Source: Halorientalis sp. IM1011 (lineage in GTDB: Archaea > Halobacteriota > Halobacteria > Halobacteriales > Haloarculaceae). Taken from it: a stretch of 64,000 nucleotides of DNA. The DNA is taken from positions 1,364,001 through 1,428,000 of the forward strand of contig NZ_CP019067.1 of assembly GCF_001989615.1 (NCBI RefSeq), in the 5' to 3' direction. Below the pieces are notes generated by a model. That model was not told the origin of the DNA and did no database searches. It saw only the letters and a list, made by a program, of their open reading frames with translations. The position numbers and the translations under genes are program-made. Shown piece by piece: positions 1-64,000 of the stretch (position 1 is its first letter; every line of letters starts with the position of its first letter).

Positions 1-377
1 GCGGTGCCGACGATCTTCCCGAAGGCCTGGCGCATCCCGTCGGAGACACGGTCCGCACCGGCCCCGGTCGCCTGTTTGTTCTCCCGGATGACCTGGTGGG
101 GGAACTTCCGGAGGATCATCTTGTAGTTGTTCTCGCCGAGTTCCTGGATCAGGTAGCGGTTGGCCGACAGGCGGGAGGCCTCCAGCGAGCCGTGGCGGAT
201 CTGGACCTCTTCCTCGAGGATGAGGCTGATCTGGACGGGGTAGTCCTCTGCGTCGGTCGTCTTGTCCCCCATCTTGTGCTGTGCGACCTTCGAGCCGGGG
301 ATTCCGGTGATGTACTCGCGTCGGGTGTACGACGGCTTGTCGATTTTCCGGTACATCGAGGCAGGCTTGTCCGACAT
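1..377 (-). CDS. rpl10e: 50S ribosomal protein L10e (L16 family), partial at the left edge
   Basis: Structural protein of the large ribosomal subunit, near the peptidyl transferase and tRNA-binding region. The gene reads leftwards from ATG at 377 and runs off the window at base 1, so about 125 N-terminal residues are seen and the C-terminus is missing. The N-terminus ([20 protein letters not shown]) and the block [19 protein letters not shown] are nearly invariant in haloarchaeal L10e. Third-position GC is high, as in its neighbours. No upstream gene on this strand is obvious. Confidence 0.95.
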
Positions 378-640
378 AGGTATCTCTTGGCGGAATCGAA
401 GCCAAGCGCGTACAAAAACCCGTCGAACTGGAGTAGCGGCCGAGCCGTCCCCCACCGTCGACGACGGGAGATTCGGCCGACAGGGAGAGTCTCCCGCGTC
501 GCGACCGGGCGCGATGTTCCCGTGAGCAGGGCGAACACGACCGGTCCCGCGATTACGGCCAGGAGCCGGGACTCGATGGGCGCTCTCCCGGCCACGGCCA
601 CGACGGTCGTCGCTCGCGGACGTTCTGTTCGAACGGTTCG

Positions 641-647
641 TTTAAGA
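641..647 (+). promoter_or_regulatory. TATA box for a leaderless small secreted protein
   Basis: TTTAAGA is centred about 28 bases before the ATG at 673. That is the spacing expected for a haloarchaeal leaderless transcript, and it favours the start at 673 over the in-frame ATG at 649. Confidence 0.45.
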
Positions 648-672
648 AATGAAGGCGAGACCGGACAGGTGT

Positions 673-882
673 ATGACACTGAGAGACGTGACGTTCGACG
701 TCGTCGCACAGCACTCACGGACGATCCTGCTCGCGGCCACGCTCGTCGTGCTCCTGACGGTCGGAGCGGCAGGGGAAGCCGTCGCGCACAACCCGGCGGG
801 CCAGCCCGTGCCGGGCTGTGAGAACGGGGCCGACGTGGTCGCCGAGAAAAACCCCAACTGTCACACGCCGACCACCAAATAA
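673..882 (+). CDS. small hypothetical protein with an N-terminal membrane/signal segment
   Basis: Not recognised. The 69-residue protein has a hydrophobic stretch (TILLAATLVVLLTVGAAGEA) at about residues 16-35 ending near AVAHN, which could be a signal peptide or a membrane anchor. A short polar tail follows with two cysteines (PGCENG and PNC), so the mature part would be an exported peptide with a possible disulfide. An upstream ATG at 649 is in frame, but the TATA spacing favours 673. It is flanked by L10e (divergent) and the GST-like gene and shows no sign of an operon. Moderately likely to be a real gene. Confidence 0.5.
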   Translation: MTLRDVTFDVVAQHSRTILLAATLVVLLTVGAAGEAVAHNPAGQPVPGCENGADVVAEKNPNCHTPTTK

Positions 883-960
883 CGGTGTGCGTCGGGTGGC
901 GAGTTCCGGTTACACCGACTACACTACCCTGTTTTTACGCCCGGAGACCCAATCGGAGGT

Positions 961-1962
961 ATGAATCAACTCGTCGACGGCGAGTGGCGCACGGACACGT
1001 ACGAGACGACCAACGAGGACGGCGAGTTCGAACGCCAGACCACGACGTTCCGGGACGAGATCGAAAACGATCCCGACGCGCAGTTCCCCGCCGAGGCCGG
1101 CCGGTACCACCTCTACGTCTCCTACGCCTGCCCGTGGGCCCACCGGACGCTGCTGGTGCGGGCGCTGAAGGGCCTCGAGGACGCGATCACCGTCGACGTG
1201 GTCGATCCCTACCGCGACGAGGGCGGCTGGCAGTTCACCCCCGAGAAGGAGGGCTGCACCCCGGACACGGTCAACGGGTTCGACTACCTCCGGGAGGCCT
1301 ACGTCGAGGCCGACCCCGACGCGACCTGTCGCGTGACGGTGCCCGTGCTGTGGGACAAGGAGGAGGAGGAGACCATCGTCAACAACGAGTCCGAGGAGAT
1401 CCTCAGGATGCTCGACACCGAGATGGAGGACGTGGCCGAGCGAGACGTGGACCTCTATCCCGAGGGATATCGGGACGAGGTCGACCGGATCATCGACGAG
1501 ATCTACGACCCGATCAACAACGGCGTCTACCGGGCCGGCTTCGCGAGCAGTCAGGCGGCCTACGACGACGCGGTCGGGGAACTGTTCGAGGCGCTCGATC
1601 ACTGGGACGAGGTGCTCGGCGACCAGCGGTACCTCGCCGGCGACCGGTTGACCGAGGCCGACATCTGCATGTTCACGACCCTCGTCCGGTTCGATCAGGT
1701 GTACCACACCCACTTCATGTGCAACCGCCAGCACATCCACGAGTACGACAACCTCTGGCCGTACCTGCAGGACCTGTACCAGACTCCAGGTGTGGCGAAG
1801 ACGGTGAACATGGACCACATCAAGGAACACTACTACACGACCCACCCGGACGTGAACCCCTCGGGAATCGTCGCGACCGGGCCAGAGCTGGATTTCGACG
1901 GCGACCACGACCGCGACGAGTTGCCCGGGAGCCCGCCCGAGGACCTGCTACCGCTCGCGTAG
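961..1962 (+). CDS. glutathione S-transferase family protein, glutathionyl-hydroquinone reductase type (YqjG/ECM4, Xi class)
   Basis: Thiol-dependent reductase. Family members use a catalytic Cys in a CPW motif to reduce glutathionylated quinones. The sequence shows SYACPWAHRTLL with the CPW Cys at residue 57, preceded by an N-terminal extension typical of the Xi class. A helical C-terminal domain follows at about residues 170-300 (YLAGDRLTEADICMFTTLVRF). The length of 333 aa matches the family (about 320-340). GGAGGT lies immediately before the ATG and a T-rich TATA-like stretch lies at 929-937. Haloarchaea use gamma-glutamylcysteine rather than glutathione, so the physiological thiol is probably gamma-Glu-Cys; this last point is inference. 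Confidence 0.88.
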   Translation: MNQLVDGEWRTDTYETTNEDGEFERQTTTFRDEIENDPDAQFPAEAGRYHLYVSYACPWAHRTLLVRALKGLEDAITVDVVDPYRDEGGWQFTPEKEGCTPDTVNGFDYLREAYVEADPDATCRVTVPVLWDKEEEETIVNNESEEILRMLDTEMEDVAERDVDLYPEGYRDEVDRIIDEIYDPINNGVYRAGFASSQAAYDDAVGELFEALDHWDEVLGDQRYLAGDRLTEADICMFTTLVRFDQVYHTHFMCNRQHIHEYDNLWPYLQDLYQTPGVAKTVNMDHIKEHYYTTHPDVNPSGIVATGPELDFDGDHDRDELPGSPPEDLLPLA

Positions 1963-4014
1963 AGACAGCGGCGCGGTCCCGCGGTCGCCCGACCCGACGC
2001 GACGTTCGACCATCTCCGTTCTGAGTTGCCGACACTCCTCGACCCCGAGACCCACGTCGATGGCGCCGAGGACGAGCCGATCCAGTCGGTCGCGTGCCGT
2101 CGGGTCGCCGGCCAGCAGGTCGTCGGCGGCCGCGGCGACCGCGCGACGAGTGTCGGGAGACATCGCCAGCGGGTCCGGGACGGGTAGCGATTCGAGTTCG
2201 TAGGTCATCACCTGGAGCGCCCCGCCGCCCTCGCTGCGGCCCCAACACTCCAGAATCGCCGCGGTCACCGTCGCGTTGAGGACGCCGAGCGTGGCCCGCT
2301 GGAGGAGCGGGTTCGCGGGTTCGGGGGTCTGCTCGGGGGCGTCGATCCAGAGACAGTCGACGGCGTTGCTCGCCAGCAGGCCGTCGGGATTGGCGATCAC
2401 GGAGACATCGCGGTCGAAGAACTTCGGGACGAACACCGCCGGAGCCGACAGCGGCCCGAGGTCGAACCAGACCCGGCGGCTGGCACACGATCGGCGGTCG
2501 TCGAATCCCTGCCGTTCGCCCCACGCGACGTACTCGACCAGTCCGTCGTAGCCGTCGGAGGCGAGCGCGCGACGGACCGCGGCTTCGAGGTCGCCGTCGG
2601 CGTCCCGTTCGGTCTGGACCTCCCGAACGTACTCGTGCACGTCGAGCAGGTAGCGGTCGGTGTCGGCGGTGGTGACGAGGCGGCCGTCCACGTCACGGAC
2701 GCTCTTGATCGCGGGCGCGAGGAAGCGGTCGTCGATGTCGGTGGCCCGGCCGTCGGCGTCGAGGAAGAAGAACCCGTTCGCGCCGGTCATCACGCCCCGA
2801 GAGACGGTACAGCGTTCGCCGAGCGTGACGAGCGACGGGTTCGCGAGCAGGCGGATCAGTGGCTCGGGAGCGTCGAGGTACGGCGCGAGTTTGTCGGCGT
2901 CGCGGTCGGCCAGTCGGCCCTGCCGGACCGTGACGCGACGACAGGCGTCGGTGCTGCGAGCCCGGAGGCCACCCCCCGGCGGTGCGCGGTCGGTGTCGAC
3001 CAGATCGAGCAGGCGGGCGACCGACACCTGTTCGTCCAGTCGGCAGAATCGGACGGGCGTCGACCGGCGGCGGTCGGGGTCGGTACACCGCTCGGCCAGG
3101 AGTAAGACGGCGTCGACGACGGCGTCGTCGAACACCTGCGCACCGAACCCGACGACGGCCGCGAGCCGGTAGTGGTCGAAGAGGAATCGCCGGAACGATT
3201 CGCCGTAGCGCGTGGTGAGCCACTTGTTCGGGACGACGACGGCGAGACGGCCGCCCTCCCGGAGAAAGCGGGTCGCCTGCGTGACGAAGTAGACGTAGGC
3301 GTCGCTACGGCGACTCAGGGCGCGGTCACCGTCCAGATACGGTCGCTCGCCGTCGGGACCGAACGCGGCGAGGTGGGCGCGAGCGCGGTCGATGTCGGTC
3401 GTCTCCTGGCGTACGTAGGGCGGGTTGCCGACGACGGCGTCGAACCGACCGGCGACGAGGCCGGCGTCGGCCACGGTACAGTCGCGGTCGGGTCCGGGCT
3501 CGACGGTGAAGAAGTCGGACTCGTAGAGGCGACACCGGGCGTCGGGGTCCGGGTGGGTGGCGTCGAGTAGCCGGTGCGCGGCCAGCGCGAGCGCGACCGG
3601 ATCGGTGTCGACGCCGACGACGCGGGCGAGGCGGTCGGCGGGCGCCGAGTCCGGATGGAGGGTTTCGAGCCGTCGCGTAGCCGCGACGGGGAAGACGCCG
3701 CTCCCGACGGCCGGGTCGAGGACGCGTGGCAGCCGGTCGTCCGGTCGGGGCTGGATCGCCCAGCGACAGAGCGCCGTCGCGACCGCAGGATCGGTGACGA
3801 AGTGGCCGTCGGCCCGGCGGCGATCCGGCGAGAGCGACCGCTGGTAGGCGTCGGCATCGTCTCCCGCCGCAGCCTCGGCGACGGTCGCGAGGCGCTCCCG
3901 AACCGTCGCGTCGTCGGTGGCCGTTGCCAGCCAGTCTGGCCGTGACCGGTCGCCCGCGGCCTCGGCGACGGAAGCCAACAGCCCCCCGAGTTCCGCCGGT
4001 AGCGGGTCGGGCAT
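1948..4014 (-). CDS. Eco57I-type N6-adenine DNA methylase, possibly an orphan
   Basis: S-adenosylmethionine-dependent DNA methyltransferase of 688 aa. It has HFVTDPAVATAL (residues 71-82), motif I DPAVGSG at 100-106 and the catalytic adenine-methylase motif NPPY at 197-200, followed by a long C-terminal target-recognition part of the TaqI/Eco57I type (residues 360-680). I see no PD-(D/E)xK nuclease signature, and no restriction endonuclease gene lies next door. It could be an orphan methylase or a degenerate type IIG enzyme. ATG at 4014 gives the normal MPDPLPAEL start; an in-frame ATG at 4053 adds an unconvincing hydrophobic tail. The 3' end overlaps the GST-like gene by 15 bases, convergently. 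Confidence 0.85.
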   Translation of the reverse strand: MPDPLPAELGGLLASVAEAAGDRSRPDWLATATDDATVRERLATVAEAAAGDDADAYQRSLSPDRRRADGHFVTDPAVATALCRWAIQPRPDDRLPRVLDPAVGSGVFPVAATRRLETLHPDSAPADRLARVVGVDTDPVALALAAHRLLDATHPDPDARCRLYESDFFTVEPGPDRDCTVADAGLVAGRFDAVVGNPPYVRQETTDIDRARAHLAAFGPDGERPYLDGDRALSRRSDAYVYFVTQATRFLREGGRLAVVVPNKWLTTRYGESFRRFLFDHYRLAAVVGFGAQVFDDAVVDAVLLLAERCTDPDRRRSTPVRFCRLDEQVSVARLLDLVDTDRAPPGGGLRARSTDACRRVTVRQGRLADRDADKLAPYLDAPEPLIRLLANPSLVTLGERCTVSRGVMTGANGFFFLDADGRATDIDDRFLAPAIKSVRDVDGRLVTTADTDRYLLDVHEYVREVQTERDADGDLEAAVRRALASDGYDGLVEYVAWGERQGFDDRRSCASRRVWFDLGPLSAPAVFVPKFFDRDVSVIANPDGLLASNAVDCLWIDAPEQTPEPANPLLQRATLGVLNATVTAAILECWGRSEGGGALQVMTYELESLPVPDPLAMSPDTRRAVAAAADDLLAGDPTARDRLDRLVLGAIDVGLGVEECRQLRTEMVERRVGSGDRGTAPLSLRER

Positions 4015-4102
4015 GTCACCAGTAGTCGTGCTCCAGAACCAAATAGGCACCACCGGCTCCGGCGGGCGCGGTGGCGGTCACCTCCCCTGTCGAAGACCGC
4101 CG

Positions 4103-4231
4103 TTATACGCGCTGTGTGCGGTGGCTGCGCACCTGCTCGTCGTGGTCGTCGCCGATGATCTCACGTCGCTCCGCCAGCAGCGGAACGACCGGTGCACCCG
4201 TGTTCTCGGCGTCGGTGTAGCGTCGTGTCAT
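4103..4231 (-). CDS. possible small basic/polar protein (42 aa)
   Basis: Not recognised. A short ORF from ATG 4231 encodes 42 residues (begins MTRRYTDAENTGAP, ends VRSHRTQRV) with no membrane segment or known motif. It is colinear with the methylase downstream, 88 bases away. A longer version from 4300 is possible, but a TTTATATG box lies just upstream of 4300 and would start transcription inside that extension. Weakly supported: only codon bias and position speak for it. Confidence 0.3.
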   Translation of the reverse strand: MTRRYTDAENTGAPVVPLLAERREIIGDDHDEQVRSHRTQRV

Positions 4232-4387
4232 GTTCGTCCCCGGCGACGGACAGGTGTTCCCCACACCCCGCTGTCGCCGTATTCTTTCACGGTCGTTCAT
4301 TTCATATAAACGTATCTATCCGTTCGAGGCGGGTGGCTCGTGGGGACGACGGCCAAGGCCTTTGCAGGTCGCGCCCGCAGTGGGAGT

Positions 4388-5239
4388 ATGGTCGACAACC
4401 AGAGCGACACCTTCGACATCGGCGGCGAGTTGACCGTCCACCGACTGGGGTTCGGCGCGATGCGGCTCTGCGGTGAGGAGATAATCGGCCCACCCGAGGA
4501 CGAGGAATCCGCACGCGATGTCCTGCGGCGCGCGGTCGAACTGGGCGTCGACTTCGTCGACACCGCGGACTCGTACGGCCCGGGCGTGAGCGAGCGGCTC
4601 ATCCGCGAGGCCGGCGTAGCCGACGAAACCGTCGTCGCCACCAAGGCGGGCCTGCTCCGCAACCGCGAGGGCGACTGGCTGCCCCACGGTGACCCCGACT
4701 ACATCCGCAACCAGGTGCTCGCGAGCCGCGACCGGCTCGGGGTCGAGACCATCGACCTCTACCAGTTCCACCGGCCCGACCCGGACACGCCCTTCGAGGA
4801 GTCGGTCGAGGCCTTCGCCGAACTGCAAGACGAGGGACTGGTCGACCACGTCGGACTGAGCAACGTCACCGTCGAGCAACTGGAGACCGCCCGCGACATC
4901 GTCGACGTGGCGACCGTCCAGAACAGCTACAACCTCGCCGACCCGGAGGGCGATTACGGCTCCGACCGCGTCCTCGACGCCTGCGAGGAGTACGGCATCG
5001 GCTTCATCCCGTACTTCCCGCTGGGTGCCGGCGACCTCGGCGAGAAAGCCGACGTGATCGACGATATCGCCGCCGACTACGACGCCTCCCGGATGCAGAT
5101 CGCGCTGGCGTGGCTCCTCCAGCACTCGCCGGTGACGCTCCCGATCCCCGGCACGTCCAGCCTCGACCATCTCGAAGAGAACGTCGCCGCGTCCGGGATC
5201 GAGTTGACCAGCGACGAGATCGCGCGCCTGAGCGAGTAG
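4388..5239 (+). CDS. aldo/keto reductase family oxidoreductase
   Basis: NAD(P)H-dependent reduction of aldehydes or ketones; the natural substrate is unknown. The 283-aa protein is a single TIM barrel with the family's catalytic residues visible: Asp and Tyr in DTADSYGPGVSERLI, Lys in VVATKAGLL, and His in LYQFHRPDP. The C-terminal cofactor-binding IPGTSSLDHLEEN is also present. ATG at 4388 (MVDNQSDTFDIGG) is preferred over the in-frame ATG at 4340 because homologs begin just before the GGELTVHRLGFGAMRL strand. A TATA-like CATATAAACG lies upstream near 4303-4312. It stands alone; the next gene is a small ORF 74 bases downstream. Confidence 0.92.
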   Translation: MVDNQSDTFDIGGELTVHRLGFGAMRLCGEEIIGPPEDEESARDVLRRAVELGVDFVDTADSYGPGVSERLIREAGVADETVVATKAGLLRNREGDWLPHGDPDYIRNQVLASRDRLGVETIDLYQFHRPDPDTPFEESVEAFAELQDEGLVDHVGLSNVTVEQLETARDIVDVATVQNSYNLADPEGDYGSDRVLDACEEYGIGFIPYFPLGAGDLGEKADVIDDIAADYDASRMQIALAWLLQHSPVTLPIPGTSSLDHLEENVAASGIELTSDEIARLSE

Positions 5240-5313
5240 CGCCGATCGGCGATCGTCAGCCAGCCGTCGGACAGTGGGTAACGCTAACGTTCCTGTACAG
5301 TATCGAACCGAGT

Positions 5314-5490
5314 ATGCCGGAGGAGGCATGGCAGTCCATCGACGTCATCAAAAATCGGGAGGGCGAGCCCCACGTCCTCCAGCAGAGAGTCGAGGTGTAC
5401 GGCGGCGATCACGGCGAGTCGACGGGCTACACGAAACCCGGGATGACCCACCGGCTGGTCCCGCTGACGGAGTTGACGAAAGGCGACTGA
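5314..5490 (+). CDS. small conserved-looking hypothetical protein (58 aa)
   Basis: Not recognised by function. From ATG 5314 it encodes 58 residues beginning MPEEAWQSIDVIKNREGEPH and ending PLTELTKGD, soluble and without cysteines or membrane segments. The composition (polar, acidic, no low complexity) looks like a genuine haloarchaeal small protein. It follows the aldo/keto reductase in the same direction and ends one base before the convergent cupin gene. Confidence 0.5.
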   Translation: MPEEAWQSIDVIKNREGEPHVLQQRVEVYGGDHGESTGYTKPGMTHRLVPLTELTKGD

Positions 5491-5491
5491 C

Positions 5492-5836
5492 TCACTCCCG
5501 GTCGGTCCAGAAGTCGAAGGATCGGCCGGGCGTGAAGATATCCAGTCCCACGGCGGTCTCGTCGCCGGTGTTCTCGACCCGGTGGGACTCCCAGGGGTCG
5601 AGCCAGACGGAGTCGTACTGGCCGAGTGTGGCTTCGTCGTCCTCGGTGTAGACGGTGAGTTCGCCGGCGAGGACCAGACAGACCTGGCCGTTCTCGTGGT
5701 CGTGCATCGGCGAGGAGTGGCCCGGCGGTTTCTCGAACCACTCCAGACTGGCGTCCTCGCTCCCCGCGAGCGCGACCCGTCGCCAGCCCTCGTCCGGTTC
5801 GTACGTCTCGGCCGCGTCGAAGTCCACGCGTTCCAT
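5492..5836 (-). CDS. cupin domain protein
   Basis: Single-domain cupin of 114 aa, a small beta-barrel that probably binds a metal; the substrate is unknown. The first cupin motif is visible as GHSSPMHDHENGQVCLVLAGE (metal ligands H, H, E/Q) and the second as the WLDPWESHRVENTG segment with its His. The start at ATG 5836 (MERVDFDAAETYEP) removes a long arginine-rich upstream extension that is an antisense artefact. It is divergent from the DUF429 gene, 125 bases away, and the two may share a control region. Confidence 0.85.
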   Translation of the reverse strand: MERVDFDAAETYEPDEGWRRVALAGSEDASLEWFEKPPGHSSPMHDHENGQVCLVLAGELTVYTEDDEATLGQYDSVWLDPWESHRVENTGDETAVGLDIFTPGRSFDFWTDRE

Positions 5837-5961
5837 GCGCGAGGCGTCGGCGTCCCGGGCGGAGTAGCCTTCGGTTCCGGATCGCAGGCGACCGATGGCC
5901 GAACCGACGAGTGTCAGACACCCCCCGCAATTTTTGACCGCGCAGTCCCTCGATTCGCGTG

Positions 5962-6708
5962 ATGAGCGACGAGCCCCTGTACGTCGGCGTCGCCTACAGC
6001 ACCGGCGAGTGGTTGGCGGTCGCGTTCGCCGCCGACGGGTTCGACCACGCCGACGTGTTCCCCGAAGTCGGGAACGTCTGGGCCGAGTACGAGGGCGTCG
6101 CCGAGTCGATTCTCGTCGACGTGCCCGTGGGGCTCCGCGAGGAGGGCGAGGAGCCGCGACCACCGGAGCGAGCAGCCCGCGAGGTACTCGGTTCCCGTGC
6201 CGAGGCGATCACCGACCCCCCGATTCGGGAAGCCGCGCGGAAGCGACGATACCCGGCGGCGGCCCGTGTCACCGAACGCAAGACCGGACGGGACCTCTCC
6301 CGGACAGCCTTCGAACGCAGCGACGCCATCGTCGCCCTCGACGACCTCCTGCAGGAGGTCTCGGAGGCCCGACCCGTGATCGCCGAGGCCCACCCCGAGG
6401 TCTGTTTCCGGGCGTTCGCCGGAACGACGCTCGAAGAGGATCCCGCCACGGCCGCGGGCTACGCCGAGCGGATGCGCGCGCTCGCGACCTTCGACCGGGA
6501 CGCCCCGCCGGTGGTCCAGCGCGCGGCCGAGGCCACGAGCGGCCACGCCGTCACCGTCGCCGACGTACTCGACGCCGTGGCGCTGGGCTACACCGCCCGC
6601 CCGGGTCCCGGTTCGATCCACACGCTCCCCGCCGACCCGCCGACCGATCCGACCGGACTCCCGATGAGACTGCTCTACCGGGCGGAGACGCCACTGGAAG
6701 CAGAGTAG
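5962..6708 (+). CDS. DUF429 domain protein
   Basis: Member of the DUF429 family (RNase H-like fold, function unproven). It starts MSDEPLYVGVAYSTGEW, a conserved beta-strand with the family's first acidic position altered to VAYSTGEW. It has ILVDVPVGLRE (residues 52-62), CFRAFAGTTL and a C-terminal VADVLDAVALGYTA helix. Length is 248 aa, usual for the family. GTG at 5959 directly precedes the ATG at 5962, and the ATG is chosen. An ATTTTTG TATA-like box lies about 30 bases upstream. Confidence 0.82.
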   Translation: MSDEPLYVGVAYSTGEWLAVAFAADGFDHADVFPEVGNVWAEYEGVAESILVDVPVGLREEGEEPRPPERAAREVLGSRAEAITDPPIREAARKRRYPAAARVTERKTGRDLSRTAFERSDAIVALDDLLQEVSEARPVIAEAHPEVCFRAFAGTTLEEDPATAAGYAERMRALATFDRDAPPVVQRAAEATSGHAVTVADVLDAVALGYTARPGPGSIHTLPADPPTDPTGLPMRLLYRAETPLEAE

Positions 6709-6771
6709 GCTCTGGCGACCGAGAGCGCGGCCGCTACCAGACTAATAAATGAAAGAACGCAACTCGACCGA

Positions 6772-6966
6772 TTACAGGCGGGTGACGTTGGTCGCCCGCG
6801 GACCCTTGTCGGCCTGTTCGATGTCGAATTCGACTTCCTGTCCTTCTTCGAGGTCCGGGCCGCCGACGTCTTCCATGTGGAAGAACACGTCCTCGTCCGC
6901 ATCCTCTGTGTCGATGAAACCGTAACCGCCTGTGTCGTTGAAGAAATCAACCGTACCGTTTGCCAT
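6772..6966 (-). CDS. cspA: cold-shock protein, CspA family
   Basis: Nucleic-acid chaperone of 64 aa that binds single-stranded RNA/DNA with one OB fold. RNP1 is present as GGYGFIDTE (residues 13-21) and RNP2 as DVFFHMEDV (27-35), with the usual C-terminal KGPRATNVTRL. The acidic composition is typical of halophile versions. The promoter is clear (TATA at 6991-6998) and the leader is very short. Confidence 0.97.
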   Translation of the reverse strand: MANGTVDFFNDTGGYGFIDTEDADEDVFFHMEDVGGPDLEEGQEVEFDIEQADKGPRATNVTRL

Positions 6967-6990
6967 TGCCTTTGTCCGGAGGCGCGGAGT

Positions 6991-6998
6991 GCATATAA
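6991..6998 (-). promoter_or_regulatory. cspA TATA box
   Basis: On the minus strand this reads TTATATGC. Its centre is about 28 bases before the cspA ATG at 6966, which implies a leaderless or nearly leaderless mRNA. Confidence 0.55.
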
Positions 6999-7190
6999 CC
7001 CTTGTGAGACGCGAAGTGACACACTCCTTCGAGGGAATGTTCCATCAGTAGCGTCTCAGACACCCGATACAGAGAGTTTTCAGCAAACTGCATCGACGGA
7101 CTCGGCGCAGCGGTCAACGAGGGGTCCGTCCCAGATACTCCCGGCCCGCGATTCACGAGGGACTACGGAGCTGGCGACCGGAGGCGAGAT

Positions 7191-7508
7191 GTGTCCGACG
7201 AACTCGACGTGGGTGACCCCGCCGAGATGAACCGCGCCGAACTCGCTGCCGCGCTCCACGCCCACCTCGCGGCGACCGAGGGGTTGCCCATCGACCCGAC
7301 GGCGAACCGCTGGCTCGGCGAGGCCCAGGCCGCGGCCGCCGACGTGGCCGACGGCACCGCCCCCGACCCCGTCGTCACGAAACGCGCGTCACAGGTCGTG
7401 CGTCTGCTGGAGAGCGCTGGCGACCTCGACAACGCCGAGGCCGCCGGACGCGTCGACGCCGCGCTGGCGGTCGCCCGTGAACTGGTCGCGCGAGGCGACG
7501 ACGGCTGA
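7191..7508 (+). CDS. hypothetical protein, paralog of the protein at 8696-9127
   Basis: A 105-residue soluble, mostly helical protein of unknown function. It begins at GTG 7191 (preceded by GGAGG at 7180-7184, just upstream). The stretch from about residue 42 to the end (WLGEAQAAAADVADGT, SQVVRLLESAGDLDNAEA) aligns without gaps to the C-terminal 60 residues of the gene at 8696, so the two form a small paralogous family about 1.5 kb apart. No catalytic motif is visible. Confidence 0.75.
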   Translation: MSDELDVGDPAEMNRAELAAALHAHLAATEGLPIDPTANRWLGEAQAAAADVADGTAPDPVVTKRASQVVRLLESAGDLDNAEAAGRVDAALAVARELVARGDDG

Positions 7509-7522
7509 CGGACAGGCCCGAC

Positions 7523-8188
7523 TCAGACGTGCGGTAGGATCTCGTCGTTGAGGTAGGACAGATACTGCGCCGACTCGAACTCCGAGGGTCGATAGACCTC
7601 CACGTACCCGCTTCGAGCGGCCCACATCTTCAGTTCGCGGTCACCGTGTGCGTACGACAGCCCGAGCTGGTTCAGGTTCGAATCCTCGAGGAGCGCATCG
7701 AGATCGTGGTCCGTTCTGAGATCCGCGCCGTGGATGGTCCCGTTGACCGCATCCTCGCCGGTACCGTAGAACCCGGCCTTCCAGGGGGTCGCCCCGTCAC
7801 GGGCGTCGAAGAACGCGTCGAGATCGACCGTGGCGCGCGTCACGTCCGTCCCGGTCTGGTCGCCGATGAGGTCGAACGCGAAGGTCCCGTCGCCGCTCCC
7901 GACGACGACGAACTCGCCGGGCACCCCGACGAACTCCGTGTATCGGGTTTCGACCCGTTCCCGATCGGTGACGGTGATCCCGTCGTCTTCGATCGCCGTC
8001 GTGGTCCCGTCGACCACCGATTCCGCGGCCGCCCGGCCCGCGAACGCCATCTCACCCCCGTCCAGTGAGAACACACGATCGATCTCGAGACACCGTTCTA
8101 GCTCGTGGTCACCGTCGCTGACGGTCTCGGTGACCGAATCGACCGCATCGAACGACCCGTCGACGACGCCTAACACTCCCGCCTTCAT
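7523..8188 (-). CDS. haloarchaeal hypothetical protein (221 aa)
   Basis: Not recognised. The protein is acidic, soluble and without cysteine clusters or membrane segments. It begins MKAGVLGVVDGSFDAVDSV and ends SYLNDEILPHV. Earlier in-frame ATGs at 8203 and 8224 exist, but a TATA box at 8213-8221 on this strand is centred 28-29 bases before 8188, which fits a leaderless start there. It is convergent with the gene at 7191 (14 bases apart) and lies just beyond the tRNA-Phe region. Confidence 0.65.
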   Translation of the reverse strand: MKAGVLGVVDGSFDAVDSVTETVSDGDHELERCLEIDRVFSLDGGEMAFAGRAAAESVVDGTTTAIEDDGITVTDRERVETRYTEFVGVPGEFVVVGSGDGTFAFDLIGDQTGTDVTRATVDLDAFFDARDGATPWKAGFYGTGEDAVNGTIHGADLRTDHDLDALLEDSNLNQLGLSYAHGDRELKMWAARSGYVEVYRPSEFESAQYLSYLNDEILPHV

Positions 8189-8312
8189 CTGTACGCCCCA
8201 CATGCGAGCGCGATGATATAACACTTGACCTGCCTTCGAGTCTGTTGACCGGGCTCGGACCGCTTTCGAGCCCTCGGCTCAGCAGTGACACAGCCCCAGA
8301 AACGTGCCAGCA

Positions 8313-8325
8313 CCCCGATTTGAAC
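8313..8325. repeat. truncated copy of the tRNA-Phe 3' end
   Basis: CCCCGATTTGAAC is identical to 8470-8482 inside tRNA-Phe, and weaker similarity extends on both sides (TGCC before it, GGA after it). The copy lies 157 bases on the 3' side of the tRNA. It cannot be a functional tRNA because no D-arm or anticodon arm follows. The DNA between the copies includes a CTCGCTTCGCTCG core and repeated CGTTCCGG. Confidence 0.6.
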
Positions 8326-8462
8326 AGAGGAAGACGTTCCGGGCGTGCGGCTCGCTTCGCTCGCCGTTCCGGGGCTGTGACTTCCAGGCTCGAATCGATT
8401 CGGGAGCATTTTCACCGCTCACGACTCGGTCGCGGTGCTCCCTCGGTAGTTCGCGGGAAAAT

Positions 8463-8535
8463 GCCGCCTCCCCGATTTGAACGGGGGACAGCTCGATCTT
8501 CAGTCGAGTGCTCTCCCAGTCTGAGCTAAGGCGGC
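8463..8535 (-). tRNA. tRNA-Phe(GAA)
   Basis: On the minus strand the gene folds with a 7-bp acceptor stem GCCGCCT/AGGCGGC, D-arm GCTC..GAGC, anticodon stem CTCGA/TCGAG with loop CTGAAGA (anticodon GAA) and T-arm CCCCG TTCAAAT CGGGG. No intron is present and CCA is not encoded. It marks the left border of the Fic/glycosylase island. Confidence 0.95.
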
Positions 8536-8695
8536 GCGCCGTCGTGCGCATCCCGACAGTTGCGGGTGGTAGAAAAAAGGATTTCGAAAGTCCGGTCAGA
8601 GACGTTCGGGTCAGCCAACCACGGACTACCACCGCGAGCGGCCGAAATCAGTCCGAGCGAAGGATCTTTGCCGATGGACACGACAGTGATCCGTA

Positions 8696-9127
8696 ATGAG
8701 GGATCGGAGGGACGCTCCGGGGGGAGACCGGTCGATCAGGAACGCCAAGCGCCACGAGCGATCCGTCGAGGGCCGCGGCGTCCGCCGCGGGCCGGACGCC
8801 GACGCTGGCGTCGGTCCGAGCGCGGGACCGGCCGACGGCCCGGCCGGTGACGATCGGACCGAGCGAGCGATGGCGGACGTGAGCTGGCACCTCGACATGG
8901 TCGAACAGCAGGATCCGGAGAATCAGGATCACCGGATCCGGGAAGCGCGGAGCATCTCCAGAGACCTCTCGACCGGCACGCCGTCGAAGGCGACCGCGCG
9001 CAACCGCACCCAGCAGGTCGACGACCTGCTCCAGCGCGCCGACACCACCGGCGACCCCGACGCCGACTCTCACGTCGACACCGCCCGCCAGATGGTGCGC
9101 GATCTGCTCTGGTGGATCAAGCCCTGA
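8696..9127 (+). CDS. hypothetical protein, paralog of the protein at 7191-7508
   Basis: Function unknown. From ATG 8696 it is 143 aa, but the first 58 residues are Arg/Gly/Pro/Asp-rich low complexity, and an internal ATG at 8870 (MADVSWHLDMVEQQDPENQD) gives an 85-aa core that may be the real protein. The core aligns with the gene at 7191 (IREARSISRDLSTGT, TQQVDDLLQRADTTGDPDAD) and is all-helical in appearance, ending WWIKP. It sits just outside tRNA-Phe, at the entrance of the accessory island. Confidence 0.7.
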   Translation: MRDRRDAPGGDRSIRNAKRHERSVEGRGVRRGPDADAGVGPSAGPADGPAGDDRTERAMADVSWHLDMVEQQDPENQDHRIREARSISRDLSTGTPSKATARNRTQQVDDLLQRADTTGDPDADSHVDTARQMVRDLLWWIKP

Positions 9128-9399
9128 GCGGCGGTTCCGTCAGATTCGAGCCCCGTAGCCGTTACCCGATCCACTCGCTGTCGAGACGCCCGTCGTCGGT
9201 CGTATACGGTATTCAAGCTCTCTGCCTCAGCGTTTCAGCAGACCGCTTACGCCACCGTTCAGTAACGGTTTTCGGAGACCCGTCACTTAACGCAAAGTCG
9301 TCTAGGTTCTCCGACCCTCCGTTTACTCAGCCTCGGACACGGCCATCTAACTAAACGATCTGCGAAAAGCATTTACTAACACGGTGCGAAGCGGAGCTA

Positions 9400-10608
9400 A
9401 TGAAAGACGGGTACCTCGTCGATTCACCGGCGCCGGGAAAGTACCTGTCCGCCGATTCCGGCGCTTCGCTTCCCGCGTCGAAGTTCTACCTGCCGAACAA
9501 CCTGCCGCCGTCGATAGAGCTGTCACCGGCGGTCATCGAGGCGAACGGCCGGGCGATGCACTCGCTCGGTCGGCTCGACGGGTTCTGGAGCGAGATCGAA
9601 GACCCCGACGCGGCGTTCGGGCTGTTCGTCTACAAGGAGGCCGAGCAGTCGTCGCAGGTGGAGGGGACGCAGGTGACCGTCTCGGACATGTTGCGGAAGG
9701 GAACCGACTCGAAGGACGTCCGGGAAGCCCGGAACTACGCCGAGGCGTTACGGGCCGCGACGAGGGAACTGCTCCGAGAGGGACGAAGCCGTCGGAACCT
9801 CTCCCTCGACCTCGTTACGTCGCTTCACGAGTCGCTCATGGAGTCCGGCCGAACGGACGACGAGGATCCCCGTCCAGGGGAGTTCCGCTCAAGGTACGTC
9901 TGGATCGAAGAGGAAAATCAGAACGGCTACGGAACCAACGTCCGGTTCGTCCCGCCGAAGCCGAGCGCCGCGGAGTCGAAGATGGAGAACTTCGAGGAGT
10001 ACATGCAGTCGGACGGTGAGTACCCCGATCTGGTCGATATCGGGCTCCTCCACTATCAGCTCGAGACCATCCACCCGTTCGTCGACGGGAACGGACGCGT
10101 GGGGCGTCTCCTCATCGTCTTGCTGCTGATCGCGTCGGATATCCTCGTCCACCCGCTCTTCTATCTCAGCTCCTACATCCGCCGCAACCGCGACGAGTAC
10201 ACCGACCTCCTGTTGGCAGTCAACGAGGAGGGCGAGTGGAACGCCTGGCTCGAATTCTTCCTCGACGGAATCCGAGAGCAGGCCGACGAAGCGTTCAGCC
10301 GCGCGAAGCTCCTCCTCCGGCTGCGGACGGAGTACCGAGAGCGGTACAGCGACGCCGCGCCGTCCGTCCGAGAACTCGCCGACGTCGCCTTCGTCGAACC
10401 GATTTTCACCGCCTCTCGGGCGGCGGAACTGATCGACATGTCGTACCCGGCGGCCAACAAGGCGGTCGACCGTCTCGAGGCGGACGGACTGCTCGAGGAA
10501 CGGACCGGCAAAGAGCGATACCGAGAGTTCCGGGCCACGGACGTCCTCGACGTCCTGAATCGGGACGTCGAAGAGATCCCGTCACCAGGTGAACTCATGG
10601 CCGAGTGA
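9400..10608 (+). CDS. Fic family protein, class II (protein AMPylase) with C-terminal winged helix
   Basis: Transfers AMP (or another nucleotide) from NTP to a hydroxyl of a target protein. The Fic core motif HPFVDGNGRVGR is intact at residues 225-236 (catalytic His225, phosphate-binding Asp229-Gly-Asn-Gly-Arg). An N-terminal Fic_N region holds the auto-inhibitory SxxxEG motif (S84-S-Q-V-E88-G), so activity should be gated as in class II Fic enzymes. Residues 320-385 look like a winged helix (TASRAAELIDMSYPAANKAV), common in this Fic subtype. Length is 402 aa. Upstream DNA (9230-9399) is unusually AT-rich, with TATA-like TTTACTAA near 9371. Target unknown; possibly a stand-alone regulator or a defence/toxin component. 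Confidence 0.93.
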   Translation: MKDGYLVDSPAPGKYLSADSGASLPASKFYLPNNLPPSIELSPAVIEANGRAMHSLGRLDGFWSEIEDPDAAFGLFVYKEAEQSSQVEGTQVTVSDMLRKGTDSKDVREARNYAEALRAATRELLREGRSRRNLSLDLVTSLHESLMESGRTDDEDPRPGEFRSRYVWIEEENQNGYGTNVRFVPPKPSAAESKMENFEEYMQSDGEYPDLVDIGLLHYQLETIHPFVDGNGRVGRLLIVLLLIASDILVHPLFYLSSYIRRNRDEYTDLLLAVNEEGEWNAWLEFFLDGIREQADEAFSRAKLLLRLRTEYRERYSDAAPSVRELADVAFVEPIFTASRAAELIDMSYPAANKAVDRLEADGLLEERTGKERYREFRATDVLDVLNRDVEEIPSPGELMAE

Positions 10609-10733
10609 CGTCGGATGGCGGCGCTGGAAGGGGAATCGGGGAACCCCGGCAGCGGATACCACCCGACCGAGCGGTTCCGGGTTTTCCCGCCCGCGGAAGA
10701 GTCCGTACCACCGACACCTCCACCTGCCACACG

Positions 10734-10741
10734 TATTTGAA
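10734..10741 (+). promoter_or_regulatory. TATA box for the Mig-type glycosylase
   Basis: TATTTGAA is centred about 26 bases before the ATG at 10763, consistent with a leaderless mRNA separate from the Fic transcript. Confidence 0.45.
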
Positions 10742-10762
10742 GCATAACGCGCGAGACTACCT

Positions 10763-11413
10763 ATGCCGACGAGTCGTCGAAAGGGGTTACAGGAGCGGTT
10801 ACTCGAGTGGTACGACGAAAACGGCCGTCACGACCTCCCGTGGCGCGAGGAAGGGCGGTCGGTGTTCGAGGTTTTGATCGCGGAAGTCCTGCTCCAGCGC
10901 ACGACGGCGACCGCGGTCGCCGGCGCGTACGTTCCCGTCGTTTCCCGGTACCCGTCGCCCGAGGCGATGGTCGCCGCGCCATCCGGGGAGATACGCGACC
11001 GCATCGCTCCGCTGGGCCTCTCGAAGCGCGCGGCCTATTTGGAACGGATATCGGGGCAGCTGCTCGATCGCCACTCCGGTCGGGTACCGCGAGTCCGCTC
11101 GGATCTATCGCGGCTCCACGGGGTGGGGGAGTACACCGCGAGGTCGGTTTCGGTCCATTCTCACGGCGAACCCGTCGCGGCCGTGGACACGAACGTCGAG
11201 CGGTTGCTGTCCAGGTTCTACGGCATCGATCCCGACGAAAGCGGCGTCCAAGGCCTCGCAGACGACCTCACGCCGCCGGGACGCAGTAGCGACTTCCTCC
11301 ACGCCATGCTCGACTTCGCCGCCGCGGTGTGTACCGCTCGGTCACCGAATTGCTTGGTCTGTCCGATCAGCGCCGACTGTGAGAGCCCGGAGAACAAAGA
11401 CGAGAGGAGGTGA
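10763..11413 (+). CDS. HhH-GPD DNA glycosylase with Fe-S cluster, Mig-type T:G mismatch (thymine-DNA) glycosylase
   Basis: Base-excision repair enzyme of 216 aa. It has LPWREEGRSVFEVLIAEVLL then QRTTATAV (N-terminal part), helix-hairpin-helix LHGVGEYTARSV with the Tyr seen in Mig/MutY-like enzymes, catalytic Asp in AAVDTNVERLL, and a C-terminal C-x6-C-x2-C-x5-C cluster. It resembles the Methanothermobacter T:G mismatch glycosylase (Mig.MthI) more than EndoIII, which has Lys at the Tyr position. In the known case Mig repairs deaminated 5-methylcytosine next to a cytosine methylase; no such methylase is in this window. It follows the Fic gene by 154 bases with its own promoter. MutY-like A:G activity is the main alternative. 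Confidence 0.85.
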   Translation: MPTSRRKGLQERLLEWYDENGRHDLPWREEGRSVFEVLIAEVLLQRTTATAVAGAYVPVVSRYPSPEAMVAAPSGEIRDRIAPLGLSKRAAYLERISGQLLDRHSGRVPRVRSDLSRLHGVGEYTARSVSVHSHGEPVAAVDTNVERLLSRFYGIDPDESGVQGLADDLTPPGRSSDFLHAMLDFAAAVCTARSPNCLVCPISADCESPENKDERR

Positions 11414-11429
11414 TAATCCGGGAATTCGA

Positions 11430-11442
11430 GCGGATTCGAACC
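11430..11442. repeat. truncated copies of a tRNA T-arm beside tRNA-Val
   Basis: GCGGATTCGAACC is identical to 11543-11555 within tRNA-Val, 113 bases away on its 3' side. A second T-arm-like fragment (GGGTTCGAACCGCC) lies at 11479-11492. Between them and the tRNA there is a perfect 11-bp inverted repeat, CTTGCTGCTGC (11499-11509) with GCAGCAGCAAG (11523-11533). None can fold as a tRNA. Confidence 0.6.
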
Positions 11443-11533
11443 GGAGCCCGTTGCTCAATCCGTTGCGCGCGACTGGCAGGGTTCGAACCGCCCTCACGCT
11501 TGCTGCTGCTCACGGTTCGTTCGCAGCAGCAAG

Positions 11534-11607
11534 TGGGTTCGGGCGGATTCGAACCACCGACCTCGGCCTTGTAAAGGCCGCGTCATAACCGACTAGACCA
11601 CGAACCC
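11534..11607 (-). tRNA. tRNA-Val(TAC)
   Basis: On the minus strand it has acceptor stem GGGTTCG/CGAACCC, anticodon stem GGCCT/AGGCC with loop holding TAC, and T-arm GGTGG TTCGAAT CCGCC (wobble-containing). The discriminator base A is at 11534; CCA is not encoded. It closes the right side of the Fic/glycosylase island. Confidence 0.93.
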
Positions 11608-11691
11608 GTACTCGACCCAAGCCCACGCCGAAGAATAACACTTACTCTCTCGGTCGACAGCCTTACCCCGTCGACCCCACACCTCTCGACC

Positions 11692-12195
11692 ATGCCGTCC
11701 CGGGCCGTCAACGCGATCACGGCGGGGTTGCTCCTGATCCTCGCCGTCGCCCTCGTCGTCCAGTTCGGGTTCCTCACGCCACCGCTGGACCCGAGCGACT
11801 ACGAGAACGCCACGCTCACCGTCCGGGACGACAACGGCACGACGCTCGCCACCGTCGACGTCCGCGTCGCCGACACCGACCGCAAACGCTACGTCGGCCT
11901 CAGCGAAACCGCCAGCCTCGACCCCGGCGAGGGCATGCTGTTCGTCCACGACGGCGTCGACACCCGCGCCTACGTCATGCGGAACATGTCCGTCCCGCTC
12001 GACATCCTCTTTCTCGCCCCGAACGGCACGATCACGACGATCCACCACGCAGCCACCGAACCCGGCGAGAGCGGCGACGAGCTCACGAAGTACGAGGGCC
12101 GCGGGAAGTACGTCCTGGAAGTCCCGCGCGGCTACACGAACGAGACCGGGATCGACGAGGGCGACACCGTCGAGATTCCCGATGAGATCGAGTGA
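11692..12195 (+). CDS. DUF192 family protein, membrane-anchored
   Basis: DUF192 protein of 167 aa; the family's function is not established, and its fold suggests an extracytoplasmic ligand-binding beta domain. An N-terminal membrane helix (AGLLLILAVALVVQFGF, residues 10-26) anchors it outside the cell. The DUF192 signature follows: RYVGLSETASLDPGEGMLFV, AYVMRNMSVPLDILFLAPNG and TITTIHHAATEPG. Its neighbour at 12242 is a tandem paralog with the same blocks. Confidence 0.88.
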   Translation: MPSRAVNAITAGLLLILAVALVVQFGFLTPPLDPSDYENATLTVRDDNGTTLATVDVRVADTDRKRYVGLSETASLDPGEGMLFVHDGVDTRAYVMRNMSVPLDILFLAPNGTITTIHHAATEPGESGDELTKYEGRGKYVLEVPRGYTNETGIDEGDTVEIPDEIE

Positions 12196-12212
12196 CCCCG
12201 ACGAGCGCACGA

Positions 12213-12218
12213 TTTATT
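12213..12218 (+). promoter_or_regulatory. TATA box that decides the start of the second DUF192 gene
   Basis: TTTATT is centred 27 bases before GTG 12242. This supports a leaderless GTG start there rather than the ATG at 12182 that overlaps the preceding gene. Confidence 0.45.
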
Positions 12219-12241
12219 CCGGTTCGCGTGGAGAGTCCGCC

Positions 12242-12817
12242 GTGGTCCGGAACGCCCTGCTGATCGTGGCGGTGGTGGGAACGCTCGCCCTCGCGGGCTG
12301 TACCGGCGGCCCGAGCGGAGCGACGCCGACCGAGACGACCGACGTGACCGACACGACGACGAACCCGAACAACGAGGCAAATGGGACGGAACCACAGGTC
12401 GAACTCCGGGACGCGAACGGGACGGTGCTGGGGACCGTATCGGTCGCCATCGCGGACAACGGGAGCGAGCGGTGGACAGGTCTCAGCGAGACCGAGCGGT
12501 TGAACGAGAGCGAGGGGATGCTGTTCGTCTACGACTCGCCCCAGCGGAACGCGGCGTACGTCATGCGGGACATGGACTTCCCGCTGGACATCGTCTTCGT
12601 CGCCCCGAACGGCACGATCACGACCATCCACCACGCCGCCACCGAGCCGGGCGTGGCCGAGGAGAACCTCACGCACTACCCGGGCGACGGGCAGTACGTG
12701 CTGGAGGTGAACCGCGGGTACACCAACCGCACCGGTCTCACCGTGGGCGACACGGTCGCGATACCGGCCGAGATCGCCACGTCGGACGCGACGCCGAATC
12801 CCGGCAGCGAGGACTGA
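12242..12817 (+). CDS. DUF192 family lipoprotein
   Basis: Tandem paralog of the preceding gene. From GTG 12242 the protein (191 aa) begins with a short signal peptide and the lipobox LAGC (Cys at residue 20), so it is probably a lipid-anchored exported protein. A Thr/Asn-rich linker (residues 21-45) leads to the DUF192 domain (RWTGLSETERLNESEGMLFV, VAPNGTITTIHHAATEPG). An alternative ATG at 12182 would bury the signal peptide behind 20 extra residues. The duplicated core is strongly conserved at DNA level. Confidence 0.88.
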   Translation: MVRNALLIVAVVGTLALAGCTGGPSGATPTETTDVTDTTTNPNNEANGTEPQVELRDANGTVLGTVSVAIADNGSERWTGLSETERLNESEGMLFVYDSPQRNAAYVMRDMDFPLDIVFVAPNGTITTIHHAATEPGVAEENLTHYPGDGQYVLEVNRGYTNRTGLTVGDTVAIPAEIATSDATPNPGSED

Positions 12818-12878
12818 GAGCCGGAGCAGGCCGCCGCCAAGCGAGGGGCTTTTGCGGAGCCGGCACGTTACGCTGGTG

Positions 12879-14822
<1,944 letters not shown>

Positions 14823-14829
14823 CGGCCCT

Positions 14830-15186
14830 CTAGACTCGCTCGACGAACGTCGCGTCGGCGGACGTCTTCCCCTTGTTGAACGAGAGGACTTTCGCGCGGA
14901 TCACGTCACCCTCCGAGGTCGAGTCGGGCACGTCCTCGGTGAACAGGACGAACCCTTCGACCTTGCCGACGGCGACCCGGTCGCCGGAGTGGTGGTCGGT
15001 GAACTCGGTGATTCCGAACTCGTAGGTCTCGCCCAGTTCGACCGGCGGGTCCCGTTCCTGTGCGGCCTCGTGTGCTCGTTTCGACTCGCGTGCGCCCGAG
15101 GACGAGCGCCACCGCCGGAGGAGGACGATCACCAGCAGGAGAACGACCACGGCCGCGACGCCGCCCCCGATCCAGAGTGGTTGCAT
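14830..15186 (-). CDS. membrane-anchored TRAM domain protein
   Basis: Small protein of 118 aa with one N-terminal membrane helix (IGGGVAAVVVLLLVIVLL), a basic Arg/Ser segment and a C-terminal TRAM domain (about residues 50-118: GETYEFGITEFTDHHSGDRV, VEGFVLFTEDVPDSTSEGDV). TRAM domains bind RNA; the anchor would place it at the inner membrane face. The start at ATG 15186 removes an arginine-rich artefact. A related TRAM domain is at the end of aIF2-beta in this window. Confidence 0.88.
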   Translation of the reverse strand: MQPLWIGGGVAAVVVLLLVIVLLRRWRSSSGARESKRAHEAAQERDPPVELGETYEFGITEFTDHHSGDRVAVGKVEGFVLFTEDVPDSTSEGDVIRAKVLSFNKGKTSADATFVERV

Positions 15187-15287
15187 ACGCGCCCCTGCGA
15201 GCGCCGGCGGGTATAGGTTTGTGGCTCGCGACGGTGCGCCCGCCCGCGCCGGGGCGCTTACGTGCCCGCCGTCCGAGGACACCGGTA

Positions 15288-16037
15288 ATGCACCTCGCCG
15301 AGGCCACCTGGACCGACGCCGACGCCGCCGACGCCGACCTCGCCGTCCTCCCGGTCGGCAGCACCGAACAGCACGGCCCCCACGCACCGCTTGGGACGGA
15401 CGTTCTCACCGCCGAAGCCGTCGCCGAGCGTGGCGCGGACCGCTACGAGAGCGAGACCGACGAGTCCGTCGTGGTGGCACCCCCGATCCCGGTGGGCGTC
15501 GCCGAGGAACACCGCCAGTTCACCGGGACGCTGTGGGTGAGCGAGGACACCTTCCGGGACTACGTGCGCGAGACCGTCGAGAGCCTGCAGTCCCACGGCT
15601 GGCAACGAGTCGTCGTCGTCAACGGCCACGGCGGCAACGTCGCCGCGCTCCGGGAGACCTGCGCTCGCGTCACCCGCCACACCGACGGGTACGCGACCGC
15701 CTTCACCTGGTTCGATGCCGTCGATCCCGACGAGGTGACGATGGGCCACGGCGGCCCCCTCGAAACGAGCGCGCTGGCCTATCTTCATCCGGAACTGGTC
15801 CGGGAGGATCGACTGGACGAGGCTGCCGCGGGCGGTGCCGACGGCTGGGGCGAGTGGCACAGTGGTGTCAATCTGGCCTACGACAGCGCGGAGTTCAGCG
15901 AGAACGGGACGGTCGGGGACCCCCGCGAGGGGGACCCAGAACTCGGCGAGCGACTGGTCGACGACGCGGCGACGGCGCTGTCGGCGCTACTGGAGCGAGT
16001 GGCGGACCGCGATCTCGAACTGCCGGACCACCGCTAA
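15288..16037 (+). CDS. creatininase family metal-dependent hydrolase (possible ArfB-like formamide hydrolase)
   Basis: Metal-dependent amidohydrolase of 249 aa. The metal-binding signature is visible as VGSTEQHGPHAPLGTDVLTA (E, H, D ligands), plus VVVNGHGGN and MGHGGPLETS. Archaeal creatininase-family proteins include ArfB, the deformylase of the flavin/F420 pathway; this protein could be that enzyme, but the sequence alone does not prove it. The start at ATG 15288 (MHLAEATWTDADAADADL) matches the family. The stop codon overlaps the convergent gene at 16034 by four bases. Confidence 0.88.
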   Translation: MHLAEATWTDADAADADLAVLPVGSTEQHGPHAPLGTDVLTAEAVAERGADRYESETDESVVVAPPIPVGVAEEHRQFTGTLWVSEDTFRDYVRETVESLQSHGWQRVVVVNGHGGNVAALRETCARVTRHTDGYATAFTWFDAVDPDEVTMGHGGPLETSALAYLHPELVREDRLDEAAAGGADGWGEWHSGVNLAYDSAEFSENGTVGDPREGDPELGERLVDDAATALSALLERVADRDLELPDHR

Positions 16038-16501
16038 TCGGCGGCTTCGGCTTCCTCGGCTTCGGCGTCCGCCTCGGCCTCGGCGTCTCCCTCCGCGTCG
16101 TCCTCGGCAGCGGCGTGGGCGTCGTCGAGCGCGCCGCGCAGTTCCGGGACGGTGCTAGCGAGGTCGCTGACTTGCTCGTGGGCGTCCTCGATGTCGGCGA
16201 AGACCTCGTCGAGCGTCTCGATCTCCTCGGCGAGGTCGTCGGCGTCCTCGAAGGCGTCGGCGCGTTCGCCCATCGTGTACCACTTTTTGGCGTCGGTGAG
16301 GTGGTCCTCGGCCTCGCCGGGGTCGAGCGCCGACCGCAGGCCGTTGAGGACGCCCAGCGTGTTGTCGGCGTCGACGTCCCAGATGGCGTCGCCCTCGGGC
16401 AGCGCCTCGCGGGCCTTCCCGAGCGATTCCTCGACGTCCTCGCGCATCTCGGAAGCCGCCTCGTCGAACAGATCGTCGTCGTCCAGAGTCGTCTGACCCA
16501 T
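16034..16501 (-). CDS. acidic helical haloarchaeal protein (DUF5790-like)
   Basis: Function unknown. The 155-residue protein is strongly acidic and helical (MREDVEESLGKAREALPEGD, WYTMGERADAFEDADDLAEE), with a C-terminal run of alternating Asp/Ala/Glu from about residue 128 to the end. It resembles the haloarchaeal DUF5790 family. A TATA-like TTTTTATACC lies upstream on this strand at about 16524-16533. Confidence 0.8.
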   Translation of the reverse strand: MGQTTLDDDDLFDEAASEMREDVEESLGKAREALPEGDAIWDVDADNTLGVLNGLRSALDPGEAEDHLTDAKKWYTMGERADAFEDADDLAEEIETLDEVFADIEDAHEQVSDLASTVPELRGALDDAHAAAEDDAEGDAEAEADAEAEEAEAAD

Positions 16502-16605
16502 ATCGTCTAATTCGACGGGAGAGGGTATAAAAACCCGCCCGAAAGTGAAAGTGTAATCGCAGGACGGCGAGGGCCCGGGTTAGAGCGGATCGAAGCGGAC
16601 GACGA

Positions 16606-17595
16606 TCACTCCCGGACGGCAGTTCGCTGGTCGGGGATCAGGTCGAGGTCGTCGTCGGTGTCGCCGAGCACCAGCAGCGTGTAGTAGCGCAGGAACGTCT
16701 GGAGCGGGACCTGCACGAGGGCGACCGCGGCCAGCACGAGGGAGACGTAGACGATCAGGAGGACGGCCAGCACGGCAATCACGGCCGTCGTGAACGTGCC
16801 GCCACCGACGAAGAAGGCGGCGACGCCGACCACGAGGAAGGGGATAGCCAGCGCGACAGCGGCGATGCCGATCACGGTCGCCGCGGCCAGTCCGATGACG
16901 ATGTTGAGCAGGAAGGCCACGAGAACGTAGGTGGCGTACTGCCAGAGGTTGGTCCGGAGCGTCGACCAGAAGCGCCGCCAGCCGCCGATGATCGACCGGT
17001 CCTGCAGGACGACGACGGGGACGACGAAGTCGACGGTGAACCCGTCGATCAGGGCGACGAGGGGGAACAGAACGAGGATCAGCGGCAGCGCCAGCAGGAC
17101 GGCCGAGAGGATCTGTGCGTCGGACCACGATAGGACGGGACCGGCCGGGCCGGCGACGGCGACCACGCCGACGACCGCTCCCGCGGCGAGCAGGAAGACC
17201 ACGAGCCGGAAGGCGAACAGCCGGAGGCCAGCGCTCAGGTACCGCCGGGCGTACCGCCTGACGTGGACCGCATCGCTGCGGAGCGATTCGACGAAGACGA
17301 ACTCCATGATCGAGCCGATCACCCCGAGAACGAGGACGAACGCGGCGACGACGACGGCGACCAGCGCGAGCAGGACCAGCACGTCCTCCGGAATTGGCTC
17401 GGGAAGTTCCGAGATCTCACCGCCGGAACTCGACATCGAGGAACCGCCGTTGACCGGGCCGTTCAGGCCGAACCCGCCAGCGACGAAAAAGGCGACGACC
17501 GCGAGCCTGAGCCACCGGGATCGGTCGACGGGGAAGAGGAATGCACGGGTCGCATCGAGCGCGTCACCGACATCGTCGACTGCATAGAGGGCCAT
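16606..17595 (-). CDS. multi-spanning membrane protein (DUF7544-like)
   Basis: Function unknown. The 329-aa protein begins MALYAVDDVGDALDATRAFL followed by DRSRWLRLAVVAFFVAGGFG, a layout shared by a haloarchaeal family of integral membrane proteins. About seven hydrophobic segments are visible, two of them long and Val/Ala-rich. An in-frame ATG at 17613 lies six codons upstream. It follows MptD by about 70 bases in the same direction and may be cotranscribed. Confidence 0.82.
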   Translation of the reverse strand: MALYAVDDVGDALDATRAFLFPVDRSRWLRLAVVAFFVAGGFGLNGPVNGGSSMSSSGGEISELPEPIPEDVLVLLALVAVVVAAFVLVLGVIGSIMEFVFVESLRSDAVHVRRYARRYLSAGLRLFAFRLVVFLLAAGAVVGVVAVAGPAGPVLSWSDAQILSAVLLALPLILVLFPLVALIDGFTVDFVVPVVVLQDRSIIGGWRRFWSTLRTNLWQYATYVLVAFLLNIVIGLAAATVIGIAAVALAIPFLVVGVAAFFVGGGTFTTAVIAVLAVLLIVYVSLVLAAVALVQVPLQTFLRYYTLLVLGDTDDDLDLIPDQRTAVRE

Positions 17596-17667
17596 ACCGG
17601 GGATTTCAGCCACCAGCTACATCGGTTTTGTGTTGGATCGACGGGTCGGCCCCACGGCTGTGGCCGC

Positions 17668-18015
17668 TCAGCCCTCGACCTCGACGAGTCGCATCAGGGG
17701 ATACCCGTCTTCCATCTCCATCCGGGTACGGACTACCGTCCCCTCGTAGTCGATCACGATCTCCACGTCGAGAAAGCGGCCGGTGAGTTCGGTGTAGTCG
17801 GCGGGATCGTCCGCGAGAGCCCGGTCGAGTTCCTCGGTCAGTACCTCGACGGTCACCGCCTCGCAGTGGGGCTGGTTCTCGATGGCCTCCTCCATGGCGC
17901 GGGCGAGTGAGTCGGCGCTGTCCGGACTCAGCGGCGTGCCCGCGAACTGGTGGTACAGCGAGCCGAACTTGATGCCCGCCTCGAAACAGGCGGTCTGGGC
18001 GTCGGTCGGATCCAT
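17668..18015 (-). CDS. mptD: archaeal dihydroneopterin aldolase, MptD
   Basis: Cleaves 7,8-dihydroneopterin to 6-hydroxymethyl-dihydropterin and glycolaldehyde in pterin/folate synthesis. The block CFEAGIKFGSLYHQFAGTPLS (residues 10-30) is the hallmark of the archaeal MptD family, unrelated to bacterial FolB. The C-terminal DGYPLMRLVEVEG also matches. Length is 115 aa from ATG 18015 (118 from 18024). It is divergent from aIF2-beta, with 120 bases between the starts. Confidence 0.9.
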   Translation of the reverse strand: MDPTDAQTACFEAGIKFGSLYHQFAGTPLSPDSADSLARAMEEAIENQPHCEAVTVEVLTEELDRALADDPADYTELTGRFLDVEIVIDYEGTVVRTRMEMEDGYPLMRLVEVEG

Positions 18016-18135
18016 ACCGGCCACGGGACCGGCACGGGCAAGTGTGTTCCGGGGCGTGGGCTGCTGGCTCGCCCCCGCGGAGCGCGCTACGGTTCACCAC
18101 GGAACGCCTTTAGGTGTCGACCGACTCCGGAGTGT

Positions 18136-18750
18136 ATGGACTACGACGTCGCGCTCGACCGCGCCTACGAGGCGCTGCCCGAGCGAACAGCGACCCAGCA
18201 GCGACTCCAGATCCCCGACCCCGCCGCCCAGGAGGACGGTGCGTTCACCCGGCTGACGAACCTCAAAGCCATCGCGGACGAACTGTCCCGCGACCCGGAA
18301 CACGTCCACCGCTACGTCCAGCGGGAGTTCGGGACCAACGGCGACTTCGACGGCGACCGGAGCCGCTACAACGGCACCTTCTCCGCCGCCGACTTCGAGG
18401 CCGTGCTCGACGCCTACGCCGAGGAGTACGTGATCTGTTCGGAGTGTGGCCTGCCCGACACCAAACTCACCACCGAGGACCGGACGCAGATGCTCCGGTG
18501 TGAGGCCTGCGGTGCCTTCCGCCCGGTCGACAAGCGCTCGACGAAATCGTCGAGTCAGAGCAACACCGCCACCCTCGAAGAGGGCGAGACCTACCAGGTA
18601 AAGATCACCGGGATGGGGCGCAAAGGCGACGGCGTCGCCGAGAAAGGCAAGTACCGCATCTTCGTCCCCGGCACGAGCGAGGGCGACGTGGTGCAGGTCT
18701 ACATCGACAACATCAGCGGGACGCTGGCCTTCGCCCGCCCGGTGCAGTAA
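18136..18750 (+). CDS. translation initiation factor aIF2 subunit beta with C-terminal TRAM domain
   Basis: Beta subunit of the factor that delivers initiator tRNA to the ribosome. After the N-terminal IF2B/IF5 domain (RLTNLKAIADELSRDPEHVH, residues 37-85) there is a zinc ribbon with two CxxC pairs (CSECGLPDT and CEACGAFRP). A linker then leads to a TRAM domain at about residues 150-204 (GETYQVKITGMGRKGDGVAE), a haloarchaeal extension absent from most archaeal aIF2-beta. Start is ATG 18136; length is 204 aa. Confidence 0.93.
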   Translation: MDYDVALDRAYEALPERTATQQRLQIPDPAAQEDGAFTRLTNLKAIADELSRDPEHVHRYVQREFGTNGDFDGDRSRYNGTFSAADFEAVLDAYAEEYVICSECGLPDTKLTTEDRTQMLRCEACGAFRPVDKRSTKSSSQSNTATLEEGETYQVKITGMGRKGDGVAEKGKYRIFVPGTSEGDVVQVYIDNISGTLAFARPVQ

Positions 18751-18751
18751 C

Positions 18752-19183
18752 CTATTCGACGGTTACGGCCACCGTCCGGTTTCGCTGCTCGCCGTCGATT
18801 CTGGCGTGGATCGTGATATCGTAGGTACCCCGATCAGCGTCCGCGTTCGCGACGACCGGGAGTGTCGTCGTGACGGTCGTGCCGTTCCACGACCAGGACG
18901 GGGGGTACGTCGTCCACGTGGTTTCGGGTGGCGGCGAGTGGGACGCGTTTCCGTAGTCGATGCTAACCGAGTCAGAGGCGATCGGCTCGACGCGGAGCGT
19001 GCTCGCGTTCGTCACGTCGATCGTGAGCGTCCCCGTCTCGCCCGGTGTGATCGCCGGCGCATCGATGGCCAGCTCCCGTTCCGACTCGTCGGTCAGCTCG
19101 GTCGGCGTCGAATTCCCGGCCCCACCACAACCGGCCAGCAGGACACAACCGACGACGGCGAGAAGCGCGATTCGTCGGGGCAC
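18752..19183 (-). CDS. lipoprotein of unknown function
   Basis: Not recognised beyond export. From GTG 19183 the protein is 143 aa, with PRRIALLAVVGCVLLAGC as signal peptide and lipobox, so Cys 19 would be lipidated. The mature domain is beta-rich (ITPGETGTLTIDVTNASTLR), resembling an Ig-like fold. An earlier ATG at 19249 would place 22 unrelated residues before the signal peptide, so GTG 19183 is preferred. It ends two bases after the convergent aIF2-beta stop. Confidence 0.75.
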   Translation of the reverse strand: MPRRIALLAVVGCVLLAGCGGAGNSTPTELTDESERELAIDAPAITPGETGTLTIDVTNASTLRVEPIASDSVSIDYGNASHSPPPETTWTTYPPSWSWNGTTVTTTLPVVANADADRGTYDITIHARIDGEQRNRTVAVTVE

Positions 19184-19284
19184 GAGTTCGAATCCAGATT
19201 TCAGCAGTAGCCACAAAAAGTTACTGTATTGAGAGGTAACGAACCGCATCTTACTTACTCGCGCCGTCGCTGAGGTTTACTCGA

Positions 19285-20058
19285 ATGGACGACCCGGTTT
19301 TACTCACGGGTGCTGGCGGGCGCGTCGGCGAGGCGATTCTGCAGGGCCTCGGCGAGGCCTACGACTGGCGGCTCCTCTATCACAATCCGCCGGACGAAGA
19401 GCCCGACCACGAGTATCTCGTCGGTGACGTGATCGACGAGGAGACGGTCCGGGAGGCCGTCGACGGCGTGGGGGCGATCATCCACCTCGCCGGCGACCCG
19501 CGGCCATCCGCACCCTGGAAGAGCGTCCTGTCGAACAACATCGACGGGACCCAGAAGATGTACGAGGCAGCGGTCGAGGCCGGCGTCGAACGGTTCGTCT
19601 ACGCCTCCTCGAACCACGCCGTCGGCGCGTTCGAGACCGACGAGCGCACCCCCGAGATGTACCGCCCCCACGACGACTACCGACTCGACGGGACCGAACT
19701 CCCCCGGCCCGGCAACCTCTACGGCGTCTCGAAAGCCACCGGCGAGGTCCTCGGCCGGTACTACCACGACGAACACGGGATCAAAGTCTGTAACGTCCGG
19801 ATCGGCAACCTCACCGAGGGCCACCCGCCGATCGACTACGAGCGTGGCCAGGCCATGTGGCTCTCTTACCCCGACTGCGCCCACCTCCACGAGCGCACGC
19901 TGGAAGCCGACTACGAGTTCGAGATCGTCTACGGGATTTCGGACAACGACCGCAAGTACTACTCGCTGGAGCGAGCGAAGGAAGCGCTGGGCTACGACCC
20001 ACAGGACAACAGTGCGGAGTGGGACGGCGACGAACACGTCGCCGACTACGAGCGCTAG
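19285..20058 (+). CDS. azf: NAD-dependent glucose-6-phosphate dehydrogenase Azf (extended SDR family)
   Basis: Oxidises glucose-6-phosphate with NAD in the haloarchaeal oxidative pentose phosphate pathway. It is an extended SDR protein of 257 aa with nucleotide motif GAGGRVGEA (residues 8-16), IIHLAGDPRP, SSNHAVGAFE and active-site YGVSKATGE. The blocks GNLTEGHPPIDYERGQAM and VYGISDNDRKYYS match my memory of the Haloferax volcanii enzyme. A simple NAD-dependent epimerase or uronate dehydrogenase is the fallback. Confidence 0.88.
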   Translation: MDDPVLLTGAGGRVGEAILQGLGEAYDWRLLYHNPPDEEPDHEYLVGDVIDEETVREAVDGVGAIIHLAGDPRPSAPWKSVLSNNIDGTQKMYEAAVEAGVERFVYASSNHAVGAFETDERTPEMYRPHDDYRLDGTELPRPGNLYGVSKATGEVLGRYYHDEHGIKVCNVRIGNLTEGHPPIDYERGQAMWLSYPDCAHLHERTLEADYEFEIVYGISDNDRKYYSLERAKEALGYDPQDNSAEWDGDEHVADYER

Positions 20059-20669
20059 AAGAGCCCGTCCACGTCCGTTTCTCGCCGCTGTCGCCGTTCG
20101 ACGCGTTCCGAGAGCCGCTGGTAGACGATTCCGCGATTCGTCCCGTCCCGGGCGAAGTCCATGACGAAGGTGACGAAGGGGCTGGTGCCCTCGCCCGCGT
20201 CCAGATCGGTTCGAGCGTACTCGATTCCCCGTTCGAGGACCGACTCGTCGAACGGACCGTCCTCGGCGTAGACCGTGGCGGCAGTGGCGCTCTCCTGAAA
20301 GTCCAGATCGTCGGGCAGAACCACCTCGCCCTCGTGTGTGAGTTCGAGCGGGGATCCTCGCTCGATCCGTTCGGGATCCGCACGGAGTGCGGGCAGATAC
20401 TCCCGGACGGCGGCCACGTCGACGCCGCGGTAGTCGGCCGGGAGGTCGGCGAGGTACTCGCCGGCGCTCTCGGCCAGCCCCGTCGCGCCCGCCCAGTTAC
20501 GCTCCGTGGCGTGGTGGACCGCCGCGGTGAACTGGATGAGGCCGTGGAGGAACCGCTCGTCGTCGGTCCCGGTGTCGAGCGCGAGCCAGTGATCCTCCCA
20601 GGCGTCGTGGGCCTCGTGGTAGTCCCCCGCGTTGTAGATGGCGATCCCCACACGGAGCGCCGTCTCCAT
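20055..20669 (-). CDS. DUF309 family protein
   Basis: DUF309 protein of 204 aa, all-helical; the function is unknown. The diagnostic block is YHEAHDAWEDHWLALD (residues 17-32), with HGLIQFTAAVHHATERNWAG after it. Start is ATG 20669 (METALRVGIAIYNAGDYHEA); an in-frame ATG at 20714 adds only a proline-rich stretch. The stop overlaps the azf stop by four bases, convergently. Confidence 0.88.
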   Translation of the reverse strand: METALRVGIAIYNAGDYHEAHDAWEDHWLALDTGTDDERFLHGLIQFTAAVHHATERNWAGATGLAESAGEYLADLPADYRGVDVAAVREYLPALRADPERIERGSPLELTHEGEVVLPDDLDFQESATAATVYAEDGPFDESVLERGIEYARTDLDAGEGTSPFVTFVMDFARDGTNRGIVYQRLSERVERRQRRETDVDGLF

Positions 20670-21036
20670 ACCCGGTCCTCGGGCCGTTCCGGGGAAAGGG
20701 TTTGTGACCCGCACACCACATATAAATCGCCGTGAGATATACGCGTGTTTTTATAACAATTCACGGCTGGTTGTAAAAATACACTCAGATAGAGCCCGAA
20801 ATTAATATACCGGGCTTCTACCGGTCTCCCTCGTGATCCAGTTCGGGCGGTCGGTGCCCGCGGAGATCGGCGTCGGTGTCGTCTCGGCGACCGCGGCGTG
20901 ACTATTACTTATATACCCGAGGTGTTAGGGGGACAGTTTATACCGAATCCTGCTTATAAATACGTCAGTCAGACTTAAAAACTGCCGTATATGAACGTGG
21001 AAATAACTAATCGGGGATAGTGGCTGGGGTGGAGTG
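20670..21036. other. AT-rich intergenic region with several TATA-like boxes, no gene seen
   Basis: This 367-base gap is the most AT-rich of the window. It holds ATATAAAT (20718-20727 area), TTTTTATAAC (near 20747), CTTATATACC (near 20913), GCTTATAAATAC (near 20952) and CTTAAAAAC (near 20974). An imperfect hairpin AGCCCG...CGGGCT lies at about 20792-20815. It separates the divergent DUF309 and Tat-hydrolase genes. An antisense frame across it shows no family match or codon bias and is not called. Confidence 0.6.
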
Positions 21037-21987
21037 ATGTCTGACCATTCAGACAGAGAGAGGGGGAGCAGTTCACGGATCGACAGACGGAGCGTGCTGC
21101 GGGGGATCGCCGCGGGCGGTACGGCGGCGGTCGGTGTCGGTGCGATGAGCGGAACCGCGTCGGCGGCCGAAGAGCAGTGTGCGTTCGGTCTCAACCTCGA
21201 AGAGGCACCGGACGAGTACCCGGTCGTCGAGCGGGATCCGGGATTCCTCGGGATCGGTGCCGGCGGCCTGTCCGAGACCGGGGACGTTCCGGAGGGGGAA
21301 GACGAAGTCGTCGTCTACATCCACGGCTGGCTGGAGTTGTTCACCGGCGGCGCGGCCGATCAGGGGTACACGCTCCAGCGGGCGCTCCGGGACGCCGGGT
21401 CCGACATCGCGACGCTCGCGTACAACTACCCGAGCAGTAGCCCCAACTGGTGGGGCCAGAAGGACGGCGCGGAGACGTCCGGCCGCGAGTTCGCGTCGTG
21501 GTTGCAGAGCTATCGGGAGGAGAACCCGGACACCGATGTTCGACTGATCGTCCACTCGCTGGGTGCCCGCGCCGGTGCCGGACTGCTGGACGAACTCGTC
21601 AACGAGATGGGTGGGGAGCCGGTTCGGTCGCTGGAGATCCTCGGGGGTGCGATCTCCCGCGAGGCCGTGACCGTCGACGGCGAGTTCGGCGATGCGCTGG
21701 CCAACGGGGCCGAGGAGGTCAACAACTACTGGAGCAGCGGCGACAACATCTTAGACGAGATCTTCCAGATCGGCGAGTTCGGCACGGAAGCCGTCGGTGC
21801 GAAGGGCGCGCCGGAGGACGCCGAGACGCCAGACAACTACAACGACATCGACGTGACCGGAATCGTCAGGGGCCACTGCCTCTACTACGACCCCGACCGG
21901 GGCTGTATCGACACCGTCGTCGAGAACTTCCCGGAGGGGTTCCAGGGCGGCGGCGACCCCGGTGACAAGTTCGACGACTGGTTCTGA
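21037..21987 (+). CDS. secreted alpha/beta hydrolase with Tat signal
   Basis: Predicted esterase or lipase of 316 aa. The N-terminus has a twin-arginine signal (SRIDRRSVLRGIAAGG then an AxA site TASAAEE at about residues 44-50), so the folded enzyme is exported. The core has VVVYIHGWLELFTGG (oxyanion region) and a nucleophile elbow VHSLGARAG (Ser in H-S-L-G). A likely acid/His region lies near IDVTGIVRGHCLYYDPD, where Asp and His stand. GTG at 21034 directly precedes ATG 21037. Tandem paralog of the next gene, which lacks a signal. Confidence 0.87.
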   Translation: MSDHSDRERGSSSRIDRRSVLRGIAAGGTAAVGVGAMSGTASAAEEQCAFGLNLEEAPDEYPVVERDPGFLGIGAGGLSETGDVPEGEDEVVVYIHGWLELFTGGAADQGYTLQRALRDAGSDIATLAYNYPSSSPNWWGQKDGAETSGREFASWLQSYREENPDTDVRLIVHSLGARAGAGLLDELVNEMGGEPVRSLEILGGAISREAVTVDGEFGDALANGAEEVNNYWSSGDNILDEIFQIGEFGTEAVGAKGAPEDAETPDNYNDIDVTGIVRGHCLYYDPDRGCIDTVVENFPEGFQGGGDPGDKFDDWF

Positions 21988-22088
21988 CCGGCATTCAGAC
22001 AGCCTTTTTTCTGCGGCGACAGGGCTATACGTCGAGTCGCCCACGGTATCACAACGGCGGCTTCCGGCCGCCGGCCCGGGGATCGACC

Positions 22089-22817
22089 ATGTCGTGGCTA
22101 CCGCTCGATGCGCTGTCGATGGGGACGGACGCACCGCAGGAGTTCCCGATGATACGCGACGGGGAGCTTCGCGGCTCCTTCCCGCCGGACCCGTCGGAGC
22201 TGGTGGTGTACGTCCACGGCTGGCTCGAAGGGATGACCGGCGACGCGGCCGCACAGGCCAACGCCGTGGCCGGGGCCGTCGAGGCGCTGGGGTACGACGC
22301 CACGGTGGTCGGGTTCACGTACCCGGCGAACCTGCCGCTGTGGTACCCGAGCAAGACGATCGCCGCGCGGAAAGGGCGGGAACTCGCCGCCTGGGTACAG
22401 GCCTTCAGCGCGGAATGCCCGGACGCCCCCGTTCGGCTGGTCGCGCACTCGCTCGGTGCCCGACCCGCGCTCGCCTGTCTCGACGAACTCGCGGACCGGG
22501 AGGCGACGGTGCAGTCGTGTTCCTTGCTCGGCGCTGCCGTCAACTGTGACAGCGTCACCGACGGCGGCCGGTGGGAAGACGGAGTCCGGGATGGAGCCGA
22601 GTGCGTCTACAACTACCACACAGCCGGTGACAGTACGCTAACTGTACTCTACCGGCCAGCGGAGTTCGGCACTGCAGCCCTCGGCGTCGACGGTGCGTGC
22701 GGTCCGACCCCCGGCACCTACGCCGACCACGACGTAACCGAAAAGGTCCGGAACCACTACACCTACCTCCAAGAAGACGGCGGCTGTCTCGACCGCGTGA
22801 TCGGGGATTTCGCGTGA
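22089..22817 (+). CDS. alpha/beta hydrolase, cytosolic paralog of the preceding gene
   Basis: Hydrolase of 242 aa that aligns along its length with the Tat-exported neighbour: VVYVHGWLEGMTGDAAAQAN, VAHSLGARPALACLDELADR (nucleophile Ser), and a C-terminal ADHDVTEKVRNHYTYLQEDG with catalytic-looking Asp/His. No signal peptide is present. The pair arose by duplication and has diverged in location. The tRNA-Arg repeat block starts directly after it. Confidence 0.85.
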   Translation: MSWLPLDALSMGTDAPQEFPMIRDGELRGSFPPDPSELVVYVHGWLEGMTGDAAAQANAVAGAVEALGYDATVVGFTYPANLPLWYPSKTIAARKGRELAAWVQAFSAECPDAPVRLVAHSLGARPALACLDELADREATVQSCSLLGAAVNCDSVTDGGRWEDGVRDGAECVYNYHTAGDSTLTVLYRPAEFGTAALGVDGACGPTPGTYADHDVTEKVRNHYTYLQEDGGCLDRVIGDFA

Positions 22818-23057
22818 CTGAGGGCCAGTAGAGTCCTGACGGAGTCCCCGCGAGCGCCGAGGGACCAACGGTCCCTCGAGCAGCCGGCGCTTCGCGCCGG
22901 CGACGCAGCGAGCGGGGGCCCGTCAGAGCGCGGACGCGCTCTGACGGAGATTTGAACTCACTCACTTCGCTTCGCTCGTTCGCTGCTCAAATCTCCGCGC
23001 GTCCGTTTCATCGACGCGGACGGTTCGCTACGCTCACCGTTATTGCGTCGATGAAAA
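22818..23057. repeat. palindrome cluster with a truncated tRNA-Arg 3' copy
   Basis: Five perfect or near-perfect inverted repeats stand head to tail: 22859-22877 (8-bp arms), 22883-22901 (8), 22920-22947 (13-bp arms CCGTCAGAGCGCG, GA loop), 22946-22996 (10-bp arms GGAGATTTGA) and 23006-23056 (12-bp arms TTTCATCGACGC). A 19-bp copy of the tRNA-Arg 3' end (22941-22959, identical to 23062-23080) lies across the third and fourth. No coding frame is supported in the gap 22818-23057. Confidence 0.8.
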
Positions 23058-23130
23058 CGTCCTGACGGAGATTTGAACTCCGGTCCCTGGCTCCGCAAGC
23101 CAAGAGGATAGTCCACTACCCTATCAGGAC
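23058..23130 (-). tRNA. tRNA-Arg(GCG)
   Basis: Minus-strand gene with acceptor stem GTCCTGA/TCAGGAC, anticodon stem TTGGC/GCCAG with loop TTGCGGA (anticodon GCG), and T-arm CGGAG TTCAAAT CTCCG. Discriminator G is at 23058. No intron; CCA is not encoded. Confidence 0.94.
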
Positions 23131-23278
23131 TCACTCTCTTCTTTCGGGGTGCCAGATAAAGGGGTTACGATTCGGCCGCCTCCACTTAGTTGCGGATCGC
23201 CTTCGCTCGATTGCCGGACGGAGGTCCGTTTCTTGTGGAAATCAGCATTCTTATGCGAGCGGGAGTCGGGATTGTGGT

Positions 23279-23890
23279 ATGGCCAAACAGGTCGCGGGAC
23301 GGGACGCGGTGTCGGTCTCGGAACGGGTGGCCGACGCCTCGAACATTCTGGTGTTAGCGCCGTCGTTCCCGGACGGCGCCGCCGGCGTCTGCGTGGACCT
23401 GCTGGGCGGTGACGATCCGGCGTCGACGGCAGTGCTCGGGGTGACCTACACGCAGTCGCCGGGGAAGTGGGCCGCCGACTACGAGCGGGAGACTGGTACC
23501 CCACCGGCCGACGGGACGGTGATCAGCGTCGGTAGCTGGGGGTCCGAGGTCGAGACGGAGGCGAGCCAGTGGACGCTGGAGGGCGTCGAGCACGCCGGCG
23601 ACCTGACGGCGCTGGGGGTCACGCTCAGCGACCACCTCACGGCCGACCGACCGGGCGGCCAGCGGCTCTGTTTCGACTCGCTGACCGCCCTCCTGCAGTT
23701 CGTCGAGGTGCGGCAGGCCTTCCAGTTCCTCCACGTCGTCACCGGGCGGGTGAGTTCCGCCGGTGCCGTCGGCCACTACCACCTCGATCCCGAGGCACAC
23801 GACGAGCAGACGCTGGCGACGATTCGCGGGCTGTTCGACGCCGTCGTCGAGGTCGACGCGGACGGCGAGTGGACGGTCACCACCCGGTGA
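23279..23890 (+). CDS. DUF7504-like RecA/KaiC-fold protein without Walker A
   Basis: Haloarchaeal protein of 203 aa that looks like a degenerate RecA/KaiC-type domain: NILVLAPSFPDGAAGVCVDLL sits where the P-loop strand would be but lacks GKT/S, followed by VLGVTYTQSP, a Walker-B-like RLCFDSLTALLQFVE and a final strand near GAVGHYHLDPEAHDEQT. ATP binding is therefore doubtful. Such proteins are common in haloarchaea, often near signal transduction genes. A TATA-like TTCTTATGC lies at about 23246. Confidence 0.8.
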   Translation: MAKQVAGRDAVSVSERVADASNILVLAPSFPDGAAGVCVDLLGGDDPASTAVLGVTYTQSPGKWAADYERETGTPPADGTVISVGSWGSEVETEASQWTLEGVEHAGDLTALGVTLSDHLTADRPGGQRLCFDSLTALLQFVEVRQAFQFLHVVTGRVSSAGAVGHYHLDPEAHDEQTLATIRGLFDAVVEVDADGEWTVTTR

Positions 23891-23893
23891 GAC

Positions 23894-23909
23894 AAACGGC
23901 CGTTTGAGT
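23894..23909 (+). promoter_or_regulatory. AAACGGCCGTTT palindrome upstream of a lipoprotein gene
   Basis: Perfect 12-bp palindrome AAACGGCCGTTT followed by GAGT, with a TATA-like TTTTTAG about 23 bases downstream and the lipoprotein ATG at 23950. The same motif with the same type of downstream spacing recurs at 32185 and 47467 in this window, which suggests a regulatory site. Confidence 0.5.
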
Positions 23910-23949
23910 CTCCGCAATCGCCTTTTTAGTGGGGGTCGACGGGACGGGT

Positions 23950-24636
23950 ATGCGACGACGCAGTTTCCTGACAGTGACCGCATCCGCGACCGCACTCGGT
24001 CTCGCCGGCTGCGTCCAGGAGCCCGGCGACCGCGAGAACAGCACGGACGCGAACCCCGAAACCAGCGCGCAGGACGGCCCCGGGAGCCAGCCCGAGGGGA
24101 CCGAGAACCCGAGCAACGGGACGGAGGATCCGAGCGAAACGGCGATGCCGGACTCCGATACGCCGACCGACGAGGGAACGGGAGCCGAGGAGGAGACGCC
24201 GACCGACGGGCACGGCAGCAGCGCGCAGGCCTGGGGCAGCAGCGGCCGCATGAACGGCGTCACGTTCTCCTTCACCTCACAGGGGCCTGAGACCGGCGAG
24301 AACCGAGACGTGGCCGACATCACGCGCGACGACGACGCGGGTGAGGTGATCGTCGACGGGACGATCAGCGGGAACAACAGCTGCAAGCGCGCCATGCTCG
24401 GCTCCGTCGAGTACGACGAGGGGGCGGGGACGCTGACCGTGGACGTCGAAACCACGAACATCGAGGGCTGTGAGATGGCCGCACAGGCACTCGTCGGCAT
24501 CGACTACGAGGGGACCTTCGAGGTCGACGGCGAGCTTCCCTCGGAGATACAGGTCACCCACGAGGGGCGGTCGGTTGCGAGTGCGTCCTATGCCAGCGAG
24601 ACCGCCGCGGCACCTCCGACCACGGACTCGACGTAG
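23950..24636 (+). CDS. Tat-type lipoprotein of unknown function
   Basis: Exported lipoprotein of 228 aa. The signal MRRRSFLTVTASATALGLAGC contains a twin-arginine-like RRRSF and a lipobox with Cys 21. A 70-residue low-complexity linker rich in Asp/Glu/Pro/Thr/Ser follows, typical of halophile surface proteins. The C-terminal domain (residues 95-205, GVTFSFTSQGPETGENRDVA) is beta-rich and has Cys at NNSCKRAML and EGCEMAA that could pair. No family recognised. Start is ATG 23950, 50 bases after the AAACG palindrome. Confidence 0.8.
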   Translation: MRRRSFLTVTASATALGLAGCVQEPGDRENSTDANPETSAQDGPGSQPEGTENPSNGTEDPSETAMPDSDTPTDEGTGAEEETPTDGHGSSAQAWGSSGRMNGVTFSFTSQGPETGENRDVADITRDDDAGEVIVDGTISGNNSCKRAMLGSVEYDEGAGTLTVDVETTNIEGCEMAAQALVGIDYEGTFEVDGELPSEIQVTHEGRSVASASYASETAAAPPTTDST

Positions 24637-24777
24637 CCTTAAATACGAGACCGACCCAGCCCCGGGTATGGACGGAGAGGTGAGATCGTGGATTCGGCGG
24701 AGAACGCACGACAGCAGCGGGGTGAGCGGGCGACGGCAACGCTTAAACGGAGTCCAGCCCTGCAATTGGACAGACAG

Positions 24778-26241
24778 ATGGGCGCGATAGAAGATATCTA
24801 TGCGGATCTGGAGACCGACGAGGTCTCCGAGGAGGAGTTCCGGGAGGCCGTCGAGCAGAAGATCGAGCAGATGGGTGGCCTCGCGGACGAGGAGACCGCG
24901 GCCATGCTCATCGCCCACGAACTCAAAGACGGGGAGGTCAACGGGATTGCCGACATCGAACCCGGGATGGACGAGGTGAAGTTCATCGCGAAGGTGATGG
25001 CCGTCGGCGACCTGCGGACCTTCGAGCGCGACGGCGAGGACGAGGACGGCCGCGTCATCAACGTCGAAGTCGCCGACGAGACCGGTGCCGTCACCCTCTC
25101 CTTCTGGGACGAGCAGGCCGTTTCCATCGACGAGGGCCAGCTCGAAGTCGGCGACGTCCTCCGGATCAAGGGCCGACCCAAGGACGGCTACAACGGCCTC
25201 GAAGTGAGCGTCGACAAGGCCGAACCCGACGAAGACGAGGAGATCGACGTGCAACCCGGCGGGACGACGGGCATCGACGCGCTGACGCTGGGTCAGTCGG
25301 ACGTGAACGTCCGCGGGCTGGTCCTCGATACGGAGTCGGTCCGCACCTTCGACCGCGACGACGGCTCCGAGGGCCGCGTGGCGAACCTCTCGATCGGCGA
25401 CGAGACCGGCCGAATCCGGGTGACGATGTGGGACGAGCGGGCCGATCGCGCCGAGGAGTTGTCGGCCGGGACGGCCGTCGAGGTCGTCGACGGCTACGTC
25501 CGCGAACGCGACGGCGACCTCGAACTCCACGTCGGCGAACACGGGGCCGTCGAGGCAGTCGAGGAGACCGTCGAGTTCACGCCCGAGACCGCACCCATCG
25601 GCAACATCGAGATCGGCCAGACCGTCGATATCGGTGGTGTGATCCGAAGCGCCGACCCGAAACGCACCTTCGACCGCGACGACGGCTCGGAGGGGCAGGT
25701 CCGCAACGTCCGGGTACAGGACGAGACGGACGACATCCGCGTGGCGCTGTGGGGCGACAAGGCGGACAAGGAGATCCGGCCCGGCGACGAGGTATTCTTC
25801 GCCGACGTGGAGATCGACGACGGCTGGCAGGACGACCTCGAAGCGTCGGCGAACTGGCGGTCGACGGTCGTCGTCCTCGACGACGGGGCGACGACCCAGC
25901 CGACAGGCGGCGCTGGAAGCGAGACGGGGGCGGGAGAGCAGGACGCAGCAGAGACGGGGCTGGACGCGTTCGCCGACGGCGAATCCGCCGAGAGCGACGG
26001 CGGGACGGCGGCCGCAGTCGAAACGTCGGGTGACGCGGACGGTGCCGGCAGCGATGCCGGCGAGGACGGCGAGGTGGTCGAGTTCACGGGGACGGTCGTC
26101 CAGACGGGCGAGCCGGTCGTGCTTGACGACGGCGAGGAGACGATGAGCGTCGAGACGGGCGCGACGCTTCAGCTCGGCCAGGAGGTCACCGCACGCGGGC
26201 GGTTGTCGGACGGTCGGCTGGACGCCGAGGATGTGTTCTGA
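24778..26241 (+). CDS. rpa2: replication protein A / single-stranded DNA-binding protein with multiple OB folds
   Basis: Binds and protects single-stranded DNA in replication and repair. From ATG 24778 (MGAIEDIYADLETDEVSEEE) it is 487 aa, with a helical N-terminus. Three clear OB folds follow (about residues 70-155, 175-265, 285-370), each with a RTFxRDxG then VADETGAVTLSFWDE-type strand. An acidic Ala/Gly linker leads to a short fourth OB-like segment at the C-terminus (VVEFTGTVVQTGEPVVLDDG). OB2 and OB3 share a 26-base identical stretch of DNA. TATA-like GCTTAAAC at 24739-24746 rules out the upstream start at 24688. It heads the order RPA-histone-deacetylase, which I recall for Haloferax rpa2. 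Confidence 0.92.
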   Translation: MGAIEDIYADLETDEVSEEEFREAVEQKIEQMGGLADEETAAMLIAHELKDGEVNGIADIEPGMDEVKFIAKVMAVGDLRTFERDGEDEDGRVINVEVADETGAVTLSFWDEQAVSIDEGQLEVGDVLRIKGRPKDGYNGLEVSVDKAEPDEDEEIDVQPGGTTGIDALTLGQSDVNVRGLVLDTESVRTFDRDDGSEGRVANLSIGDETGRIRVTMWDERADRAEELSAGTAVEVVDGYVRERDGDLELHVGEHGAVEAVEETVEFTPETAPIGNIEIGQTVDIGGVIRSADPKRTFDRDDGSEGQVRNVRVQDETDDIRVALWGDKADKEIRPGDEVFFADVEIDDGWQDDLEASANWRSTVVVLDDGATTQPTGGAGSETGAGEQDAAETGLDAFADGESAESDGGTAAAVETSGDADGAGSDAGEDGEVVEFTGTVVQTGEPVVLDDGEETMSVETGATLQLGQEVTARGRLSDGRLDAEDVF

Positions 26242-26306
26242 GGACGGGGCGGTTGCCAGAGAGACTCACGGAAAGCCTTAAGACTGCGACAGTCCCGGTA
26301 TGCGGT

Positions 26307-26747
26307 ATGAGCGTCGAGCTTCCGTTCGCGCCGGTCGACACGGTCATTCGACGGAACGCAGGGACGCTTCGGGTCAGCGCCGAAGCGGCCGAGGAACTGG
26401 CGCGGCGGATCCAGCGACGGGGCGCACGCCTCGCCGTCGACGCCGCCGAGCGGGCGACCGCCGACGGGCGGAAGACGTTGATGGCGTCCGATTTCGGCGT
26501 CTCGTCCGTGCCCGACAAGGACACGCTCGAACTGCCGGTCGCACCGGTCGACCGGATCGCACGGCTCGACATCGACGACTCCTATCGGGTGTCGATGGAC
26601 GCCCGGATCGCGCTCGCCGATCAACTCGAAACCTTCGCCGACGACGTGGCCGCGGCCGCGACGGAACTGGCGCGCCACGCCGACCGCCGAACCGTCAAGG
26701 CCGAGGACGTGGAAGCGTACTTCGAACTGGCCCAGTACTTCGGATGA
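26307..26747 (+). CDS. hstA: archaeal histone, doublet (two histone folds in one chain)
   Basis: Chromatin protein of 146 aa containing two tandem histone folds (residues 1-65 and 70-146). The first is LPFAPVDTVIRRNAGTLRVS...MASDFG; the second is LPVAPVDRIARLDIDDSYRV...TVKAEDVEAYF. The fused dimer is typical of haloarchaea. It has only three lysines and is acidic, so strong DNA compaction is doubtful. ATG 26307 is chosen over upstream in-frame codons. The stop overlaps the deacetylase start (ATGA at 26744-26747), so the two genes are translationally coupled. Confidence 0.93.
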   Translation: MSVELPFAPVDTVIRRNAGTLRVSAEAAEELARRIQRRGARLAVDAAERATADGRKTLMASDFGVSSVPDKDTLELPVAPVDRIARLDIDDSYRVSMDARIALADQLETFADDVAAAATELARHADRRTVKAEDVEAYFELAQYFG

Positions 26748-27754
26748 ACTTCGGCTACCACGAGGATTGTCTCGAACACCAGACCGGCTACCGCCACCCG
26801 GAGAGTCCCGACCGCCTCCGGGCGATCCGGCGCGCCCTCTCGCGACAGCACGGTGTCAAGTACGTCGCCGCCGACCACGCGCCAGAGTCTGCCGTCACCG
26901 CCGTCCACGACGCCGGCTACGTCGACGCGATCAAGGATTTTTGCGCGGACGGGGGCGGTGACTGGGACGACGACACCGTCGCCGTCGAGGCGACCTGGGA
27001 CGCCGCACTGGCTGCGGCCGGCCAGGCGATGTGGGCCGCAGAGCGCGCACTGGCCGGCGACGACGGTCGTGACACGCCCTTCGCGCTGGGCCGCCCACCC
27101 GGCCACCACGCCGTCGAAGACGACGCCATGGGCTTCTGTTTCGTCAACAACGCCGCCGTCGCCGCGCAGGCGGTCATCGACGACGGCGACGCCGACCGCG
27201 TCGCCATCCTCGACTGGGACGTCCACCACGGTAACGGCATCCACGACATCTTCTACGACGCCGACGACGTGTTCTACTGCTCCATCCACGAGGACGGCCT
27301 CTACCCCGGGAGTGGCGACGTGGACGAGACCGGCGAAGGTGACGGCGAGGGAACGACGATGAACGTTCCGCTGCTGCCCGGCTGTGGCGACCCCGACTAC
27401 TGTGCCGCCATCGACGACTTCGTCGGTCCCGAGTTCGTCACGTTCGACCCCGACCTGATCCTCGTCAGCGCCGGGTTCGACGCCCACCGCCACGATCCGA
27501 TCTCCCGGATGCGCGTCTCGACGGAGGGGTACGGCGCGCTCACGACACGGATGCGAGACGTTGCCGAGGCGGCCGACGCCGGCCTCGGGTTCGTGCTGGA
27601 AGGCGGCTACGGACTCGACACGCTCGCCGAGAGCGTCACGATGGTCCACGAGGTGTTCGACGGTCGCGAGCCGGTCGAGCCCGAGGACGAGGTCAAAGAC
27701 CGCGCGAAATCGATCTTCGCCGACCTCCGGGATCAGGGCTTCGGCGAGAAGTAG
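26744..27754 (+). CDS. histone deacetylase family protein
   Basis: Zn-dependent lysine deacetylase of 336 aa (arginase/deacetylase fold). It shows GRPPGHHAVEDDAMGFCF (the tandem His), VAILDWDVHHGNGIHDIF (Asp and His metal ligands), and LILVSAGFDAHRHDPI (second Asp). Homologs in Haloferax act as protein deacetylases. The gene begins inside the histone stop codon, so histone and deacetylase are made together. The 3' end overlaps the convergent CCA enzyme gene by 22 bases. Confidence 0.93.
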   Translation: MNFGYHEDCLEHQTGYRHPESPDRLRAIRRALSRQHGVKYVAADHAPESAVTAVHDAGYVDAIKDFCADGGGDWDDDTVAVEATWDAALAAAGQAMWAAERALAGDDGRDTPFALGRPPGHHAVEDDAMGFCFVNNAAVAAQAVIDDGDADRVAILDWDVHHGNGIHDIFYDADDVFYCSIHEDGLYPGSGDVDETGEGDGEGTTMNVPLLPGCGDPDYCAAIDDFVGPEFVTFDPDLILVSAGFDAHRHDPISRMRVSTEGYGALTTRMRDVAEAADAGLGFVLEGGYGLDTLAESVTMVHEVFDGREPVEPEDEVKDRAKSIFADLRDQGFGEK

Positions 27755-29106
27755 CGAGCGAGTGCCGTACCGAACGGGGCTGCCAGTTCCGCGACGTCGT
27801 CACCGACCAGCACGTCGTAGCCGTCTTCGAGCGCGCTCTCGACGTGAGCGCCGAGCGCCACTTCGAAGAGCGCGTCGCTCGTCAGGAACTCGTGCGCGCT
27901 GGTATACTCGCGTTCCCGCTCGACGACGTAGCGGTCCTCGGCGATAAACGGGCCGTAGGGCGGGTCAGTGGATTCGGTTCGGGAGTCGTCGGCGTACTTC
28001 TCGTAGAATCCGCGAGCGTGCTCGCGGACGTGGACGGGCGGGCCGTCGTGGCGCTCGATAGCGGGGCGCTCGGCGACAGCGAGTTCGAGAAAGAGGACGG
28101 CCCGGTCGTCGGCGAACGCAGCACTGCGGAACACGTCGAACCCGCGGCGGTCGAGTTCGTCGGCGACACCGTGCCGTGACTTGCGGAGCTGGGGCCAGAG
28201 CTGATCGTCGACGAGATCCGGCGCGTCGAAGACGACGGCGACCGGCGTGGTTCCACGGGCGGTGAGGGCCTCGCGGACGCCGTCGGCGTCGAGGGGGTCC
28301 GGCTCGTCGGGCTCGAACAGGGCCTCGCGGGGGTCGGCCAGTAACTCGCGGGCGTAGTGCTGGAGGCGGGCGACGTTCGCGGGGGAGAGCGCGGCGGCGA
28401 CGTTACGCTCGGGGTCGGTGGGGTCGATGACGACGAGCGGATCCTCGAAGGTCGCCTCGGCGTGGTCCGCTGGGTCGAGTTCGACCGGCGGATGCCAGTC
28501 GGTAGCGGCCTCGACGAGCGCACGGAACCCGCCGTACTCGAGGACCAGTAGCTCCGTGAGGTAGCCGGAGACGCCGCGGGTCTTCAGGTCCGCGCCGTAG
28601 ACGCCGATCCCCTTCAGGAAGGCCTTGGCGACCCGGACCTCGGCGGCGAGGTCGTCGTCCAGTCGCTCGTCGAGATAGGCGGTGTGGAAGGGGGTGCGGT
28701 CGACGGCCGACTGGATGGCGGTCGCGTCGGCCACGTCGTAGCAGGGCACCAGATCGACGGAGAACCCCTCGAACTCGCCGACGGTGTAGGGGTGTTCGGC
28801 GTACTCCTCGCGGCCGTCGGGGAGGACCTCGCGGCCGACCTGCAGGCCGTACTCCTCCAGTCGGTCGCGTTCCAGATCGGCAGGGAACTGGACGAACAGA
28901 TCTACGTCGCGGTCGCCGGCCAGCCAGGTTCCCCGGGCGGTAGAGCCGACGAGTACCGTGTCGGTCTCGACGGGTAACTCGTCGGCGGCGGCCTCGGTGC
29001 GCTCGGTGAGGCGCTCGGTAACGGCCCTGAGCCGCTCGCGTTCCTCGTCGTCGGGCGTGACCCGCTCGCGGACGGCCGCGACGACGGCGTCGAACTCCTC
29101 GCTCAT
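27733..29106 (-). CDS. cca: CCA tRNA nucleotidyltransferase (archaeal class I)
   Basis: Adds or repairs the 3'-CCA of tRNAs using CTP and ATP, needed because the tRNA genes here do not encode CCA. The catalytic core LVGSTARGTWLAGDRDVDLF (residues 50-69) has the GS and DxD signature of class I. A long C-terminal body follows with VIDPTDPERNVAAALSPANV. Length is 457 aa from ATG 29106, normal for the family. It neighbours tRNA-Asn and tRNA-Met. Confidence 0.95.
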   Translation of the reverse strand: MSEEFDAVVAAVRERVTPDDEERERLRAVTERLTERTEAAADELPVETDTVLVGSTARGTWLAGDRDVDLFVQFPADLERDRLEEYGLQVGREVLPDGREEYAEHPYTVGEFEGFSVDLVPCYDVADATAIQSAVDRTPFHTAYLDERLDDDLAAEVRVAKAFLKGIGVYGADLKTRGVSGYLTELLVLEYGGFRALVEAATDWHPPVELDPADHAEATFEDPLVVIDPTDPERNVAAALSPANVARLQHYARELLADPREALFEPDEPDPLDADGVREALTARGTTPVAVVFDAPDLVDDQLWPQLRKSRHGVADELDRRGFDVFRSAAFADDRAVLFLELAVAERPAIERHDGPPVHVREHARGFYEKYADDSRTESTDPPYGPFIAEDRYVVEREREYTSAHEFLTSDALFEVALGAHVESALEDGYDVLVGDDVAELAAPFGTALARYFSPKP

Positions 29107-29206
29107 GGGATGCCGTATCCCGTGACCCCGTGAAAGCGTGTCGATGCCGCCCGAAAGCGAAAGCCCTATCAAATAACTCCGGCTACTCTGTGATGCCTGC
29201 GAACGT

Positions 29207-29311
29207 GCCGCCGTAGCTCAGCTGGTAGAGCACCTCGCTGTTACGGTGAGGAGGTCTCGCCTGTTCACCGCAGAGACGAGGTTGTCCCAGGTTCGAACCC
29301 TGGCGGTGGCG
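29207..29311 (+). tRNA. tRNA-Asn(GTT) with a 32-base BHB intron
   Basis: Exons give acceptor stem GCCGCCG/CGGTGGC (one G-T), D-arm GCTC..GAGC, anticodon stem CCTCG/CGAGG with spliced loop CTGTTAA (anticodon GTT) and T-arm CCAGG TTCGAAC CCTGG. The intron is at 29244-29275 in the canonical 37/38 position. No CCA is encoded; the discriminator is G. Confidence 0.93.
29244..29275 (+). other. tRNA-Asn intron (bulge-helix-bulge)
   Basis: The intron-exon fold satisfies the BHB rule: CTGT of the anticodon loop pairs with GCAG near the intron 3' end (4-bp central helix, one G-T). Three-base bulges TAC and AGA hold the cleavage sites, and the inner helix is GGTGA/TCACC. Length is 32 bases. Confidence 0.88.
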
Positions 29312-29442
29312 CTTCTCCCAATCTCACTTCATGAGCCACGGGTTCACTCGTCGACACCGGCCACCTGCGAACGGCCCGGCACACGCACCGGGAACGGTGA
29401 TCCCGAAGGCTAAAGGCCGGGCGCGCAGAATCCGCGGACAGA

Positions 29443-29550
29443 GGGCCCTTAGCTTAGTCTGGTTAGAGCACCCGGCTCATACCAATCACTGACAGCGGTC
29501 AGGGATTGTGGGTAACCGGGCGGTCGGTGGTTCAAATCCGCCAGGGCCCA
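29443..29550 (+). tRNA. elongator tRNA-Met(CAT) with a 33-base BHB intron
   Basis: Acceptor stem GGGCCCT/AGGGCCC, anticodon stem CCCGG/CCGGG with spliced loop CTCATAA (anticodon CAT) and T-arm GGTGG TTCAAAT CCGCC. The intron is at 29482-29514. Elongator tRNA-Met introns are known in haloarchaea. No CCA is encoded; discriminator A is at 29550. Confidence 0.94.
29482..29514 (+). other. tRNA-Met intron (bulge-helix-bulge)
   Basis: CTCA of the anticodon loop pairs with TGGG (central helix), bulges are TAC and TAA, and the inner helix is CAATC/GATTG with a second inner stem CTGAC/GTCAG. Length is 33 bases. Confidence 0.88.
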
Positions 29551-29555
29551 TCGAC

Positions 29556-29663
29556 TTCGCTGCGAGCGCTCCGCGAGCAGCGAATCGTGTCCCTGGCGGT
29601 TTGAAGCAGACGACGAGCGAGTGGAACGAGCGAAGTCGGCGAGGTTCAAACCGCCAGGGCCCA
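29556..29663. repeat. palindromic block with a truncated copy of the tRNA-Met 3' end
   Basis: A copy of the tRNA 3' end, GGTTCAAACCGCCAGGGCCC (29643-29662, one base shorter than in the tRNA), lies 114 bases downstream. An inverted copy CCCTGGCGGTTTGAA (29591-29605) makes a perfect 15-bp inverted repeat with 29645-29659. A separate 8-bp hairpin TTCGCTGC/GCAGCGAA is at 29556-29584. The remaining bases to the aminopeptidase gene show no gene. Confidence 0.75.
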
Positions 29664-29733
29664 ATAGAGTTTGTGACGACGTTTAGCGCCTCCAATCGAA
29701 TTATCTCGACGCAACCGAGAGTGGGGCAGAGTA

Positions 29734-30834
29734 TTACGCTTCGAACCCGTCCTCGAACCTGAAGACGCCGTCCTGCTGCACCACGTTGCCGTCGACTTCG
29801 ATGCGGGAGTCCTCGCTCATGTCGACGATCATGTCCACGTGCTGGGCGCTCTGGTTCTGGGTGTTGTCCTCGCCGACGGTCTCCTCGTAGGCCCGGCCGA
29901 CGGCCATGTGGACGGTGTCGCCCATCTTCTCGTCGAACAGCATGTTGTAGGTGAACCGGTCGATGTCGCGGTTCATCCCGATCCCCAGCTCCCCGAGCCG
30001 TTTCGCGCCGGGGTCGGTTTCCAGAATCGACTCCAGGACCGCCTCGTTCTTTTCGGCGTCGTACTCCACGACCTCGCCGTCCTCGAAGACCAGTCGCGCA
30101 CCGAGGACCTCGCGGCCGTTCTGGTAGACCGGTTTGTCGAACAGCACTTCGCCCTCGACGGAGTCGGGGACGGGCGCGGTGAACACCTCACCGCCGGGGA
30201 GGTTGTGCGTGTTCGTGTCGTTGAGGGCGTGGTTGCCCGCGATGGACATGGTCACGTCGGTCGTCTCGCCCGAGACGATCCGCACTTCCTCGCCGTCTTC
30301 GAGGATCTCGACCATGTGCTCCTGGAACTGTTCCTGTTCGTCCCAGTCTTTCAGGATGGCGTCGTAGACGAAGTTCTCGTAGGCCTCGGTGCTCATCTCG
30401 GCGAGCTGGGCGTTCGCGGGCGTAGGGTGCTGGGTGAGCGTCCAGCGGTCGGTGAGCCGTTCGTTCAGGATGGGGCTGTGGGCCTGCTGGTACTCGGCGG
30501 TCGTGTCGCTGTCCACGTCGTCCATCTCGGTGACGTTGGCGTTGGCCCGGATGACGACGTGGCAGTCGGCTTCCTCGACCAGCGCCTGCTCGTGGCCGGG
30601 CGTCTCGAACTCGACGTCGGCCTGATCGGCCGAGCGGAGGTAGCCCCGGATGGCCCGGCCGCTCCGGTTCGTCCGGAGGGTGACGGGGTGGGCACCGCGG
30701 TCGCCCGCGAGTTCGTACAGCGCGACGATCAGGTCGTCTGCGGCCGGTTCGGCCTTGATAACGAGGTTGTCGCCGGCGCTCAGATCGACGGCGTCTGCGA
30801 GCACCTGCGCGTGTTCGCGGATACGTGGGTCCAT
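29734..30834 (-). CDS. M29 family aminopeptidase (AmpS/AmpT type)
   Basis: Metallo-aminopeptidase of 366 aa, cytosolic. Family features are seen: NLVIKAEPAADDLIVALYEL in the N-domain, GEVFTAPVPDSVEGEVLFDK (metal-binding glutamate region), and the C-terminal HMAVGRAYEETVGEDN with AQHVDMIVDM (His/Asp ligands). Start ATG 30834 (MDPRIREHAQVLADAVDLSA) matches the family. It stands alone, transcribed toward the tRNA-Met repeat. Confidence 0.93.
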   Translation of the reverse strand: MDPRIREHAQVLADAVDLSAGDNLVIKAEPAADDLIVALYELAGDRGAHPVTLRTNRSGRAIRGYLRSADQADVEFETPGHEQALVEEADCHVVIRANANVTEMDDVDSDTTAEYQQAHSPILNERLTDRWTLTQHPTPANAQLAEMSTEAYENFVYDAILKDWDEQEQFQEHMVEILEDGEEVRIVSGETTDVTMSIAGNHALNDTNTHNLPGGEVFTAPVPDSVEGEVLFDKPVYQNGREVLGARLVFEDGEVVEYDAEKNEAVLESILETDPGAKRLGELGIGMNRDIDRFTYNMLFDEKMGDTVHMAVGRAYEETVGEDNTQNQSAQHVDMIVDMSEDSRIEVDGNVVQQDGVFRFEDGFEA

Positions 30835-31064
30835 GTCACGGCAGATGGTCGGTTTGCGGTAATCGTTTTCGGAAGGTAGCGAGGCGCGATCGAAGCGAGC
30901 GGCTCGTCGATTGCGAGCGGGGAAGACGAGGTCGTCGACCTCGATTCTCGCGAGCTCCGCCCGCGAGAACGCGCCGACCCGCCAGCAACGAGGACGGGCG
31001 ACGCGAGTCCTCGATACGAGTGAACGGCGACCAACGGGAGCCGTACGCGGCGAGGGACGGCCGC

Positions 31065-31193
31065 CTACCCGTTCCGTCGCCCTTCGTTCATCCCCTCTTT
31101 CATCGCCTTGGCGGTGCGGCGGAAAAACAGGTAGACGAGGAAGACGAAGCCGAGCATGACGGCGACCATCCCCCAGAGTACGAGATCGGCCAT
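31065..31193 (-). CDS. small single-span membrane protein (42 aa)
   Basis: A short gene of 42 residues: one membrane helix (LVLWGMVAVMLGFVFLVYLF) followed by a basic cytoplasmic tail FRRTAKAMKEGMNEGRRNG. The positive-inside pattern and clean start (ATG 31193) and stop (31065) make it a credible real microprotein; I have seen similar haloarchaeal ones. Function unknown. The divergent wHTH gene starts 105 bases away. Confidence 0.7.
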   Translation of the reverse strand: MADLVLWGMVAVMLGFVFLVYLFFRRTAKAMKEGMNEGRRNG

Positions 31194-31298
31194 GTCGCGA
31201 GGTTGCTCCCGCGACGGCAAAGTCCTTTTCCTCGGCCCGGCTCGGATCCGGGAAGACGTAACAAAGTTGATGCCCGATGCTATCGTAGCCGGCGAACG

Positions 31299-32123
31299 AT
31301 GTCGCTGTTGCCCTCCGAACCCGACACGTCCGCGGCCGAGGAGGCCGAGCCGCGCGTCATCGGCGTCGACTCAGAGGACGCCGACGACGTGCTGTCCGCG
31401 CTGACCTCCGAGACGGCCCGGCAGGTCCTGTCGGAACTCCACGACGACCCCGCTCCGCCCGCCGCCCTCTCCGAACGGGTCGACACCTCCCTCCAGAACG
31501 TCCAGTACCACCTCGAGAAACTGGAGGACGCCGGCGCGATCGAGGTGATCGACCAGATCTACTCCGAGAAGGGCCGCGAGATGAACGTCTACGCCCCCGC
31601 CGACCGCCCGCTGGTCATCATGGCCGGCGGGAACGACGACGACAGATCGAGCCTCCGGACCGCCCTTTCGCGCTTTCTCGGCAGCCTCGGAATCGTCGGA
31701 ATCGCCAGCCTCGCCATCCAGGCCGCCATCGGAAACGGCGGGTTCCTGAACCCGACCGGGAGCCAGTCACCGACCGACTCCGATCCGGCCGCCGGGCCGG
31801 CCGCGGGCAACGCCACCGACAGTCCCACACCGTCCGGCGGGTCCGGGAACGGAACCGGGGACGGCGGCGACATCGGGATCGCTCAAACGGAGCCGACCTC
31901 GGCCAACGGCACCGACGCGCCCGGGCCGAGTACACCCGAGGCACTCGACAGCGAGACCGTCGATGCCGCCACCGAGACCGCACGGGCGGCGACCGAGACA
32001 GCCGCGTCTGGGGCCGGCGACGCCGTCGCCGGGGCGCTCTCGCTCCCGCCGGGATTGCTCTTCTTCCTCGGCGGCGTGACCGCGCTGGCCATCGTCGCAG
32101 GCGTCTGGTACTTCACGGACTGA
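31299..32123 (+). CDS. membrane-tethered winged-helix (ArsR-like) transcriptional regulator
   Basis: Putative transcription factor of 274 aa. Residues 25-95 form a winged helix (DDVLSALTSETARQVLSELH, LSERVDTSLQNVQYHLEKLE, with wing IEVIDQIYSEKGREMNVYAP). A hydrophobic segment at about 125-145 and a final helix (LPPGLLFFLGGVTALAIVAG, about 250-269) flank a Ser/Thr/Pro/Gly-rich linker that would lie outside the cell. The layout suggests a membrane-bound regulator sensing an envelope signal. Start is ATG 31299. Confidence 0.87.
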   Translation: MSLLPSEPDTSAAEEAEPRVIGVDSEDADDVLSALTSETARQVLSELHDDPAPPAALSERVDTSLQNVQYHLEKLEDAGAIEVIDQIYSEKGREMNVYAPADRPLVIMAGGNDDDRSSLRTALSRFLGSLGIVGIASLAIQAAIGNGGFLNPTGSQSPTDSDPAAGPAAGNATDSPTPSGGSGNGTGDGGDIGIAQTEPTSANGTDAPGPSTPEALDSETVDAATETARAATETAASGAGDAVAGALSLPPGLLFFLGGVTALAIVAGVWYFTD

Positions 32124-32184
32124 TCCGGCGAGCGGACTGGTTCGGCGGGCGAGTGGCCGTCTTCGCGCGGGTTCCCGATGACTA

Positions 32185-32240
32185 AAACGGTCGTTTGAGC
32201 TTTCGCTGGCTACATTTAAGTAGGGTCTGTAGCGACAGGT
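32185..32240 (+). promoter_or_regulatory. AAACG palindrome plus TATA box in a convergent intergenic gap
   Basis: AAACGGTCGTTT at 32185-32196, followed by GAG and, about 22 bases further, ACATTTAAGTAGG (near 32211-32223). It resembles a complete promoter with transcription expected from about 32240 on the plus strand. No plus-strand gene follows: the next gene (phosphoesterase) ends at 32327 on the other strand. It may drive a non-coding or antisense transcript. Confidence 0.4.
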
Positions 32241-32326
32241 GCGCCCGCACGCTTCGGCCCTCCCGAGACCCGACTCGTCTCCGACTCGTTTCGAACCGCC
32301 GAATCCGTCCCGGGCGCGCCGCCTTC

Positions 32327-32836
32327 TCAGACCCGGAACCGCTCGAAGACAGTGCCGTCCGGATCGACCAGTCGTCCCTCGACGCCGTCACCGTCGCCGC
32401 CGGACTCCAGTTCTGCGTGTGCCGGCCGGTATCGCCGGGGCTGGGCGTAGCTGCCGGGGTTCAAGAGCGTCACACCGTCGCCCTCGTGGACGCCGGGGCG
32501 GTGGGAGTGACCGAAGACCACGAGGTCGGCGGCCTCCTGCCGGCCCAGCAGTGAGAGGGCGGTCTCGGTGTGTTCGTGACCGTGGACGACGACCAGGCGC
32601 AGGCCCTCGTGTTCGACGACGCGCTGGTCGGGGAGTCGGTCCCTGACGCCCGGCCGGTCGTTGTTGCCGACGACGCCGTACAGCCGTGCGGCCTCGGACT
32701 GGACGGCGTCGAGTACCGGTTCGGTCGTGAAGTCGCCGGCGTGGACGACGGCGTCGGCCTCGCGGACGGCGTCGAGGGTCCGGCCTTCCAGCCGGTGGCC
32801 TCCGGTGCCGTGTGTGTCGGAGACGACGGTGAGCAT
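32327..32836 (-). CDS. YfcE/MJ0936-type metallophosphoesterase
   Basis: Phosphodiesterase of 169 aa with a two-metal active site: MLTVVSDTHGTGG (Asp, His), VVHAGDFTT (Asp), YGVVGNNDRPG (Asn), VVHGHEHTE (His) and VFGHSHRPGV (His pair), followed by LLNPGSYAQPR. The substrate is unknown; small cyclic or model phosphodiesters are used by homologs. Start is ATG 32836 at the head of the first motif. Divergent from the CDF gene. Confidence 0.93.
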   Translation of the reverse strand: MLTVVSDTHGTGGHRLEGRTLDAVREADAVVHAGDFTTEPVLDAVQSEAARLYGVVGNNDRPGVRDRLPDQRVVEHEGLRLVVVHGHEHTETALSLLGRQEAADLVVFGHSHRPGVHEGDGVTLLNPGSYAQPRRYRPAHAELESGGDGDGVEGRLVDPDGTVFERFRV

Positions 32837-32944
32837 GGTCGCGGGTACGAGGAGGGCAGGTAAACCTCCGACGGATCGCGGCTGGCGTTGCGGTCGAATC
32901 GTCGGTCCAGAACGACTTTGAGGCTCCCTGTGGACCCATCGGTA

Positions 32945-33901
32945 ATGGCAGGCAACAGCAAGGGGGTGGTCATCGCGGCGCTGATCGCCAACGGGGCGAT
33001 CGCGATCATGAAGTTCGTGGGGTATCTGCTGACGCTCAGCCCGGCGATGCTCTCGGAGACGTATCACTCGATCTCCGACACGGGCAACCAGGTGTTCCTG
33101 CTGATCGGCATCCGCTACGGGGCCCGCGACGCCGACCGTCGCCACCCCTTCGGCTACGGGAAAGCGCAGTTCTTCTTCGCGTTCCTCGTCTCCGTGATGC
33201 TCTTTGGCATCGCCGGCTGGGAGTCGGCCAGACACGGCTACGAGGCGCTGGTGCACGGTGTCGACCACGCGGCCCGCCAGCCGACGATTCCGCTCACCGA
33301 TATCACGCTGTCGTTCCCGCCCGTCTACGTCAACTACGCCGTCCTGATCGGGGCCATCGTCTTCGAGACCTACGCCTTCTGGAAGGCCCGGAAGGAACTC
33401 AAACGCCAGATCGACGTCCACGACTGGAGCGGGTACAAAGAAGCGTTCCGGAAGACCTCCGACGTGACGACGCTGACGGCGTTCACCGAGGACTTCATCG
33501 CGCTCGCGGGCGCGGGCATCGCGCTGTTCGGCGTCTACCTCTCGAACGTCACGGGGAACTCCGTGTACGACGCGGCCGCGGCGCTGATCATCGGACTCAT
33601 GCTGATGGGCTTTGCCATCGCGCTCGCCTGGGAGAACAAGCGCCTCCTGATGGGTGAGAGTTTGCCCAGAGACGAGGAAGGGAAGATCCGGGAGCTCGTG
33701 GCGGGCTGGGACGGCGTCGACGAGGTCGTCGACCTTCGTACTGTGTACTTCGGGGCGGGACAGGTGTTGATCACGACCGACGTGGCTTTCGCTGCCGACC
33801 TCACTGCCGAGGCACGGGAGGAGACCATCGCGGATATCGAAGCCGCCATCCGAGAGGTCGAACCCTTCGCCGACCGGATCTACGTCGAACCGGTGGATTG
33901 A
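32945..33901 (+). CDS. cation diffusion facilitator (CDF) family transporter
   Basis: Divalent metal/proton antiporter of 318 aa, typically exporting zinc, iron, cobalt or manganese. The family motif appears as SETYHSISDTGNQVFLLIGI (residues 37-56) with the second metal-binding segment DFIALAGAGIALFGVYLSNV. Six membrane helices and a cytosolic C-terminal ferredoxin-like domain (residues 240-318) follow. Start ATG 32945 (MAGNSKGVVIAALIANGAIA). Metal specificity cannot be read with confidence. Confidence 0.92.
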   Translation: MAGNSKGVVIAALIANGAIAIMKFVGYLLTLSPAMLSETYHSISDTGNQVFLLIGIRYGARDADRRHPFGYGKAQFFFAFLVSVMLFGIAGWESARHGYEALVHGVDHAARQPTIPLTDITLSFPPVYVNYAVLIGAIVFETYAFWKARKELKRQIDVHDWSGYKEAFRKTSDVTTLTAFTEDFIALAGAGIALFGVYLSNVTGNSVYDAAAALIIGLMLMGFAIALAWENKRLLMGESLPRDEEGKIRELVAGWDGVDEVVDLRTVYFGAGQVLITTDVAFAADLTAEAREETIADIEAAIREVEPFADRIYVEPVD

Positions 33902-33963
33902 GACGCCCGGCCCCGGCCGGCCGGACGCGAGACTTTTTGTCCGGGAGCGAACAAGGACCGAGT

Positions 33964-36165
33964 GTGTCGAGCGACGGAGACGACGCCGGCTACGTTCGAT
34001 TCTTCCCGTACGACGAGCCCTACGACCACCAGCGCGACGCGATGGACCGCATCTACGACGCGCTCGGCGACGGGTCGGACGTGCTGTTCGAGGGCGCGAC
34101 CGGGACCGGCAAGACCCTGGCCGCACTGGTGCCAGCACTGGAGTACGCCCGCGAGGAAGACAAGACGGTCGTCATCACGACGAACGTCCACCAGCAGATG
34201 CGTCAGTTCGTCCGGGAGGCCCGTGCCATCACCGAACAGGAGCCGATCCGCGCGGTCGTCTTTCGCGGGAAAGGGTCGATGTGCCACGTCGACGTGGGCT
34301 ACGAGGAGTGTCAGGCCCTGCGGGACACCACCCGCGAGATCGTCGAGAAAGAGCAGGACCTCGCGGAACTGAACGAGCGCGAAGAGACGCTGCTGGAGGA
34401 GAGCCAGGCCGGCAGCGAGGAGGCCGCCGAGGCCCGCGGCGCGGTCGTCGAGGAACTGGAGGCCGTCGAGGAGGACCTCGAGGACCTGCGGGAGACCGGC
34501 AACACCTGTGACTACTACTACCAGAATCTGACGGGGAACACGGACGCCTTCTACGAGTGGCTGTTCGCGGACGTGCGCGACCCCGACGACATCTACGAGT
34601 ACGCCGAGATGGAGGGGTTCTGCGGCTACGAACTCCTCAAAGAGGGGATGGAAGGCGTCGACCTCGTCGTCTGTAACTACCACCACCTGCTCGATCCGGG
34701 GATCCGCGAGCACTTCTTCCGGTGGCTCGGGCGGGACCCCGAGGACGTGATCACCGTCTTCGACGAGGCCCACAACGTGGAGGATGCGGCCCGGGACCAC
34801 GCGACCCGCACCCTCACGGAGAACACCCTCGACAGCGCGCTGGACGAACTCGCCGAACAGGACGATCCGCGAGCCGAGGCCGCACGGAACGTCGTCCAGG
34901 CCTTCCGCTCGGCGCTGGTCGAGACCTACGACGACGCCCTCGGATTCGGCGAGCGCGAGCGAATCGAGGAGAACTGGGAGGATCTCACGATCACCAACGA
35001 AGGTGGCCGCGACGACCTGACCATCGCCTTCCTGCAGGCCTACACCGGGCCGGGCTACGACGTGGACCTCCGGGAGGCGCTGAAGTTCGCCCGCGCGCTG
35101 GACGAGAAGTACGAGGAGGCGTACAAGAACGGCGAGACCAGCACCCGACAGGAGTGTCAGACCCTTCAGACTATCCAGTTCGTCAGGATGTGGATGGACG
35201 AGGGCGACGCCCAGGGCCACTACCCGGTGGTGAGCGTCCGCCGTGACGACGCGAGCGGCGACGTCTACGGCCGGGCCGAACTCTACCGGTGTATCCCACA
35301 GGAGGTCACCCGGTCGCTGTTCGAGGAACTCCACGCCAGCGTGCTGATGAGCGCGACACTGCGTCCCTTCCCGGTCACCGAGGACGTACTCGGCCTCGAC
35401 GACCCCGAGACGATGGCCTACGGCGCGCAGTTCCCCGAGGAACGGCGACGGACCTACGCCGTCGAAGCGCCGGCGCTCTTCGCCAGCGAGCGCGACGATC
35501 GCGCGGTCCAGGACACCGTGACCGGCGTCCTCGAAGACGCCATCAGGTTCACGCCGGGCAACACGCTCGCCTTCTTCCCGAGTTACAGCGAAGCCGAGCG
35601 CTATCACGACCGGGTGCAGACCGCCGGCGACCGGTACCTCGATAAACCCGCGACGAGCGCCAGAGAACTCCGCGAGGAGTTCACGGATAGCCAGAACGGC
35701 GTCCTCTTTACGTCGCTGTGGGGTACCCTCGCGGAGGGCGTGAGCTTCGACGACGGCGACGCTCGGACCGTCGTCGTCGTCGGCGTCCCCTATCCCCATC
35801 TGGACGACCGGATGGAGGCGGTGCAGGAGGCTTACGACCAGGCCTTCGGCGACGGCGGCGGCGAGTGGATGGGGACCGAGGACGCGGGCTGGGCCTACGC
35901 CGTCGAGATTCCCACGGTCCGCAAGACCCGGCAGGCGCTGGGGCGGGTCGTCCGCTCGCCCGAGGACTTCGGGGCGCGCGTGCTGGTCGACAAACGCTAC
36001 ACGGAACTCGGCGAGCGGGAACTGGGTAACTATACCGTGCGGGAGACGTTCCCGCCGGAGGAGCGCGCGGAGATGATCGACATCGACCCGGAGAAACTGA
36101 AGTTCGCGATGCTGAACTTCTACGGCGACATGGACGCCTGGGACGGAGCGCCGCCGAAACCGTAG
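33964..36165 (+). CDS. XPD/Rad3-family Fe-S DNA helicase
   Basis: SF2 helicase of 733 aa that unwinds DNA 5'-3', probably in repair. Walker A is GATGTGKT (residues 44-51), Walker B DEAHNVED, and C-terminal motif VI QALGRVVRSPED. Four cysteines for a 4Fe-4S cluster stand in GSMCHVDVGYEECQAL, NTCDYYYQ and GFCGYELL. An Asp/Glu-rich coiled segment sits between them. GTG 33964 is chosen because ACTTTTTG lies about 30 bases upstream; the ATG at 33898 overlaps the CDF stop. A second helicase of the superfamily is at 55847-57583. Confidence 0.93.
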   Translation: MSSDGDDAGYVRFFPYDEPYDHQRDAMDRIYDALGDGSDVLFEGATGTGKTLAALVPALEYAREEDKTVVITTNVHQQMRQFVREARAITEQEPIRAVVFRGKGSMCHVDVGYEECQALRDTTREIVEKEQDLAELNEREETLLEESQAGSEEAAEARGAVVEELEAVEEDLEDLRETGNTCDYYYQNLTGNTDAFYEWLFADVRDPDDIYEYAEMEGFCGYELLKEGMEGVDLVVCNYHHLLDPGIREHFFRWLGRDPEDVITVFDEAHNVEDAARDHATRTLTENTLDSALDELAEQDDPRAEAARNVVQAFRSALVETYDDALGFGERERIEENWEDLTITNEGGRDDLTIAFLQAYTGPGYDVDLREALKFARALDEKYEEAYKNGETSTRQECQTLQTIQFVRMWMDEGDAQGHYPVVSVRRDDASGDVYGRAELYRCIPQEVTRSLFEELHASVLMSATLRPFPVTEDVLGLDDPETMAYGAQFPEERRRTYAVEAPALFASERDDRAVQDTVTGVLEDAIRFTPGNTLAFFPSYSEAERYHDRVQTAGDRYLDKPATSARELREEFTDSQNGVLFTSLWGTLAEGVSFDDGDARTVVVVGVPYPHLDDRMEAVQEAYDQAFGDGGGEWMGTEDAGWAYAVEIPTVRKTRQALGRVVRSPEDFGARVLVDKRYTELGERELGNYTVRETFPPEERAEMIDIDPEKLKFAMLNFYGDMDAWDGAPPKP

Positions 36166-36166
36166 G

Positions 36167-36676
36167 TCACGCCGGCAGCGAGACGCCGCTGACCGGTTCG
36201 ATACGTTCGGAGTCCCAGAAGATCAGTTCGTCGACGGTCCACTCGATGGGATCGATCTCACGCGCCTGTAGCTGCTGGGCGGCCGCCGGGTCACCGCCCC
36301 GGGCGATGGTGACGTGCGGTGAGTACCCCTCGCCCTCGATGTCGTCGACGGGGTCGAATACCGTACAGAGGTCCTCGTGGAGCGCCCGGAGGCCGGGGCT
36401 CTCGACGGCCAGATAGACGACGGGGGAACTGCCGACGGGTGCCTCCTCGAACACCTCGATACCGGTTATCCGGGCGTCGAACGGTGCCGTGCCGGCGAGC
36501 GCTTCCCGGGTGCGTGCTTCGAGGCGGGCGTACTCACCGGGGCCGTCGCCGCCGAGTCGCTTGACACCCAGCGTGTGGCGACCGCGGTCGCGGGTGTGTG
36601 CGGTCGGGAGGTCCGTCGCCAGCCGACTCGCGAGGGCCGCGACCGACGACGGGACCGGAACGTTCAGACTGTACAC
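36167..36676 (-). CDS. RNA 2',3'-cyclic phosphodiesterase (2'-5' RNA ligase family, ThpR-like)
   Basis: 2H phosphoesterase of 169 aa. The two catalytic HxT/S-type motifs appear as RHTLGVKRLG and SPHVTIARGG. It opens 2',3'-cyclic phosphates or joins 2'-5' RNA ends in vitro; a link to tRNA splicing is plausible since introns occur nearby, but that is inference. GTG 36676 (VYSLNVPVPSSVAALASRLA) matches homolog N-termini better than ATG 36703. It starts two bases after the convergent helicase stop. Confidence 0.87.
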   Translation of the reverse strand: MYSLNVPVPSSVAALASRLATDLPTAHTRDRGRHTLGVKRLGGDGPGEYARLEARTREALAGTAPFDARITGIEVFEEAPVGSSPVVYLAVESPGLRALHEDLCTVFDPVDDIEGEGYSPHVTIARGGDPAAAQQLQAREIDPIEWTVDELIFWDSERIEPVSGVSLPA

Positions 36677-36724
36677 GCGTCTCTCGAGGGGCTTGGCGAT
36701 CAAAGGACTGCTGGTCGCGACCGC

Positions 36725-36940
36725 CTAGAAGTTCGCGATGAACAGGAGGCCCGCCGCCACGAATCCCAGCAGGATCAACAGCAGCGGAAACATCGGAATC
36801 GTGATATCCCAGTAGGCGGCCAGTCCCTGGAAGATGACCATCAACTGGAGTAACCCCAGCCCCAGGAAGATAAACAGGTTTCTGACCTTCGTCGCTGTGA
36901 CGCGGCCCTCACTGGCCGCTGTGACTTGCCCCTCTCCCAT
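36725..36940 (-). CDS. small two-span membrane protein (71 aa)
   Basis: Unknown function. From ATG 36940 it is MGEGQVTAASEGRVTATKVRN then two hydrophobic segments (LFIFLGLGLLQLMVIFQGLA and FPLLLILLGFVAAGLLFIAN). A TATA box CTTAAA (36965-36970 on the plus strand) is centred 27 bases before 36940, so the earlier ATG at 36976 is not the start. The soluble N-terminus is polar. Confidence 0.72.
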   Translation of the reverse strand: MGEGQVTAASEGRVTATKVRNLFIFLGLGLLQLMVIFQGLAAYWDITIPMFPLLLILLGFVAAGLLFIANF

Positions 36941-36998
36941 AGGGGTGAAATCTACCGGTTTCAGCTTAAATCCCATGGTCTGACAGTCGACACCCGAC

Positions 36999-37208
36999 TC
37001 AGATTCTGTCGAGGAAGTAGAGAACGATGAGGGCGAGGATCACCAGCGCGAGGACGGGGCCGAGGAAGCTAAACAGTGCGCCGACGACTTCTTCGACGAG
37101 TTCGACCGCGAGCAGGACGATCACCAGGACCAGTACGATCTTCAGCAGGTCGTCCGTATCGAGTGCGGCGCGGAGGTTCATGTTGGATTCTGCGACCGAC
37201 GACGACAT
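36999..37208 (-). CDS. small membrane protein (DUF7554-like)
   Basis: Membrane protein of 69 aa (MSSSVAESNMNLRAALDTDD) with two close hydrophobic segments, LLKIVLVLVIVLLAVELVEE and FLGPVLALVILALIVLYFL. It may also start at ATG 37181 (MNLRAALDTDD). The pattern resembles a haloarchaeal DUF of small envelope proteins. It precedes the other small membrane gene on the same strand, so a short two-gene operon is possible. Confidence 0.72.
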   Translation of the reverse strand: MSSSVAESNMNLRAALDTDDLLKIVLVLVIVLLAVELVEEVVGALFSFLGPVLALVILALIVLYFLDRI

Positions 37209-37538
37209 AGGGGTTGTGGCCGTCCTGCAGTGTCGCGGCCCGGAACGGCCGCTGAGCCCGGTCACGAGATGTGCCACCGCGCGGCACGGGAACGGCATCT
37301 CGGAAGGTTTTAATACGAATCTCCGGTAGGTCGGGGTACATGACACGGACCTGCGGAACCGGTTCGCTCCCGAGCGAGACCGGCGGGTCCGTTCACCGTT
37401 TTCCGCGACCGCGAGAGTTCCGACGACGGGGCCGTTAGGCCCACCTCATTCCCACTTCACTCCACGGTCGTTTCGTCTCGAACCGCCCACTGACTGGTGC
37501 CGGGCGGTCCGCATCACACCACGATTCACACAACACAC

Positions 37539-38801
37539 ATGCCAGAACCCGACGACACCGAAGGAACGGTCGCGCTCGCCTTTTCCGGCGGGCTCGACAC
37601 GACAGTCTGCGTACCGCTGCTGAAAGAAGAATACGGCTACGACGACGTGATCGGCGTCACCGTCGACGTGGGCCAGCCCGCAGAGGAGTTCGACGAGGCC
37701 GAGGAGACCGCCGAGGCGCTGGGCCTCGATCACTACGTGGTCGACGCGAAAGCCGAGTTCGCCGACCTCTGTATGGACGCCGTCAAGGCCAACGCAACCT
37801 ACCAGGGCTACCCGCTCGGGACCGCGCTGGCCCGGCCCGTCATCGCCACGGCGATCCTCGAAGTCGCCGAGGAGCAGGGCTGTACCGCCCTCGCCCACGG
37901 CTGTACCGGCAAGGGCAACGACCAGCTCCGCTTCGAGACGGTCTGGCGCGACTCGGATCTGAACGTCCACGCGCCCGTGCGTGAACTCGGCCTCACCCGC
38001 GAGTGGGAACAGGAGTACGCCGAGGAGAAGGACCTGCCCGTGGAAGGCGGCGACGGCGGCCGCTGGAGCATCGACACGAACCTCTGGAGTCGCTCGGTCG
38101 AGGGCTCGGAACTCGAAGACCCCGCGCACGTGCCCAGCGAGGAGATCTACGACTGGACGGAGAGTCCCAGCGGCAAGGACGCCGAACTGGTCGACATCGA
38201 GTTCGAGCAGGGCGAAGTCGTCGCCGTCGACGGCGAGCAGATGGAGCCCGTCGAGATCATCGAACAGCTGAACGAACAGGCCGGCGCACACGGCATCGGC
38301 CGCACGGACACGATGGAAGACCGGATGCTCGGCCTCAAGGTGCGCGAGAACTACGAGCACCCCGCGGCCACCGTGTTGCTGGCCGCCCACGAGGCCCTCG
38401 AAGGCCTCGTCCTCACCAAGGAAGAGCGCAGTTTCAAACAGGGCATCGACCAGGAGTGGGCAGAGAAGGGCTACCAGGGCCTCGTCAAGGCGCCACTCTT
38501 CCGCGCGCTCGAAGGGTTCATCGAGGAGACCCAGACGCGCGTCACCGGCACCGTCACTGTCAAACTCGAAGGCGGGCAGGCCCGTCCGGTCGCCCGCGAG
38601 AGCGAGTACGCCTGCTACGCGGAGGGGCAGGCTTCCTTCAACACGGAAGCGGTCACGGACGACATCGAACAGGCCGACGCCACCGGCGTCGCCAAGTACC
38701 ACGGCTTCCAGGAGCGCCTGGCGAACAAGGTCAGCGAGGCCGTCGACAGCGCGGCCGCGGAGGCCGTGACGGACGGCGGAAACGACGGCGACGAGAACTG
38801 A
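37539..38801 (+). CDS. argG: argininosuccinate synthase
   Basis: Joins citrulline and aspartate with ATP, second-last step of arginine synthesis. The N-terminal PP-loop LAFSGGLDTTVCVPLL (residues 12-27) binds ATP; AYQGYPLGTALARP-like NATYQGYPLGTALARPV and ALAHGCTGKGNDQLRFE bind citrulline and aspartate. Length is 420 aa, slightly longer than the bacterial enzyme. First gene of the arginine cluster; argH follows three bases after its stop. Confidence 0.96.
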   Translation: MPEPDDTEGTVALAFSGGLDTTVCVPLLKEEYGYDDVIGVTVDVGQPAEEFDEAEETAEALGLDHYVVDAKAEFADLCMDAVKANATYQGYPLGTALARPVIATAILEVAEEQGCTALAHGCTGKGNDQLRFETVWRDSDLNVHAPVRELGLTREWEQEYAEEKDLPVEGGDGGRWSIDTNLWSRSVEGSELEDPAHVPSEEIYDWTESPSGKDAELVDIEFEQGEVVAVDGEQMEPVEIIEQLNEQAGAHGIGRTDTMEDRMLGLKVRENYEHPAATVLLAAHEALEGLVLTKEERSFKQGIDQEWAEKGYQGLVKAPLFRALEGFIEETQTRVTGTVTVKLEGGQARPVARESEYACYAEGQASFNTEAVTDDIEQADATGVAKYHGFQERLANKVSEAVDSAAAEAVTDGGNDGDEN

Positions 38802-38804
38802 ACG

Positions 38805-40337
38805 ATGAGCGAGGAACCCACCGACGGCGAGGACGCCGACGCCGGCGGCGACACCGTCGGAGCAAGCTCCGACGAGCCCCCGGTCGCTGACGCTCCCGGG
38901 GATGTCGTCCGCCGGGACCGCTTCAGCGGCGGCCCCGCCCGCGGGTTCCTCTCCTCGCTCGCGGCAGACGAGCGCATCTTCGCCGCAGACCTCGCCGTGG
39001 ACCGCGCCCACGTCGTGATGCTCGCCGAACAGGGCATCGTCGACGACGAGGACGCGGGCGAAATCCTCGCGGCGCTCGACGAGATCGAGGACGCGGGCCA
39101 CGCCGAACTGCCCGACGGTGAGGACGTGCACGCCGCAATAGAGACGGCGGTGATCGACGCCGTCGGCCCCGAGGGCGGCCGGATGCACACCGCGCGCTCG
39201 CGCAACGACGAAGTGGCGGCCTGTATCCGCTACCGCCTGCGTTCGGATCTGCTCGACGCCGTCGAGACGGTCGTGGGCGCACGCGAGCAGTTGGTCGACG
39301 CGGCCGAGGACCACGCCGAGACGCTGATGCCGGGGTTCACCCACCTCCAGTACGCCCAGCCGACGACGGTGGGCCACTACCTGCTCTCCTACGAGCGGGC
39401 GCTGGCCCGCGACACCGAGCGGTTGCTGGCCGCCTACGCGCGGACGAACCGCTCGCCGCTGGGCGGGGCGGCCTTCGCGGGCACGCCCTTCGACATCGAC
39501 CGCGAGCGGACAGCCGACCTGCTCGGATTCGATTCGGTACTCGGGAACTCGATGGACGGCGCGTCCGCACGCGACTTCCTGCTGGAGGCGACGACCGCAC
39601 TCGCCAATCTGGCGACGACGCTGTCGGGACTCGCCGAGGACATCGTGATCTTCGCGAACGACGGGTACGTGGACCTCAGCGACGACTACTCGTCGACCTC
39701 GTCGATCATGCCCCAGAAGAAGAACCCGGACACGCTGGAACTGGTGCGGGCCCGGGCGGGCGACGCCCACAGCGCGGTGTCCGGACTCCTGACCACGCTG
39801 AAGGGACTGCCCCGGGCGTACAACCGTGATCTCCAGCGCGCTGGCCAGTACGGCTGGGACTCGATCGACGCCGTGATCGAGGCCACGGAGGTCGCGGCCG
39901 GTGCGGTCGCCACGGCCGAGTGGAACGAGGAGCTACTGGCCGAGGAGGCCGGCGCGGGCTTCTCGACGGCGACGGGTGTCGCGGACCTGCTCGCGATGGA
40001 AGGGTTGCCCTTCCGGACGGCCCACGAACTGGTCGCGGTGGCGGCCGAGCGGTCGGCCGATCCCGACTACGAGACGCTGGAGGCGGCGGCCGAGGAGGTG
40101 CTGGGCGAGTCGCTGTCTGCATACACTGACCGTGGGGCCGTCGAGGACGCGCTGGACCCCGCCGAAAGCGTGGCGAGTCGGGACTCGGCCGGTGGGCCGG
40201 CTCCCGATGCGGTGGCCGATCAGCTGTCGGCGGCCCGGGCCGACCTCGACGCCGACCGCGAGACGCTGGCGGACAAACGGACCGCGCTGGCCGATGCCGA
40301 GAACCGTCTCCGCGAGGTGGTGGCCGCCTATGTCTGA
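38805..40337 (+). CDS. argH: argininosuccinate lyase with N-terminal palindromic insertion
   Basis: Splits argininosuccinate into arginine and fumarate. The fumarase/lyase signature SSIMPQKKNPDTLELVRAR is present, as are TARSRNDEVA and GGAAFAGTPFDIDRE. Length of 510 aa is longer than usual because residues 8-35 (rich in Asp, Gly, Ala, Ser) precede the normal start of the family GDVVRRDRFSGGPARGF. That stretch of DNA carries perfect palindromes (38856-38873 and 38878-38901), looking like an in-frame insertion. Cotranscribed with argG. Confidence 0.95.
   Translation: MSEEPTDGEDADAGGDTVGASSDEPPVADAPGDVVRRDRFSGGPARGFLSSLAADERIFAADLAVDRAHVVMLAEQGIVDDEDAGEILAALDEIEDAGHAELPDGEDVHAAIETAVIDAVGPEGGRMHTARSRNDEVAACIRYRLRSDLLDAVETVVGAREQLVDAAEDHAETLMPGFTHLQYAQPTTVGHYLLSYERALARDTERLLAAYARTNRSPLGGAAFAGTPFDIDRERTADLLGFDSVLGNSMDGASARDFLLEATTALANLATTLSGLAEDIVIFANDGYVDLSDDYSSTSSIMPQKKNPDTLELVRARAGDAHSAVSGLLTTLKGLPRAYNRDLQRAGQYGWDSIDAVIEATEVAAGAVATAEWNEELLAEEAGAGFSTATGVADLLAMEGLPFRTAHELVAVAAERSADPDYETLEAAAEEVLGESLSAYTDRGAVEDALDPAESVASRDSAGGPAPDAVADQLSAARADLDADRETLADKRTALADAENRLREVVAAYV
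38856..38901. repeat. palindrome pair inside the argH N-terminal coding region
   Basis: GTCGGAGC-AA-GCTCCGAC (38856-38873) is a perfect 8-bp stem with a 2-base loop. A 6-bp stem CCCCGG...CCGGGG (38878-38901) follows. They lie in frame in argH before the conserved domain. The style matches the tRNA-associated palindromes of this window. Confidence 0.65.
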
Positions 40338-40532
40338 GTCCCGACCCGTTCGGCAGCGACGTGAACTCCCGCGAGGCCGGGGCGCAGCGGCCCCCGCACC
40401 GCGACCGCGATCCCCGCGAGGGGACGAATTACCAGAATCATGATAACGAAATCGTGAAATGCCGCCACGGTCGCTTTTGCTACGGTTAGACGGTAGTTTG
40501 CGTTGTTAATTCTCCCCGACAGGTCCGAAGGG

Positions 40533-40538
40533 TTTAAG
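40533..40538 (+). promoter_or_regulatory. TATA box for the lysW-argX operon
   Basis: TTTAAG in GGGTTTAAGTAG is centred about 31 bases before the lysW ATG at 40567, so the operon from lysW onward has its own promoter. The 229-base gap after argH (40338-40566) otherwise holds no gene. Confidence 0.5.
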
Positions 40539-40566
40539 TAGTAACGAGCGTGACTTGCAGGTACCA

Positions 40567-40731
40567 ATGACGGAATGCATCGAGTGTGGGGCGGAGGTTA
40601 CCCTGCACGACGACCTGGAAGTGGGAGAGATCGTCGACTGTTCGACCTGCGGTGCGGAGCTGGAAGTCGTCGACACCGACCCCGTCGAGCTGGACACGGC
40701 GCCCGAGCTCGAAGAGGACTGGGGCGAGTGA
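40567..40731 (+). CDS. lysW: LysW amino-group carrier protein
   Basis: Small acidic carrier of 54 aa that binds the alpha-amino group of glutamate (and perhaps of lysine precursors) through its C-terminal glutamate. The protein has two zinc-binding Cys pairs (CIECGAE and CSTCGAE) and ends EEDWGE, the signature tail. It lies directly upstream of argX, the ligase that charges it. Start ATG 40567; it is the first gene of a new transcription unit. Confidence 0.95.
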   Translation: MTECIECGAEVTLHDDLEVGEIVDCSTCGAELEVVDTDPVELDTAPELEEDWGE

Positions 40732-40777
40732 GCGTGCGTTCGGCCGCGCGGTACGGCTGCTGCCGGCCGGTGATACC

Positions 40778-41692
40778 ATGAATTTCGGCATACTCTACTC
40801 GCGCATTCGCAAAGACGAGAAGCTCCTCCTCTCGGAGCTTCGTGACCGGGGGCACGAGGTCACGAAGATCGACGTCCGCAAACAGCAGTTCGGACTGTCC
40901 GAGCCGCCTGCTGACTTCGAGGGCGTCGACCTCGTGGTCGACCGGTGTCTCGCGACCAGTCGCAGCGTCTACGCCACGCGCTTCATCGACGCCTACGACA
41001 TCCCGGTCGTCAACCACCCCGACACCGCCGACGTCTGTGCCGACAAGGCCAAAAACAGCCTCGCGCTGGTCGAGGATGCGGTCCCGACGCCGGACACCAA
41101 AGTCGCGTTCACCAAGGACGCGGCCATGGAAGCCATCGAGGACTTCGGCTACCCCTGCGTCCTCAAGCCCGTCGTGGGCTCGTGGGGTCGCCTGATGGCC
41201 AAGATCGACAGCCGGACGGCCGCCGAGGCCATCCTCGAACACAAAGAGACCCTGGGCCACTACGAGCACAAGGTGTTCTACGTCCAGGAGTACGTCGACA
41301 AGGGCGGCGAGGACATCCGCGTGCTCGCGACCGACGGCGAACCAGTCGCCGCGATGGTCCGGTCCTCGGACCACTGGATCACCAACGCCGCGAAGGGAGC
41401 CGAGACCGACGCGTTCGGGCTCGACGACGAGGCCCTCGACCTCGTGGAGCGGGCCTCCGAGGCAGTCGGCGGCGGCCTGCTGGGCGTCGACCTCATGGGG
41501 ACAGGCGAGGCGCAAAGCTCCTCGGAAGGGTCGAGCGGCGACGAGCCGCGAGACTACGGCTACACCGTCCACGAGGTCAACCACAACGTCGAGTTCAAGG
41601 CGCTGAACGAAGCGACCGACGTGGACGTGCCCGCCCGCGTGGTCGACTGGCTCGAAACCAAGGCCGAGCAGGAACAGGGGGTGAGCGCCTGA
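40778..41692 (+). CDS. argX: glutamate-LysW ligase (ArgX/LysX family)
   Basis: ATP-grasp ligase of 304 aa that attaches glutamate to the LysW tail. The ATP-grasp blocks are MNFGILYSRIRKDEKLLLSE (start), PCVLKPVVGSWGRLMAKIDS and YVQEYVDKGGEDIRVLATDG. The final region EVNHNVEFKALNEATDVDVP is family-typical. In haloarchaea this cluster is thought to serve arginine synthesis, so argX is preferred over lysX. An Ser/Glu/Gly-rich insertion (about residues 242-260, EAQSSSEGSSGDEPR) disrupts the normal LMGTG-YTVHEVNH junction. Confidence 0.92.
   Translation: MNFGILYSRIRKDEKLLLSELRDRGHEVTKIDVRKQQFGLSEPPADFEGVDLVVDRCLATSRSVYATRFIDAYDIPVVNHPDTADVCADKAKNSLALVEDAVPTPDTKVAFTKDAAMEAIEDFGYPCVLKPVVGSWGRLMAKIDSRTAAEAILEHKETLGHYEHKVFYVQEYVDKGGEDIRVLATDGEPVAAMVRSSDHWITNAAKGAETDAFGLDDEALDLVERASEAVGGGLLGVDLMGTGEAQSSSEGSSGDEPRDYGYTVHEVNHNVEFKALNEATDVDVPARVVDWLETKAEQEQGVSA
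41500..41557. repeat. in-frame palindromic insertion inside argX
   Basis: Between codons for LMGTG and YTVHEV lie about 19 extra codons, Ser/Glu/Gly-rich. The DNA has short inverted repeats CGAGG...CCTCG and GCGGC-GACGA-GCCGC. I judged it an insertion because the family usually reads straight through here; no alignment was run. Confidence 0.5.
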
Positions 41693-42747
41693 TGTCCGCG
41701 GACGGCGAACCCTCGCTCACTGCCTCGGTCGTCGGTGGCACCGGCTTCACCGGCGGGGAACTCCTGCGCCTGCTGGCTGGGCACCCCGACTTCGAGATCG
41801 TCCAGGCGACGAGTCGCTCGAAGGCCAACAAGACGGTCGGCCACCAGCACCCCAACCTGCGGGATCTGGACCTGCGCTTTTCGAGTCCGGACGACCTCGA
41901 ATCGGTCGACGTGCTGTTCGCCGCGACGCCCCACGGCGTCACGATGGAGCAGATCGACGAGTTCCGCGAGGCCGCGGGCACCGTCGTCGACCTGTCGGCG
42001 GACTTCCGGCTGGACACCGAACAGCAGTACGACGAGTGGTACGACGGTCACAGTCGGCCCGAACTCCTCGAAAAGGCCGAGTATGCACTACCCGAGCTGA
42101 ACCGTGAGAACCTCGAAGGGGCCGAGATCGTCGCCTCCGGCGGCTGTAACGCCACTGCGACGATCATGGGACTGCTGCCCCTGTTCGAGGAGGGCGTGCT
42201 CTCCGGCGACGAGCAGATCGTCGTCGACGTGAAGGTCGGCTCCTCGGAGGGCGGTGCCGGCGGCGGGGAGGCCTCCAGCCACCCCGAGCGCTCCGGCGTC
42301 GTCCGGCCCTACGCGCCCACCGGGCACCGCCACGAGGCCGAGATCCAGCAGTTCCTCGGCGTCGACGTGTCCTTCACCGTCCACGCGGTGGAGATGATCC
42401 GCGGCGCGAGCGCGACCTGTCACGTCTTTCCTGAAGAGCCCGTCTCGAAAGGTGACCTCTGGTCGGCCTACCGCGGGCAGTACGAGGACGAACCGTTCGT
42501 CGAACTCGTTTCGGGCGGCGGTGGCGTCTACCGCTACCCCGAACCCAAGTCCGTCGCAGGGACGAACAAGGCCGAAGTCGGCTTCGAACTCGACCCCGGC
42601 AACAAACGGCTGGTCGTGTTCTCGGCCATCGACAACATGATGAAGGGCTCGGCCGGCCAGGCCGTCCACGCAGCCAACGTCGCCCTGGGCCTCGACGAGA
42701 CAGCGGGCCTCGACATCCGTGGCCTGCATCCCGTGGGCTCGCCGTAG
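41692..42747 (+). CDS. argC: N-acetyl-gamma-glutamyl-phosphate reductase / LysW-linked reductase
   Basis: NADPH-dependent reductase of LysW-gamma-glutamyl phosphate (second reduction step of the arg pathway). It starts inside the argX stop (TGATG), a coupled start. Nucleotide motif SVVGGTGFTGGELL (residues 12-25), catalytic Cys in ASGGCNATATIMGLLP, and C-terminal NKRLVVFSAIDNMMKGSAGQ follow. Length is 351 aa. It is followed by argB after 22 bases. Confidence 0.95.
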   Translation: MSADGEPSLTASVVGGTGFTGGELLRLLAGHPDFEIVQATSRSKANKTVGHQHPNLRDLDLRFSSPDDLESVDVLFAATPHGVTMEQIDEFREAAGTVVDLSADFRLDTEQQYDEWYDGHSRPELLEKAEYALPELNRENLEGAEIVASGGCNATATIMGLLPLFEEGVLSGDEQIVVDVKVGSSEGGAGGGEASSHPERSGVVRPYAPTGHRHEAEIQQFLGVDVSFTVHAVEMIRGASATCHVFPEEPVSKGDLWSAYRGQYEDEPFVELVSGGGGVYRYPEPKSVAGTNKAEVGFELDPGNKRLVVFSAIDNMMKGSAGQAVHAANVALGLDETAGLDIRGLHPVGSP

Positions 42748-42769
42748 CAACCGGAGAGGTATTTTCGTA

Positions 42770-43597
42770 ATGACAACAGTTATCAAAGTCGGTGGCGCTC
42801 GCGCGGTCGATCCCGCGGGTGCCCTTTCGGATATCGCAGCATTGTACGAGGACGGCGAGGACGTGGCGGTCGTCCACGGCGGCTCCACGGCCGTCGACGA
42901 CACGCTGGAGCGACTCGGCATCGAACCGGAGTACGTCGAGACGCCGAGCGGCGTGGTCGGTCGGTTCACCGACGCGGAGACGATGGAGGTGTTCGAGATG
43001 GTCTTCGGCCACCTGAACACCCAGCTGGTCGCTGGCCTGCAGAGCCTCGACGTCGACGCGGTCGGACTCAACGGCGTCGACGGAAAGCTCCTGCACGGTC
43101 CCCGGAAGTCGGCGGTCCGGGTCGTCGAGGACGGCAAGAAGAAGATCAAGCGCGGTGATCACTCCGGGACGATCAAGCAGGTCAACGGTGACCTGCTGGA
43201 GTCGCTGCTGAGTGATGGATACGTCCCTGTCGCCGCGCCGCCGATGGCCGGTGCAGATGACGGCGACGTGATCCCCGTCAACACCGACGCCGACCGCTCG
43301 GCGGCGGCGATCTCGGGCGAACTCGGCGGGACGCTCGTCCTGCTGACGGACGTGGAAGGCGTCTACGAGGACCCCGACGATCCCGACACGCTGATCGAGA
43401 CGGTCGAGACGAGCGCGGAGTGGGAGGCCCTCGAAGCGGCCGCCGAGGGATTCATGAGCCGGAAGATCATGGCGGCCGAGGAGGCCCTCGAATCGGGGGC
43501 CGACGAGGTCGTCATCGCGGACGCCAACGCCGACGAGCCGATCCTCTCGGCGCTCGACGGCGGCGGCACACACCTGTATCAGGAGGCACTACAATGA
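42770..43597 (+). CDS. argB: acetylglutamate/LysW-glutamate kinase
   Basis: Amino-acid kinase of 275 aa that phosphorylates the gamma-carboxyl of the LysW-bound glutamate. Motifs: VIKVGGARAVDPAG (start), VVHGGSTAVDDTLERLG, VIPVNTDADRSAAAISGELG and LTDVEGVYEDPDDPD. The stop overlaps argD by four bases (ATGA). ATG 42770 is chosen over the upstream 42719. Confidence 0.95.
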   Translation: MTTVIKVGGARAVDPAGALSDIAALYEDGEDVAVVHGGSTAVDDTLERLGIEPEYVETPSGVVGRFTDAETMEVFEMVFGHLNTQLVAGLQSLDVDAVGLNGVDGKLLHGPRKSAVRVVEDGKKKIKRGDHSGTIKQVNGDLLESLLSDGYVPVAAPPMAGADDGDVIPVNTDADRSAAAISGELGGTLVLLTDVEGVYEDPDDPDTLIETVETSAEWEALEAAAEGFMSRKIMAAEEALESGADEVVIADANADEPILSALDGGGTHLYQEALQ

Positions 43598-44733
43598 GCG
43601 GATTCGTCTTCAACGAGAAACCCATCCAGATCGAACGCGGCGAGGGAGCGTACCTCTACGGATCGGACGGCACCGAGTACCTCGACATGGGGGCCAGTTA
43701 CGCCTGCGTCCCGCTGGGGCACGACCACCCCGCGGTGCAGGCGGCCGTCCGCGAGCAGCTGGACGACCTCACCTACGTGCAGGCGTCCTACCCCGTCGAG
43801 ACCCGGACGCGGCTGTACGACCTGCTGGCCGACACCGCGCCCGGCGACATCGACTACACGTGGCTCTGTAACTCGGGCACGGAAGCCAACGAGGCAGCGC
43901 TGAAGTTCGCCCGCTCGGCCACGGGGAACTCCAAGATCGTCGCCACGATGCAGGGCTTCCACGGCCGGACGATGGGCGCGCTGGCGACCACGTGGAAGGA
44001 CAAGTACAAGAAGCCCTACGAGCCCCTGATCGGCGACGTGGAGTTCGTCCCCTACGACGACCCCGAGGCGATGGAACAGACTGTGGACGACGACACCGCC
44101 GCAGTCATCGTGGAACCCGTCCAGGGCGAGGGCGGGATCAACCCCGCGAGTCAGGAGTTCCTCCAGCGGACCCGTGAGGTCACCGAGAACGCGGGCGCGG
44201 CGCTGATCTTCGACGAGGTCCAGACCGGGATGGGCCGGACCGGAAGCCTGTGGGCCGCCGACGAGTCCGGCGTGGTGCCCGACATGATCACGAGCGCGAA
44301 GGGGCTAGGCAACGGCCTGCCCATCGGCGCGACGCTGTGCCGGGAGTGGATCGCCGAGAACTACGGCTCCCACGCCTCGACGTTCTCGGGTGGGCCCGTC
44401 ATCTCGGCGGCCGCCGAGGCGACCGTCGAGACGATCACGGAGGAAGGAATCACCGAGAACGCGGCCCGTATCGGCTCGTACATCCAGGAGCGACTCGACG
44501 ACGAACTCGGCGACGACGTGCGTGAGGTCCGCGGCGAAGGCCTGATGATCGGCGTCGAGGTCGGTCGCGGGGCCAACCGCGTGCTCAAGGAACTCGCCTT
44601 GAACCACGGCGTGCTGGCGCTGCCGGCGGGCCGGACGGTCGTGCGCCTGCTCCCGCCGCTTTCGATCACCGAGGACCACGCCGACGAGGTCGTCGACGCG
44701 CTCACAGCAACGATCACGGAGGACGAGGGATGA
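43594..44733 (+). CDS. argD: LysW-glutamate semialdehyde aminotransferase
   Basis: PLP-dependent class III aminotransferase of 379 aa. The PLP-binding Lys lies in MITSAKGLGNGLPIGATLCR; the substrate loop has CNSGTEANEAALKFARSATG and LIFDEVQTGMGRTGSLWA. It overlaps argB (ATGA) and argE (four bases), so the whole set argC-argF is translationally coupled. Length normal for the family. Confidence 0.95.
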   Translation: MSGFVFNEKPIQIERGEGAYLYGSDGTEYLDMGASYACVPLGHDHPAVQAAVREQLDDLTYVQASYPVETRTRLYDLLADTAPGDIDYTWLCNSGTEANEAALKFARSATGNSKIVATMQGFHGRTMGALATTWKDKYKKPYEPLIGDVEFVPYDDPEAMEQTVDDDTAAVIVEPVQGEGGINPASQEFLQRTREVTENAGAALIFDEVQTGMGRTGSLWAADESGVVPDMITSAKGLGNGLPIGATLCREWIAENYGSHASTFSGGPVISAAAEATVETITEEGITENAARIGSYIQERLDDELGDDVREVRGEGLMIGVEVGRGANRVLKELALNHGVLALPAGRTVVRLLPPLSITEDHADEVVDALTATITEDEG

Positions 44734-45815
44734 GCGGGACCCAGTTCACCAGTCAGAGCACGATCGACGTGGACGGGGAGGCCCGCCAGTTGCTCGTCGA
44801 TCTGGTCTCGACGCCCTCGGTCTCGGGCGAGGAGCGTCGCTGTGCCGAGGTGCTGGTCTCGTACTTCGAGGAACACGACCGCGAGGTCTGGATCGACGAG
44901 ATCGGCAACGTCCGCGCGCCCGCCGACGACGGCGTCCTCCTGACCTCCCACATCGACACCGTCCCCGGGGACATCCCCGTCGAGATCCGCGAGGCCGAAG
45001 ACGGCGACGCCGAGGCCCTCTGGGGCCGCGGAAGCGTCGACGCGAAGGGGCCGCTGGCGGCGATGGCCGTCGCCGCGGTTCGAACGGGAGCCTCGTTCGT
45101 CGGCGTCGTCGGCGAGGAAGTCGACTCCCGTGGCGGCCGCTATCTGGTCGAGGATCGCGAGGCCGCGCCCGACGCCGTGATCAACGGCGAACCCTCCGGC
45201 TGGGAGGGGATCACGCTGGGCTACCGCGGCCTGGTGGCCGGCACCTACGTCGCGACCAGCGAGTCGGGCCACACCTCCCGCCCGGAGAACAACGCTATCC
45301 AGGACGCCATCGCCTGGTGGTCGAACGTGGAAGCGGAGTTCGCCACCGACGAGTGGGAGGCGGTGTTCGAGCGGGTGACGCCCAAACCCACCAAGATCGA
45401 CGGTGGGCTCACCGAGGACGGCCTCTCCGTCGAGGCGACGATGGAGGTCCAGTTGCGGGTGCCCCCGAGTATGAACACCGCGGAGATCATCGAGATCACC
45501 GAGGGTCATCTGGACGTGGCCGACCGCGTCCACTGGAAGGACAGGGTCGAACCGGTGATGATGTCGCCCCGGACCGACGTGGCGCGGGCGTTTCGCGCGT
45601 CCATCCGGCAGGCCGGCGGCGACCCACGCCTGCTCCGGAAGACCGGCACAAGCGATATGAACGTGTACGCACAGGAGTGGGACTGTCCCATGGTCACCTA
45701 CGGCCCCGGCGATTCGGACCTCGATCACGCGCCCAACGAACACCTCGCGCTGTCCGAATACGACCGCTCGGTCGAGGTACTCGAAACGGTCGCAACCCGG
45801 CTTCTGGAGGAGTAG
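44730..45815 (+). CDS. argE: LysW-ornithine hydrolase (M20 family, LysK/ArgE type)
   Basis: Zn-dependent carboxypeptidase-like hydrolase of 361 aa that releases ornithine from LysW. M20 metal ligands are visible: LLTSHIDTVPGDI (His, Asp), WGRGSVDAKGPLAAM (Asp), and VGEEVDSRGGRYLVE (Glu, Glu). The C-terminal part VRTDVARAFRASIRQAG-like and GTSDMNVYAQEWDCPMVTYG closes the fold. It starts within the argD stop and ends two bases before argF. Confidence 0.93.
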   Translation: MSGTQFTSQSTIDVDGEARQLLVDLVSTPSVSGEERRCAEVLVSYFEEHDREVWIDEIGNVRAPADDGVLLTSHIDTVPGDIPVEIREAEDGDAEALWGRGSVDAKGPLAAMAVAAVRTGASFVGVVGEEVDSRGGRYLVEDREAAPDAVINGEPSGWEGITLGYRGLVAGTYVATSESGHTSRPENNAIQDAIAWWSNVEAEFATDEWEAVFERVTPKPTKIDGGLTEDGLSVEATMEVQLRVPPSMNTAEIIEITEGHLDVADRVHWKDRVEPVMMSPRTDVARAFRASIRQAGGDPRLLRKTGTSDMNVYAQEWDCPMVTYGPGDSDLDHAPNEHLALSEYDRSVEVLETVATRLLEE

Positions 45816-45817
45816 AC

Positions 45818-46705
45818 ATGGCACGCGCACTGCTCGACGTCGACGACCTGACCGCCGAAGAGTTGACTACCGTCCTCGACCGCGCCGCCGACCTGAAGGC
45901 GGCCGACGACGGCCGGCAACCGCTGGTCGATCGGACGCTGGGGATGATCTTCGAGAAACCATCGACCCGAACCCGAGTCTCCTTCGAGACGGGGATGACC
46001 CAGCTCGGGGGCCACGCCATCTTCCTCGGGCCGGACGACATCCACCTCGGCCACGGCGAGCCGATCAAGGACACCGCCCGCGCGGTCTCGCGGTACGTCG
46101 ATTTCATCATGGCTCGCGTGTTCGACCACGCGGACGTGGTGGAACTGGGCGAGTACGCCACCGTCCCGGTAATCAACGGGCTGACCGACGACGCCCACCC
46201 CTGCCAGACGCTGGCGGACCTGCTGACGATCCGCGAGCGGTTCGGCGGGTTCGACGTGGACGTGGCCTGGGTCGGCGACGGCAACAACGTCGCCCAGTCG
46301 TTCGTCCTCGGCGCGGCGATGGCCGGCATCGACCTGACCGTCGCCACGCCCGAAGGGTACGGCATCGACGACGACGTTCTCAAGCGCGCCGCGGGACTCG
46401 GCGGCGAACCCGAGACCACCCACGATCCCGAGGCGGCCGTCGAAGACGCCGACGTGGTCTACACCGACGTGTGGGTCAGCATGGGGCAGGAGGACCAGCG
46501 CGAGCAGAAGCTCGCCGACTTCGATGGGTTTCAGGTCACCACCGACCTGCTCGGCGACCGGCCGCTGATGCACTGCCTTCCGGCCCACCGCGGCGAGGAA
46601 GTGACCGACGAAGCCTTGGAGAGCGAGAATTCGATCGTCTGGGATCAGGCGGAGAACCGGATGCACGCCCAGAACGGGCTGTTGGTGTGGCTGGCCGAGC
46701 AGTAG
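45818..46705 (+). CDS. argF: ornithine carbamoyltransferase
   Basis: Makes citrulline from ornithine and carbamoyl phosphate. Carbamoyl phosphate loop FEKPSTRTRVSFETGM (residues 45-60), ornithine motif HCLPAHRGEEV and DDAHPCQTLADL are present. Length of 295 aa is normal. It ends the arg operon; its last 57 bases plus flanks are duplicated 208 bases downstream. Confidence 0.96.
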   Translation: MARALLDVDDLTAEELTTVLDRAADLKAADDGRQPLVDRTLGMIFEKPSTRTRVSFETGMTQLGGHAIFLGPDDIHLGHGEPIKDTARAVSRYVDFIMARVFDHADVVELGEYATVPVINGLTDDAHPCQTLADLLTIRERFGGFDVDVAWVGDGNNVAQSFVLGAAMAGIDLTVATPEGYGIDDDVLKRAAGLGGEPETTHDPEAAVEDADVVYTDVWVSMGQEDQREQKLADFDGFQVTTDLLGDRPLMHCLPAHRGEEVTDEALESENSIVWDQAENRMHAQNGLLVWLAEQ

Positions 46706-46706
46706 T
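46647..46706. repeat. 60-bp direct repeat, copy 1 (argF 3' end)
   Basis: Begins AGGCGGAGAACCGG and ends GAGCAGTAGT, identical to 46855-46914. Contains the last codons and stop of argF. Confidence 0.9.
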
Positions 46707-46786
46707 TACGGCGAGCGGTGCGAGGGCGACCGTTGGGAGCCCTCGGTGAGGTGAGCGGCATCGCCGCGAACCGCCGGGAGCGAGCC

Positions 46787-46854
46787 GCTTTTTCGCCCAC
46801 GTTTTTCGACGAGGGGTGACGAGCGGAGCGAGTCACCCGAGGAGAAAAAGGTGG
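46787..46854. repeat. palindromic element A after argF
   Basis: Order: GCTTTTTCGCCCAC (46787-46800), GTTTTTC, a 7-bp palindrome GGGTGAC (46814-46820) with GTCACCC (46832-46838) around GAGCGGAGCGA, then GAAAAAGGTGG (46844-46854). The outer blocks CCCACGTTTTT and AAAAAGGTGG are themselves nearly inverted. Element B at 49112-49174 has the same order. The T-run may serve as a terminator for the arg operon. Confidence 0.7.
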
Positions 46855-46914
46855 AGGCGGAGAACCGGATGCACGCCCAGAACGGGCTGTTGGTGTGGCT
46901 GGCCGAGCAGTAGT
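46855..46914. repeat. 60-bp direct repeat, copy 2 (argF 3' end echo)
   Basis: Identical to 46647-46706. It ends at a stop codon in the same frame style but has no start, so it is a non-functional echo. Downstream, GGCCAC...GTGGCC (46918-46940) abuts a second GCTTTTTCGCCCAC (46941-46954). Confidence 0.9.
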
Positions 46915-46984
46915 ACCGGCCACGAACGGAGTTTGTGGCCGCTTTTTCGCCCACTGTGCCGCGAGTGCGCAGTAGGGGACTACA

Positions 46985-47182
46985 CTATCGACCGTAGAGC
47001 AGGTACGAGAACGCCAAGAAGGCGAGGATCGACCCGACGAAGAAGCTGACGAATCCAGCGATGGCCGAGCTTCGATTCCCGACGGTCGATCCAACCAGGA
47101 GTCCGACGAACGCCGAAGCGAGGAGGAGCGCCGCTCCAGTCTGCCACTCTTCGATGAAATCCACGATGGTCTTCTCACTCAT
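46985..47182 (-). CDS. small two-span membrane protein (65 aa)
   Basis: Begins MSEKTIVDFIEEWQTGAALL with two membrane segments (LLLASAFVGLLVGSTVGN and IAGFVSFFVGSILAFLAFSY). Its start overlaps the stop of the upstream gene by eight bases, so the two form an operon. Unknown function; not found in any named pathway. Confidence 0.72.
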   Translation of the reverse strand: MSEKTIVDFIEEWQTGAALLLASAFVGLLVGSTVGNRSSAIAGFVSFFVGSILAFLAFSYLLYGR

Positions 47183-47393
47183 ATTGCTCACCCGGCAACA
47201 CATCCCGGAGCGGCCGGAAGACGCCCACCCAGGAGATGAACAGGAGCATGCCGATTAGCTGGAGGGCGGCCAGCGACACGAGTTCGATCTGACCGGTCGC
47301 ACTCAGCCAGGCGAACGCACCCGTTGCTGCAAGAACGAATAGCGCGACGGGGACGGGACCCGGTGCGGGGAGATCGGATAGCCGCGGGACCAT
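47175..47393 (-). CDS. small membrane protein (72 aa)
   Basis: From ATG 47393 it reads MVPRLSDLPAPGPVPVALFV, with two hydrophobic segments (VALFVLAATGAFAWLS and SLAALQLIGMLLFISWVGVF). An earlier ATG at 47513 adds a polar tail unlikely to be real. It is coupled to the next small membrane gene. The AAACG palindrome (47467) lies 74 bases upstream of the start. Confidence 0.7.
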   Translation of the reverse strand: MVPRLSDLPAPGPVPVALFVLAATGAFAWLSATGQIELVSLAALQLIGMLLFISWVGVFRPLRDVLPGEQYE

Positions 47394-47466
47394 GTCCCCA
47401 GCTCCTATTGGCTCGACTATCAATCTGGTGTCCCCCAGCCGTGGACGCAGATCGAAGCCGAGACTC

Positions 47467-47478
47467 AAACGACCGTTT
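47467..47478. promoter_or_regulatory. AAACGACCGTTT palindrome
   Basis: Third copy of the motif, with wider symmetry (GACTC before, GACTC after). It stands between two minus-strand operons. On the plus strand GTTATCC follows about 22 bases later, as at the other two copies, but no plus-strand gene is there. It could act in either direction. Confidence 0.4.
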
Positions 47479-47636
47479 GACTCTCCGGTACCGCTGTTAT
47501 CCCCCCGTGTCAAGCGACGAACGGGTGGCTCACCACCCGCACCCTGCCCGCTACCGCCCGTGTTCGCCCCGCTGCCCTCTCACCCCGTCTCTCATGGAGG
47601 AGTTCGGGGGTACAACCTCCGTTTTCCGGTCGTTCG

Positions 47637-47861
47637 TCACTCGTGATCGCTTGCAGTCGTCTCGACGTCGACGTCGGGGTGGAAGATGTCCTCGACCGGA
47701 CACTCGAAGAAGGCGGCGAGTTTGAACACGAGTTCGACGGAGGGGTCGTATCGGTTGCCCTCGACGGCATTTATGGTCTGGCGCGTGACGCCGACGTGTT
47801 CGGCCAGTTCGCGCTGGCTCAATCCGTACTGCTCGCGGTACTCCTGCAGTGAGTTCTTCAT
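47637..47861 (-). CDS. Xre/Cro-type HTH transcriptional regulator
   Basis: DNA-binding protein of 74 aa. The helix-turn-helix is at about residues 14-40 (LSQRELAEHVGVTRQTINAV then EGNRYDPSVELVFKLA). Such single-domain regulators are often autorepressors. Start ATG 47861 overlaps the DUF2178-like stop by four bases (ATGA), so it is the last gene of a three-gene operon. A highly palindromic operator lies at the operon head (48382-48446). Confidence 0.92.
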   Translation of the reverse strand: MKNSLQEYREQYGLSQRELAEHVGVTRQTINAVEGNRYDPSVELVFKLAAFFECPVEDIFHPDVDVETTASDHE

Positions 47862-48259
47862 GCTGACCGTTTCCGTCCCAGCGCGAACGCGAGCGCGCCG
47901 TAGGTCAGGTACAGTACCGCGACGAACAGCGCGATGGCGGTGCTCCAGGGCCGCCACTCGAACAGATCGAGCCCCCACGCGACCGTCAGTGCGGGGAAGA
48001 CGCCCGCGGAGGCCCAGCCGAAGATGGTGAGCGTCCAGTTCGCGGCCTCGCGGGAGATATTCGCGTCCCGTTCGTCGAAGACAGGGACATCGGCGGTGGC
48101 CTGCAGGCCGATCGCGCCGGCCATCGCGACGGCGTAGACACCCACGGCGACGAATGGTCGGTTCAAGATCGTGAACGCCGCGAGACCGAGCCCCGAGACG
48201 GCTGCCAGTCCAGCGACCGCCGAGCGAATCCGTCCCGCGCGGTCGAGCAGTGCCGTCAT
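47858..48259 (-). CDS. DUF2178-like membrane protein
   Basis: Membrane protein of 133 aa with about four hydrophobic helices. The conserved-looking cytosolic motif DERDANISREAANWTL (residues 62-77) matches the DUF2178-type pattern often encoded next to a Xre regulator. A sensor or partner of the HTH protein is plausible but not proven. Coupled by ATGA overlaps to the genes on both sides. Confidence 0.83.
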   Translation of the reverse strand: MTALLDRAGRIRSAVAGLAAVSGLGLAAFTILNRPFVAVGVYAVAMAGAIGLQATADVPVFDERDANISREAANWTLTIFGWASAGVFPALTVAWGLDLFEWRPWSTAIALFVAVLYLTYGALAFALGRKRSA

Positions 48260-48366
48260 GGCTCCACACCTCGGCTCGACTCTCGAATCCGAATCGGTAC
48301 AGCGCCGAACAGGAGGCCAGCGCCGATCTGTGCGTTCGCGTCGCGGGTTCGCTGTGCTCGTTCCAT
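48256..48366 (-). CDS. possible 36-aa leader peptide of the HTH operon
   Basis: From ATG 48366 it encodes 36 residues (MERAQRTRDANAQIGAGLLF, ending SSRGVEP) and stops in an ATGA overlap with the DUF2178-like start at 48259. No motif. The exact coupling on both ends makes it worth noting as a real microprotein or translational leader. Confidence 0.55.
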   Translation of the reverse strand: MERAQRTRDANAQIGAGLLFGAVPIRIRESSRGVEP

Positions 48367-48381
48367 GCCTGCCACCTCGTC

Positions 48382-48446
48382 AAACGCTCTTGTCGTAAAG
48401 AGCGTTTTACAGTAAAACGTCTTTGACGTAGTAAAATAAGTTTTAC
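48382..48446. promoter_or_regulatory. palindromic operator array of the HTH operon
   Basis: Four perfect inverted repeats overlap within 65 bases: AAACGCTCTT...AAGAGCGTTT (48382-48407), CGTTTTAC-A-GTAAAACG (48403-48419), ACGTC-TTT-GACGT (48417-48429) and GTAAAA-TAAG-TTTTAC (48431-48446). On the minus strand the last one contains a TATA-like CTTATTTTAC. This is likely the regulated promoter of the operon. Confidence 0.7.
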
Positions 48447-48583
48447 GCCCGGTTGCTACAATTGTTCGACTGGCGGTACGGTCGGCCTGTGGGTCGATTC
48501 TCGGCGACTCGTCCGACGCGGTGCTGCTCGCGGGCCACCTCTATCGGCGTCTCGCTTTTGCATCCGGGTACCGACGCACTACC

Positions 48584-49027
48584 ATGGCGTCGATCACGGA
48601 GACGCACATCGAGAACAGGGAGCGGATCCAGCCCAACGACACCAACAACTACGGGGCGGCACACGGCGGCAACGTCATGCGGTGGATGGACGAGGTCGGT
48701 GCGATGAGCGCGATGCGCCACGCCGGCGAAGCGTGTGTCACCGCCCACGTCAGCGATCTCAACTTCGAGCGGCCGGTCCCGCAGGGTGACACCTGCGTCG
48801 TCACCGGCTACGCCTACGCGACCGGGCGAACGAGCGTCCGGGTCCGGTTGCAGGCGTTCCACGAGGACCCCCGAACCGGGGAGCGCGAGCGGACTACCGA
48901 CTCCTACTTCGTCTTCGTCGCGGTCGACGAGGCGGGCGACCCGACGCCAGTCCCGGACCTCACCACAGAAACCGATCGCGGCGAGCGACTGCGTGAGGCG
49001 GCCCTCGAACACGATTCCGGCGAGTAG
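48584..49027 (+). CDS. acyl-CoA thioesterase (hotdog fold, YciA/BACH type)
   Basis: Hydrolyses acyl-CoA; 147 aa. Hotdog signature: NDTNNYGAAHGGNVMRWMDE (residues 18-37), with the Asn/His/Gly and Asp/Glu positions of this class, then VTAHVSDLNFERPVPQGDTC. Start ATG 48584 removes a long upstream extension. Upstream lies the divergent HTH operon, whose operator is 140 bases away. Substrate chain length cannot be read. Confidence 0.92.
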   Translation: MASITETHIENRERIQPNDTNNYGAAHGGNVMRWMDEVGAMSAMRHAGEACVTAHVSDLNFERPVPQGDTCVVTGYAYATGRTSVRVRLQAFHEDPRTGERERTTDSYFVFVAVDEAGDPTPVPDLTTETDRGERLREAALEHDSGE

Positions 49028-49083
49028 GGGAGACGGTGTGAGGTGCGGTGGCGGTGCTGTGCGGTCACCACAACCTCGTTGTA

Positions 49084-49174
49084 CCGAACTCGCGGCTCCG
49101 CAGCGAGTTCGGCTTTTTCCCCAAGTTTTTGCTCGGGGGGTCGCCCCCGGCGACCCCCCGACGGAAAAAGTGGG
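49084..49174. repeat. palindromic element B between the thioesterase and radA
   Basis: Palindrome CCGAACTCGC...GCGAGTTCGG (49084-49112, 10-bp arms), then GCTTTTTCCCCAAG (49112-49125) and GTTTTT, an 11-bp palindrome GGGGGGTCGCC-CCC-GGCGACCCCCC (49135-49159), then GAAAAAGTGGG (49164-49174). Same order of blocks as element A after argF. It lies between convergent genes and could be a two-way terminator. Confidence 0.7.
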
Positions 49175-49177
49175 TTC

Positions 49178-50215
49178 TTATTCGTCCATCAGGCCGCCTT
49201 CCTCGACGCGCATGACGCCCTCGCCGTCGGGGAGGTTGGGGGCGTCGACGAGCTTGACGATCCGCTTGTCGCCCTTGGATTTGCGGAGGTAGATGCGGAA
49301 CGTGGAGGTGTGGCCGAGGATGTTGCCGCCGATGGGCTGGGTGGGGTCGCCGAAGAAGGAATCGGGATTGGAGGCGACCTGATTGGTGACGACGACCGCG
49401 GTGTTGTTGAGGTCGCCGACGCGCATCAGGTCGTGGAGGTGCTTGTTGAGTTTCTGCTGGCGCTCGGCGAGTTCGCCACGGCCGACGTACTCGGCGCGGA
49501 AGTGAGCGGTCAGGGAGTCGACCGCCAGCAGGCGGACGGGGAACTCGTCGTCCTGACTCTCGCTGGCGATCTCCTTCGCTTTCTCCGCGAGCAGGATCTG
49601 GTGGTTGGAGTTGAACGCCTTCGCGACGTGGATGTTGTCGAGGAACTTCTCGACCAGTTCCTCCAGGTCGGCCTCGTTGTCGACGCTTCCCTCCTCCATG
49701 CCGAACAGTTCCATCGTGTCCTGCAGGACCTCGTCGTCGTGGCCCCGAACCATCTGGTCGATCCGCTCGGGGCGGAAGGTGTCCTCGCTGTCGACGAAGA
49801 TGGCGCTGCCTTCGAGGCCGCCGTGTTCCTTGGGGAGCTGGACGTTGACCGCGAGCTGGTGGGTGACCTGGGACTTGCCGGCCCCGAACTCGCCGTACAC
49901 TTCGGTGATCGACTGGGTCTCGACGCCGCCGCCGAGCAGGTCGTCGACCTCCTCGACGCCCCAGGTGAGCTTCCCGATCTGTTCGCGCCGCTCCAGCACT
50001 GCGGCACCGGACTCGAACCCGCCGATGTCGGCGGCTTCACGGGCGGCCTGGATGATGTCGGCCGCGCTGGACTCGCCGATGTCGGCGGTGTTGGACAGTT
50101 CACCCGGGCTGGCGACCGCGATGCCCTGGTAGCCGTCGAATCCGTTCTCTTTCAGCTTCTCCGCTGTCGCCGGTCCCACGCCCGGCAGCTCTTCGAGGTC
50201 TTCGCTCGTTGCCAT
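49178..50215 (-). CDS. radA: DNA repair and recombination protein RadA
   Basis: Archaeal RecA/Rad51 homolog of 345 aa, forming filaments on single-stranded DNA for homologous recombination. N-terminal Hh[21 protein letters not shown] (residues 7-26), Walker [13 protein letters not shown] and Walker [12 protein letters not shown]. The C-terminal L1/L2 region is [18 protein letters not shown] 50215 fits a leaderless mRNA: the minus-strand TATA TTTATG (50240-50245) is 27 bases upstream. Confidence 0.97.
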
Positions 50216-50410
50216 ACACCGGTCTTCTGCCCCCTCCCACATAAACCCTCGTTAACACCGTAGTGAAAGTGAAACTGCCAGCAAGCGGCGGGGTCGTTGT
50301 GACTCCGGCCGAGGATTTAGGGTCGATCCCGCACTTCGAGAAGGGTTCCCATAGCAATTGCAATCTTTATATATGAGTGTCTGTTGATACTCTCCAACGG
50401 GGGATCAGGT

Positions 50411-51076
50411 GTGGAATTTACAGTATACACGATACCGCTGTGGATCGTCGCAGTCGTCGGGACCGGCCTGGCGGCGCTGACAGCGTACTACCACGAACAG
50501 AAGGGCGCGTACGAGTTGTTCGCCCTGTTCATCGGGGCCGTATTCTGGGCCGGCGGATACGCCATGGAGTTCTCCGCGGCGGAATCGCAGATGAAGATCT
50601 TCTGGTACCAGATCCACTTCCTCGGGAGTGCGATCGTCCCGACGGCGATCTTCGTCATCGCCCTTCGGTTCACGGGTCGGGACGATCTGATCCGGCCGAA
50701 GTACATCGCGGCGCTGGCGGTCGTCCCGTTCATTACGGCCGTGTTGATCATCACGGGGCACAATCTGTGGGTGGTCCAGCACTTCATGCGGCCAGGTAAG
50801 GTCTGGCCGTTGACACACCAGTTCGGGCTGTGGTACTACCTCTACGCGTACTACTCGCTCGCCATCGCGGTGGCCGCGATCGGCATGTTCGTCCAGGCCG
50901 TGCTGGAGCGAAGCGAGGAGTCGTGGATCAACACCACCAGCGCGTTCCTGGTCGCCACGATACTGCCGACGGCCGGTACCGCCCTCTACGTCATCGGCGG
51001 AACGACCATCGACTACGGTCCCTTCGCGTTCCTGATCTCGGGGCTGTGCATCATGGCCGCGATGTTCTACCTCTAG
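50411..51076 (+). CDS. orphan 7TM sensor domain of a histidine kinase (truncated)
   Basis: Integral membrane protein of 221 aa with seven hydrophobic segments that match the N-terminal 7TM domain of haloarchaeal histidine kinases (VIALRFTGRDDLIRPKYIAA; SSESWINTTSAFLVATILP-like middle). The normal continuation (PAS, HisKA, HATPase) is absent: it stops at FYL, where the kinase linker would begin, and the next gene is on the other strand. GTG 50411 lies shortly after TATA TTTATATAT (50366-50374). It may be a decayed gene or a stand-alone sensor. Confidence 0.8.
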   Translation: MEFTVYTIPLWIVAVVGTGLAALTAYYHEQKGAYELFALFIGAVFWAGGYAMEFSAAESQMKIFWYQIHFLGSAIVPTAIFVIALRFTGRDDLIRPKYIAALAVVPFITAVLIITGHNLWVVQHFMRPGKVWPLTHQFGLWYYLYAYYSLAIAVAAIGMFVQAVLERSEESWINTTSAFLVATILPTAGTALYVIGGTTIDYGPFAFLISGLCIMAAMFYL

Positions 51077-51705
51077 TCCCAGGGGTGGCCCCGGCGTGAT
51101 TCGGGCCAGAGCGGATACCAGTACCCTTCGTCGTCCTCGACGTCGAGTTCGCCGTCCAGTACGCTCGCGAGTTTGAACTCCACCGTGTCGTCGCGCTCGT
51201 GCTCGCCCGTCGGCGCGAACGGGTAGTACGCGCCGCGCCGGAACGAGTATACCCAGTAGAGCGGGCGGTCGCCCGCGTCGCCGTCGAGCGTGGTCTCGGC
51301 CCGGCGGAAGGCAAAGAGTGCAGCGAGGAGTCGGGAGCCGTAGCCCCGTTCGACGAGCGTGTCGGCGGCGAAGTGGACGCTCGTCACGAGGTCCTCCACG
51401 TCGTCGTCTTCGAGGACGACCCAGTCGTAGCCGTGCCGATCCGCGCGGAACTCGGCACGGGTTCCGGTCTCGGCTTCGCCGGCTTCGAGGATAGCCGCCA
51501 CCTCGTCGACCGCGTCGGCGAAGTCGGCGCTGTCGACGCTCGAAAAGCAGAGCGCGGCGGTCCCGGCCGGCTCGAACCCCAGCTCGGCCGCCATCGTCAC
51601 GTAGGCGGTGCTCATGCCGAACAGGTCCTCGGGATCGGCCGGCCGGGTGGCGGCGGCCTCGGCTTCGAGTCCGAGCACGCGCCGGAGGCCGTCGAGCAGT
51701 CCCAT
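51073..51705 (-). CDS. PspA-associated protein PspAB
   Basis: Haloarchaeal protein of 210 aa of the PspAB type (MGLLDGLRRVLGLEAEAAAT, LFGMSTAYVTMAAELGFEPA). It has no membrane span and ends PLWPESRRGHPWD. It is found near HtpX proteases and PspA and is linked to envelope stress by association, not proof. Start ATG 51705; it overlaps the 7TM gene stop by four bases. Confidence 0.8.
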   Translation of the reverse strand: MGLLDGLRRVLGLEAEAAATRPADPEDLFGMSTAYVTMAAELGFEPAGTAALCFSSVDSADFADAVDEVAAILEAGEAETGTRAEFRADRHGYDWVVLEDDDVEDLVTSVHFAADTLVERGYGSRLLAALFAFRRAETTLDGDAGDRPLYWVYSFRRGAYYPFAPTGEHERDDTVEFKLASVLDGELDVEDDEGYWYPLWPESRRGHPWD

Positions 51706-51795
51706 ACCCGCCCCGTCGGGTCGGACGCTCTTGGCTCTGTCCTCCACGGGCCGGTGGTCGCGCTGCAGGTGTCCCGCCGCCGGGTCCCGAACGCG

Positions 51796-52479
51796 TCACT
51801 TCTCCTTCCAGTCGCTGGATCGTTCCTGATCGCGGAGTTCCCCTTTCGCCTGTCGGTCCCGGGGCCAGAACGCGATCGCCAGCAACACGACGGTAAACGT
51901 GGCGACACCGCCGAGGACGAGCCACCCCGGAACCCCGGGTGCTGCGGCCGTCGCGACCGGATCTCCCGTCCCGAGCAGGAGGATCTGGACCGTCCAGGAC
52001 GCGACCAGCACCAGATACAGCGGGAGGTAGACCCGCCTGAGTCGACGCGCGTACGCTTCCCCCGTCGGGGTCTTGAGCGTCGGCTGTTGCAGGTCGACGG
52101 CGAGTTCGGACCGCCAGGCACCGTGTTCGATCCCCGCTTCGGGATCCAGCGCCGGGGCGATCAGGTTCTCCTCGAGGAGACGAACGCGTGCACGCCACGT
52201 GTCGTAGGCTCTGTACCGTCGAGTCTCGACGACGTGAAACAGCCCGAGGGCGAGGATGCCCACGAGCAGGACGTAGTGGGGGCGGTCCCCGCTCGAGAAC
52301 ACGTACGCGAGCAGCGCCGCTAGCAGCGTAATCGCCCAGTTGGTCGTCAGGTCGACGCGGTTCTGCTCGGTCGTCATCCGGTCGAGTTCGCCCCGGTAGT
52401 AGTTGCCCAGCAGGTCGGTCGTCGTCTCCACGTCGGTACTTACCCGCTCGCCCACGTCGGTCGAATCGTCGTCGGCCAT
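51796..52479 (-). CDS. DUF2270 membrane protein
   Basis: Membrane protein of 227 aa. The DUF2270 pattern is NYYRGELDRMTTEQNRVDLT then TTNWAITLLAALLAYVFSSG, and the end has two further helices (LYLVLVASWTVQILLLGTG and LVLGGVATFTVVLLAIAFWP). Start ATG 52479. It lies between PspAB and HtpX on the same strand. Confidence 0.87.
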   Translation of the reverse strand: MADDDSTDVGERVSTDVETTTDLLGNYYRGELDRMTTEQNRVDLTTNWAITLLAALLAYVFSSGDRPHYVLLVGILALGLFHVVETRRYRAYDTWRARVRLLEENLIAPALDPEAGIEHGAWRSELAVDLQQPTLKTPTGEAYARRLRRVYLPLYLVLVASWTVQILLLGTGDPVATAAAPGVPGWLVLGGVATFTVVLLAIAFWPRDRQAKGELRDQERSSDWKEK

Positions 52480-52572
52480 GCCACGGGTGTCGGTCCCCGG
52501 CCCACTCCGTGTTCTGCCGGCACGTGCCACGCGACGGGACTCGCGACCGACGGCCGACCCACGCGCCCGAAC

Positions 52573-53442
52573 CTACACGCCAGCCAGTTCGCGTTCCAGT
52601 GCCTGTAACCGCTCGATCCGGCGCTCGGTCGGCGGGTGGGTCCGGGCGAGTCGCCCGACGAACCCGCGCGTGATGGGGATCACGAAGAAGGCGTTCATCT
52701 CGGCCTGCTCGCGCAGGTCCTCTTTCGGCACGCGATCCATCCGGCCGTCGATGGTCGCGAGCGCCGAGGCCAGCGCGGCGGGGTTGCCCGTGATCAAGGC
52801 CCCGCCGCGGTCGGCCGCGAACTCCCGATATCTGGAGAGCGCACGGATCAGCAGGAAAGAGAGGACCCACACGAGAAGCGAGACGACGATGGCGACGACG
52901 ACACCGCCGCCGCGGCGGTTGCGGCCACCGAACAGCCACCCCCACCGGACGATCAGGAAGGCGATGGTCGAGAGGAAGGAGGCGATCGTCATCACCGCCA
53001 CGTCGCGGTTCTTGACGTGGGCGAGTTCGTGGGCCAGCACGCCGTCGAGTTCGTCCTCGTCGAGCGCCGAGAGCAGCCCCGTGGTCACACAGACGGTAGC
53101 GGTCTTCCGGGACCGCCCGGTCGCGAAGGCGTTGGGCACCTCCGAGTCGGCGACGGCAACCGTCGGCATCGGCAGATCCGCCTGCTGGGAGAGCCGCCGA
53201 ACCGACCGGTAGAGGTCGGGATACTCGGACTCGTCGACCTCGTTCGCACCCATGCTCTTCAGTGCGAGTTTGTCGCTGAAGAAAAACTGTGCACCCATGA
53301 AAAGCCCCATCACCAGCAGGATCGGCAGGACCCCCTGGAAGTACAGCGAGAGGGCTCCGATGAAGAGGACGTAGAGGCCGCCGAGCAACAGCATGGTCAG
53401 CGCCATCCGGGCCCGGAGGCCCCAGTCGGTCTCCCACTCCAT
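52573..53442 (-). CDS. htpX: M48 family metalloprotease HtpX
   Basis: Membrane zinc protease of 289 aa that degrades damaged membrane proteins under stress. Zn motif VLAHELAHVKNRDVAVMTI with HEXXH, third ligand in YREFAADRGGALITGNPAAL, and membrane helices at about 13-60 and 150-200. Start ATG 53442 (MEWETDWGLRARMALTMLLL). With PspAB and DUF2270 it forms an envelope-quality group. Confidence 0.93.
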   Translation of the reverse strand: MEWETDWGLRARMALTMLLLGGLYVLFIGALSLYFQGVLPILLVMGLFMGAQFFFSDKLALKSMGANEVDESEYPDLYRSVRRLSQQADLPMPTVAVADSEVPNAFATGRSRKTATVCVTTGLLSALDEDELDGVLAHELAHVKNRDVAVMTIASFLSTIAFLIVRWGWLFGGRNRRGGGVVVAIVVSLLVWVLSFLLIRALSRYREFAADRGGALITGNPAALASALATIDGRMDRVPKEDLREQAEMNAFFVIPITRGFVGRLARTHPPTERRIERLQALERELAGV

Positions 53443-53552
53443 GGGGGGAATACGGGCCGAGCGCAATTAAGCACCGTGCGCGACTGGCTATCGCGGCTCC
53501 CGGCGGACCGGGAACGCGACGCTTAACCGACCGAATCGAGTACGAGGGGGCA

Positions 53553-54698
53553 ATGAGTGAGTCACGCGAGTTCTGTCCGCGGTGTGGGGAGGCTATCCCG
53601 GAGCGGCCGGAACCTCGCCCGGGCGAACCGAAAGATCCCGATCGCGTGCTCTGTGACGACTGTTACTTCGAGGAGTTCGACCTCGTGGACGCCCCGGATC
53701 GCATCGAGATCCGGGTCTGTGCCCAGTGCGGCGCGGTCCACCGCGGGAACCGCTGGGTCGACGTGGGGGCCGACGACTACGTCGACGTGGCCGTCGAGGA
53801 GGTCAGCGAGGCCCTGGCGGTCCACCTCGACGCCGAGGCCGTCGACTGGGAGGTCGCCCCGGAACAGGTCGACGCGACGACGATCAAGATGCACTGTCGC
53901 TTCTCCGGAATCGTCCGGGACACGCCCGTCGTCGAAGAGGTGCTCGTGCCCGTGAAGATCTCGCGGGAGACCTGCAAGCGCTGTGGCCGCATCGCAGGCG
54001 GGTCCTACGCCGCCATCGTGCAGGTCCGGGCCGACGAGCGCGACCCCAGCGACGGCGAACTGGACGAGGCCGAGCAGATCGCCCGCGAGTACGTCGCCGA
54101 CCGCGAGGCCGACGGCGACCGCGAGGCGTTCGTCACCGAGGCCAAACGGACCGAAGGCGGCCTGAACGTGCAGCTCTCGACGACGAAACTCGGGAAGGCC
54201 GTCGCCGACCGGATCGTCCGCCAGCTGGGCGGCAGTTACGAGAGCTACGAGACGCTCGTCACCGAGGACAGCGACGGCAACGAGGTCTACCGGGTGACCT
54301 ACGCCGTCCGCCTCCCCCGCTATCGCCCCGGCGAGGTCATCGACCCCGAAGACGACGAGGGACCGGTCCTCGTCCGCAGCGTCCGGGGCAACCTGAAAGG
54401 CCGCCGTGTCACGACCGGCGAGCCCTTCGAGGCCAGTTTCGAGGACGAGAACGCGCCCGATGCGCGGCGGCTGGGCACCCGCGAGGACGCCGAGGAGACG
54501 ACGCTCGTCGCCGTCGAGGACGAGAACGCCGTGCAGGTGCTCGATCCCGAGACCTACGAGGCCAAGACCGTCGCCCGCCCGGACTACCTCGACCCCGACG
54601 CCGACACCGTGCCCGTGCTCAAGAGCCGCGCCGGCCTGCACGTGCTGCCCGAGGACGATGGCGCGGGGGACGTGAACGGCGAGGGTGGCGACGCATGA
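53553..54698 (+). CDS. archaeal NMD3-family 60S export/ribosome factor
   Basis: Homolog of eukaryotic NMD3, which binds the large ribosomal subunit. The N-terminus has four Cys pairs for zinc (CPRCGEA, CDDC, CAQCGAV, CKRCGRIAG). The middle and C-terminal domains follow without nuclear export signals, as expected in archaea. Length is 381 aa. The stop overlaps the next gene (ATGA), coupling it to the wyosine methylase-like gene. Confidence 0.88.
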   Translation: MSESREFCPRCGEAIPERPEPRPGEPKDPDRVLCDDCYFEEFDLVDAPDRIEIRVCAQCGAVHRGNRWVDVGADDYVDVAVEEVSEALAVHLDAEAVDWEVAPEQVDATTIKMHCRFSGIVRDTPVVEEVLVPVKISRETCKRCGRIAGGSYAAIVQVRADERDPSDGELDEAEQIAREYVADREADGDREAFVTEAKRTEGGLNVQLSTTKLGKAVADRIVRQLGGSYESYETLVTEDSDGNEVYRVTYAVRLPRYRPGEVIDPEDDEGPVLVRSVRGNLKGRRVTTGEPFEASFEDENAPDARRLGTREDAEETTLVAVEDENAVQVLDPETYEAKTVARPDYLDPDADTVPVLKSRAGLHVLPEDDGAGDVNGEGGDA

Positions 54699-55717
54699 CC
54701 GGCGGAACCGACGACGCCGCCCCCCTCGCCGCGGTCGTCGCCCGCGGCCGCGCCGAGACCGCGGCCGACGCGCTCCGGGCGGAGGGCGTCTACGACGACG
54801 ACCGCAGCGTCCGGCCGTTCGGTGAGGACGCCGTCGCGCTCCCGGTGACGGCCCCGCCCGAGGCGACCGCAGTCCGGGAGGTCGTCCGACAGGAAGCCGA
54901 GCCCCGACTCCGGAATCTGGACGATCACCTCCGCGAGCGGGGCTGGACCGAGGACGAACTGGATCGCGCTCCCGGGTCGTGGGCGGTCATCGGAACGGTC
55001 GTCCTCGTCGACATCGGCGACGCCCCCCGACCCGACGAGGTGGGCGCGGCGCTGCTGGATCTGCACGCCAACGCCGACACCGTGCTGGCACGGCACGGGA
55101 TCGACGGCGAGCAACGGGAACCCGAAGTGGAGGTGATCGCGGGCGCGGGCGACACCGAGACGGTCCACACCGAACACGGGACGAAGTACGCCCTGGATCT
55201 GGCCAAGGTGATGTTCTCGCCGGGGAACAAAGCCGAGCGCAAACTGATGGGTGACGCAGTCGAAGCCGGCGACCGCATCTTCGACATGTTCGCCGGCGTC
55301 GGCTACTTCACGCTCCCGATGGCCCGGGCCGGTGCACACGTTACGGCGGCCGAGATCAACCCCGACTCCTTTCGCTACCTGCTGGAGAACGCCAAGCTCA
55401 ACGACGTACACGACCGCGTGGACCTCTACCGCGCCGACTGTCGGGACGTGGCCGAGGGCGTCGAGGCGGACCGCGTCGTGATGGGCTACTACGAGGCACA
55501 CGAGTACCTCGACGCGGCACTTTCCGCCCTCGAATCCGGTGGAATCGTCCACATGCACGAGGCCACGCCCGAGGCACTGGTGTACGACCGACCCGTCGAG
55601 CGACTGGAGACGGCCGCCGACGAGCGCGGCCGAGCGGTCGACATTCTGGACCGTCGCAAAGTCAAGGGGTACAGCGAAGGGGTCGCCCACGTGGTCGTGG
55701 ACGCGCGGGTCGAGTGA
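54695..55717 (+). CDS. taw2: Trm5/TYW2-like tRNA methyl/aminocarboxypropyl transferase, probable Taw2
   Basis: SAM-dependent enzyme of 340 aa of the Trm5/TYW2 family. It shows AdoMet motifs FDMFAGVGYFTLPMA (residues 193-207) and AEINPDSFRYLLENAKLNDV. Where m1G Trm5 has an NPPY/NxP motif, this protein has VMGYYEAHEYLDAAL, which fits a Taw2-type enzyme that transfers the acp group from SAM to 4-demethylwyosine-37 of tRNA-Phe. That assignment is by motif and not proven. Coupled to NMD3. Confidence 0.8.
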   Translation: MTGGTDDAAPLAAVVARGRAETAADALRAEGVYDDDRSVRPFGEDAVALPVTAPPEATAVREVVRQEAEPRLRNLDDHLRERGWTEDELDRAPGSWAVIGTVVLVDIGDAPRPDEVGAALLDLHANADTVLARHGIDGEQREPEVEVIAGAGDTETVHTEHGTKYALDLAKVMFSPGNKAERKLMGDAVEAGDRIFDMFAGVGYFTLPMARAGAHVTAAEINPDSFRYLLENAKLNDVHDRVDLYRADCRDVAEGVEADRVVMGYYEAHEYLDAALSALESGGIVHMHEATPEALVYDRPVERLETAADERGRAVDILDRRKVKGYSEGVAHVVVDARVE

Positions 55718-55763
55718 TCTGTGAGTGCGAAAACTCTAATTCCCGCGGTCACGAACTGGTGGT

Positions 55764-55850
55764 ATGGACCGCAAGCAGCTCATCGCGATCATCTTCACGA
55801 TCCTGATGATCGGATCGCCCATCGCGTACGCGACGGTGTCGTTCTTCTAG
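55764..55850 (+). CDS. microprotein with one membrane helix (28 aa)
   Basis: Begins MDRKQLIAIIFTILMIGSPI and ends AYATVSFF: a single hydrophobic helix after a short basic start, 28 aa. I recall similar conserved haloarchaeal microproteins of this form. Its stop codon overlaps the convergent helicase by four bases. Function unknown. Confidence 0.6.
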   Translation: MDRKQLIAIIFTILMIGSPIAYATVSFF

Positions 55851-57583
55851 CTGTCCCAGACGTCCGACAGGGGGTGGGAACCGTCGGAGTCCCGGGTCGT
55901 CGAGCTACGCGACCGTGAGCGCGACCGGCTTCTCGAACCCGTCTCGCCGATAGCCGCGCCCGAATCGAGTGCCGGCAGGTCCGGCCTCGTCATCCGGTCG
56001 ACCTGCTCGGCGAACCAGTCGGGCATGTCCGTGCGAGCGCGCTCGAAGAGGTCCAGCAGGGAGGAGTCCCCGAGATACGTCGCGCCGTAGTCGTCCGGCG
56101 CTCGCACGACCCGGCCACAGGCCTGGATCACCGTCCGGAGCGCGGCGCGGTAGTACCAGCCCCACTGCCCGTCCTCGAGCCGCTGTGCGACTCTGGAGTC
56201 CCGCGTGTTGGGGTAGGGAGCCTTGCATAGCAGTTGCCAGCGCGCCAGATCGCCCTCCAGATCCAGCGCTTCCTCCATCTTCACGGAGAGGAAGACCTCG
56301 TTGCCGTCGCTGCGCTTCCACGTCGAGAGGACGGCATCGCGGTTCTCGCGGTCGTGGACGCGCACGCGCTCGTCGACGCCGTACTCGCTCAACAGGTCGA
56401 CCAGTCGCTCCTGAATCCCGTAGGAGTGGCAGTGGACCAGCCCCTTCTCCTCGGGATGGGCCTGCATGATCCGCACCAGCACCTCCGCCATGCGGGGGAG
56501 CGTCCGGTCGCGCTCTTCGTAGGTCATCTTCCCCTGTGTCACGTCGTACAGCGGCCGGTTCTCGACGGGGAAGGTGTGGTCGACCTCGACGAGCGCCACC
56601 CGCGAGGGGTCCAGTCCCGCGCCGGCACAGAAGGCGTCCTTGCTCAAAATCGTGGCCGACAGCAGGGCGAACTTCTGGCCCCGGTCCCAGACCGTGTGCT
56701 TGAGGTAGCGCTCGGGGTTCATCGGTTTGATCGTCACCGCCGACCCCGCGCCGTCGGGCTGGTCGACCACCCACGTCGTCGCGCTGTCGGGATCCCGGTA
56801 ATCTTCGAGGAACCACTGGAGTTCCGAGATGAGTTCGGTGAGCCGATCACGTTCGGCCACCTCGTCGGGGTCGAGTTCGGCGTTGCCACGCAGTTCCTCC
56901 TGGCGGCGCGAGGCGATCCGTATGACACGTTCTGCGTACCCCTCGGCGTCGTCGGGGCCGTCGATATCGGGCGGTTTCACGTCACCCCAGACCGGCACCC
57001 GCCGGGGCGAGAGGTCGATGGTCGCGTACATCTCGGCCCACTCGGCGAGGCCGTGGGCCTCGTCGATCACGACCACGTCGCGCTGGCCGAACACGTCCGA
57101 GCCGGCGGTCTGCATGAAGTAGGCCAGCGTCATCGCGGCGATGGGGCGGTTGGCGGCGATGGAGCGGTCCGAGAAGTACGGACAGCGGTGTTTGACCTGG
57201 CAGTCGAACATCCGCTCGCGGTTGCAGGGTGCCTGATCCACTGGCGTGTCGGTCTCGCCCGGCAGGATACAGGAGTAGTTGTTCTTCCCGCGGATGATCT
57301 CTAAATCTTCGAGCAGGTCGTCCGAGGCCACGTCGTCGAGCTGGGAGACCTGCGGCGTCGTGTAGTACGCGCCGATGGGTTCGTTGGCCTCGGCCTCGCC
57401 GGCGGTGCGGGCCGCGCCCGCGATGGATCGGGCGAGCAGGGACTTGCCGCTCCCGGTGGGGGCACGCACCAGCACCACGTCGTTGCCGGCCTCGAACGCG
57501 GTGCGGATGTCCGCAAGCGCCTGCTCCTGGTTCCCGCGGTAGGAGGGCGCGGGGAACTCCGACTCGATCCGGGCGGGGTTCAC
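55847..57583 (-). CDS. XPD/DinG-like Fe-S DNA helicase, second copy
   Basis: SF2 helicase of 578 aa. Walker A APTGSGKS (residues 41-48), Walker B VVIDEAHGLAEW, and motif VI QACGRVVRAPDDYGATYLGD. Fe-S cysteines stand in NNYSCILPG, APCNRERMFDCQVKHRCPYF. It is shorter than the protein at 33964 and ends in an Arg/Ser repeat tail (SRSRSRSRSR). Both are distinct paralogs in the XPD/DinG group. Start ATG 57583. Confidence 0.9.
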   Translation of the reverse strand: MNPARIESEFPAPSYRGNQEQALADIRTAFEAGNDVVLVRAPTGSGKSLLARSIAGAARTAGEAEANEPIGAYYTTPQVSQLDDVASDDLLEDLEIIRGKNNYSCILPGETDTPVDQAPCNRERMFDCQVKHRCPYFSDRSIAANRPIAAMTLAYFMQTAGSDVFGQRDVVVIDEAHGLAEWAEMYATIDLSPRRVPVWGDVKPPDIDGPDDAEGYAERVIRIASRRQEELRGNAELDPDEVAERDRLTELISELQWFLEDYRDPDSATTWVVDQPDGAGSAVTIKPMNPERYLKHTVWDRGQKFALLSATILSKDAFCAGAGLDPSRVALVEVDHTFPVENRPLYDVTQGKMTYEERDRTLPRMAEVLVRIMQAHPEEKGLVHCHSYGIQERLVDLLSEYGVDERVRVHDRENRDAVLSTWKRSDGNEVFLSVKMEEALDLEGDLARWQLLCKAPYPNTRDSRVAQRLEDGQWGWYYRAALRTVIQACGRVVRAPDDYGATYLGDSSLLDLFERARTDMPDWFAEQVDRMTRPDLPALDSGAAIGETGSRSRSRSRSRSSTTRDSDGSHPLSDVWDS

Positions 57584-57669
57584 GTCCGGTGATGCGCGCC
57601 TCCCCGGCTAAAGTCGTTCGGCTCGAACTACCCGCGAGAGTTAAGTGACGGCTGTGCGTCACGTCGGCC

Positions 57670-58950
57670 ATGGACGAGTCCCCACGACGCTCGGTCCTCC
57701 GGACCGGCGGCACCCTCCTCGCCGGCGGCCTCACCGTCGGCCTCGGCGGCTGTCTACAGACCGACGGACCCGGCACACCGACCGACGACGACGGCGACGA
57801 CAGTGACGATACCGACGCCGGTTCGATCCCCGGCTACGCCGACTGGCTGCCCGCGCCGGCCGAACTGGGTGAAGATCACTATCGGTTCGTGGTCGTCGAC
57901 GCCGCCTCACTCGCGGGGCAGCGGGACGGCCTCGCCGGAACCAGGTTCGAGGGCGTGTTCGACGTCGCGGCCCAGTACGGACGGATCTCCTTCGCCGACC
58001 TGTCGATGGCGATCAATGTCGGGCACGCCCAGGTGCTGGTCGGTGACGTGTCGGACTTCCGCTCGTCGCTCTCCGAACAGGCCGAGGTGACCGAGACCTA
58101 CCACGGATACACGATCTACGACCACTCGGCCGCCGTCACGGACGGGACGGCGGTTCTCCCCTTGAATGCGGAGATGGGCGACATGGACGGCCCGAAAGCG
58201 GCGATCGACGCGAAACGCGGCGCGATCGACCGCTACACCGACGCCAGCGAGGACTGCCGGACGCTCGTCGCCGAACTGGGGGCGGCCCCGCTCGCCATCG
58301 GGCGGACGAAGTCCGGCGGCTCCGGCTCCGAGGGCCTCGTCGCCGCGGGCGCGAACTGGTCGATCGACGGGGACCGTGCCACGCTCGCCGCCCCGCTGGT
58401 CTTCGAGAGCGGCGACGCCGTCCCGGTCGAAGCGGTCAGAAGGGCGGTCGCGGATCGCGGGTTCTACGAGAACGCACGGTCGACGGGCGTCACCGCGACC
58501 GGACGGGTCGCGACCGTCGAGGCCACGTTCGCCACGGCCGACGTGACGGCCGTGCTCCCACCGTCCGTCTCCGGGGATCGACAGCGGGACGTCCCCCAGG
58601 TGTCGTTCACCTGGGAGTACGAGGCTCGTGGCGACGGCGTCGGCGTCGTGACCGTCAGCCACCACGGCGGGGACGCGGTCGAGGCGAGCGAACTGTTCGT
58701 CCGCGGAGTCGGCTTCGTCGGTGCCGACTCGATCCCGGACACCGACGCCGGTGAACTGGACGTGGTGACTGCCGATAGTCAGTGGCCGGCGACGAACACG
58801 GCGACCGAGAGCGGTGGCAATCCGGCCGTCGCCGCGGGCGACCGGGTCCGGATCGGCGTCGCCAGCGATTTCGAGATCGTGCTCGTCTGGGAACCCGAAG
58901 ACGGCGACACCTCTGCCACGCTGTCCGAGGACACCGGTCCGGACGCCTAG
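57670..58950 (+). CDS. Tat lipoprotein with a pilin-like C-terminal domain
   Basis: Exported protein of 426 aa: Tat signal MDESPRRSVLRTGGTLLAGG and lipobox GLGGC (Cys 28). A large N-domain (residues 55-260) follows an Asp-rich linker and is unrecognised. The C-terminal part (GVGVVTVSHHGGDAVEASEL) resembles the beta domain of archaeal pilin-type surface proteins. Start ATG 57670. It overlaps the next gene by four bases, convergently. Confidence 0.78.
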   Translation: MDESPRRSVLRTGGTLLAGGLTVGLGGCLQTDGPGTPTDDDGDDSDDTDAGSIPGYADWLPAPAELGEDHYRFVVVDAASLAGQRDGLAGTRFEGVFDVAAQYGRISFADLSMAINVGHAQVLVGDVSDFRSSLSEQAEVTETYHGYTIYDHSAAVTDGTAVLPLNAEMGDMDGPKAAIDAKRGAIDRYTDASEDCRTLVAELGAAPLAIGRTKSGGSGSEGLVAAGANWSIDGDRATLAAPLVFESGDAVPVEAVRRAVADRGFYENARSTGVTATGRVATVEATFATADVTAVLPPSVSGDRQRDVPQVSFTWEYEARGDGVGVVTVSHHGGDAVEASELFVRGVGFVGADSIPDTDAGELDVVTADSQWPATNTATESGGNPAVAAGDRVRIGVASDFEIVLVWEPEDGDTSATLSEDTGPDA

Positions 58951-59150
58951 AGGCGCTCCACGTCCTCGGCGGTCGCGTCGCGGTCGTCGGGCAAGCGCTC
59001 GATGCACGCCGAACAGAGCAGCCACTCCGAGCCGTCGGCGAGTTCCAGCGCCAGCCCCGCGGCGCGGTCGCCGCCGAACGACCAGATGTCGGCGATCCCG
59101 CCGGCGACCTCGACGCGTTCCCCACAGCCGTCGCAGGGCTCGTGTGCCAT
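58947..59150 (-). CDS. small zinc-ribbon protein (67 aa)
   Basis: Begins MAHEPCDGCGERVEVAGGIA and carries CDGC and CSAC pairs, so a zinc ribbon is likely. No DNA-binding helix was identified; it resembles a haloarchaeal DUF family. Start ATG 59150 is preferred over 59156. Function unknown. Confidence 0.78.
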   Translation of the reverse strand: MAHEPCDGCGERVEVAGGIADIWSFGGDRAAGLALELADGSEWLLCSACIERLPDDRDATAEDVERL

Positions 59151-59188
59151 ACCCACCGTTTGGCCGCCCGCGGCTTGGCGGTTCCGGA

Positions 59189-59914
59189 CTACAGTATCCC
59201 TTCCTCCGGGAAGTCGAGGCTCAGCTCGGTGTCGAGAACCGTCTCGACGGCCGCCGCGACCGCCGGTGCGAACTCGGTGTCGGGATCGGCCGAGACCGGC
59301 AGGTCCGCGACCGACCGCTGGTCGCTCTCCGGGATCGTGGCGTCGGCCGGTTCGACGGTCCCACCCGGGTCGGCTCGTGTCCCGATCACGGCGTCGACCG
59401 GCGCATCCAGATCGTGGAGTCGGTCGCGCATCGTCGGCAGTCGGTCCAGTCCGCGCTCGGTGGCGGGGGCGACGAGCGCCACGCGGTCGGCGCTGGTGAC
59501 CGCCGCGACGGCCTGGTTGGCCGCGACCGGCGGCGTGTCCACGAGTACGTGGTCGAACCGGTCGGCTGCCGAGTCGAGTACCTCCTCGAACCGACGGGCT
59601 GCGTCGGGGGTCTTCGCCCGTGCCAGCCGCTCGAACGGGGCGCGAGCGGGACAGGCCGCCAGCCGGCCCGGGGTGTCGAGACCGAGGGCGACGAGGCCGT
59701 CCCGTAACCCGCCCTCGCCGGTACAGAGGGCGGTCACGTCCGGGTCGATGCGGCCGGGGACGTGGGCCGCCAGTCCCTGCGTGGCGAAGGCGGCGTCGAG
59801 CAGTGCCACGTCCCGGCCCGCCCGCGCGAGGGTCGCGCCGAACTCCACGGTCGTCCGCGTCGTGCCCGCGCCGCCGACCGCCCCGGCGAGCGCGAGCGTC
59901 GATCCGCTGGTCAC
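59189..59914 (-). CDS. ParA/MinD-like protein with a degenerate P-loop
   Basis: SIMIBI-type ATPase fold of 241 aa, but the deviant Walker A region reads GAVGGAGTTRTTVEFGATLA: both signature lysines of KGGxGKT are missing. The rest of the fold is preserved (RDVALLDAAFATQGLAA, FDHVLVDTPPVAANQAVAAV). It may bind nucleotide weakly or be a pseudo-enzyme. Neighbour of a HIT protein on the same strand. Function unknown. Confidence 0.83.
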   Translation of the reverse strand: MTSGSTLALAGAVGGAGTTRTTVEFGATLARAGRDVALLDAAFATQGLAAHVPGRIDPDVTALCTGEGGLRDGLVALGLDTPGRLAACPARAPFERLARAKTPDAARRFEEVLDSAADRFDHVLVDTPPVAANQAVAAVTSADRVALVAPATERGLDRLPTMRDRLHDLDAPVDAVIGTRADPGGTVEPADATIPESDQRSVADLPVSADPDTEFAPAVAAAVETVLDTELSLDFPEEGIL

Positions 59915-59957
59915 ACCCCCTGCTGGCCGCGTGTTCCGATAAAAACCTACGGGTGGA

Positions 59958-60383
59958 CTACTGGTGGGCTGCGATGTCGTCGGCGATGTCGGCCAGTTCG
60001 TCGTCGTCGAGATCCGGGGCCGCGCCGCCGACGGCGTGGATCGGGCTGCCGCCGTCGTCGGGGAAGCGCGGGACGACGTGCCCGTGGACGTGGGGCACTT
60101 CCTGGCCGCTCTCCTCGCCGTTGTTGAAGCCGACGTTGCTCGCCGGGGCGTCCACGGCGGCCTCGGCAGCTGGCACGAGTTCGTGGATGGCGGCGTACAG
60201 CGCTTCCGCGGTGTCGTCTGGCATGTCGTTCAGCCGCTCGTGGTGGCCTTTCGGAATGACCAGGGTGTGCCCCGGCGCGAGCGGGTTCGCGTCGAGGAAG
60301 GCGAACACCTCGTCGTCCTCGTAGACCGTATGGCTCGGGATCTCCCCCGCGACGATCTGACAGAAGATACAGTCGTCTGGCAT
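59958..60383 (-). CDS. HIT family nucleotide hydrolase/transferase
   Basis: 141 aa; hydrolyses phosphoramidate or adenylated nucleotides. The HIT motif HVHGHVVPRF carries the catalytic His. N-terminal DDCIFCQIVAGEIPSHTVYE and NPLAPGHTLVIPKGHHERLN are typical. Start ATG 60383. It may be cotranscribed with the ParA-like gene downstream (43 bases). Confidence 0.93.
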   Translation of the reverse strand: MPDDCIFCQIVAGEIPSHTVYEDDEVFAFLDANPLAPGHTLVIPKGHHERLNDMPDDTAEALYAAIHELVPAAEAAVDAPASNVGFNNGEESGQEVPHVHGHVVPRFPDDGGSPIHAVGGAAPDLDDDELADIADDIAAHQ

Positions 60384-60441
60384 CGCCCGGGTGTTCGACC
60401 GCCGCCCTCAAAAAGTGTGTGCGGGTCCGCGGAGCGACGCT

Positions 60442-60819
60442 CTAGCCGAACAGCAGGGTCGCGTTGATCGCCGTGGCGCCGAGCCACGGTAGTGCGAGTC
60501 CCAGGGGAACGACGGCGCGCTCGCGGTCCGACATGGCGACCCAGGCCGTCAGCCCGACGGCGACGGCAGCGACTTTCAGCACGCCCAGCATGCCGATACC
60601 GGCGTCGGCCACGGCCGCGCGGACCACGGGATTGCCCTCGGTCAGGCCCTGCTGGAGACCCAGTTCCGTCAGGGCGATATCGCCCAGCAACGAGAGGGTG
60701 ACCAGCACCCACAGCCACCGCTCGTGGCGACTGGCAACCGTAACCGTCCGGTCGATCAACTGCCTGTACGCCCGCCGTTCGTCGGGTACCCCACCCGTAT
60801 CGGACGCGTCTATTGCCAT
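60442..60819 (-). CDS. DUF5658 membrane protein
   Basis: 125 aa with about three hydrophobic segments. The LVTLSLLGDIALTELGLQQG and LTEGNPVVRA pattern is that of DUF5658. Start ATG 60819 (MAIDASDTGGVPDERRAYRQ) is preferred to the long upstream frame from 60930. Function unknown. Confidence 0.78.
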   Translation of the reverse strand: MAIDASDTGGVPDERRAYRQLIDRTVTVASRHERWLWVLVTLSLLGDIALTELGLQQGLTEGNPVVRAAVADAGIGMLGVLKVAAVAVGLTAWVAMSDRERAVVPLGLALPWLGATAINATLLFG

Positions 60820-61019
60820 ATCCGTGACCTCACCCACCCGCCCGAGCCGCCCCACCAGTGCGGCCCCGGCGTCGGATTCCGCGTTCGTTACATCTCGTTC
60901 TTCGAGAAATAAGCTTTCGATCCGCCACACCGGCCCGGAATCGATGGTTCCGGCCGCCGGCCTCGTTCAATGTAGTCGGGCAAACAGTTAATAGCAATTC
61001 GTCTGAAAACTGCACGAGA

Positions 61020-61442
61020 ATGACTCGCACTGTTGGCCGTCGGACACGGACCGCCGCCCTCGGTCTCGGGGTGCTCTGGGTCGCAAGCCTCGCGTTCACG
61101 ACGCCTGCACTGGCACAGAGCGGGGCCGGGGGGTCGGGCGGCCCCGGCTTCTGGTACGCGACGAGTCTCATCGCGCAGGTGATGCTCTCGATCGGTGCGG
61201 TCGGGTTCGTCGTCCAGGCCGCGCGGGCCTACGGCGGCGAGATCGGTAAGGCGCTGTACGTGGCCGGCGGGGGCGTCATCGTCTTCGCCGTCTGGCGCCT
61301 GCTGGACGGCGCGGTCAAGATCATGGACCTCCAGACCCCCGGCGAGAGCATCGAGAGCACGGTGTATCTCGTGACGACGGCGCTACTGCTGGCCGGGTTC
61401 TACATGCTCTGGGAGACGATGAGCGAACACAGTCCGGCATAG
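61020..61442 (+). CDS. membrane protein with signal peptide (140 aa)
   Basis: Starts MTRTVGRRTRTAALGLGVLW then VASLAFTTPALAQSGAGGSG, a signal peptide with a likely AxA cut at ALA-QS. Three membrane segments follow (FWYATSLIAQVMLSIGAVGF; LYVAGGGVIVFAVWRLLDG; VYLVTTALLLAGFYMLWET). The next gene starts two bases after its stop, so the two form an operon. Function not recognised. Confidence 0.75.
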   Translation: MTRTVGRRTRTAALGLGVLWVASLAFTTPALAQSGAGGSGGPGFWYATSLIAQVMLSIGAVGFVVQAARAYGGEIGKALYVAGGGVIVFAVWRLLDGAVKIMDLQTPGESIESTVYLVTTALLLAGFYMLWETMSEHSPA

Positions 61443-61443
61443 G

Positions 61444-62169
61444 ATGACCAGCTACGAACGCCTCGCCGAGCGGTTGATCGAGACCCAGCGGACCATGATC
61501 GGCAAGCGCGCGGTCGACATCGCCCGCTCGGTCGAGGGACTCTCGGTCACCGACGACGGCGCAGTCGAGACCGTCGTCGACGACGACCGCACGGTCCTGG
61601 ACGAGCTGGTTCTGGCCTACACCGACGTGATGGGCGAGTCCGCCCGCACCAGACTCACCGACGTGGCCAGCGAGTACGAGGACCTCACACTTCCCGAGAC
61701 GCTCGGCGGGCCGTCGGCCGACGAGGAGACGGCGACCGACACCGTACTGGCGGTGGACGAGTCGGGAGACGAGGAAGCGACAGCCGCGGAGGTGGACGAC
61801 GCCGTCGCGGCCGCCGAGGACGACGCCGAGGAGGTGGTCACGAACATCTGGGGCGACGACGTGGCGGCCGAGACCGAGGCGGCGACCGATCCCTCCCCGA
61901 TCGACGTGGTCGAGGGCTCCTTCGCCACCATCTACGTCACCGTCACGGGCGAGCGCGGGGAGGGCCCCGTCCCGGTCGGCCAGTTGATCGTCGACGCGGT
62001 CGTCGCCGAGACGGACATCGACCCCGGCGACATGGACCGCCTGTCGTCGTACGTCTCCGCCGACGAGATCGTCGCGCTCGCCGAGGATCCCAACCGCACC
62101 TCACTCTCCTTCTCGATCGAAGGTCACGAGGTCCGACTCGACGAAGACGGGACGGTCACCGTCCCGTAA
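61444..62169 (+). CDS. acidic soluble protein (241 aa), unknown
   Basis: Partner of the membrane protein upstream. Helical N-terminal part (YERLAERLIETQRTMIGKRA), an acidic Glu/Ala/Asp central stretch (residues 95-150), and a C-terminal domain about residues 150-241 (VEGSFATIYVTVTGERGEGP) that looks like a small alpha/beta fold. No catalytic motif found. Start ATG 61444. Confidence 0.78.
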   Translation: MTSYERLAERLIETQRTMIGKRAVDIARSVEGLSVTDDGAVETVVDDDRTVLDELVLAYTDVMGESARTRLTDVASEYEDLTLPETLGGPSADEETATDTVLAVDESGDEEATAAEVDDAVAAAEDDAEEVVTNIWGDDVAAETEAATDPSPIDVVEGSFATIYVTVTGERGEGPVPVGQLIVDAVVAETDIDPGDMDRLSSYVSADEIVALAEDPNRTSLSFSIEGHEVRLDEDGTVTVP

Positions 62170-62222
62170 CCTCACGACACGGGAGAAACACCTATCGGTC
62201 TCGATCCGGTACCGTGTGCCAC

Positions 62223-63374
62223 ATGAGAGACGCACTCATCGTCGACGCGGTGCGGACGCCCTTCGGTAAGCAGAACGGCTCGTTCCGGGACACACACCCG
62301 CAGGACCTGGCGGCGGAACCGCTGACGGCGCTGGCCGACCGTAACGACTTCGACGGGGCGGAGACGGTCGAAGACGTGATCTACGGCTGTGTCACGCCGG
62401 TCGACGAGCAGGGGCTCAACATCGCCCGCCTCGCGCCGATGGTGGCCGGATGGGGCGATCAGGTACCCGGCGTCCAGTTGAACCGGATGTGCGGGTCGGG
62501 CCAGCAGGCGGTCAACTTCGCCGCGACGAACGTCATGGCCGGCCAGCACGACGCCCTCGTCGCCGGCGGCGTCGAACACATGTCCCGGGTCCCGATGGGG
62601 TCGGACGGCAACAGCGTCACCGAGACCTACTTCGAGCACTTCGACGAGGTGACCACGCAGGGTGAGGGCGCAGAGCGGATCGCCGAGGAGTACGATTTCA
62701 GCCGGCAGGAACTCGACGAACTCGCCGCCGACTCCCAGACACGGTGGGGCGAGGCCTGGGAGGCCGGCCGCTACGACGACCAGATCACGCCCGTCGAGAC
62801 GGAACTCGACGGCGAGACCGTCACCGTCGAGCAGGACGAACACCCTCGCCCCGAGACCGACGTGGAGACCCTCTCCGGACTCCCCCTCTCCTTCCGGCAG
62901 GAGGGTAACGGCGTCCACCACGCCGGCAACTCCTCGGGTATCGTCGACGGGTCGGCGGGCCTGCTCGTCGCCAGCGAGGACGCCGTCGAGGAACACGGCT
63001 GGGACCCGATGGCACGCATCGTCGCCACGGAAGTCGTCGGCGTCGACCCGATCACGATGCTGAAGGGGCCGATCCCGGCGACCGAGCAGGTGCTAGAGAA
63101 AGCCGACATGGACATCGAGGACATCGACCTCTTCGAGGTCAACGAGGCGTTCGCCGCCGTCGTCGCGGCGTGGCTCGAAGAGACCGGGGCCTCGTGGGAG
63201 GACACGAACGTCAACGGCGGGGCCATCGCCCACGGCCACCCGCTGGGCGCGACCGGCGGCGCGCTGCTGACGAAGCTCGCCCACGAACTCCAGCGGACCG
63301 GGCAGGACTACGCACTCTCGACCATGTGCATCGGCTTCGGACAGGGCGTCGCGACCATAATCGAGCGGGTCTGA
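62223..63374 (+). CDS. thiolase (acetyl-CoA C-acyltransferase family)
   Basis: Forms or cleaves 3-ketoacyl-CoA; 383 aa. Catalytic Cys in LNRMCGSGQQAVNFAATNVM (residue about 88), His in NGGAIAHGHPLGATGG and the second Cys in STMCIGFGQG are all intact. The role (beta-oxidation or acetoacetyl-CoA synthesis) cannot be told without partners. Start ATG 62223. Confidence 0.94.
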   Translation: MRDALIVDAVRTPFGKQNGSFRDTHPQDLAAEPLTALADRNDFDGAETVEDVIYGCVTPVDEQGLNIARLAPMVAGWGDQVPGVQLNRMCGSGQQAVNFAATNVMAGQHDALVAGGVEHMSRVPMGSDGNSVTETYFEHFDEVTTQGEGAERIAEEYDFSRQELDELAADSQTRWGEAWEAGRYDDQITPVETELDGETVTVEQDEHPRPETDVETLSGLPLSFRQEGNGVHHAGNSSGIVDGSAGLLVASEDAVEEHGWDPMARIVATEVVGVDPITMLKGPIPATEQVLEKADMDIEDIDLFEVNEAFAAVVAAWLEETGASWEDTNVNGGAIAHGHPLGATGGALLTKLAHELQRTGQDYALSTMCIGFGQGVATIIERV

Positions 63375-63621
63375 CGCCCTCCGTACGCGCGCTACTGGGC
63401 CGGCGTGACGGATCATGCGGCCAGCCACTCAAAAACGACCAGAGGATTCAGGGGAAAGCCATCTCCGTGCGAGCGGCGAGTCGGCAACTGCGGTCGGACC
63501 GGAAGGTTCGTTCCGCTACTCCCACTTGACGGGCACCTCGTGCCCGTTTCTGGCCGCGGGCAACGGCCTTCTCCCGTCTCGGGTTTGTGTCTCGTAGCGA
63601 CGGAGACCACGAGCGAGTCGC

Positions 63622-63843
63622 TCAGTCCAGCGTCGGCGCCGTGTCCGCCTCGGCCAGTCGCGCGACGGTCGACCCGACGAGGGCGACGGCGAGGCCGGTG
63701 ACCGCTACGAACGCCAGCAGTTCGGGTTCACCCGTGGCCATCGCCCACACCGACGCCGTGCCGACCAACAGTGCGAGGGCGAAGGCGACGTCCGTGATCG
63801 TGAACTGCACTCGCCGACGGACCGAAGTCGTATCGAGGACCAT
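63622..63843 (-). CDS. small two-span membrane protein (73 aa)
   Basis: From ATG 63843: MVLDTTSVRRRVQFTITDVA then two hydrophobic segments (AFALALLVGTASVWAMATG and LLAFVAVTGLAVALVGSTVA). An earlier ATG at 63870 is possible. Unknown function. The 247 bases before it (63375-63621) hold an 8-bp hairpin ACGGGCAC-CTC-GTGCCCGT near 63528-63546 and no gene I can support. Confidence 0.7.
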   Translation of the reverse strand: MVLDTTSVRRRVQFTITDVAFALALLVGTASVWAMATGEPELLAFVAVTGLAVALVGSTVARLAEADTAPTLD

Positions 63844-63919
63844 ACCCGATCCGTCGGGTCGCTCGTACAAATACCTTCTTCACGGTTGACCAGAACGAGT
63901 GACCGTTCCGCCGACCTCC

Positions 63920-64000
63920 TCACCCCTCGCTGCCGTTCAACACGTCGGTCTCGATGGCAGACTCCGCACCCAGCGAGTCGAGCGCGACGCGGTCGCGCTG
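63920..64000 (-). CDS. C-terminal fragment of an unknown gene (right edge)
   Basis: Reads leftwards from the window edge: 26 residues (VALDSLGAESAIETDVLNGS near the end, last residues EG) then TGA at 63920-63922. In frame with the edge and acidic, so probably the end of a real gene. Too short to identify. Confidence 0.55.
   Translation of the reverse strand, partial: QRDRVALDSLGAESAIETDVLNGSEG

Follow-up and report, generated by a model that had tools for sequence, protein, structure and literature searches.

The window analysed here, that is, the whole 64,000-nt stretch of Halorientalis sp. IM1011 (contig NZ_CP019067.1, positions 1,364,001 to 1,428,000), contains a tRNA-Arg(GCG) gene on the minus strand at 23058..23130 (ARAGORN; RF00005 match). 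Its last 20 bases, from the T-loop to the discriminator, occupy 23058-23077, and the parts of the array described next all lie on the 3′ side of the gene and are read on the same strand. The tRNA is directly followed by hairpin A of a first unit (23006..23057; 12-bp arms at 23006-23017 and 23045-23056), which was recognised as an inverted repeat and by DNA folding and is of a type seen in most units. Next comes hairpin B, whose 5′ arm (22987..22997; TCAAATCTCCG on the plus strand) is an inverted repeat copy of the T-arm, and whose variable inner part (22960..22986) has an identical sequence in congener G001 (locus L069). The unit is closed by a direct copy of the tRNA 3′ end at 22941..22959 (GAGTTCAAATCTCCGTCAG in tRNA sense), which will be named hereafter the echo. 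This echo has kept 16 of the 20 canonical bases, the last four having diverged; its counterpart in G001 has kept 20 of 20. A second unit, of acceptor type, was delimited by inverted and direct repeats at 22833..22940. It consists of an inverted acceptor arm within 22920-22947, a loop, and a distal acceptor-end echo, a direct repeat at 22833..22844 (CTCCGTCAGGAC in tRNA sense). A similar unit without insert is found in G001, G004 and G006 (L069, L067 and L063, respectively).

The original prediction, made from the sequence alone, had pointed to a 19-base repeat of the tRNA end, a partial inverted copy, and five hairpins forming one array. The repeat (CTGACGGAGATTTGAACTC) is exact at 22941-22959 and 23062-23080, 121 bases apart, the inverted fragment is present at 22987-22997, and all five hairpins exist (22858-22878; 22883-22901; 22920-22947 with 13-bp arms; 22945-22997 with 11-bp arms; 23006-23056 with 12-bp arms). 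The first two hairpins belong to a separate, dispersed double palindrome located in the loop of the second unit (22851..22912). A third direct copy had been overlooked (GTCCTGACGGAG at 22833-22844, identical to 23059-23070). The double palindrome has an 85% identical copy at C1:1925738-1925799 and another at C1:555134-555185 over 52 bases. It is made up of GAGGGACC/GGTCCCTC beside GCCGGCGC/GCGCCGGC, and similar copies occur at several other intergenic sites of the genome (L002, L003, L006, L008). The longest tRNA substring in the flank is 19 bases, against a maximum of 12 in 2000 mononucleotide shuffles, and the 121-nt unit folds better than 200 of 200 dinucleotide shuffles (z of -4.0 as DNA and -6.2 as RNA).

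No gene or integrase was found between the tRNA and the echoes, and a BLAST search against plasmids gave no match. Directly downstream of the array are two adjacent, related ORFs (21034-21987 and 22089-22817) that appear hydrolase-like (motifs YIHGWLE and YVHGWLEG), the first showing a signal of twin-arginine-like type. Apart from hydrolase-like proteins, the ORFs next to the locus read as proteins unrelated to them, and no integron integrase gene lies beside the anchor. On balance, we read the locus as a small array of one full and one acceptor-type unit belonging to a family of gene-less hairpin cassettes.

Searching the genome with the locus uncovered a second site, a tRNA-Ser(CGA) gene with four to five units of this design in tandem behind it. 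A survey of the genome's tRNA genes, in which a divergent cluster at 2.24 Mb was set aside, found exact copies of 13-24 bases of a tRNA's own 3′ end downstream of about 20 tRNAs, spaced by about 90-130 bases. Ordinary tRNA genes had no such copy upstream. Under a uniform definition of the echo (20 bases, T54 through discriminator, with up to three mismatches), 20 of 44 ordinary tRNAs carry downstream copies in this genome and 16 of 41 in G001, with acceptor-only copies at four and three further tRNAs, respectively. By contrast, a non-haloarchaeal member of the phylum (G314) has none at 31 tRNAs, taken as the best-scoring tRNA genes only. The 5′ flanks in the same genomes contain no 12-base copies of tRNA 3′ ends. 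Moreover, no echo of another tRNA was found in this genome after discounting a neighbouring tRNA gene and one chance hit. Rates not biased by selection come from four genomes, namely the present one (G000), G001, G314 and G458; those of G314 and G458 refer to the best-scoring tRNA genes, supplemented in G458 by already known loci. The set-aside cluster (G000:C1:2239000-2246500; L045, L019, L026, L029) comprises about 30 divergent tRNA genes in 6 kb, unlike the host set; it resembles a viral or proviral tRNA array and is devoid of hairpin units.

The same layout proved to recur well beyond this genome. The motif GATTTGAA-N(22-52)-TTCAAATC is present in 260 of 292 Halobacteria genomes, the backward-read control giving zero in all. 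Elsewhere in the phylum it occurs in only 10 of 163 genomes, with a single site in each; none of the four of those 10 loci that were looked at has a tRNA. The loci of the class sample, the phylum sample and a scan of named genomes were chosen by this motif. Nineteen of 20 sampled sites, from 20 other genomes, lie just 3′ of a same-strand tRNA with a matching end. The scan of named genomes returned 85 stretches, 74 of the 80 listed being haloarchaeal, and 72 of 76 haloarchaeal sites are located at most 600 bases 3′ of a same-strand tRNA. Although the phylum sample first suggested a restriction to Halobacteria, this was ruled out by a Woesearchaeota genome of the named-genome scan with the same layout (exact at Ala-GGC, Cys and Ser; partial at Ile, Ala-CGC, Leu-TAG and Val-TAC) and by three further genomes of its phylum. 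The family is thus nearly universal in Halobacteria and sporadic in DPANN. Viral contigs gave 105 stretches, which may well be chance hits or pairs of tRNAs, since a pattern this long would be expected to pick up both. A Rhodospirillaceae contig (L225, 155-331) has one tRNA-Pro with a two-mismatch echo and an inverted arm, and 17 other tRNAs of that genome have none.

Read in tRNA sense, a unit of about 100-130 bp comprises hairpin A, an inverted T-arm, a variable hairpin and the echo, and units are arranged in tandem arrays of up to five. Hairpin A lies directly after the tRNA or the preceding echo. Its perfect stems are longer than those of shuffles (6.9 versus 4.2) though nearly every copy differs in sequence. 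The inverted T-arm is typically GGGATTTGAA, and the unit core is GTTCRAAT / ATTYGAAC. Inner hairpins vary but fall into recurrent families (CCCTGGAAG...CTTCCTCCGG, TCAGGGAG...GACCGTGG and GTAGACCAC...GTGGGCGTGG), and the unit finishes with GG followed by the 20-base echo, TTCAAATCC...discriminator. Among 294 units from 196 arrays, 291 start with T or C, the starts being T/C-rich and distinct in 274, and most end in CCGG, GTGG, TCGG or CGGG, which means that the direct copy begins at the T-loop. These starts and ends (CCGG or GTGG) are not inverted repeats of each other. The distance from the tRNA end to the first echo is 75-261 nt (median 107.5), and 105 of 141 echoes are identical over all 20 bases. 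In a second kind of unit, the copy is limited to about 12-13 bases of the acceptor end. No gene was found inside units. Inner modules keep one orientation (1074 versus 39 pairs), so that inversion of modules by site-specific recombination was rejected. At a tRNA-Leu(GAG) gene (L007), a unit of about 260 bases, far above the usual size, has a 3′ flank of about 90 bases duplicated along with the tRNA end. A further dispersed palindromic repeat of haloarchaea, starting near CACCTTTTT and ending near CGGATGC, often occurs within or after arrays (L172, L184, L016, L123).

The arrays are subject to turnover. Between G000 and G001, orthologous tRNA genes differ in the presence and number of units, in both directions. 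At tRNA-Arg(GCG) itself, G004 (L067) has an acceptor unit only, G001 (L069) has an acceptor-kind unit plus a tRNA-adjacent full unit whose echo is complete, and an integrase-like gene is found at this place in G003 and G005. Neither of the two observations named in the original prediction as speaking against it was made, since the tRNA-Arg loci of relatives vary in their units instead of showing identical bases, and the unit is no decayed element with an integrase. The tRNA-Gly and tRNA-Pro arrays of G008 and G014 contain the same unit pieces in a changed order, and the tRNA-Asp arrays of two Natrialba species differ despite 95% identical flanks. In Natrialba (L252, L255), tRNA-Asp is also duplicated in tandem, each copy having a separate and different array. 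The Leu(CAG) pair can be read, against insertion, as a loss of hairpin B leaving hairpin A. As most of these comparisons are between species, none of them dates an individual insertion or shows the site before and after it in a perfect pair. The arrays are also polar: echoes are exact in 92% of tRNA-proximal, 81% of middle and 45% of last positions, a pattern consistent with new units entering next to the tRNA and older ones lying further out. One inner module is identical in the tRNA-Pro and tRNA-Ser arrays of G014 and ends exactly at the T-loop repeats. Inner modules are thus common to different tRNAs but echoes never are, indicating that whole cassettes do not simply move between tRNA genes; such movement was rejected as no foreign echoes were found.

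Taken with the 3′-side location and the intact tRNA, the 20-base direct copy suggests that units are inserted at the 3′ end of the tRNA and that T54-N73 is duplicated in the process. The reading we lean towards is that the units are non-autonomous, gene-less DNA cassettes inserted directly 3′ of tRNA genes with a 20-bp duplication. A cassette would enter directly 3′ of the tRNA and duplicate the bases from T54 to the discriminator, leaving the tRNA whole, while a copy free to decay would mark the far end of the cassette. Insertion would thereby take place as DNA beside the tRNA, in the manner of new CRISPR spacers or integron cassettes. The hairpin with its inverted T-arm, which could pair with the conserved T-loop and T-stem, may be the recognition feature of the recombination machinery, and the enzyme would be encoded elsewhere and act in trans. 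More tentatively, and with somewhat less than even confidence, we propose that haloarchaea and some DPANN possess a new cassette system with tRNA anchors, in which a trans-acting recombinase reads the folded T-arm hairpin and builds polar arrays reshuffled like those of integrons.

The T-loop is the crossover place of several tyrosine integrases. Because the direct copy begins exactly there, a host or element-borne tyrosine recombinase crossing over in the T-loop would be the first guess for the enzyme. Furthermore, archaeal XerA has been reported to bind stem-looped att sites, with an affinity lower than for dif (PMC8371274), and together these points make a tyrosine recombinase acting on the folded hairpin our leading guess, although a double-stranded circle of about 100 bp would be an awkward substrate for such an enzyme and speaks against the insertion model. 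No enzyme was found for the insertion, and the presence of Cas1 or of Y1 transposase does not correlate with that of units. Cas1 (PF01867) is absent from the present genome and from five other unit-rich genomes (G257, G124, G182, G145, G171), and IS200-type Y1 transposase, with six matches in the present genome, is absent from unit-rich G149 and G112. Cas1 was accordingly rejected as a required enzyme, and Y1 transposase does not seem to be required either. An autonomous parent was looked for at L086, the sole site of the class sample far from a tRNA, which proved to be an ordinary unit pushed away from its tRNA by a 10.4-kb integrative element with an integrase-like gene of its own. In G169 (L101, 9184-19587), a 10.4-kb integrative element with a likely tyrosine-integrase gene beside attR has inserted between tRNA-Val and a hairpin unit that was already there. 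As candidate parents, the integrative elements examined at tRNA-Val and tRNA-Arg were rejected, since they have neither hairpin A nor B.

The inverted arm covaries with the local tRNA. At T-loop base 57, arm and loop combine as A-T in 208 of 216 cases and as G-C in 11 of 19 (Fisher p = 8.5e-12, an optimistic value since units share ancestry). Four T-stem pairs likewise covary with the arm above all 2000 permutations, which ignore common descent, and the acceptor pairs show no covariation with it. Mismatches in 264 arms comprise 151 G-T and 139 A-C, so this test, of limited power, gives no G-U excess and hence no sign of pairing kept at the RNA level.

The main rival to cassette insertion dispenses with a dedicated enzyme. 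Replication forks would stall at tRNA genes, and nascent strands would switch template between the T-loop sequences common to all tRNA genes and the T-rich sequence following the tRNA; palindrome correction would then keep the hairpins perfect, and slippage between the 20-base repeats would make the arrays grow and shrink. Such a process would explain why the echo is always local, why inner modules are swapped exactly between T-loop repeats, why the arms have no G-U bias, why hairpin A pairs well in spite of 274 distinct starts among 294 units, and why neither Cas1 nor Y1 transposase correlates with the units. It would nevertheless need two precise switches that produce one and the same 20-base boundary at over 20 different tRNAs, and the same logic should apply to the control archaeon G314, none of whose 31 tRNAs has an echo. 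Nor does it sit well with conserved inner families whose orientation is fixed (1074 to 39 pairs). We consider it rather unlikely.

Alternatively, the units could be structured RNA, that is, part of the tRNA transcript, serving as 3′ trailers or processing signals and multiplied because they are useful. This would agree with their constant position on the tRNA strand and the 3′ side, the strong predicted RNA folds and the fixed orientation. However, about half of the tRNA genes of the same genome do without units, orthologous tRNAs vary in their presence and number, and the arms lack an excess of G-U over A-C. An Rfam search of eight arrays did not match the units either, returning only tRNAs, one 5S rRNA and two sub-threshold hits overlapping tRNA genes. 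A role as RNA thus seems improbable.

It is very improbable that the units are scars of ordinary integrase-bearing elements, attL and attR having remained after loss of the interior. In favour of this, relatives have such elements at these tRNA genes, tRNA-Arg(GCG) of congeners G003 and G005 among them, and crossover is known to occur in the T-loop, where the copy starts. Yet one of these congener elements, inspected at both ends, has no unit features, and other full-size elements inspected lack the hairpin parts as well. Scars are expected to have variable, degenerate interiors, against which stand the constant size and architecture of the units, the inverted arm and the recurrent hairpin families. 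The doubt voiced in the original prediction about a simple relic of tRNA-targeted integration was therefore well placed, and the original interpretation is supported in part: the locus has no integrase or gene inside and belongs to a family of hairpin units at tRNA 3′ ends that extends across the genome and the class. Casposon-like or Cas1-type insertion with target duplication hardly deserves credence, for although casposons form target duplications and tandem insertions (PMC6563490) and the layout is that of a CRISPR array (the tRNA as leader, exact repeats, a decayed last repeat), the units are numerous in the present genome, G257, G124, G182, G145 and G171, all without Cas1, and have no terminal inverted repeats. 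Such insertion could be upheld only with a Cas1 that was present in the past or came from outside.

If cassette insertion is true, nearly every haloarchaeal genome would bear dozens of traces of active or recent DNA insertion that have seemingly gone undescribed, left by a process aimed at essential genes yet harmless to them. It would explain many of the palindromes crowding haloarchaeal tRNA genes, pose the concrete question of which enzyme is responsible, and provide a tool for site-specific insertion whose target sites are already numerous in the genome. A search of open-access papers found no description of tRNA-anchored hairpin cassette arrays, and the family is apparently undescribed. 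Integrons have been reported in archaea, in an account where tRNA-anchored hairpin units are not described (PMC9668308).

Like integron arrays, the units form a tandem array at one site with older distal members and shuffled order, and both types of cassette are bounded by a folded, imperfect hairpin in which pairing is kept more than sequence. The units, in contrast, have no gene, no integron integrase was seen, the anchor is a tRNA gene, and the repeat is a tRNA-specific 20-base sequence instead of a short GTT-type core. The attC core GTTRRRY / RYYYAAC is not matched, as the unit core has one extra base pair and a C as fourth base. With CRISPR arrays they have in common a leader-like anchor, identical repeats, spacer-like inserts and a decayed last repeat, but here the repeat is the tRNA 3′ end, the inserts are recurrent hairpin families and not foreign sequences, and Cas1 is not required, being absent from the genome itself. 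The tRNA-targeted elements of tyrosine recombinases (SNJ2 and pNOB8 types) also enter at tRNA 3′ ends, make the tRNA whole again, leave behind a direct copy and can stack in tandem; the present units differ in having about 100-130 bp, no genes, conserved hairpins, and a presence at about half of the tRNAs of one genome. They do not carry a tyrosine integrase of their own, and integrase-bearing elements at the same tRNAs are separate. The PATE, MITE and SMR elements of Haloquadratum are likewise small, gene-less and palindromic haloarchaeal elements. These are dispersed, have either palindromes close to their ends or terminal inverted repeats and, in the case of PATEs and SMRs, do not duplicate the target (PMC3119063), whereas the direct 20-base copy at tRNA genes, the hallmark of the units, also sets them apart from PATE and IS200-IS605 elements. 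Casposons finally resemble them in target duplication, tandem insertion and the use of tRNA genes among their targets, but carry genes and terminal inverted repeats, and Cas1 is absent here. In features that define them, integrons, casposons, PATEs, CRISPR arrays and ordinary integrative elements thus all differ from the family, which would nevertheless work much like several of these. If cassette insertion is true, it would also provide a natural comparison for how arrays such as those of CRISPR and integrons could start from a tRNA gene.

Follow-up and report, generated by a model that had tools for sequence, protein, structure and literature searches.

Hairpin units that end in a copy of the local tRNA 3' end follow about half of the tRNA genes across Halobacteria

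Why should the 3' end of a tRNA gene recur a short distance downstream of that gene, once in direct and once in inverted orientation? The question arises at a tRNA-Met gene in the window analysed here, a stretch of 64,000 nucleotides of the haloarchaeal chromosome of Halorientalis sp. IM1011 (C1:1364001-1428000). The gene (CAT anticodon, with an intron; 29443-29550, plus strand) was called by the Rfam tRNA model with 55.1 bits and missed by ARAGORN at default settings; 68 of its 68 compared bases are the same in one genome of the same genus. A preliminary description had reported an echo of its 3' end together with a 15-bp inverted copy, and both proved to lie where it had placed them. The echo, GGTTCAAACCGCCAGGGCCCA (29643-29663, plus strand), equals the last 22 nt of the tRNA, G52 to A73, minus one T. 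The 15-nt inverted arm (29591-29605, plus strand), which consists of the inverted T-loop, the T-stem and part of the acceptor strand, is perfectly complementary to 29645-29659. The hairpin previously assigned to 29556-29584 is also present but somewhat longer: denoted H1, it occupies 29552-29587 (plus strand), directly 3' of the gene, in both RNA and DNA folds. The inverted arm is the 5' arm of a second hairpin, H2, the inner part of which (29606-29642, plus strand) was recognised with R1, a covariance model of H2 that matches C1:1393595-1393655 (29595-29655 of the window) with 58.8 bits.

From the end of the tRNA-Met gene to the end of the echo, the unit measures 113 nt. Its RNA fold has an energy of -60.5 kcal/mol (z = -5.3), and its DNA fold has a z of -6.7. 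The tRNA-Met end has a single direct match with an inverted partner in the whole window, where 0.01 is expected by chance. A search with Rfam 15 at the gathering score returned nothing but tRNA in the window, leaving the units unmatched.

The window contains five tRNA genes, of which tRNA-Met, tRNA-Arg and tRNA-Val carry a unit, tRNA-Phe carries a degenerate one and tRNA-Asn carries none. The similar design noticed earlier at tRNA-Arg is thus borne out and extends to two further genes, all three on the minus strand. Behind tRNA-Arg (gcg; 23058-23130), the inverted arm GGAGATTTGAG lies at 22986-22996 and the direct echo at 22937-22956, with 2 mismatches in 20. The unit of tRNA-Val (tac; 11534-11607) spans 11421-11533, with the echo at 11421-11440 (4 mismatches in 20) and an R1 match at 11430-11492. 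The degenerate unit of tRNA-Phe (gaa; 8462-8535) spans 8305-8461, with the echo at 8305-8324 and an R1 match at 8314-8399.

Among the 44 chromosomal tRNA genes of this genome, 26 have a 3' flank that is matched better by the last 24 nt of their own tRNA than by any other tRNA end, as against one of 44 when the same comparison is made with the 5' flanks. R1 matches 39 sites in the genome: 37 follow tRNA genes on the tRNA search list, one follows an additional tRNA-like gene absent from that list, and one has been pushed away by an integrated element and now lies about 12.8 kb downstream from the tRNA at C1:2906501, the end of which it copies. The preliminary description had held that the same sequence beside unrelated genes would make the match to tRNA-Met a coincidence; none of the 39 H2 matches is unconnected with a tRNA.

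It had also proposed a test of whether the copied fragment follows the local tRNA, including its variants, and this is what we observed. At tRNA positions that vary among species, the copy agrees with its own tRNA at 443, with that of the other species at 12 and with neither at 11 of 466 unit-positions, with a mild bias due to the collection of units with at most 4 mismatches. When H2 hairpins were found blind to the acceptor part, 100 of 159 matched the local tRNA at 13 of 13 positions from 61 to 73, and the whole set showed a mean of 1.5 mismatches to the local tRNA compared with 6.4 to others. Copies of foreign tRNA ends are essentially absent. Once the ARAGORN ends of some genes, one base too long, had been corrected, 197 T-loop windows came within two mismatches of a tRNA end, and five of them fitted another tRNA better; three of these five are an adjoining tRNA-Met gene or its echo, one is borderline and the fifth is an exact tRNA 3' end in locus L163.

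Counted without bias, 27 of 44, 22 of 40 and 20 of 36 tRNA genes in three genomes of the genus have at least one echo, and about half of the tRNA genes across Halobacteria carry units. Units may be tandem, with up to four in a row, for instance behind the tRNAs at 889007, 2363868 and 2817632. Matches to R1 are present in 114 of 116 genomes of Halobacteria, representing 45 of 46 genera, with species of Halorubrum, Natrinema, Haloarcula, Haloferax, Halobellus and Natrialba among the named carriers; in a phylum-wide sample (n = 148), R1 had no match in other Halobacteriota. Loci L075-L194 were picked by the type-A H2 pattern, so that the frequency of units among them is no estimate of the true one. 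The two genomes of Halobacteria without an R1 match, G014 and G054, also yielded far fewer first-look candidates than most, perhaps because of their base composition. A literature search covering papers available without subscription found no prior description of a haloarchaeal family of this kind.

Directly 3' of its tRNA gene, each unit starts with H1, continues with H2 and finishes with a direct copy of the 3' end of the local tRNA. In H2, the inverted T-loop with some of the T-stem comes first, followed by a short internal loop, a second stem and a variable tip, and finally the direct T-loop. Across 224 tRNA genes, tRNA and echo agree in a sharp block of 22 nt, from G52 to N73 (-2 to +19 around T54): identity is 0.93-1.00 within it (0.86 at the last base) and falls to 0.43 immediately to its left and 0.58 immediately to its right. 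Position 51 shows no tracking of the local tRNA, and in 107 of the 141 exact copies the identity extends over exactly 22 nt. Of 213 units, 171 have an inverted partner that forms at least 7 of 8 pairs, compared with 2.1% of shuffled units. Covariation in H2 is 0.388 versus 0.172 in shuffled alignments and at most 0.125 in slid controls for 28 hairpins of this genome, and 0.276 versus 0.120 and at most 0.055 for 87 distinct hairpins of named Halobacteria, a set biased towards structure by its alignment to the H2 model. As the 5' arm of a covarying hairpin, the inverted copy finds a better explanation than it would as an additional product of insertion.

Two deviations from this layout recur. 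Some echoes are split after TTCAAATT by an extra hairpin insert (CCGACCGAC...GTCGGTCGG and similar) and resume on its far side with the remaining acceptor copy (L008, L011, L022; G085:C1:235367 and 3372946); these are a second layer of hairpin insertion. In the variant echo TTCACAATCC (L320; G085:C1:1418848, 3024342 and 3072556; G109:C1:742946; L315 near C1:917887), the T-loop has one extra base and the acceptor part is exact, a pattern that hints at selection acting on the acceptor part, not at conversion of the entire echo.

Folding favours the sense strand over the antisense strand in 150 versus 23 cases for H2, 144 versus 29 for its inner part and 119 versus 49 for H1. With H1, the shuffled control leans the other way; with the inner part of H2, shuffled sequences account for -1.7 of the observed -2.6 kcal/mol, so that about two thirds reflect composition. 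A role of the sense strand, as RNA or as single-stranded DNA, is favoured. The scarcity of T-runs inside the units is about what composition predicts. A spliced element with a bulge-helix-bulge motif (BHB) cut by the splicing endonuclease was considered and rejected: circular-RNA sequencing in H. volcanii recovered solely known introns, rRNAs and one mRNA 5' UTR, and lists no units (PMC7714728).

Within a single genus, units turn over: different units follow tRNAs whose compared ends are identical. Four of 26 filled/empty pairs from same-genus genomes have clear junction homology, in that the sequence after the last echo of one genome matches the one directly after the tRNA in the other, and the flanks of the remaining pairs are too diverged to tell. 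The clearest cases are G085 C1:135797-135881 versus G109 C1:203471-203555, G085 C1:1411440-1411512 versus G109 C1:1803472-1803544, and the array at 889007 versus G109 C1:2137496-2137580. The tRNA at 2363868 shows that blocks are duplicated, since its array has identical units 1 and 3 and a common H1 in units 2 and 4. The distal echo is more degenerate than the proximal one in 29 arrays and less so in 8 (p = 2.5e-4). Homologous units diverge by 0.063 in the echo, 0.268 in H1 and 0.233 in the inner part of H2, and the tRNA end by 0.021. H1 and H2 change independently: the identity of H1 is 0.553 in pairs that share H2 and 0.546 in random pairs.

A close parallel exists in Escherichia coli. The RtT repeats (rttR, Rfam RF00391) at tyrT and tyrV are likewise tandem, lie directly behind the tRNA and carry the exact end of their own tRNA from the T-loop on; they copy 19 nt including CCA, with an inverted copy upstream as in the haloarchaeal units, and their number varies among strains. 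Behind tyrV of K-12 stand three repeats. All of them terminate in AATCCTTCCCCCACCACCA, which corresponds to the last 19 nt of tRNA-Tyr, and carry the inverted GGGGAAGGAT upstream of this direct copy. In this analysis, we found in another strain an RtT repeat behind proK whose final bases, AATCCTCTATCACCGACCA, are the 19 nt at the end of tRNA-Pro; the break falls at the same base. That proK repeat (L389, L392, L394) is annotated as 'processed from tyrT transcript' despite its tRNA-Pro end. A proK query including the unit was matched over at least 80% in 2694 of 5426 genomes, and the strains examined carry none or one; a tyrT-type query hits 1 to 10 places per matching genome. RtT also differs from the haloarchaeal units: it occurs at two E. 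coli tRNA loci, whereas they stand behind about half of the tRNA genes of Halobacteria; it breaks at A58 and they at G52/T54; and the sequences are unrelated. The RF00391 covariance model, which scores in E. coli, has no match in the IM1011 genome or on the unit. The haloarchaeal units share both the tRNA 3' end from the T-loop on and the pairing of inverted with direct copy, which spans 10 nt in E. coli; since RF00391 misses them, they represent the same design and not members of RtT.

An explanation has to accommodate the established anatomy, local-copy rule, class-wide spread, turnover and covariation of the units along with the parallel to RtT. The reading that we prefer, with a probability of about 0.5, is that of a tRNA-anchored, RtT-like repeat whose units are gained and lost by exchange in the T-loop and whose hairpins are kept by selection, probably as part of a trailer RNA. 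With the unit boundary in the T-loop, an exchange between gene and echo would rebuild a complete tRNA, and because any such exchange does so, arrays could gain or lose units harmlessly. Gain and loss would proceed by unequal exchange and repeat-mediated deletion, and rebuilding mostly next to the gene would leave old distal copies to decay. H2 would be kept as a hairpin of the sense strand, probably in the primary transcript of the tRNA, where its inverted arm would mask the echo and so prevent it from competing in folding with the real 3' half. A small RNA may be released from the trailer, by analogy with what is reported for RtT. One point against the T-loop exchange account is that the H2 type varies between orthologous tRNAs within a genus, for which local recombination alone is no explanation.

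In broader terms, what was a single oddity of E. coli becomes a general phenomenon shared by two domains of life. Its rule is exact: a break in the T-loop, a copied local 3' end and an inverted arm upstream. About half of the tRNA genes of an archaeal class are affected without any Rfam family covering the units. The finding bears on the transcription and processing of archaeal tRNA trailers, on tRNA 3' ends as hot spots of recombination, and on the misreading of such echoes as scars of virus integration. The partial tRNAs that the main text of the Haloferax gibbonsii LR2-5 paper places beside complete ones are very likely haloarchaeal units counted in annotation; that main text gives no structure, copy rule, tandem arrays or distribution (PMC7921747).

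A tentative alternative, to which we give appreciably less credence, is a non-autonomous mobile element in which H1 and H2 insert together at a cut staggered between the T-loop and the 3' end. The local 20-22 bp would be duplicated in the process, and each new insertion would be added beside the still intact gene, in the manner of CRISPR or casposon arrays (compared here by arrangement alone). The exact junctions of filled and empty sites, the absolute local rule, the occurrence of the same H2 types at different isotypes and the fresher state of gene-proximal copies all fit such an element. The independent change of H1 and H2 argues against it, as does the fact that every H2 match traces to a tRNA and that no integrase gene is linked to the units. 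Transposition of whole units between isotypes was rejected, as no whole unit common to different isotypes was found, and near-identical whole copies at unrelated places, as expected of a MITE or transposon, are lacking. The earlier suggestion that the unit copies its target's 3' end on insertion therefore holds in part: the local-copy rule fits it, but array growth by unequal recombination is visible, whole units were never seen moving between isotypes, and neither an insertion enzyme nor an insertion event was found. A related and rather doubtful proposal is a class-wide hairpin element that enters any intact tRNA gene at its T-loop and thereby copies exactly the local 3' end of 22 nt, with the folded H2 as the recognised structure, the tRNA body acting like an array leader, and RtT as an independent or very distant example of such a process.

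Improbable, in our judgement, is a purely functional trailer RNA or fail-safe terminator, with the echo maintained by selection on RNA and no exchange of DNA. Covariation, the sense-strand bias and the slow divergence of the echo are in its favour, as are the two RNA 3' ends downstream of tRNA-Pro in H. volcanii (PMC7237163). Yet about half of the tRNA genes have no unit, presence varies within a genus, an exact copy of the acceptor strand is needless for a terminator, and a T-run follows only 7 of 69 arrays.

More improbable still is that the echo is a tyrosine-integrase scar, the attR of a virus or plasmid since almost wholly deleted. Haloarchaeal elements with XerC/D-type integrases do integrate in tRNA 3' ends and likewise duplicate the 3' part of the target; a Haloquadratum provirus leaves a 22-nt tRNA duplication (PMC3119063), and the H. 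gibbonsii partial tRNAs could be read in the same way. Such elements differ from the units, however, in being kilobases long, encoding an integrase, lacking H1 and H2 and having other extents of identity. At the tRNA-Tyr locus, a 2.6-kb element with an integrase has an att copy of 29 nt that reaches into the 5' T-stem, and that of the element at the tRNA at C1:2906501 is about 14 nt, compared with 22 nt in the units. Both elements sit between the tRNA gene and its unit; because the units lie beyond them and have other copy extents, they are separate from these integrations and probably older. The attP of HF2 contains a much longer part of tRNA-Thr and no H2, the unit of about 113 bp encodes no gene (matches to PF00589 lie elsewhere), and a class-wide covarying hairpin is not expected of scars.

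Carriage of the units by viruses was rejected as well: one of 80 viral-contig loci has an H2 match, adjoining tRNA-Glu, and no halovirus in the phage collection gave a match. A chance origin of the tRNA-Met echo is ruled out by the expectation of 0.01, the excess of own-end matches in flanks and the local rule.

The attC sites of integrons are folded hairpins with paired boxes, an unpaired spacer, a variable tip and a boundary at G|TT. The haloarchaeal unit resembles them, by analogy, in hairpin layout and in the G|TT boundary; the crossover box GTTRRRY differs from the T-loop GTTCRAAT, which has C at position 4, and no gene cassettes as in integrons were seen at the units.

Three further observations concern the surroundings of tRNA genes. 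About two dozen tRNA matches, many of them low-scoring, lie on one strand within 4 kb at C1:2240734-2244715 (L009), a pattern reminiscent of the tRNA arrays carried by viruses or integrated elements. The same tRNA with the same flanks (at least 500 bp) occurs near both contig ends, at C1:10907-10980 and 3372637-3372710, reflecting either a real duplication or redundant assembly ends. In locus L051 (G098), a CRISPR-like repeat, GTTTCAGACGAACCCTTGTGGGGTTGAAGC, begins a few hundred bases 3' of a unit-less tRNA-Met.

Follow-up and report, generated by a model that had tools for sequence, protein, structure and literature searches.

The window, by which we mean the whole 64-kb stretch of DNA that was analyzed, contains argF, the product of which was identified as ornithine carbamoyltransferase by the profiles NF001986 (415 bits) and TIGR00658 (383 bits), and the 3' end of this gene is present twice (Table 1). 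The two copies, designated X and X', are identical over 60 bases and lie 208 bases apart, which agrees to the base with an earlier reading of the letters alone (the sequence-only reading). The repeat consists of the last 18 complete codons, the stop codon, and one further T, and no other exact direct repeat in the window is as long, the runner-up being 26 bp. The motif GCTTTTTCGCCCAC, which the same reading had reported at 46787-46800 and 46941-46954, is found at both places, and the palindromes GGGTGAC/GTCACCC and GGCCAC/GTGGCC also lie where it had located them.

Table 1. Features of the argF locus, with positions in the window.
Feature	Position	Strand	Basis
argF, ornithine carbamoyltransferase, 295 aa; gene with the echoed 3' end	45818..46705	+	profile match
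X, functional argF 3' end, stop codon TAG at 46703-46705	46647..46706	+	exact repeat
L1, terminator region behind argF: GC-rich composite hairpin, then GCTTTTTC	46707..46796	+	
C, core of the interspersed element, CCACGTTTTT-[hairpin]-GAAAAAGGTGG	46797..46854	+	family, fold, covariation
X', repeat of the argF 3' end, including a separate stop codon at 46911-46913; read as a displaced gene end	46855..46914	+	
L2, GGCCAC...GTGGCC hairpin and GCTTTTTCGCCCAC	46915..46954	+	fold, z of -3.3

Regarding the segments between and behind the two copies, the T5C tract of L1 lies at 46789-46794, and L1 is similar at either end to the simple terminator that follows X' in Halorientalis pallida, the two ends being separated by an insert; the fold of the whole segment is unremarkable (z of -1.7). 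The core C contains a second T5C tract (46802-46807) and another on the reverse strand (CCACCTTTTTC), and the core together with the T-tract before it (46787-46854) folds with z-scores of -3.7 and -3.3 on the two strands. L2 is of the terminator type that stands directly behind argF in several other Halorientalis genomes, and no core follows it in the window. In H. pallida (L109), the two terminator types occur behind X and X' in the reverse order to that in the window.

Distribution, anatomy, and placement of the element

The core belongs to a family of interspersed elements. A search for GCTTTTTCGCCCACGTTTTT with up to 3 mismatches returned 27 places in the 3.78-Mb genome, against 0 for the reversed control; these 27 include L014 and L021, which are apparently one locus counted two times, given the likely overlap of the contig ends. 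The two places (G000 C1:11157 and C1:3372887) look identical, and the overlap is probably approximately 20 kb. The half-pattern CACGTTTTTN18-48GAAAAAGGTGG was present in all eight Halorientalis genomes and in 30 of 40 sampled Haloarculaceae versus 6 of 154 other Halobacteria, with 0 matches for the reversed-pattern controls. A viral origin was considered improbable, since only four viral contigs had the half-pattern; the IMG/VR contigs with the core pattern are L221-L224.

The usual anatomy is a terminator hairpin L that ends in (C/G)CTTTTTCGC, followed by the core, CCACGTTTTT-[hairpin]-GAAAAAGGTGG; L is present in most copies. The core has terminal inverted repeats, the CCACGTTTTT / AAAAAGGTGG pair, which contain one fixed mismatch and are invariant in 20 aligned cores. 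The inner hairpin varies in sequence and retains its pairing (93.5% of cells paired), with a covariation score of 0.263 versus 0.064 for shuffled alignments and at most 0.069 for slid partners. An Rfam search with four array loci gave no match.

Several variations on this plan were also noted. Extra nested hairpin modules, such as CGTTCGAGGGACGAAGTCCCTCG...CATACCATGCGAACGGGC, occur within the elements at L005, L006, L016, L024, and L018, a separate left module, AGCATCCG-[hairpin]-CGGTTCAC, stands ahead of many copies, and short tandem runs resembling GCGGTCGCGGTGCGG lie upstream of two elements in the window's genome (L015 and L022). In the argF element of G006 (L214), CTTTTTGGTCCAGATTTTTT replaces CTTTTTCGCCCACGTTTTT, while the right end and the type of gene-end echo are unchanged; the echo has 4 synonymous and 0 non-synonymous differences, as counted by eye, and the window's genome has almost no T-tracts of this type. 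Regular arrays were found in one Haloarcula genome, in which two places (G018 C1:3341513-3341999 and C1:56449-56935) have three cores each at 186-bp spacing, apparently through a larger duplication or contig overlap, and another array has a spacing of 170 bp (G024 C1:1319225-1319810).

The elements lie directly behind stop codons and have T5C tracts on both strands. Among the matches listed, 51 of the 104 copies without a gene-end echo have the stop codon of a convergent ORF at most 13 bp from GGTGG, and mostly no more than 4 bp from it, versus 7.5% of random positions. A T5C tract was shown to stop 95% of transcripts in vivo in Haloferax volcanii (PMC7237163). Since T5C faces both ways in the element and terminates transcription in H. 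volcanii, the element is probably a bidirectional T5C transcription terminator. It resembles the archaeal T5C terminators described in that study in having T5C tracts just behind stop codons, and differs from simple ones in that the tracts face both ways within a repeated, structurally conserved element.

Gene-end echoes and their junctions

The sequence-only reading had regarded the locus as a possible non-autonomous palindromic element that duplicates the 3' ends of its targets. The genome-wide search for the motif revealed further copies with such duplications. From Halorientalis and the genome collection, 192 distinct copies among the matches listed were parsed, all of which were retrieved by pattern, such that the sample is biased toward the CGCCCACG variant and includes orthologous copies that are not independent. 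The 3' end of the upstream gene was repeated in 88 of these 192 copies, nearly always within a few bases past GGTGG; the cut-off for an echo was the 99.9th percentile of 1,920 shuffles, which approximately 0.1% of shuffled controls exceeded. The coding length of the echo ranged between 22 and 92 bp, with a median of 45, and the echoes formed 34 clusters, or approximately 30 gene families once a few frame errors are discounted. The genes concerned include argF, which was the most frequent, spt5, etfA, hisH, pheT, gyrA, and a gltA-like gene with the C-terminus RLIRPRARYVGKNPDETTFVPLDER; we take the names spt5 and gltA-like from sequence. About half of the copies had no detectable duplication. 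These figures, similar to those on genes and clusters, apply to the matches listed.

The unrelated gene ends, approximately 30 in number, have no sequence in common at the junction, and the same GGTGG end is used with every gene; an integrase att site was rejected for lack of a common core. In 16 of the 25 copies in which the echo starts 4 bases past GGTGG, the junction consists of three bases that match the gene, shifted by one, and one extra base, mostly C or T, after which the gene sequence resumes. By eye, this junction of three bases and a pyrimidine was seen in about a dozen unrelated genes (L124, L079, L105, L187, L175, L127, L189, L182, L129, and others). A reading-frame reason for it was looked for, and none was found. 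The possibility that X' serves as a translated extension from the GTG in GGTGG was rejected because the frames were evenly spread (29/24/22). The junction signature is not accounted for by a crossover.

tRNA genes were also found next to the element. At L014, L040, L032, and L036, its right end abuts the 3' end of a tRNA, the tRNA being followed by CCACCTTTTT, and at L014 and L040, part of a tRNA 3' end also lies beyond the opposite end of the element. In the window itself, echoes resembling the T-arm or 3' end lie beside the tRNA genes for Arg, Val, and, weakly, Phe (22941-22959 / 23062-23080, 11420-11610, and 8310-8330); they form palindromes and carry no copy of the element. These echoes, to which the sequence-only reading had likened that of argF, are probably a separate phenomenon, although tRNA loci elsewhere do have the element (L014 and L040).

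Origin of the two gene ends

When 73 distinct X/X' pairs were aligned on the stop codon, they fell into two classes of 52 and 21. In the 52 pairs, identity was approximately 0.95 at codon positions 1 and 2 and 0.67-0.88 at position 3, and had decreased to approximately 0.3 a few bases past the stop codon; the stop codons themselves differed in 18 of the 52. Codon differences between X and X' comprised 90 synonymous and 38 non-synonymous changes. The most plausible reading of these pairs is that two alleles, having diverged while each served as a functional gene end, were later joined, because a copy that was merely decaying after duplication would not show such a pattern. In the remaining 21 pairs, identity stays at approximately 0.95 through the stop codon and the terminator, and these look like plain or recent tandem duplications. 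A simple target-site duplication was ruled out for most copies, since identity ends at the stop codon. The window's own X and X' are identical and, therefore, provide no allelic signal.

Full and empty sites were compared at the gltA-like gene and spt5, at both of which the element is absent from many Haloarcula genomes and empty sites outnumber occupied ones. At the gltA-like gene, the DNA behind X' aligned with element-free genomes with scores of 264-379 (two carriers, six best comparisons each), versus 20-37 for the DNA behind X; two other carriers (G029 and G024) were uninformative because there was no empty genome with matching downstream DNA. At spt5 in G014, G020, G027, and G017, the corresponding scores were 192-289 behind X' and 16-23 behind X, and in G017, X' itself was nearer to the element-free genomes (82/87) than X was (75/87). 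As judged from these alignments, the comparison shows that the native gene end of both genes is the second copy, which has been displaced behind the element together with its downstream DNA, and that the end and terminator of the functional gene are those of another allele. The majority of empty sites favors gain over loss, short of proof; this polarity rests on parsimony, as an identical empty site would result if the cassette were lost through recombination between X and X'.

Regarding the source of X at the gltA-like gene, one junction position is common to several species, and X and X' within one genome agree at 70-75 of 75 bases versus 57-64 between most element-bearing species. The likeness within genomes despite a common junction suggests that X' has been refreshed by exchange or conversion. 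Distant donors were rejected as the usual source of X, since the two copies within a genome tend to be more similar to one another than to those of other species, and exchange at this gene may have occurred mostly within or between near relatives, or its products may have been homogenized.

A comparison of argF among the relatives revealed a variable arrangement, ranging from no element (G007) and a degenerate remnant only (G002) to one core (G000, G001, G003, and, with the variant T-tract, G006), two cores (G004), and three cores (G005). The junction points of argF differ among species and, therefore, were formed more than once. The order in G004 is X-L-C-X'-L-C-X''. X and X'' of this genome differ at 3 of 56 bases, all within the first eleven bases past GGTGG, whereas the middle copy, X', has 7 differences from its own X and only 2 of 56 from G005 and G000, and the core behind it (the second) is identical to the last (third) core of G005. 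G004 thus appears to hold a foreign-like unit, which we count toward import between genomes. At the argF, gltA-like, and spt5 loci alike, the content of one site varies between conserved sequences.

The view of a non-autonomous palindromic element that stands at duplicated gene 3' ends at many loci was upheld by these results, and the refuting condition named by the sequence-only reading did not hold, given the 88 copies with gene-end duplications and the varied argF arrangements. The view that the element copies its target was not supported: most of the informative pairs are two diverged alleles with nothing in common past the stop codon, and at the gltA-like gene and spt5, for which relatives without the element are available, the native gene end is the second copy. 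Nor does the perfect identity of the argF copies need to indicate a recent event, as had been supposed, because exchange or gene conversion also homogenizes copies.

Proposed mechanism, rival explanations, and known systems

We propose, with a probability of approximately 0.58, that L-C (46707-46854) is a short non-coding hairpin cassette of Haloarculaceae, a bidirectional T5C terminator, that spreads among strains and related species by allelic homologous recombination and has no transposase. Spread through recombination in the flanks is suggested by the allelic patterns, and mating and recombination in haloarchaea are documented (PMC4500145, PMC10085750, and PMC8223754). An incoming allele A (gene 3' end - L - C) would recombine with a resident allele B, with the left crossover inside the conserved coding region; on the right side, the GGTGG end of C would be joined to an internal position in the resident gene, in most cases via an X' already present behind C. 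The functional gene would then end with the last codons, stop codon, and terminator of allele A, while the resident native 3' end and native downstream DNA would remain behind C as X'. X' would therefore be a displaced gene end and, at the same time, a right homology arm that is homologous to the gene end of any strain, so that the cassette may enter strains in which the downstream DNA is unrelated. Tandem [X-L-C]n arrays and, occasionally, clean loss would also result from exchange between X and X', and the primary junctions may have come from tandem duplication or one-sided illegitimate joining. More tentatively, the element may be regarded as a transposase-free selfish element with a portable homology arm taken from a host gene, each displaced native end being the arm for the next transfer.

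Local tandem duplication only is an unlikely rival. The hairpin C would stall replication and the nascent strand would re-anneal inside the gene, by which [gene end - L - C] is doubled in place, with gene conversion keeping X similar to X' and no spread between genomes. This explanation suits the arrays of two to three cores (L078, L068, L079, L044, L082, and L061), the 21 pairs that are identical through the terminator, and the related species with the same junction and an X close to X', but not the 52 pairs in which similarity ends at the stop codon or the two genes whose second copy has the DNA found in element-free species; furthermore, 70% synonymous differences are unexpected if X' decays freely, and the X' of argF in G004 is foreign-like.

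A transposable element near gene ends, with an unknown transposase or of a retroelement-like nature and with long target-site duplications of variable length, is less probable still. The duplication should pass the stop codon into the native flank, yet it ends there in 52 of the 73 pairs, the copies differ as alleles do, and the copies away from gene ends have no convincing repeat of this type; these points outweigh, in our opinion, the direct repeats that flank many copies, the existence of element-free sites, and the enzymatic look of the recurrent junction of three gene bases and one pyrimidine. Terminal inverted repeats are found in the element as they are in MITEs and other derivatives of DNA transposons; in place of a target-site duplication of fixed length, there are 22-92 coding bp, which mostly end at the stop codon and are missing at many copies.

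Tyrosine-integrase elements at tRNA genes and some protein genes displace the native 3' end with an element-borne version, and the present element similarly supplies a new 3' end and displaces the native one (at the gltA-like gene and spt5), with synonymous differences. That the copies are remnants of such elements, with gene 3' ends as attachment sites, is very improbable: this typical displacement and the two tRNA cases (L014 and L040) stand against inserts of approximately 90-250 bp that are non-coding and have no integrase, lie at arbitrary genes of approximately 30 families without a common att core, and have the same GGTGG end with every gene.

Among known systems, the cassette that we propose to spread by allelic recombination may be compared with the minimal mobile elements of Neisseria, in which cassettes are swapped by homologous recombination in flanking conserved genes. 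Both have no recombinase, draw on homology from flanking conserved genes, and vary in site content among strains. However, the present cassette is non-coding, consists of a terminator hairpin that recurs at many loci, and brings its right homology arm with it in the form of the displaced 3' end of the left-hand gene. REP/BIME-type repeats and DUS-type terminators are short interspersed hairpins at gene 3' ends, some of which are terminators; to our knowledge, an adjoining duplication of the gene end is not part of these families. The PATEs and SMRs of Haloquadratum, similar to the present element, are small transposase-free palindromic repeats of haloarchaea; they have target preferences and no target duplications, the ends of PATEs are IS605-like, and SMR-A insert into IS605-like elements (PMC3119063). 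Unlike these repeats, the present element lies at gene 3' ends with gene-end echoes, and membership in PATEs was rejected because 46% of copies, among the matches listed, adjoin a duplicated gene end. A literature search, the coverage of which left out most subscription journals, did not reveal an earlier description of gene-end duplications at such repeats.

If the proposed mechanism is correct, the terminators of a whole archaeal family would be mobile and, without a recombinase, would pass between strains and species along with the final codons of housekeeping genes. Hidden synonymous mosaics and 'pseudo' gene ends in haloarchaeal genomes would thereby be accounted for, and the copies would constitute a record of allelic exchange at named genes as well as a natural assay of the minimal homology needed for haloarchaeal recombination. 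The 3' ends of protein genes, and not only those of tRNA genes, could then be landing pads through plain homologous recombination.
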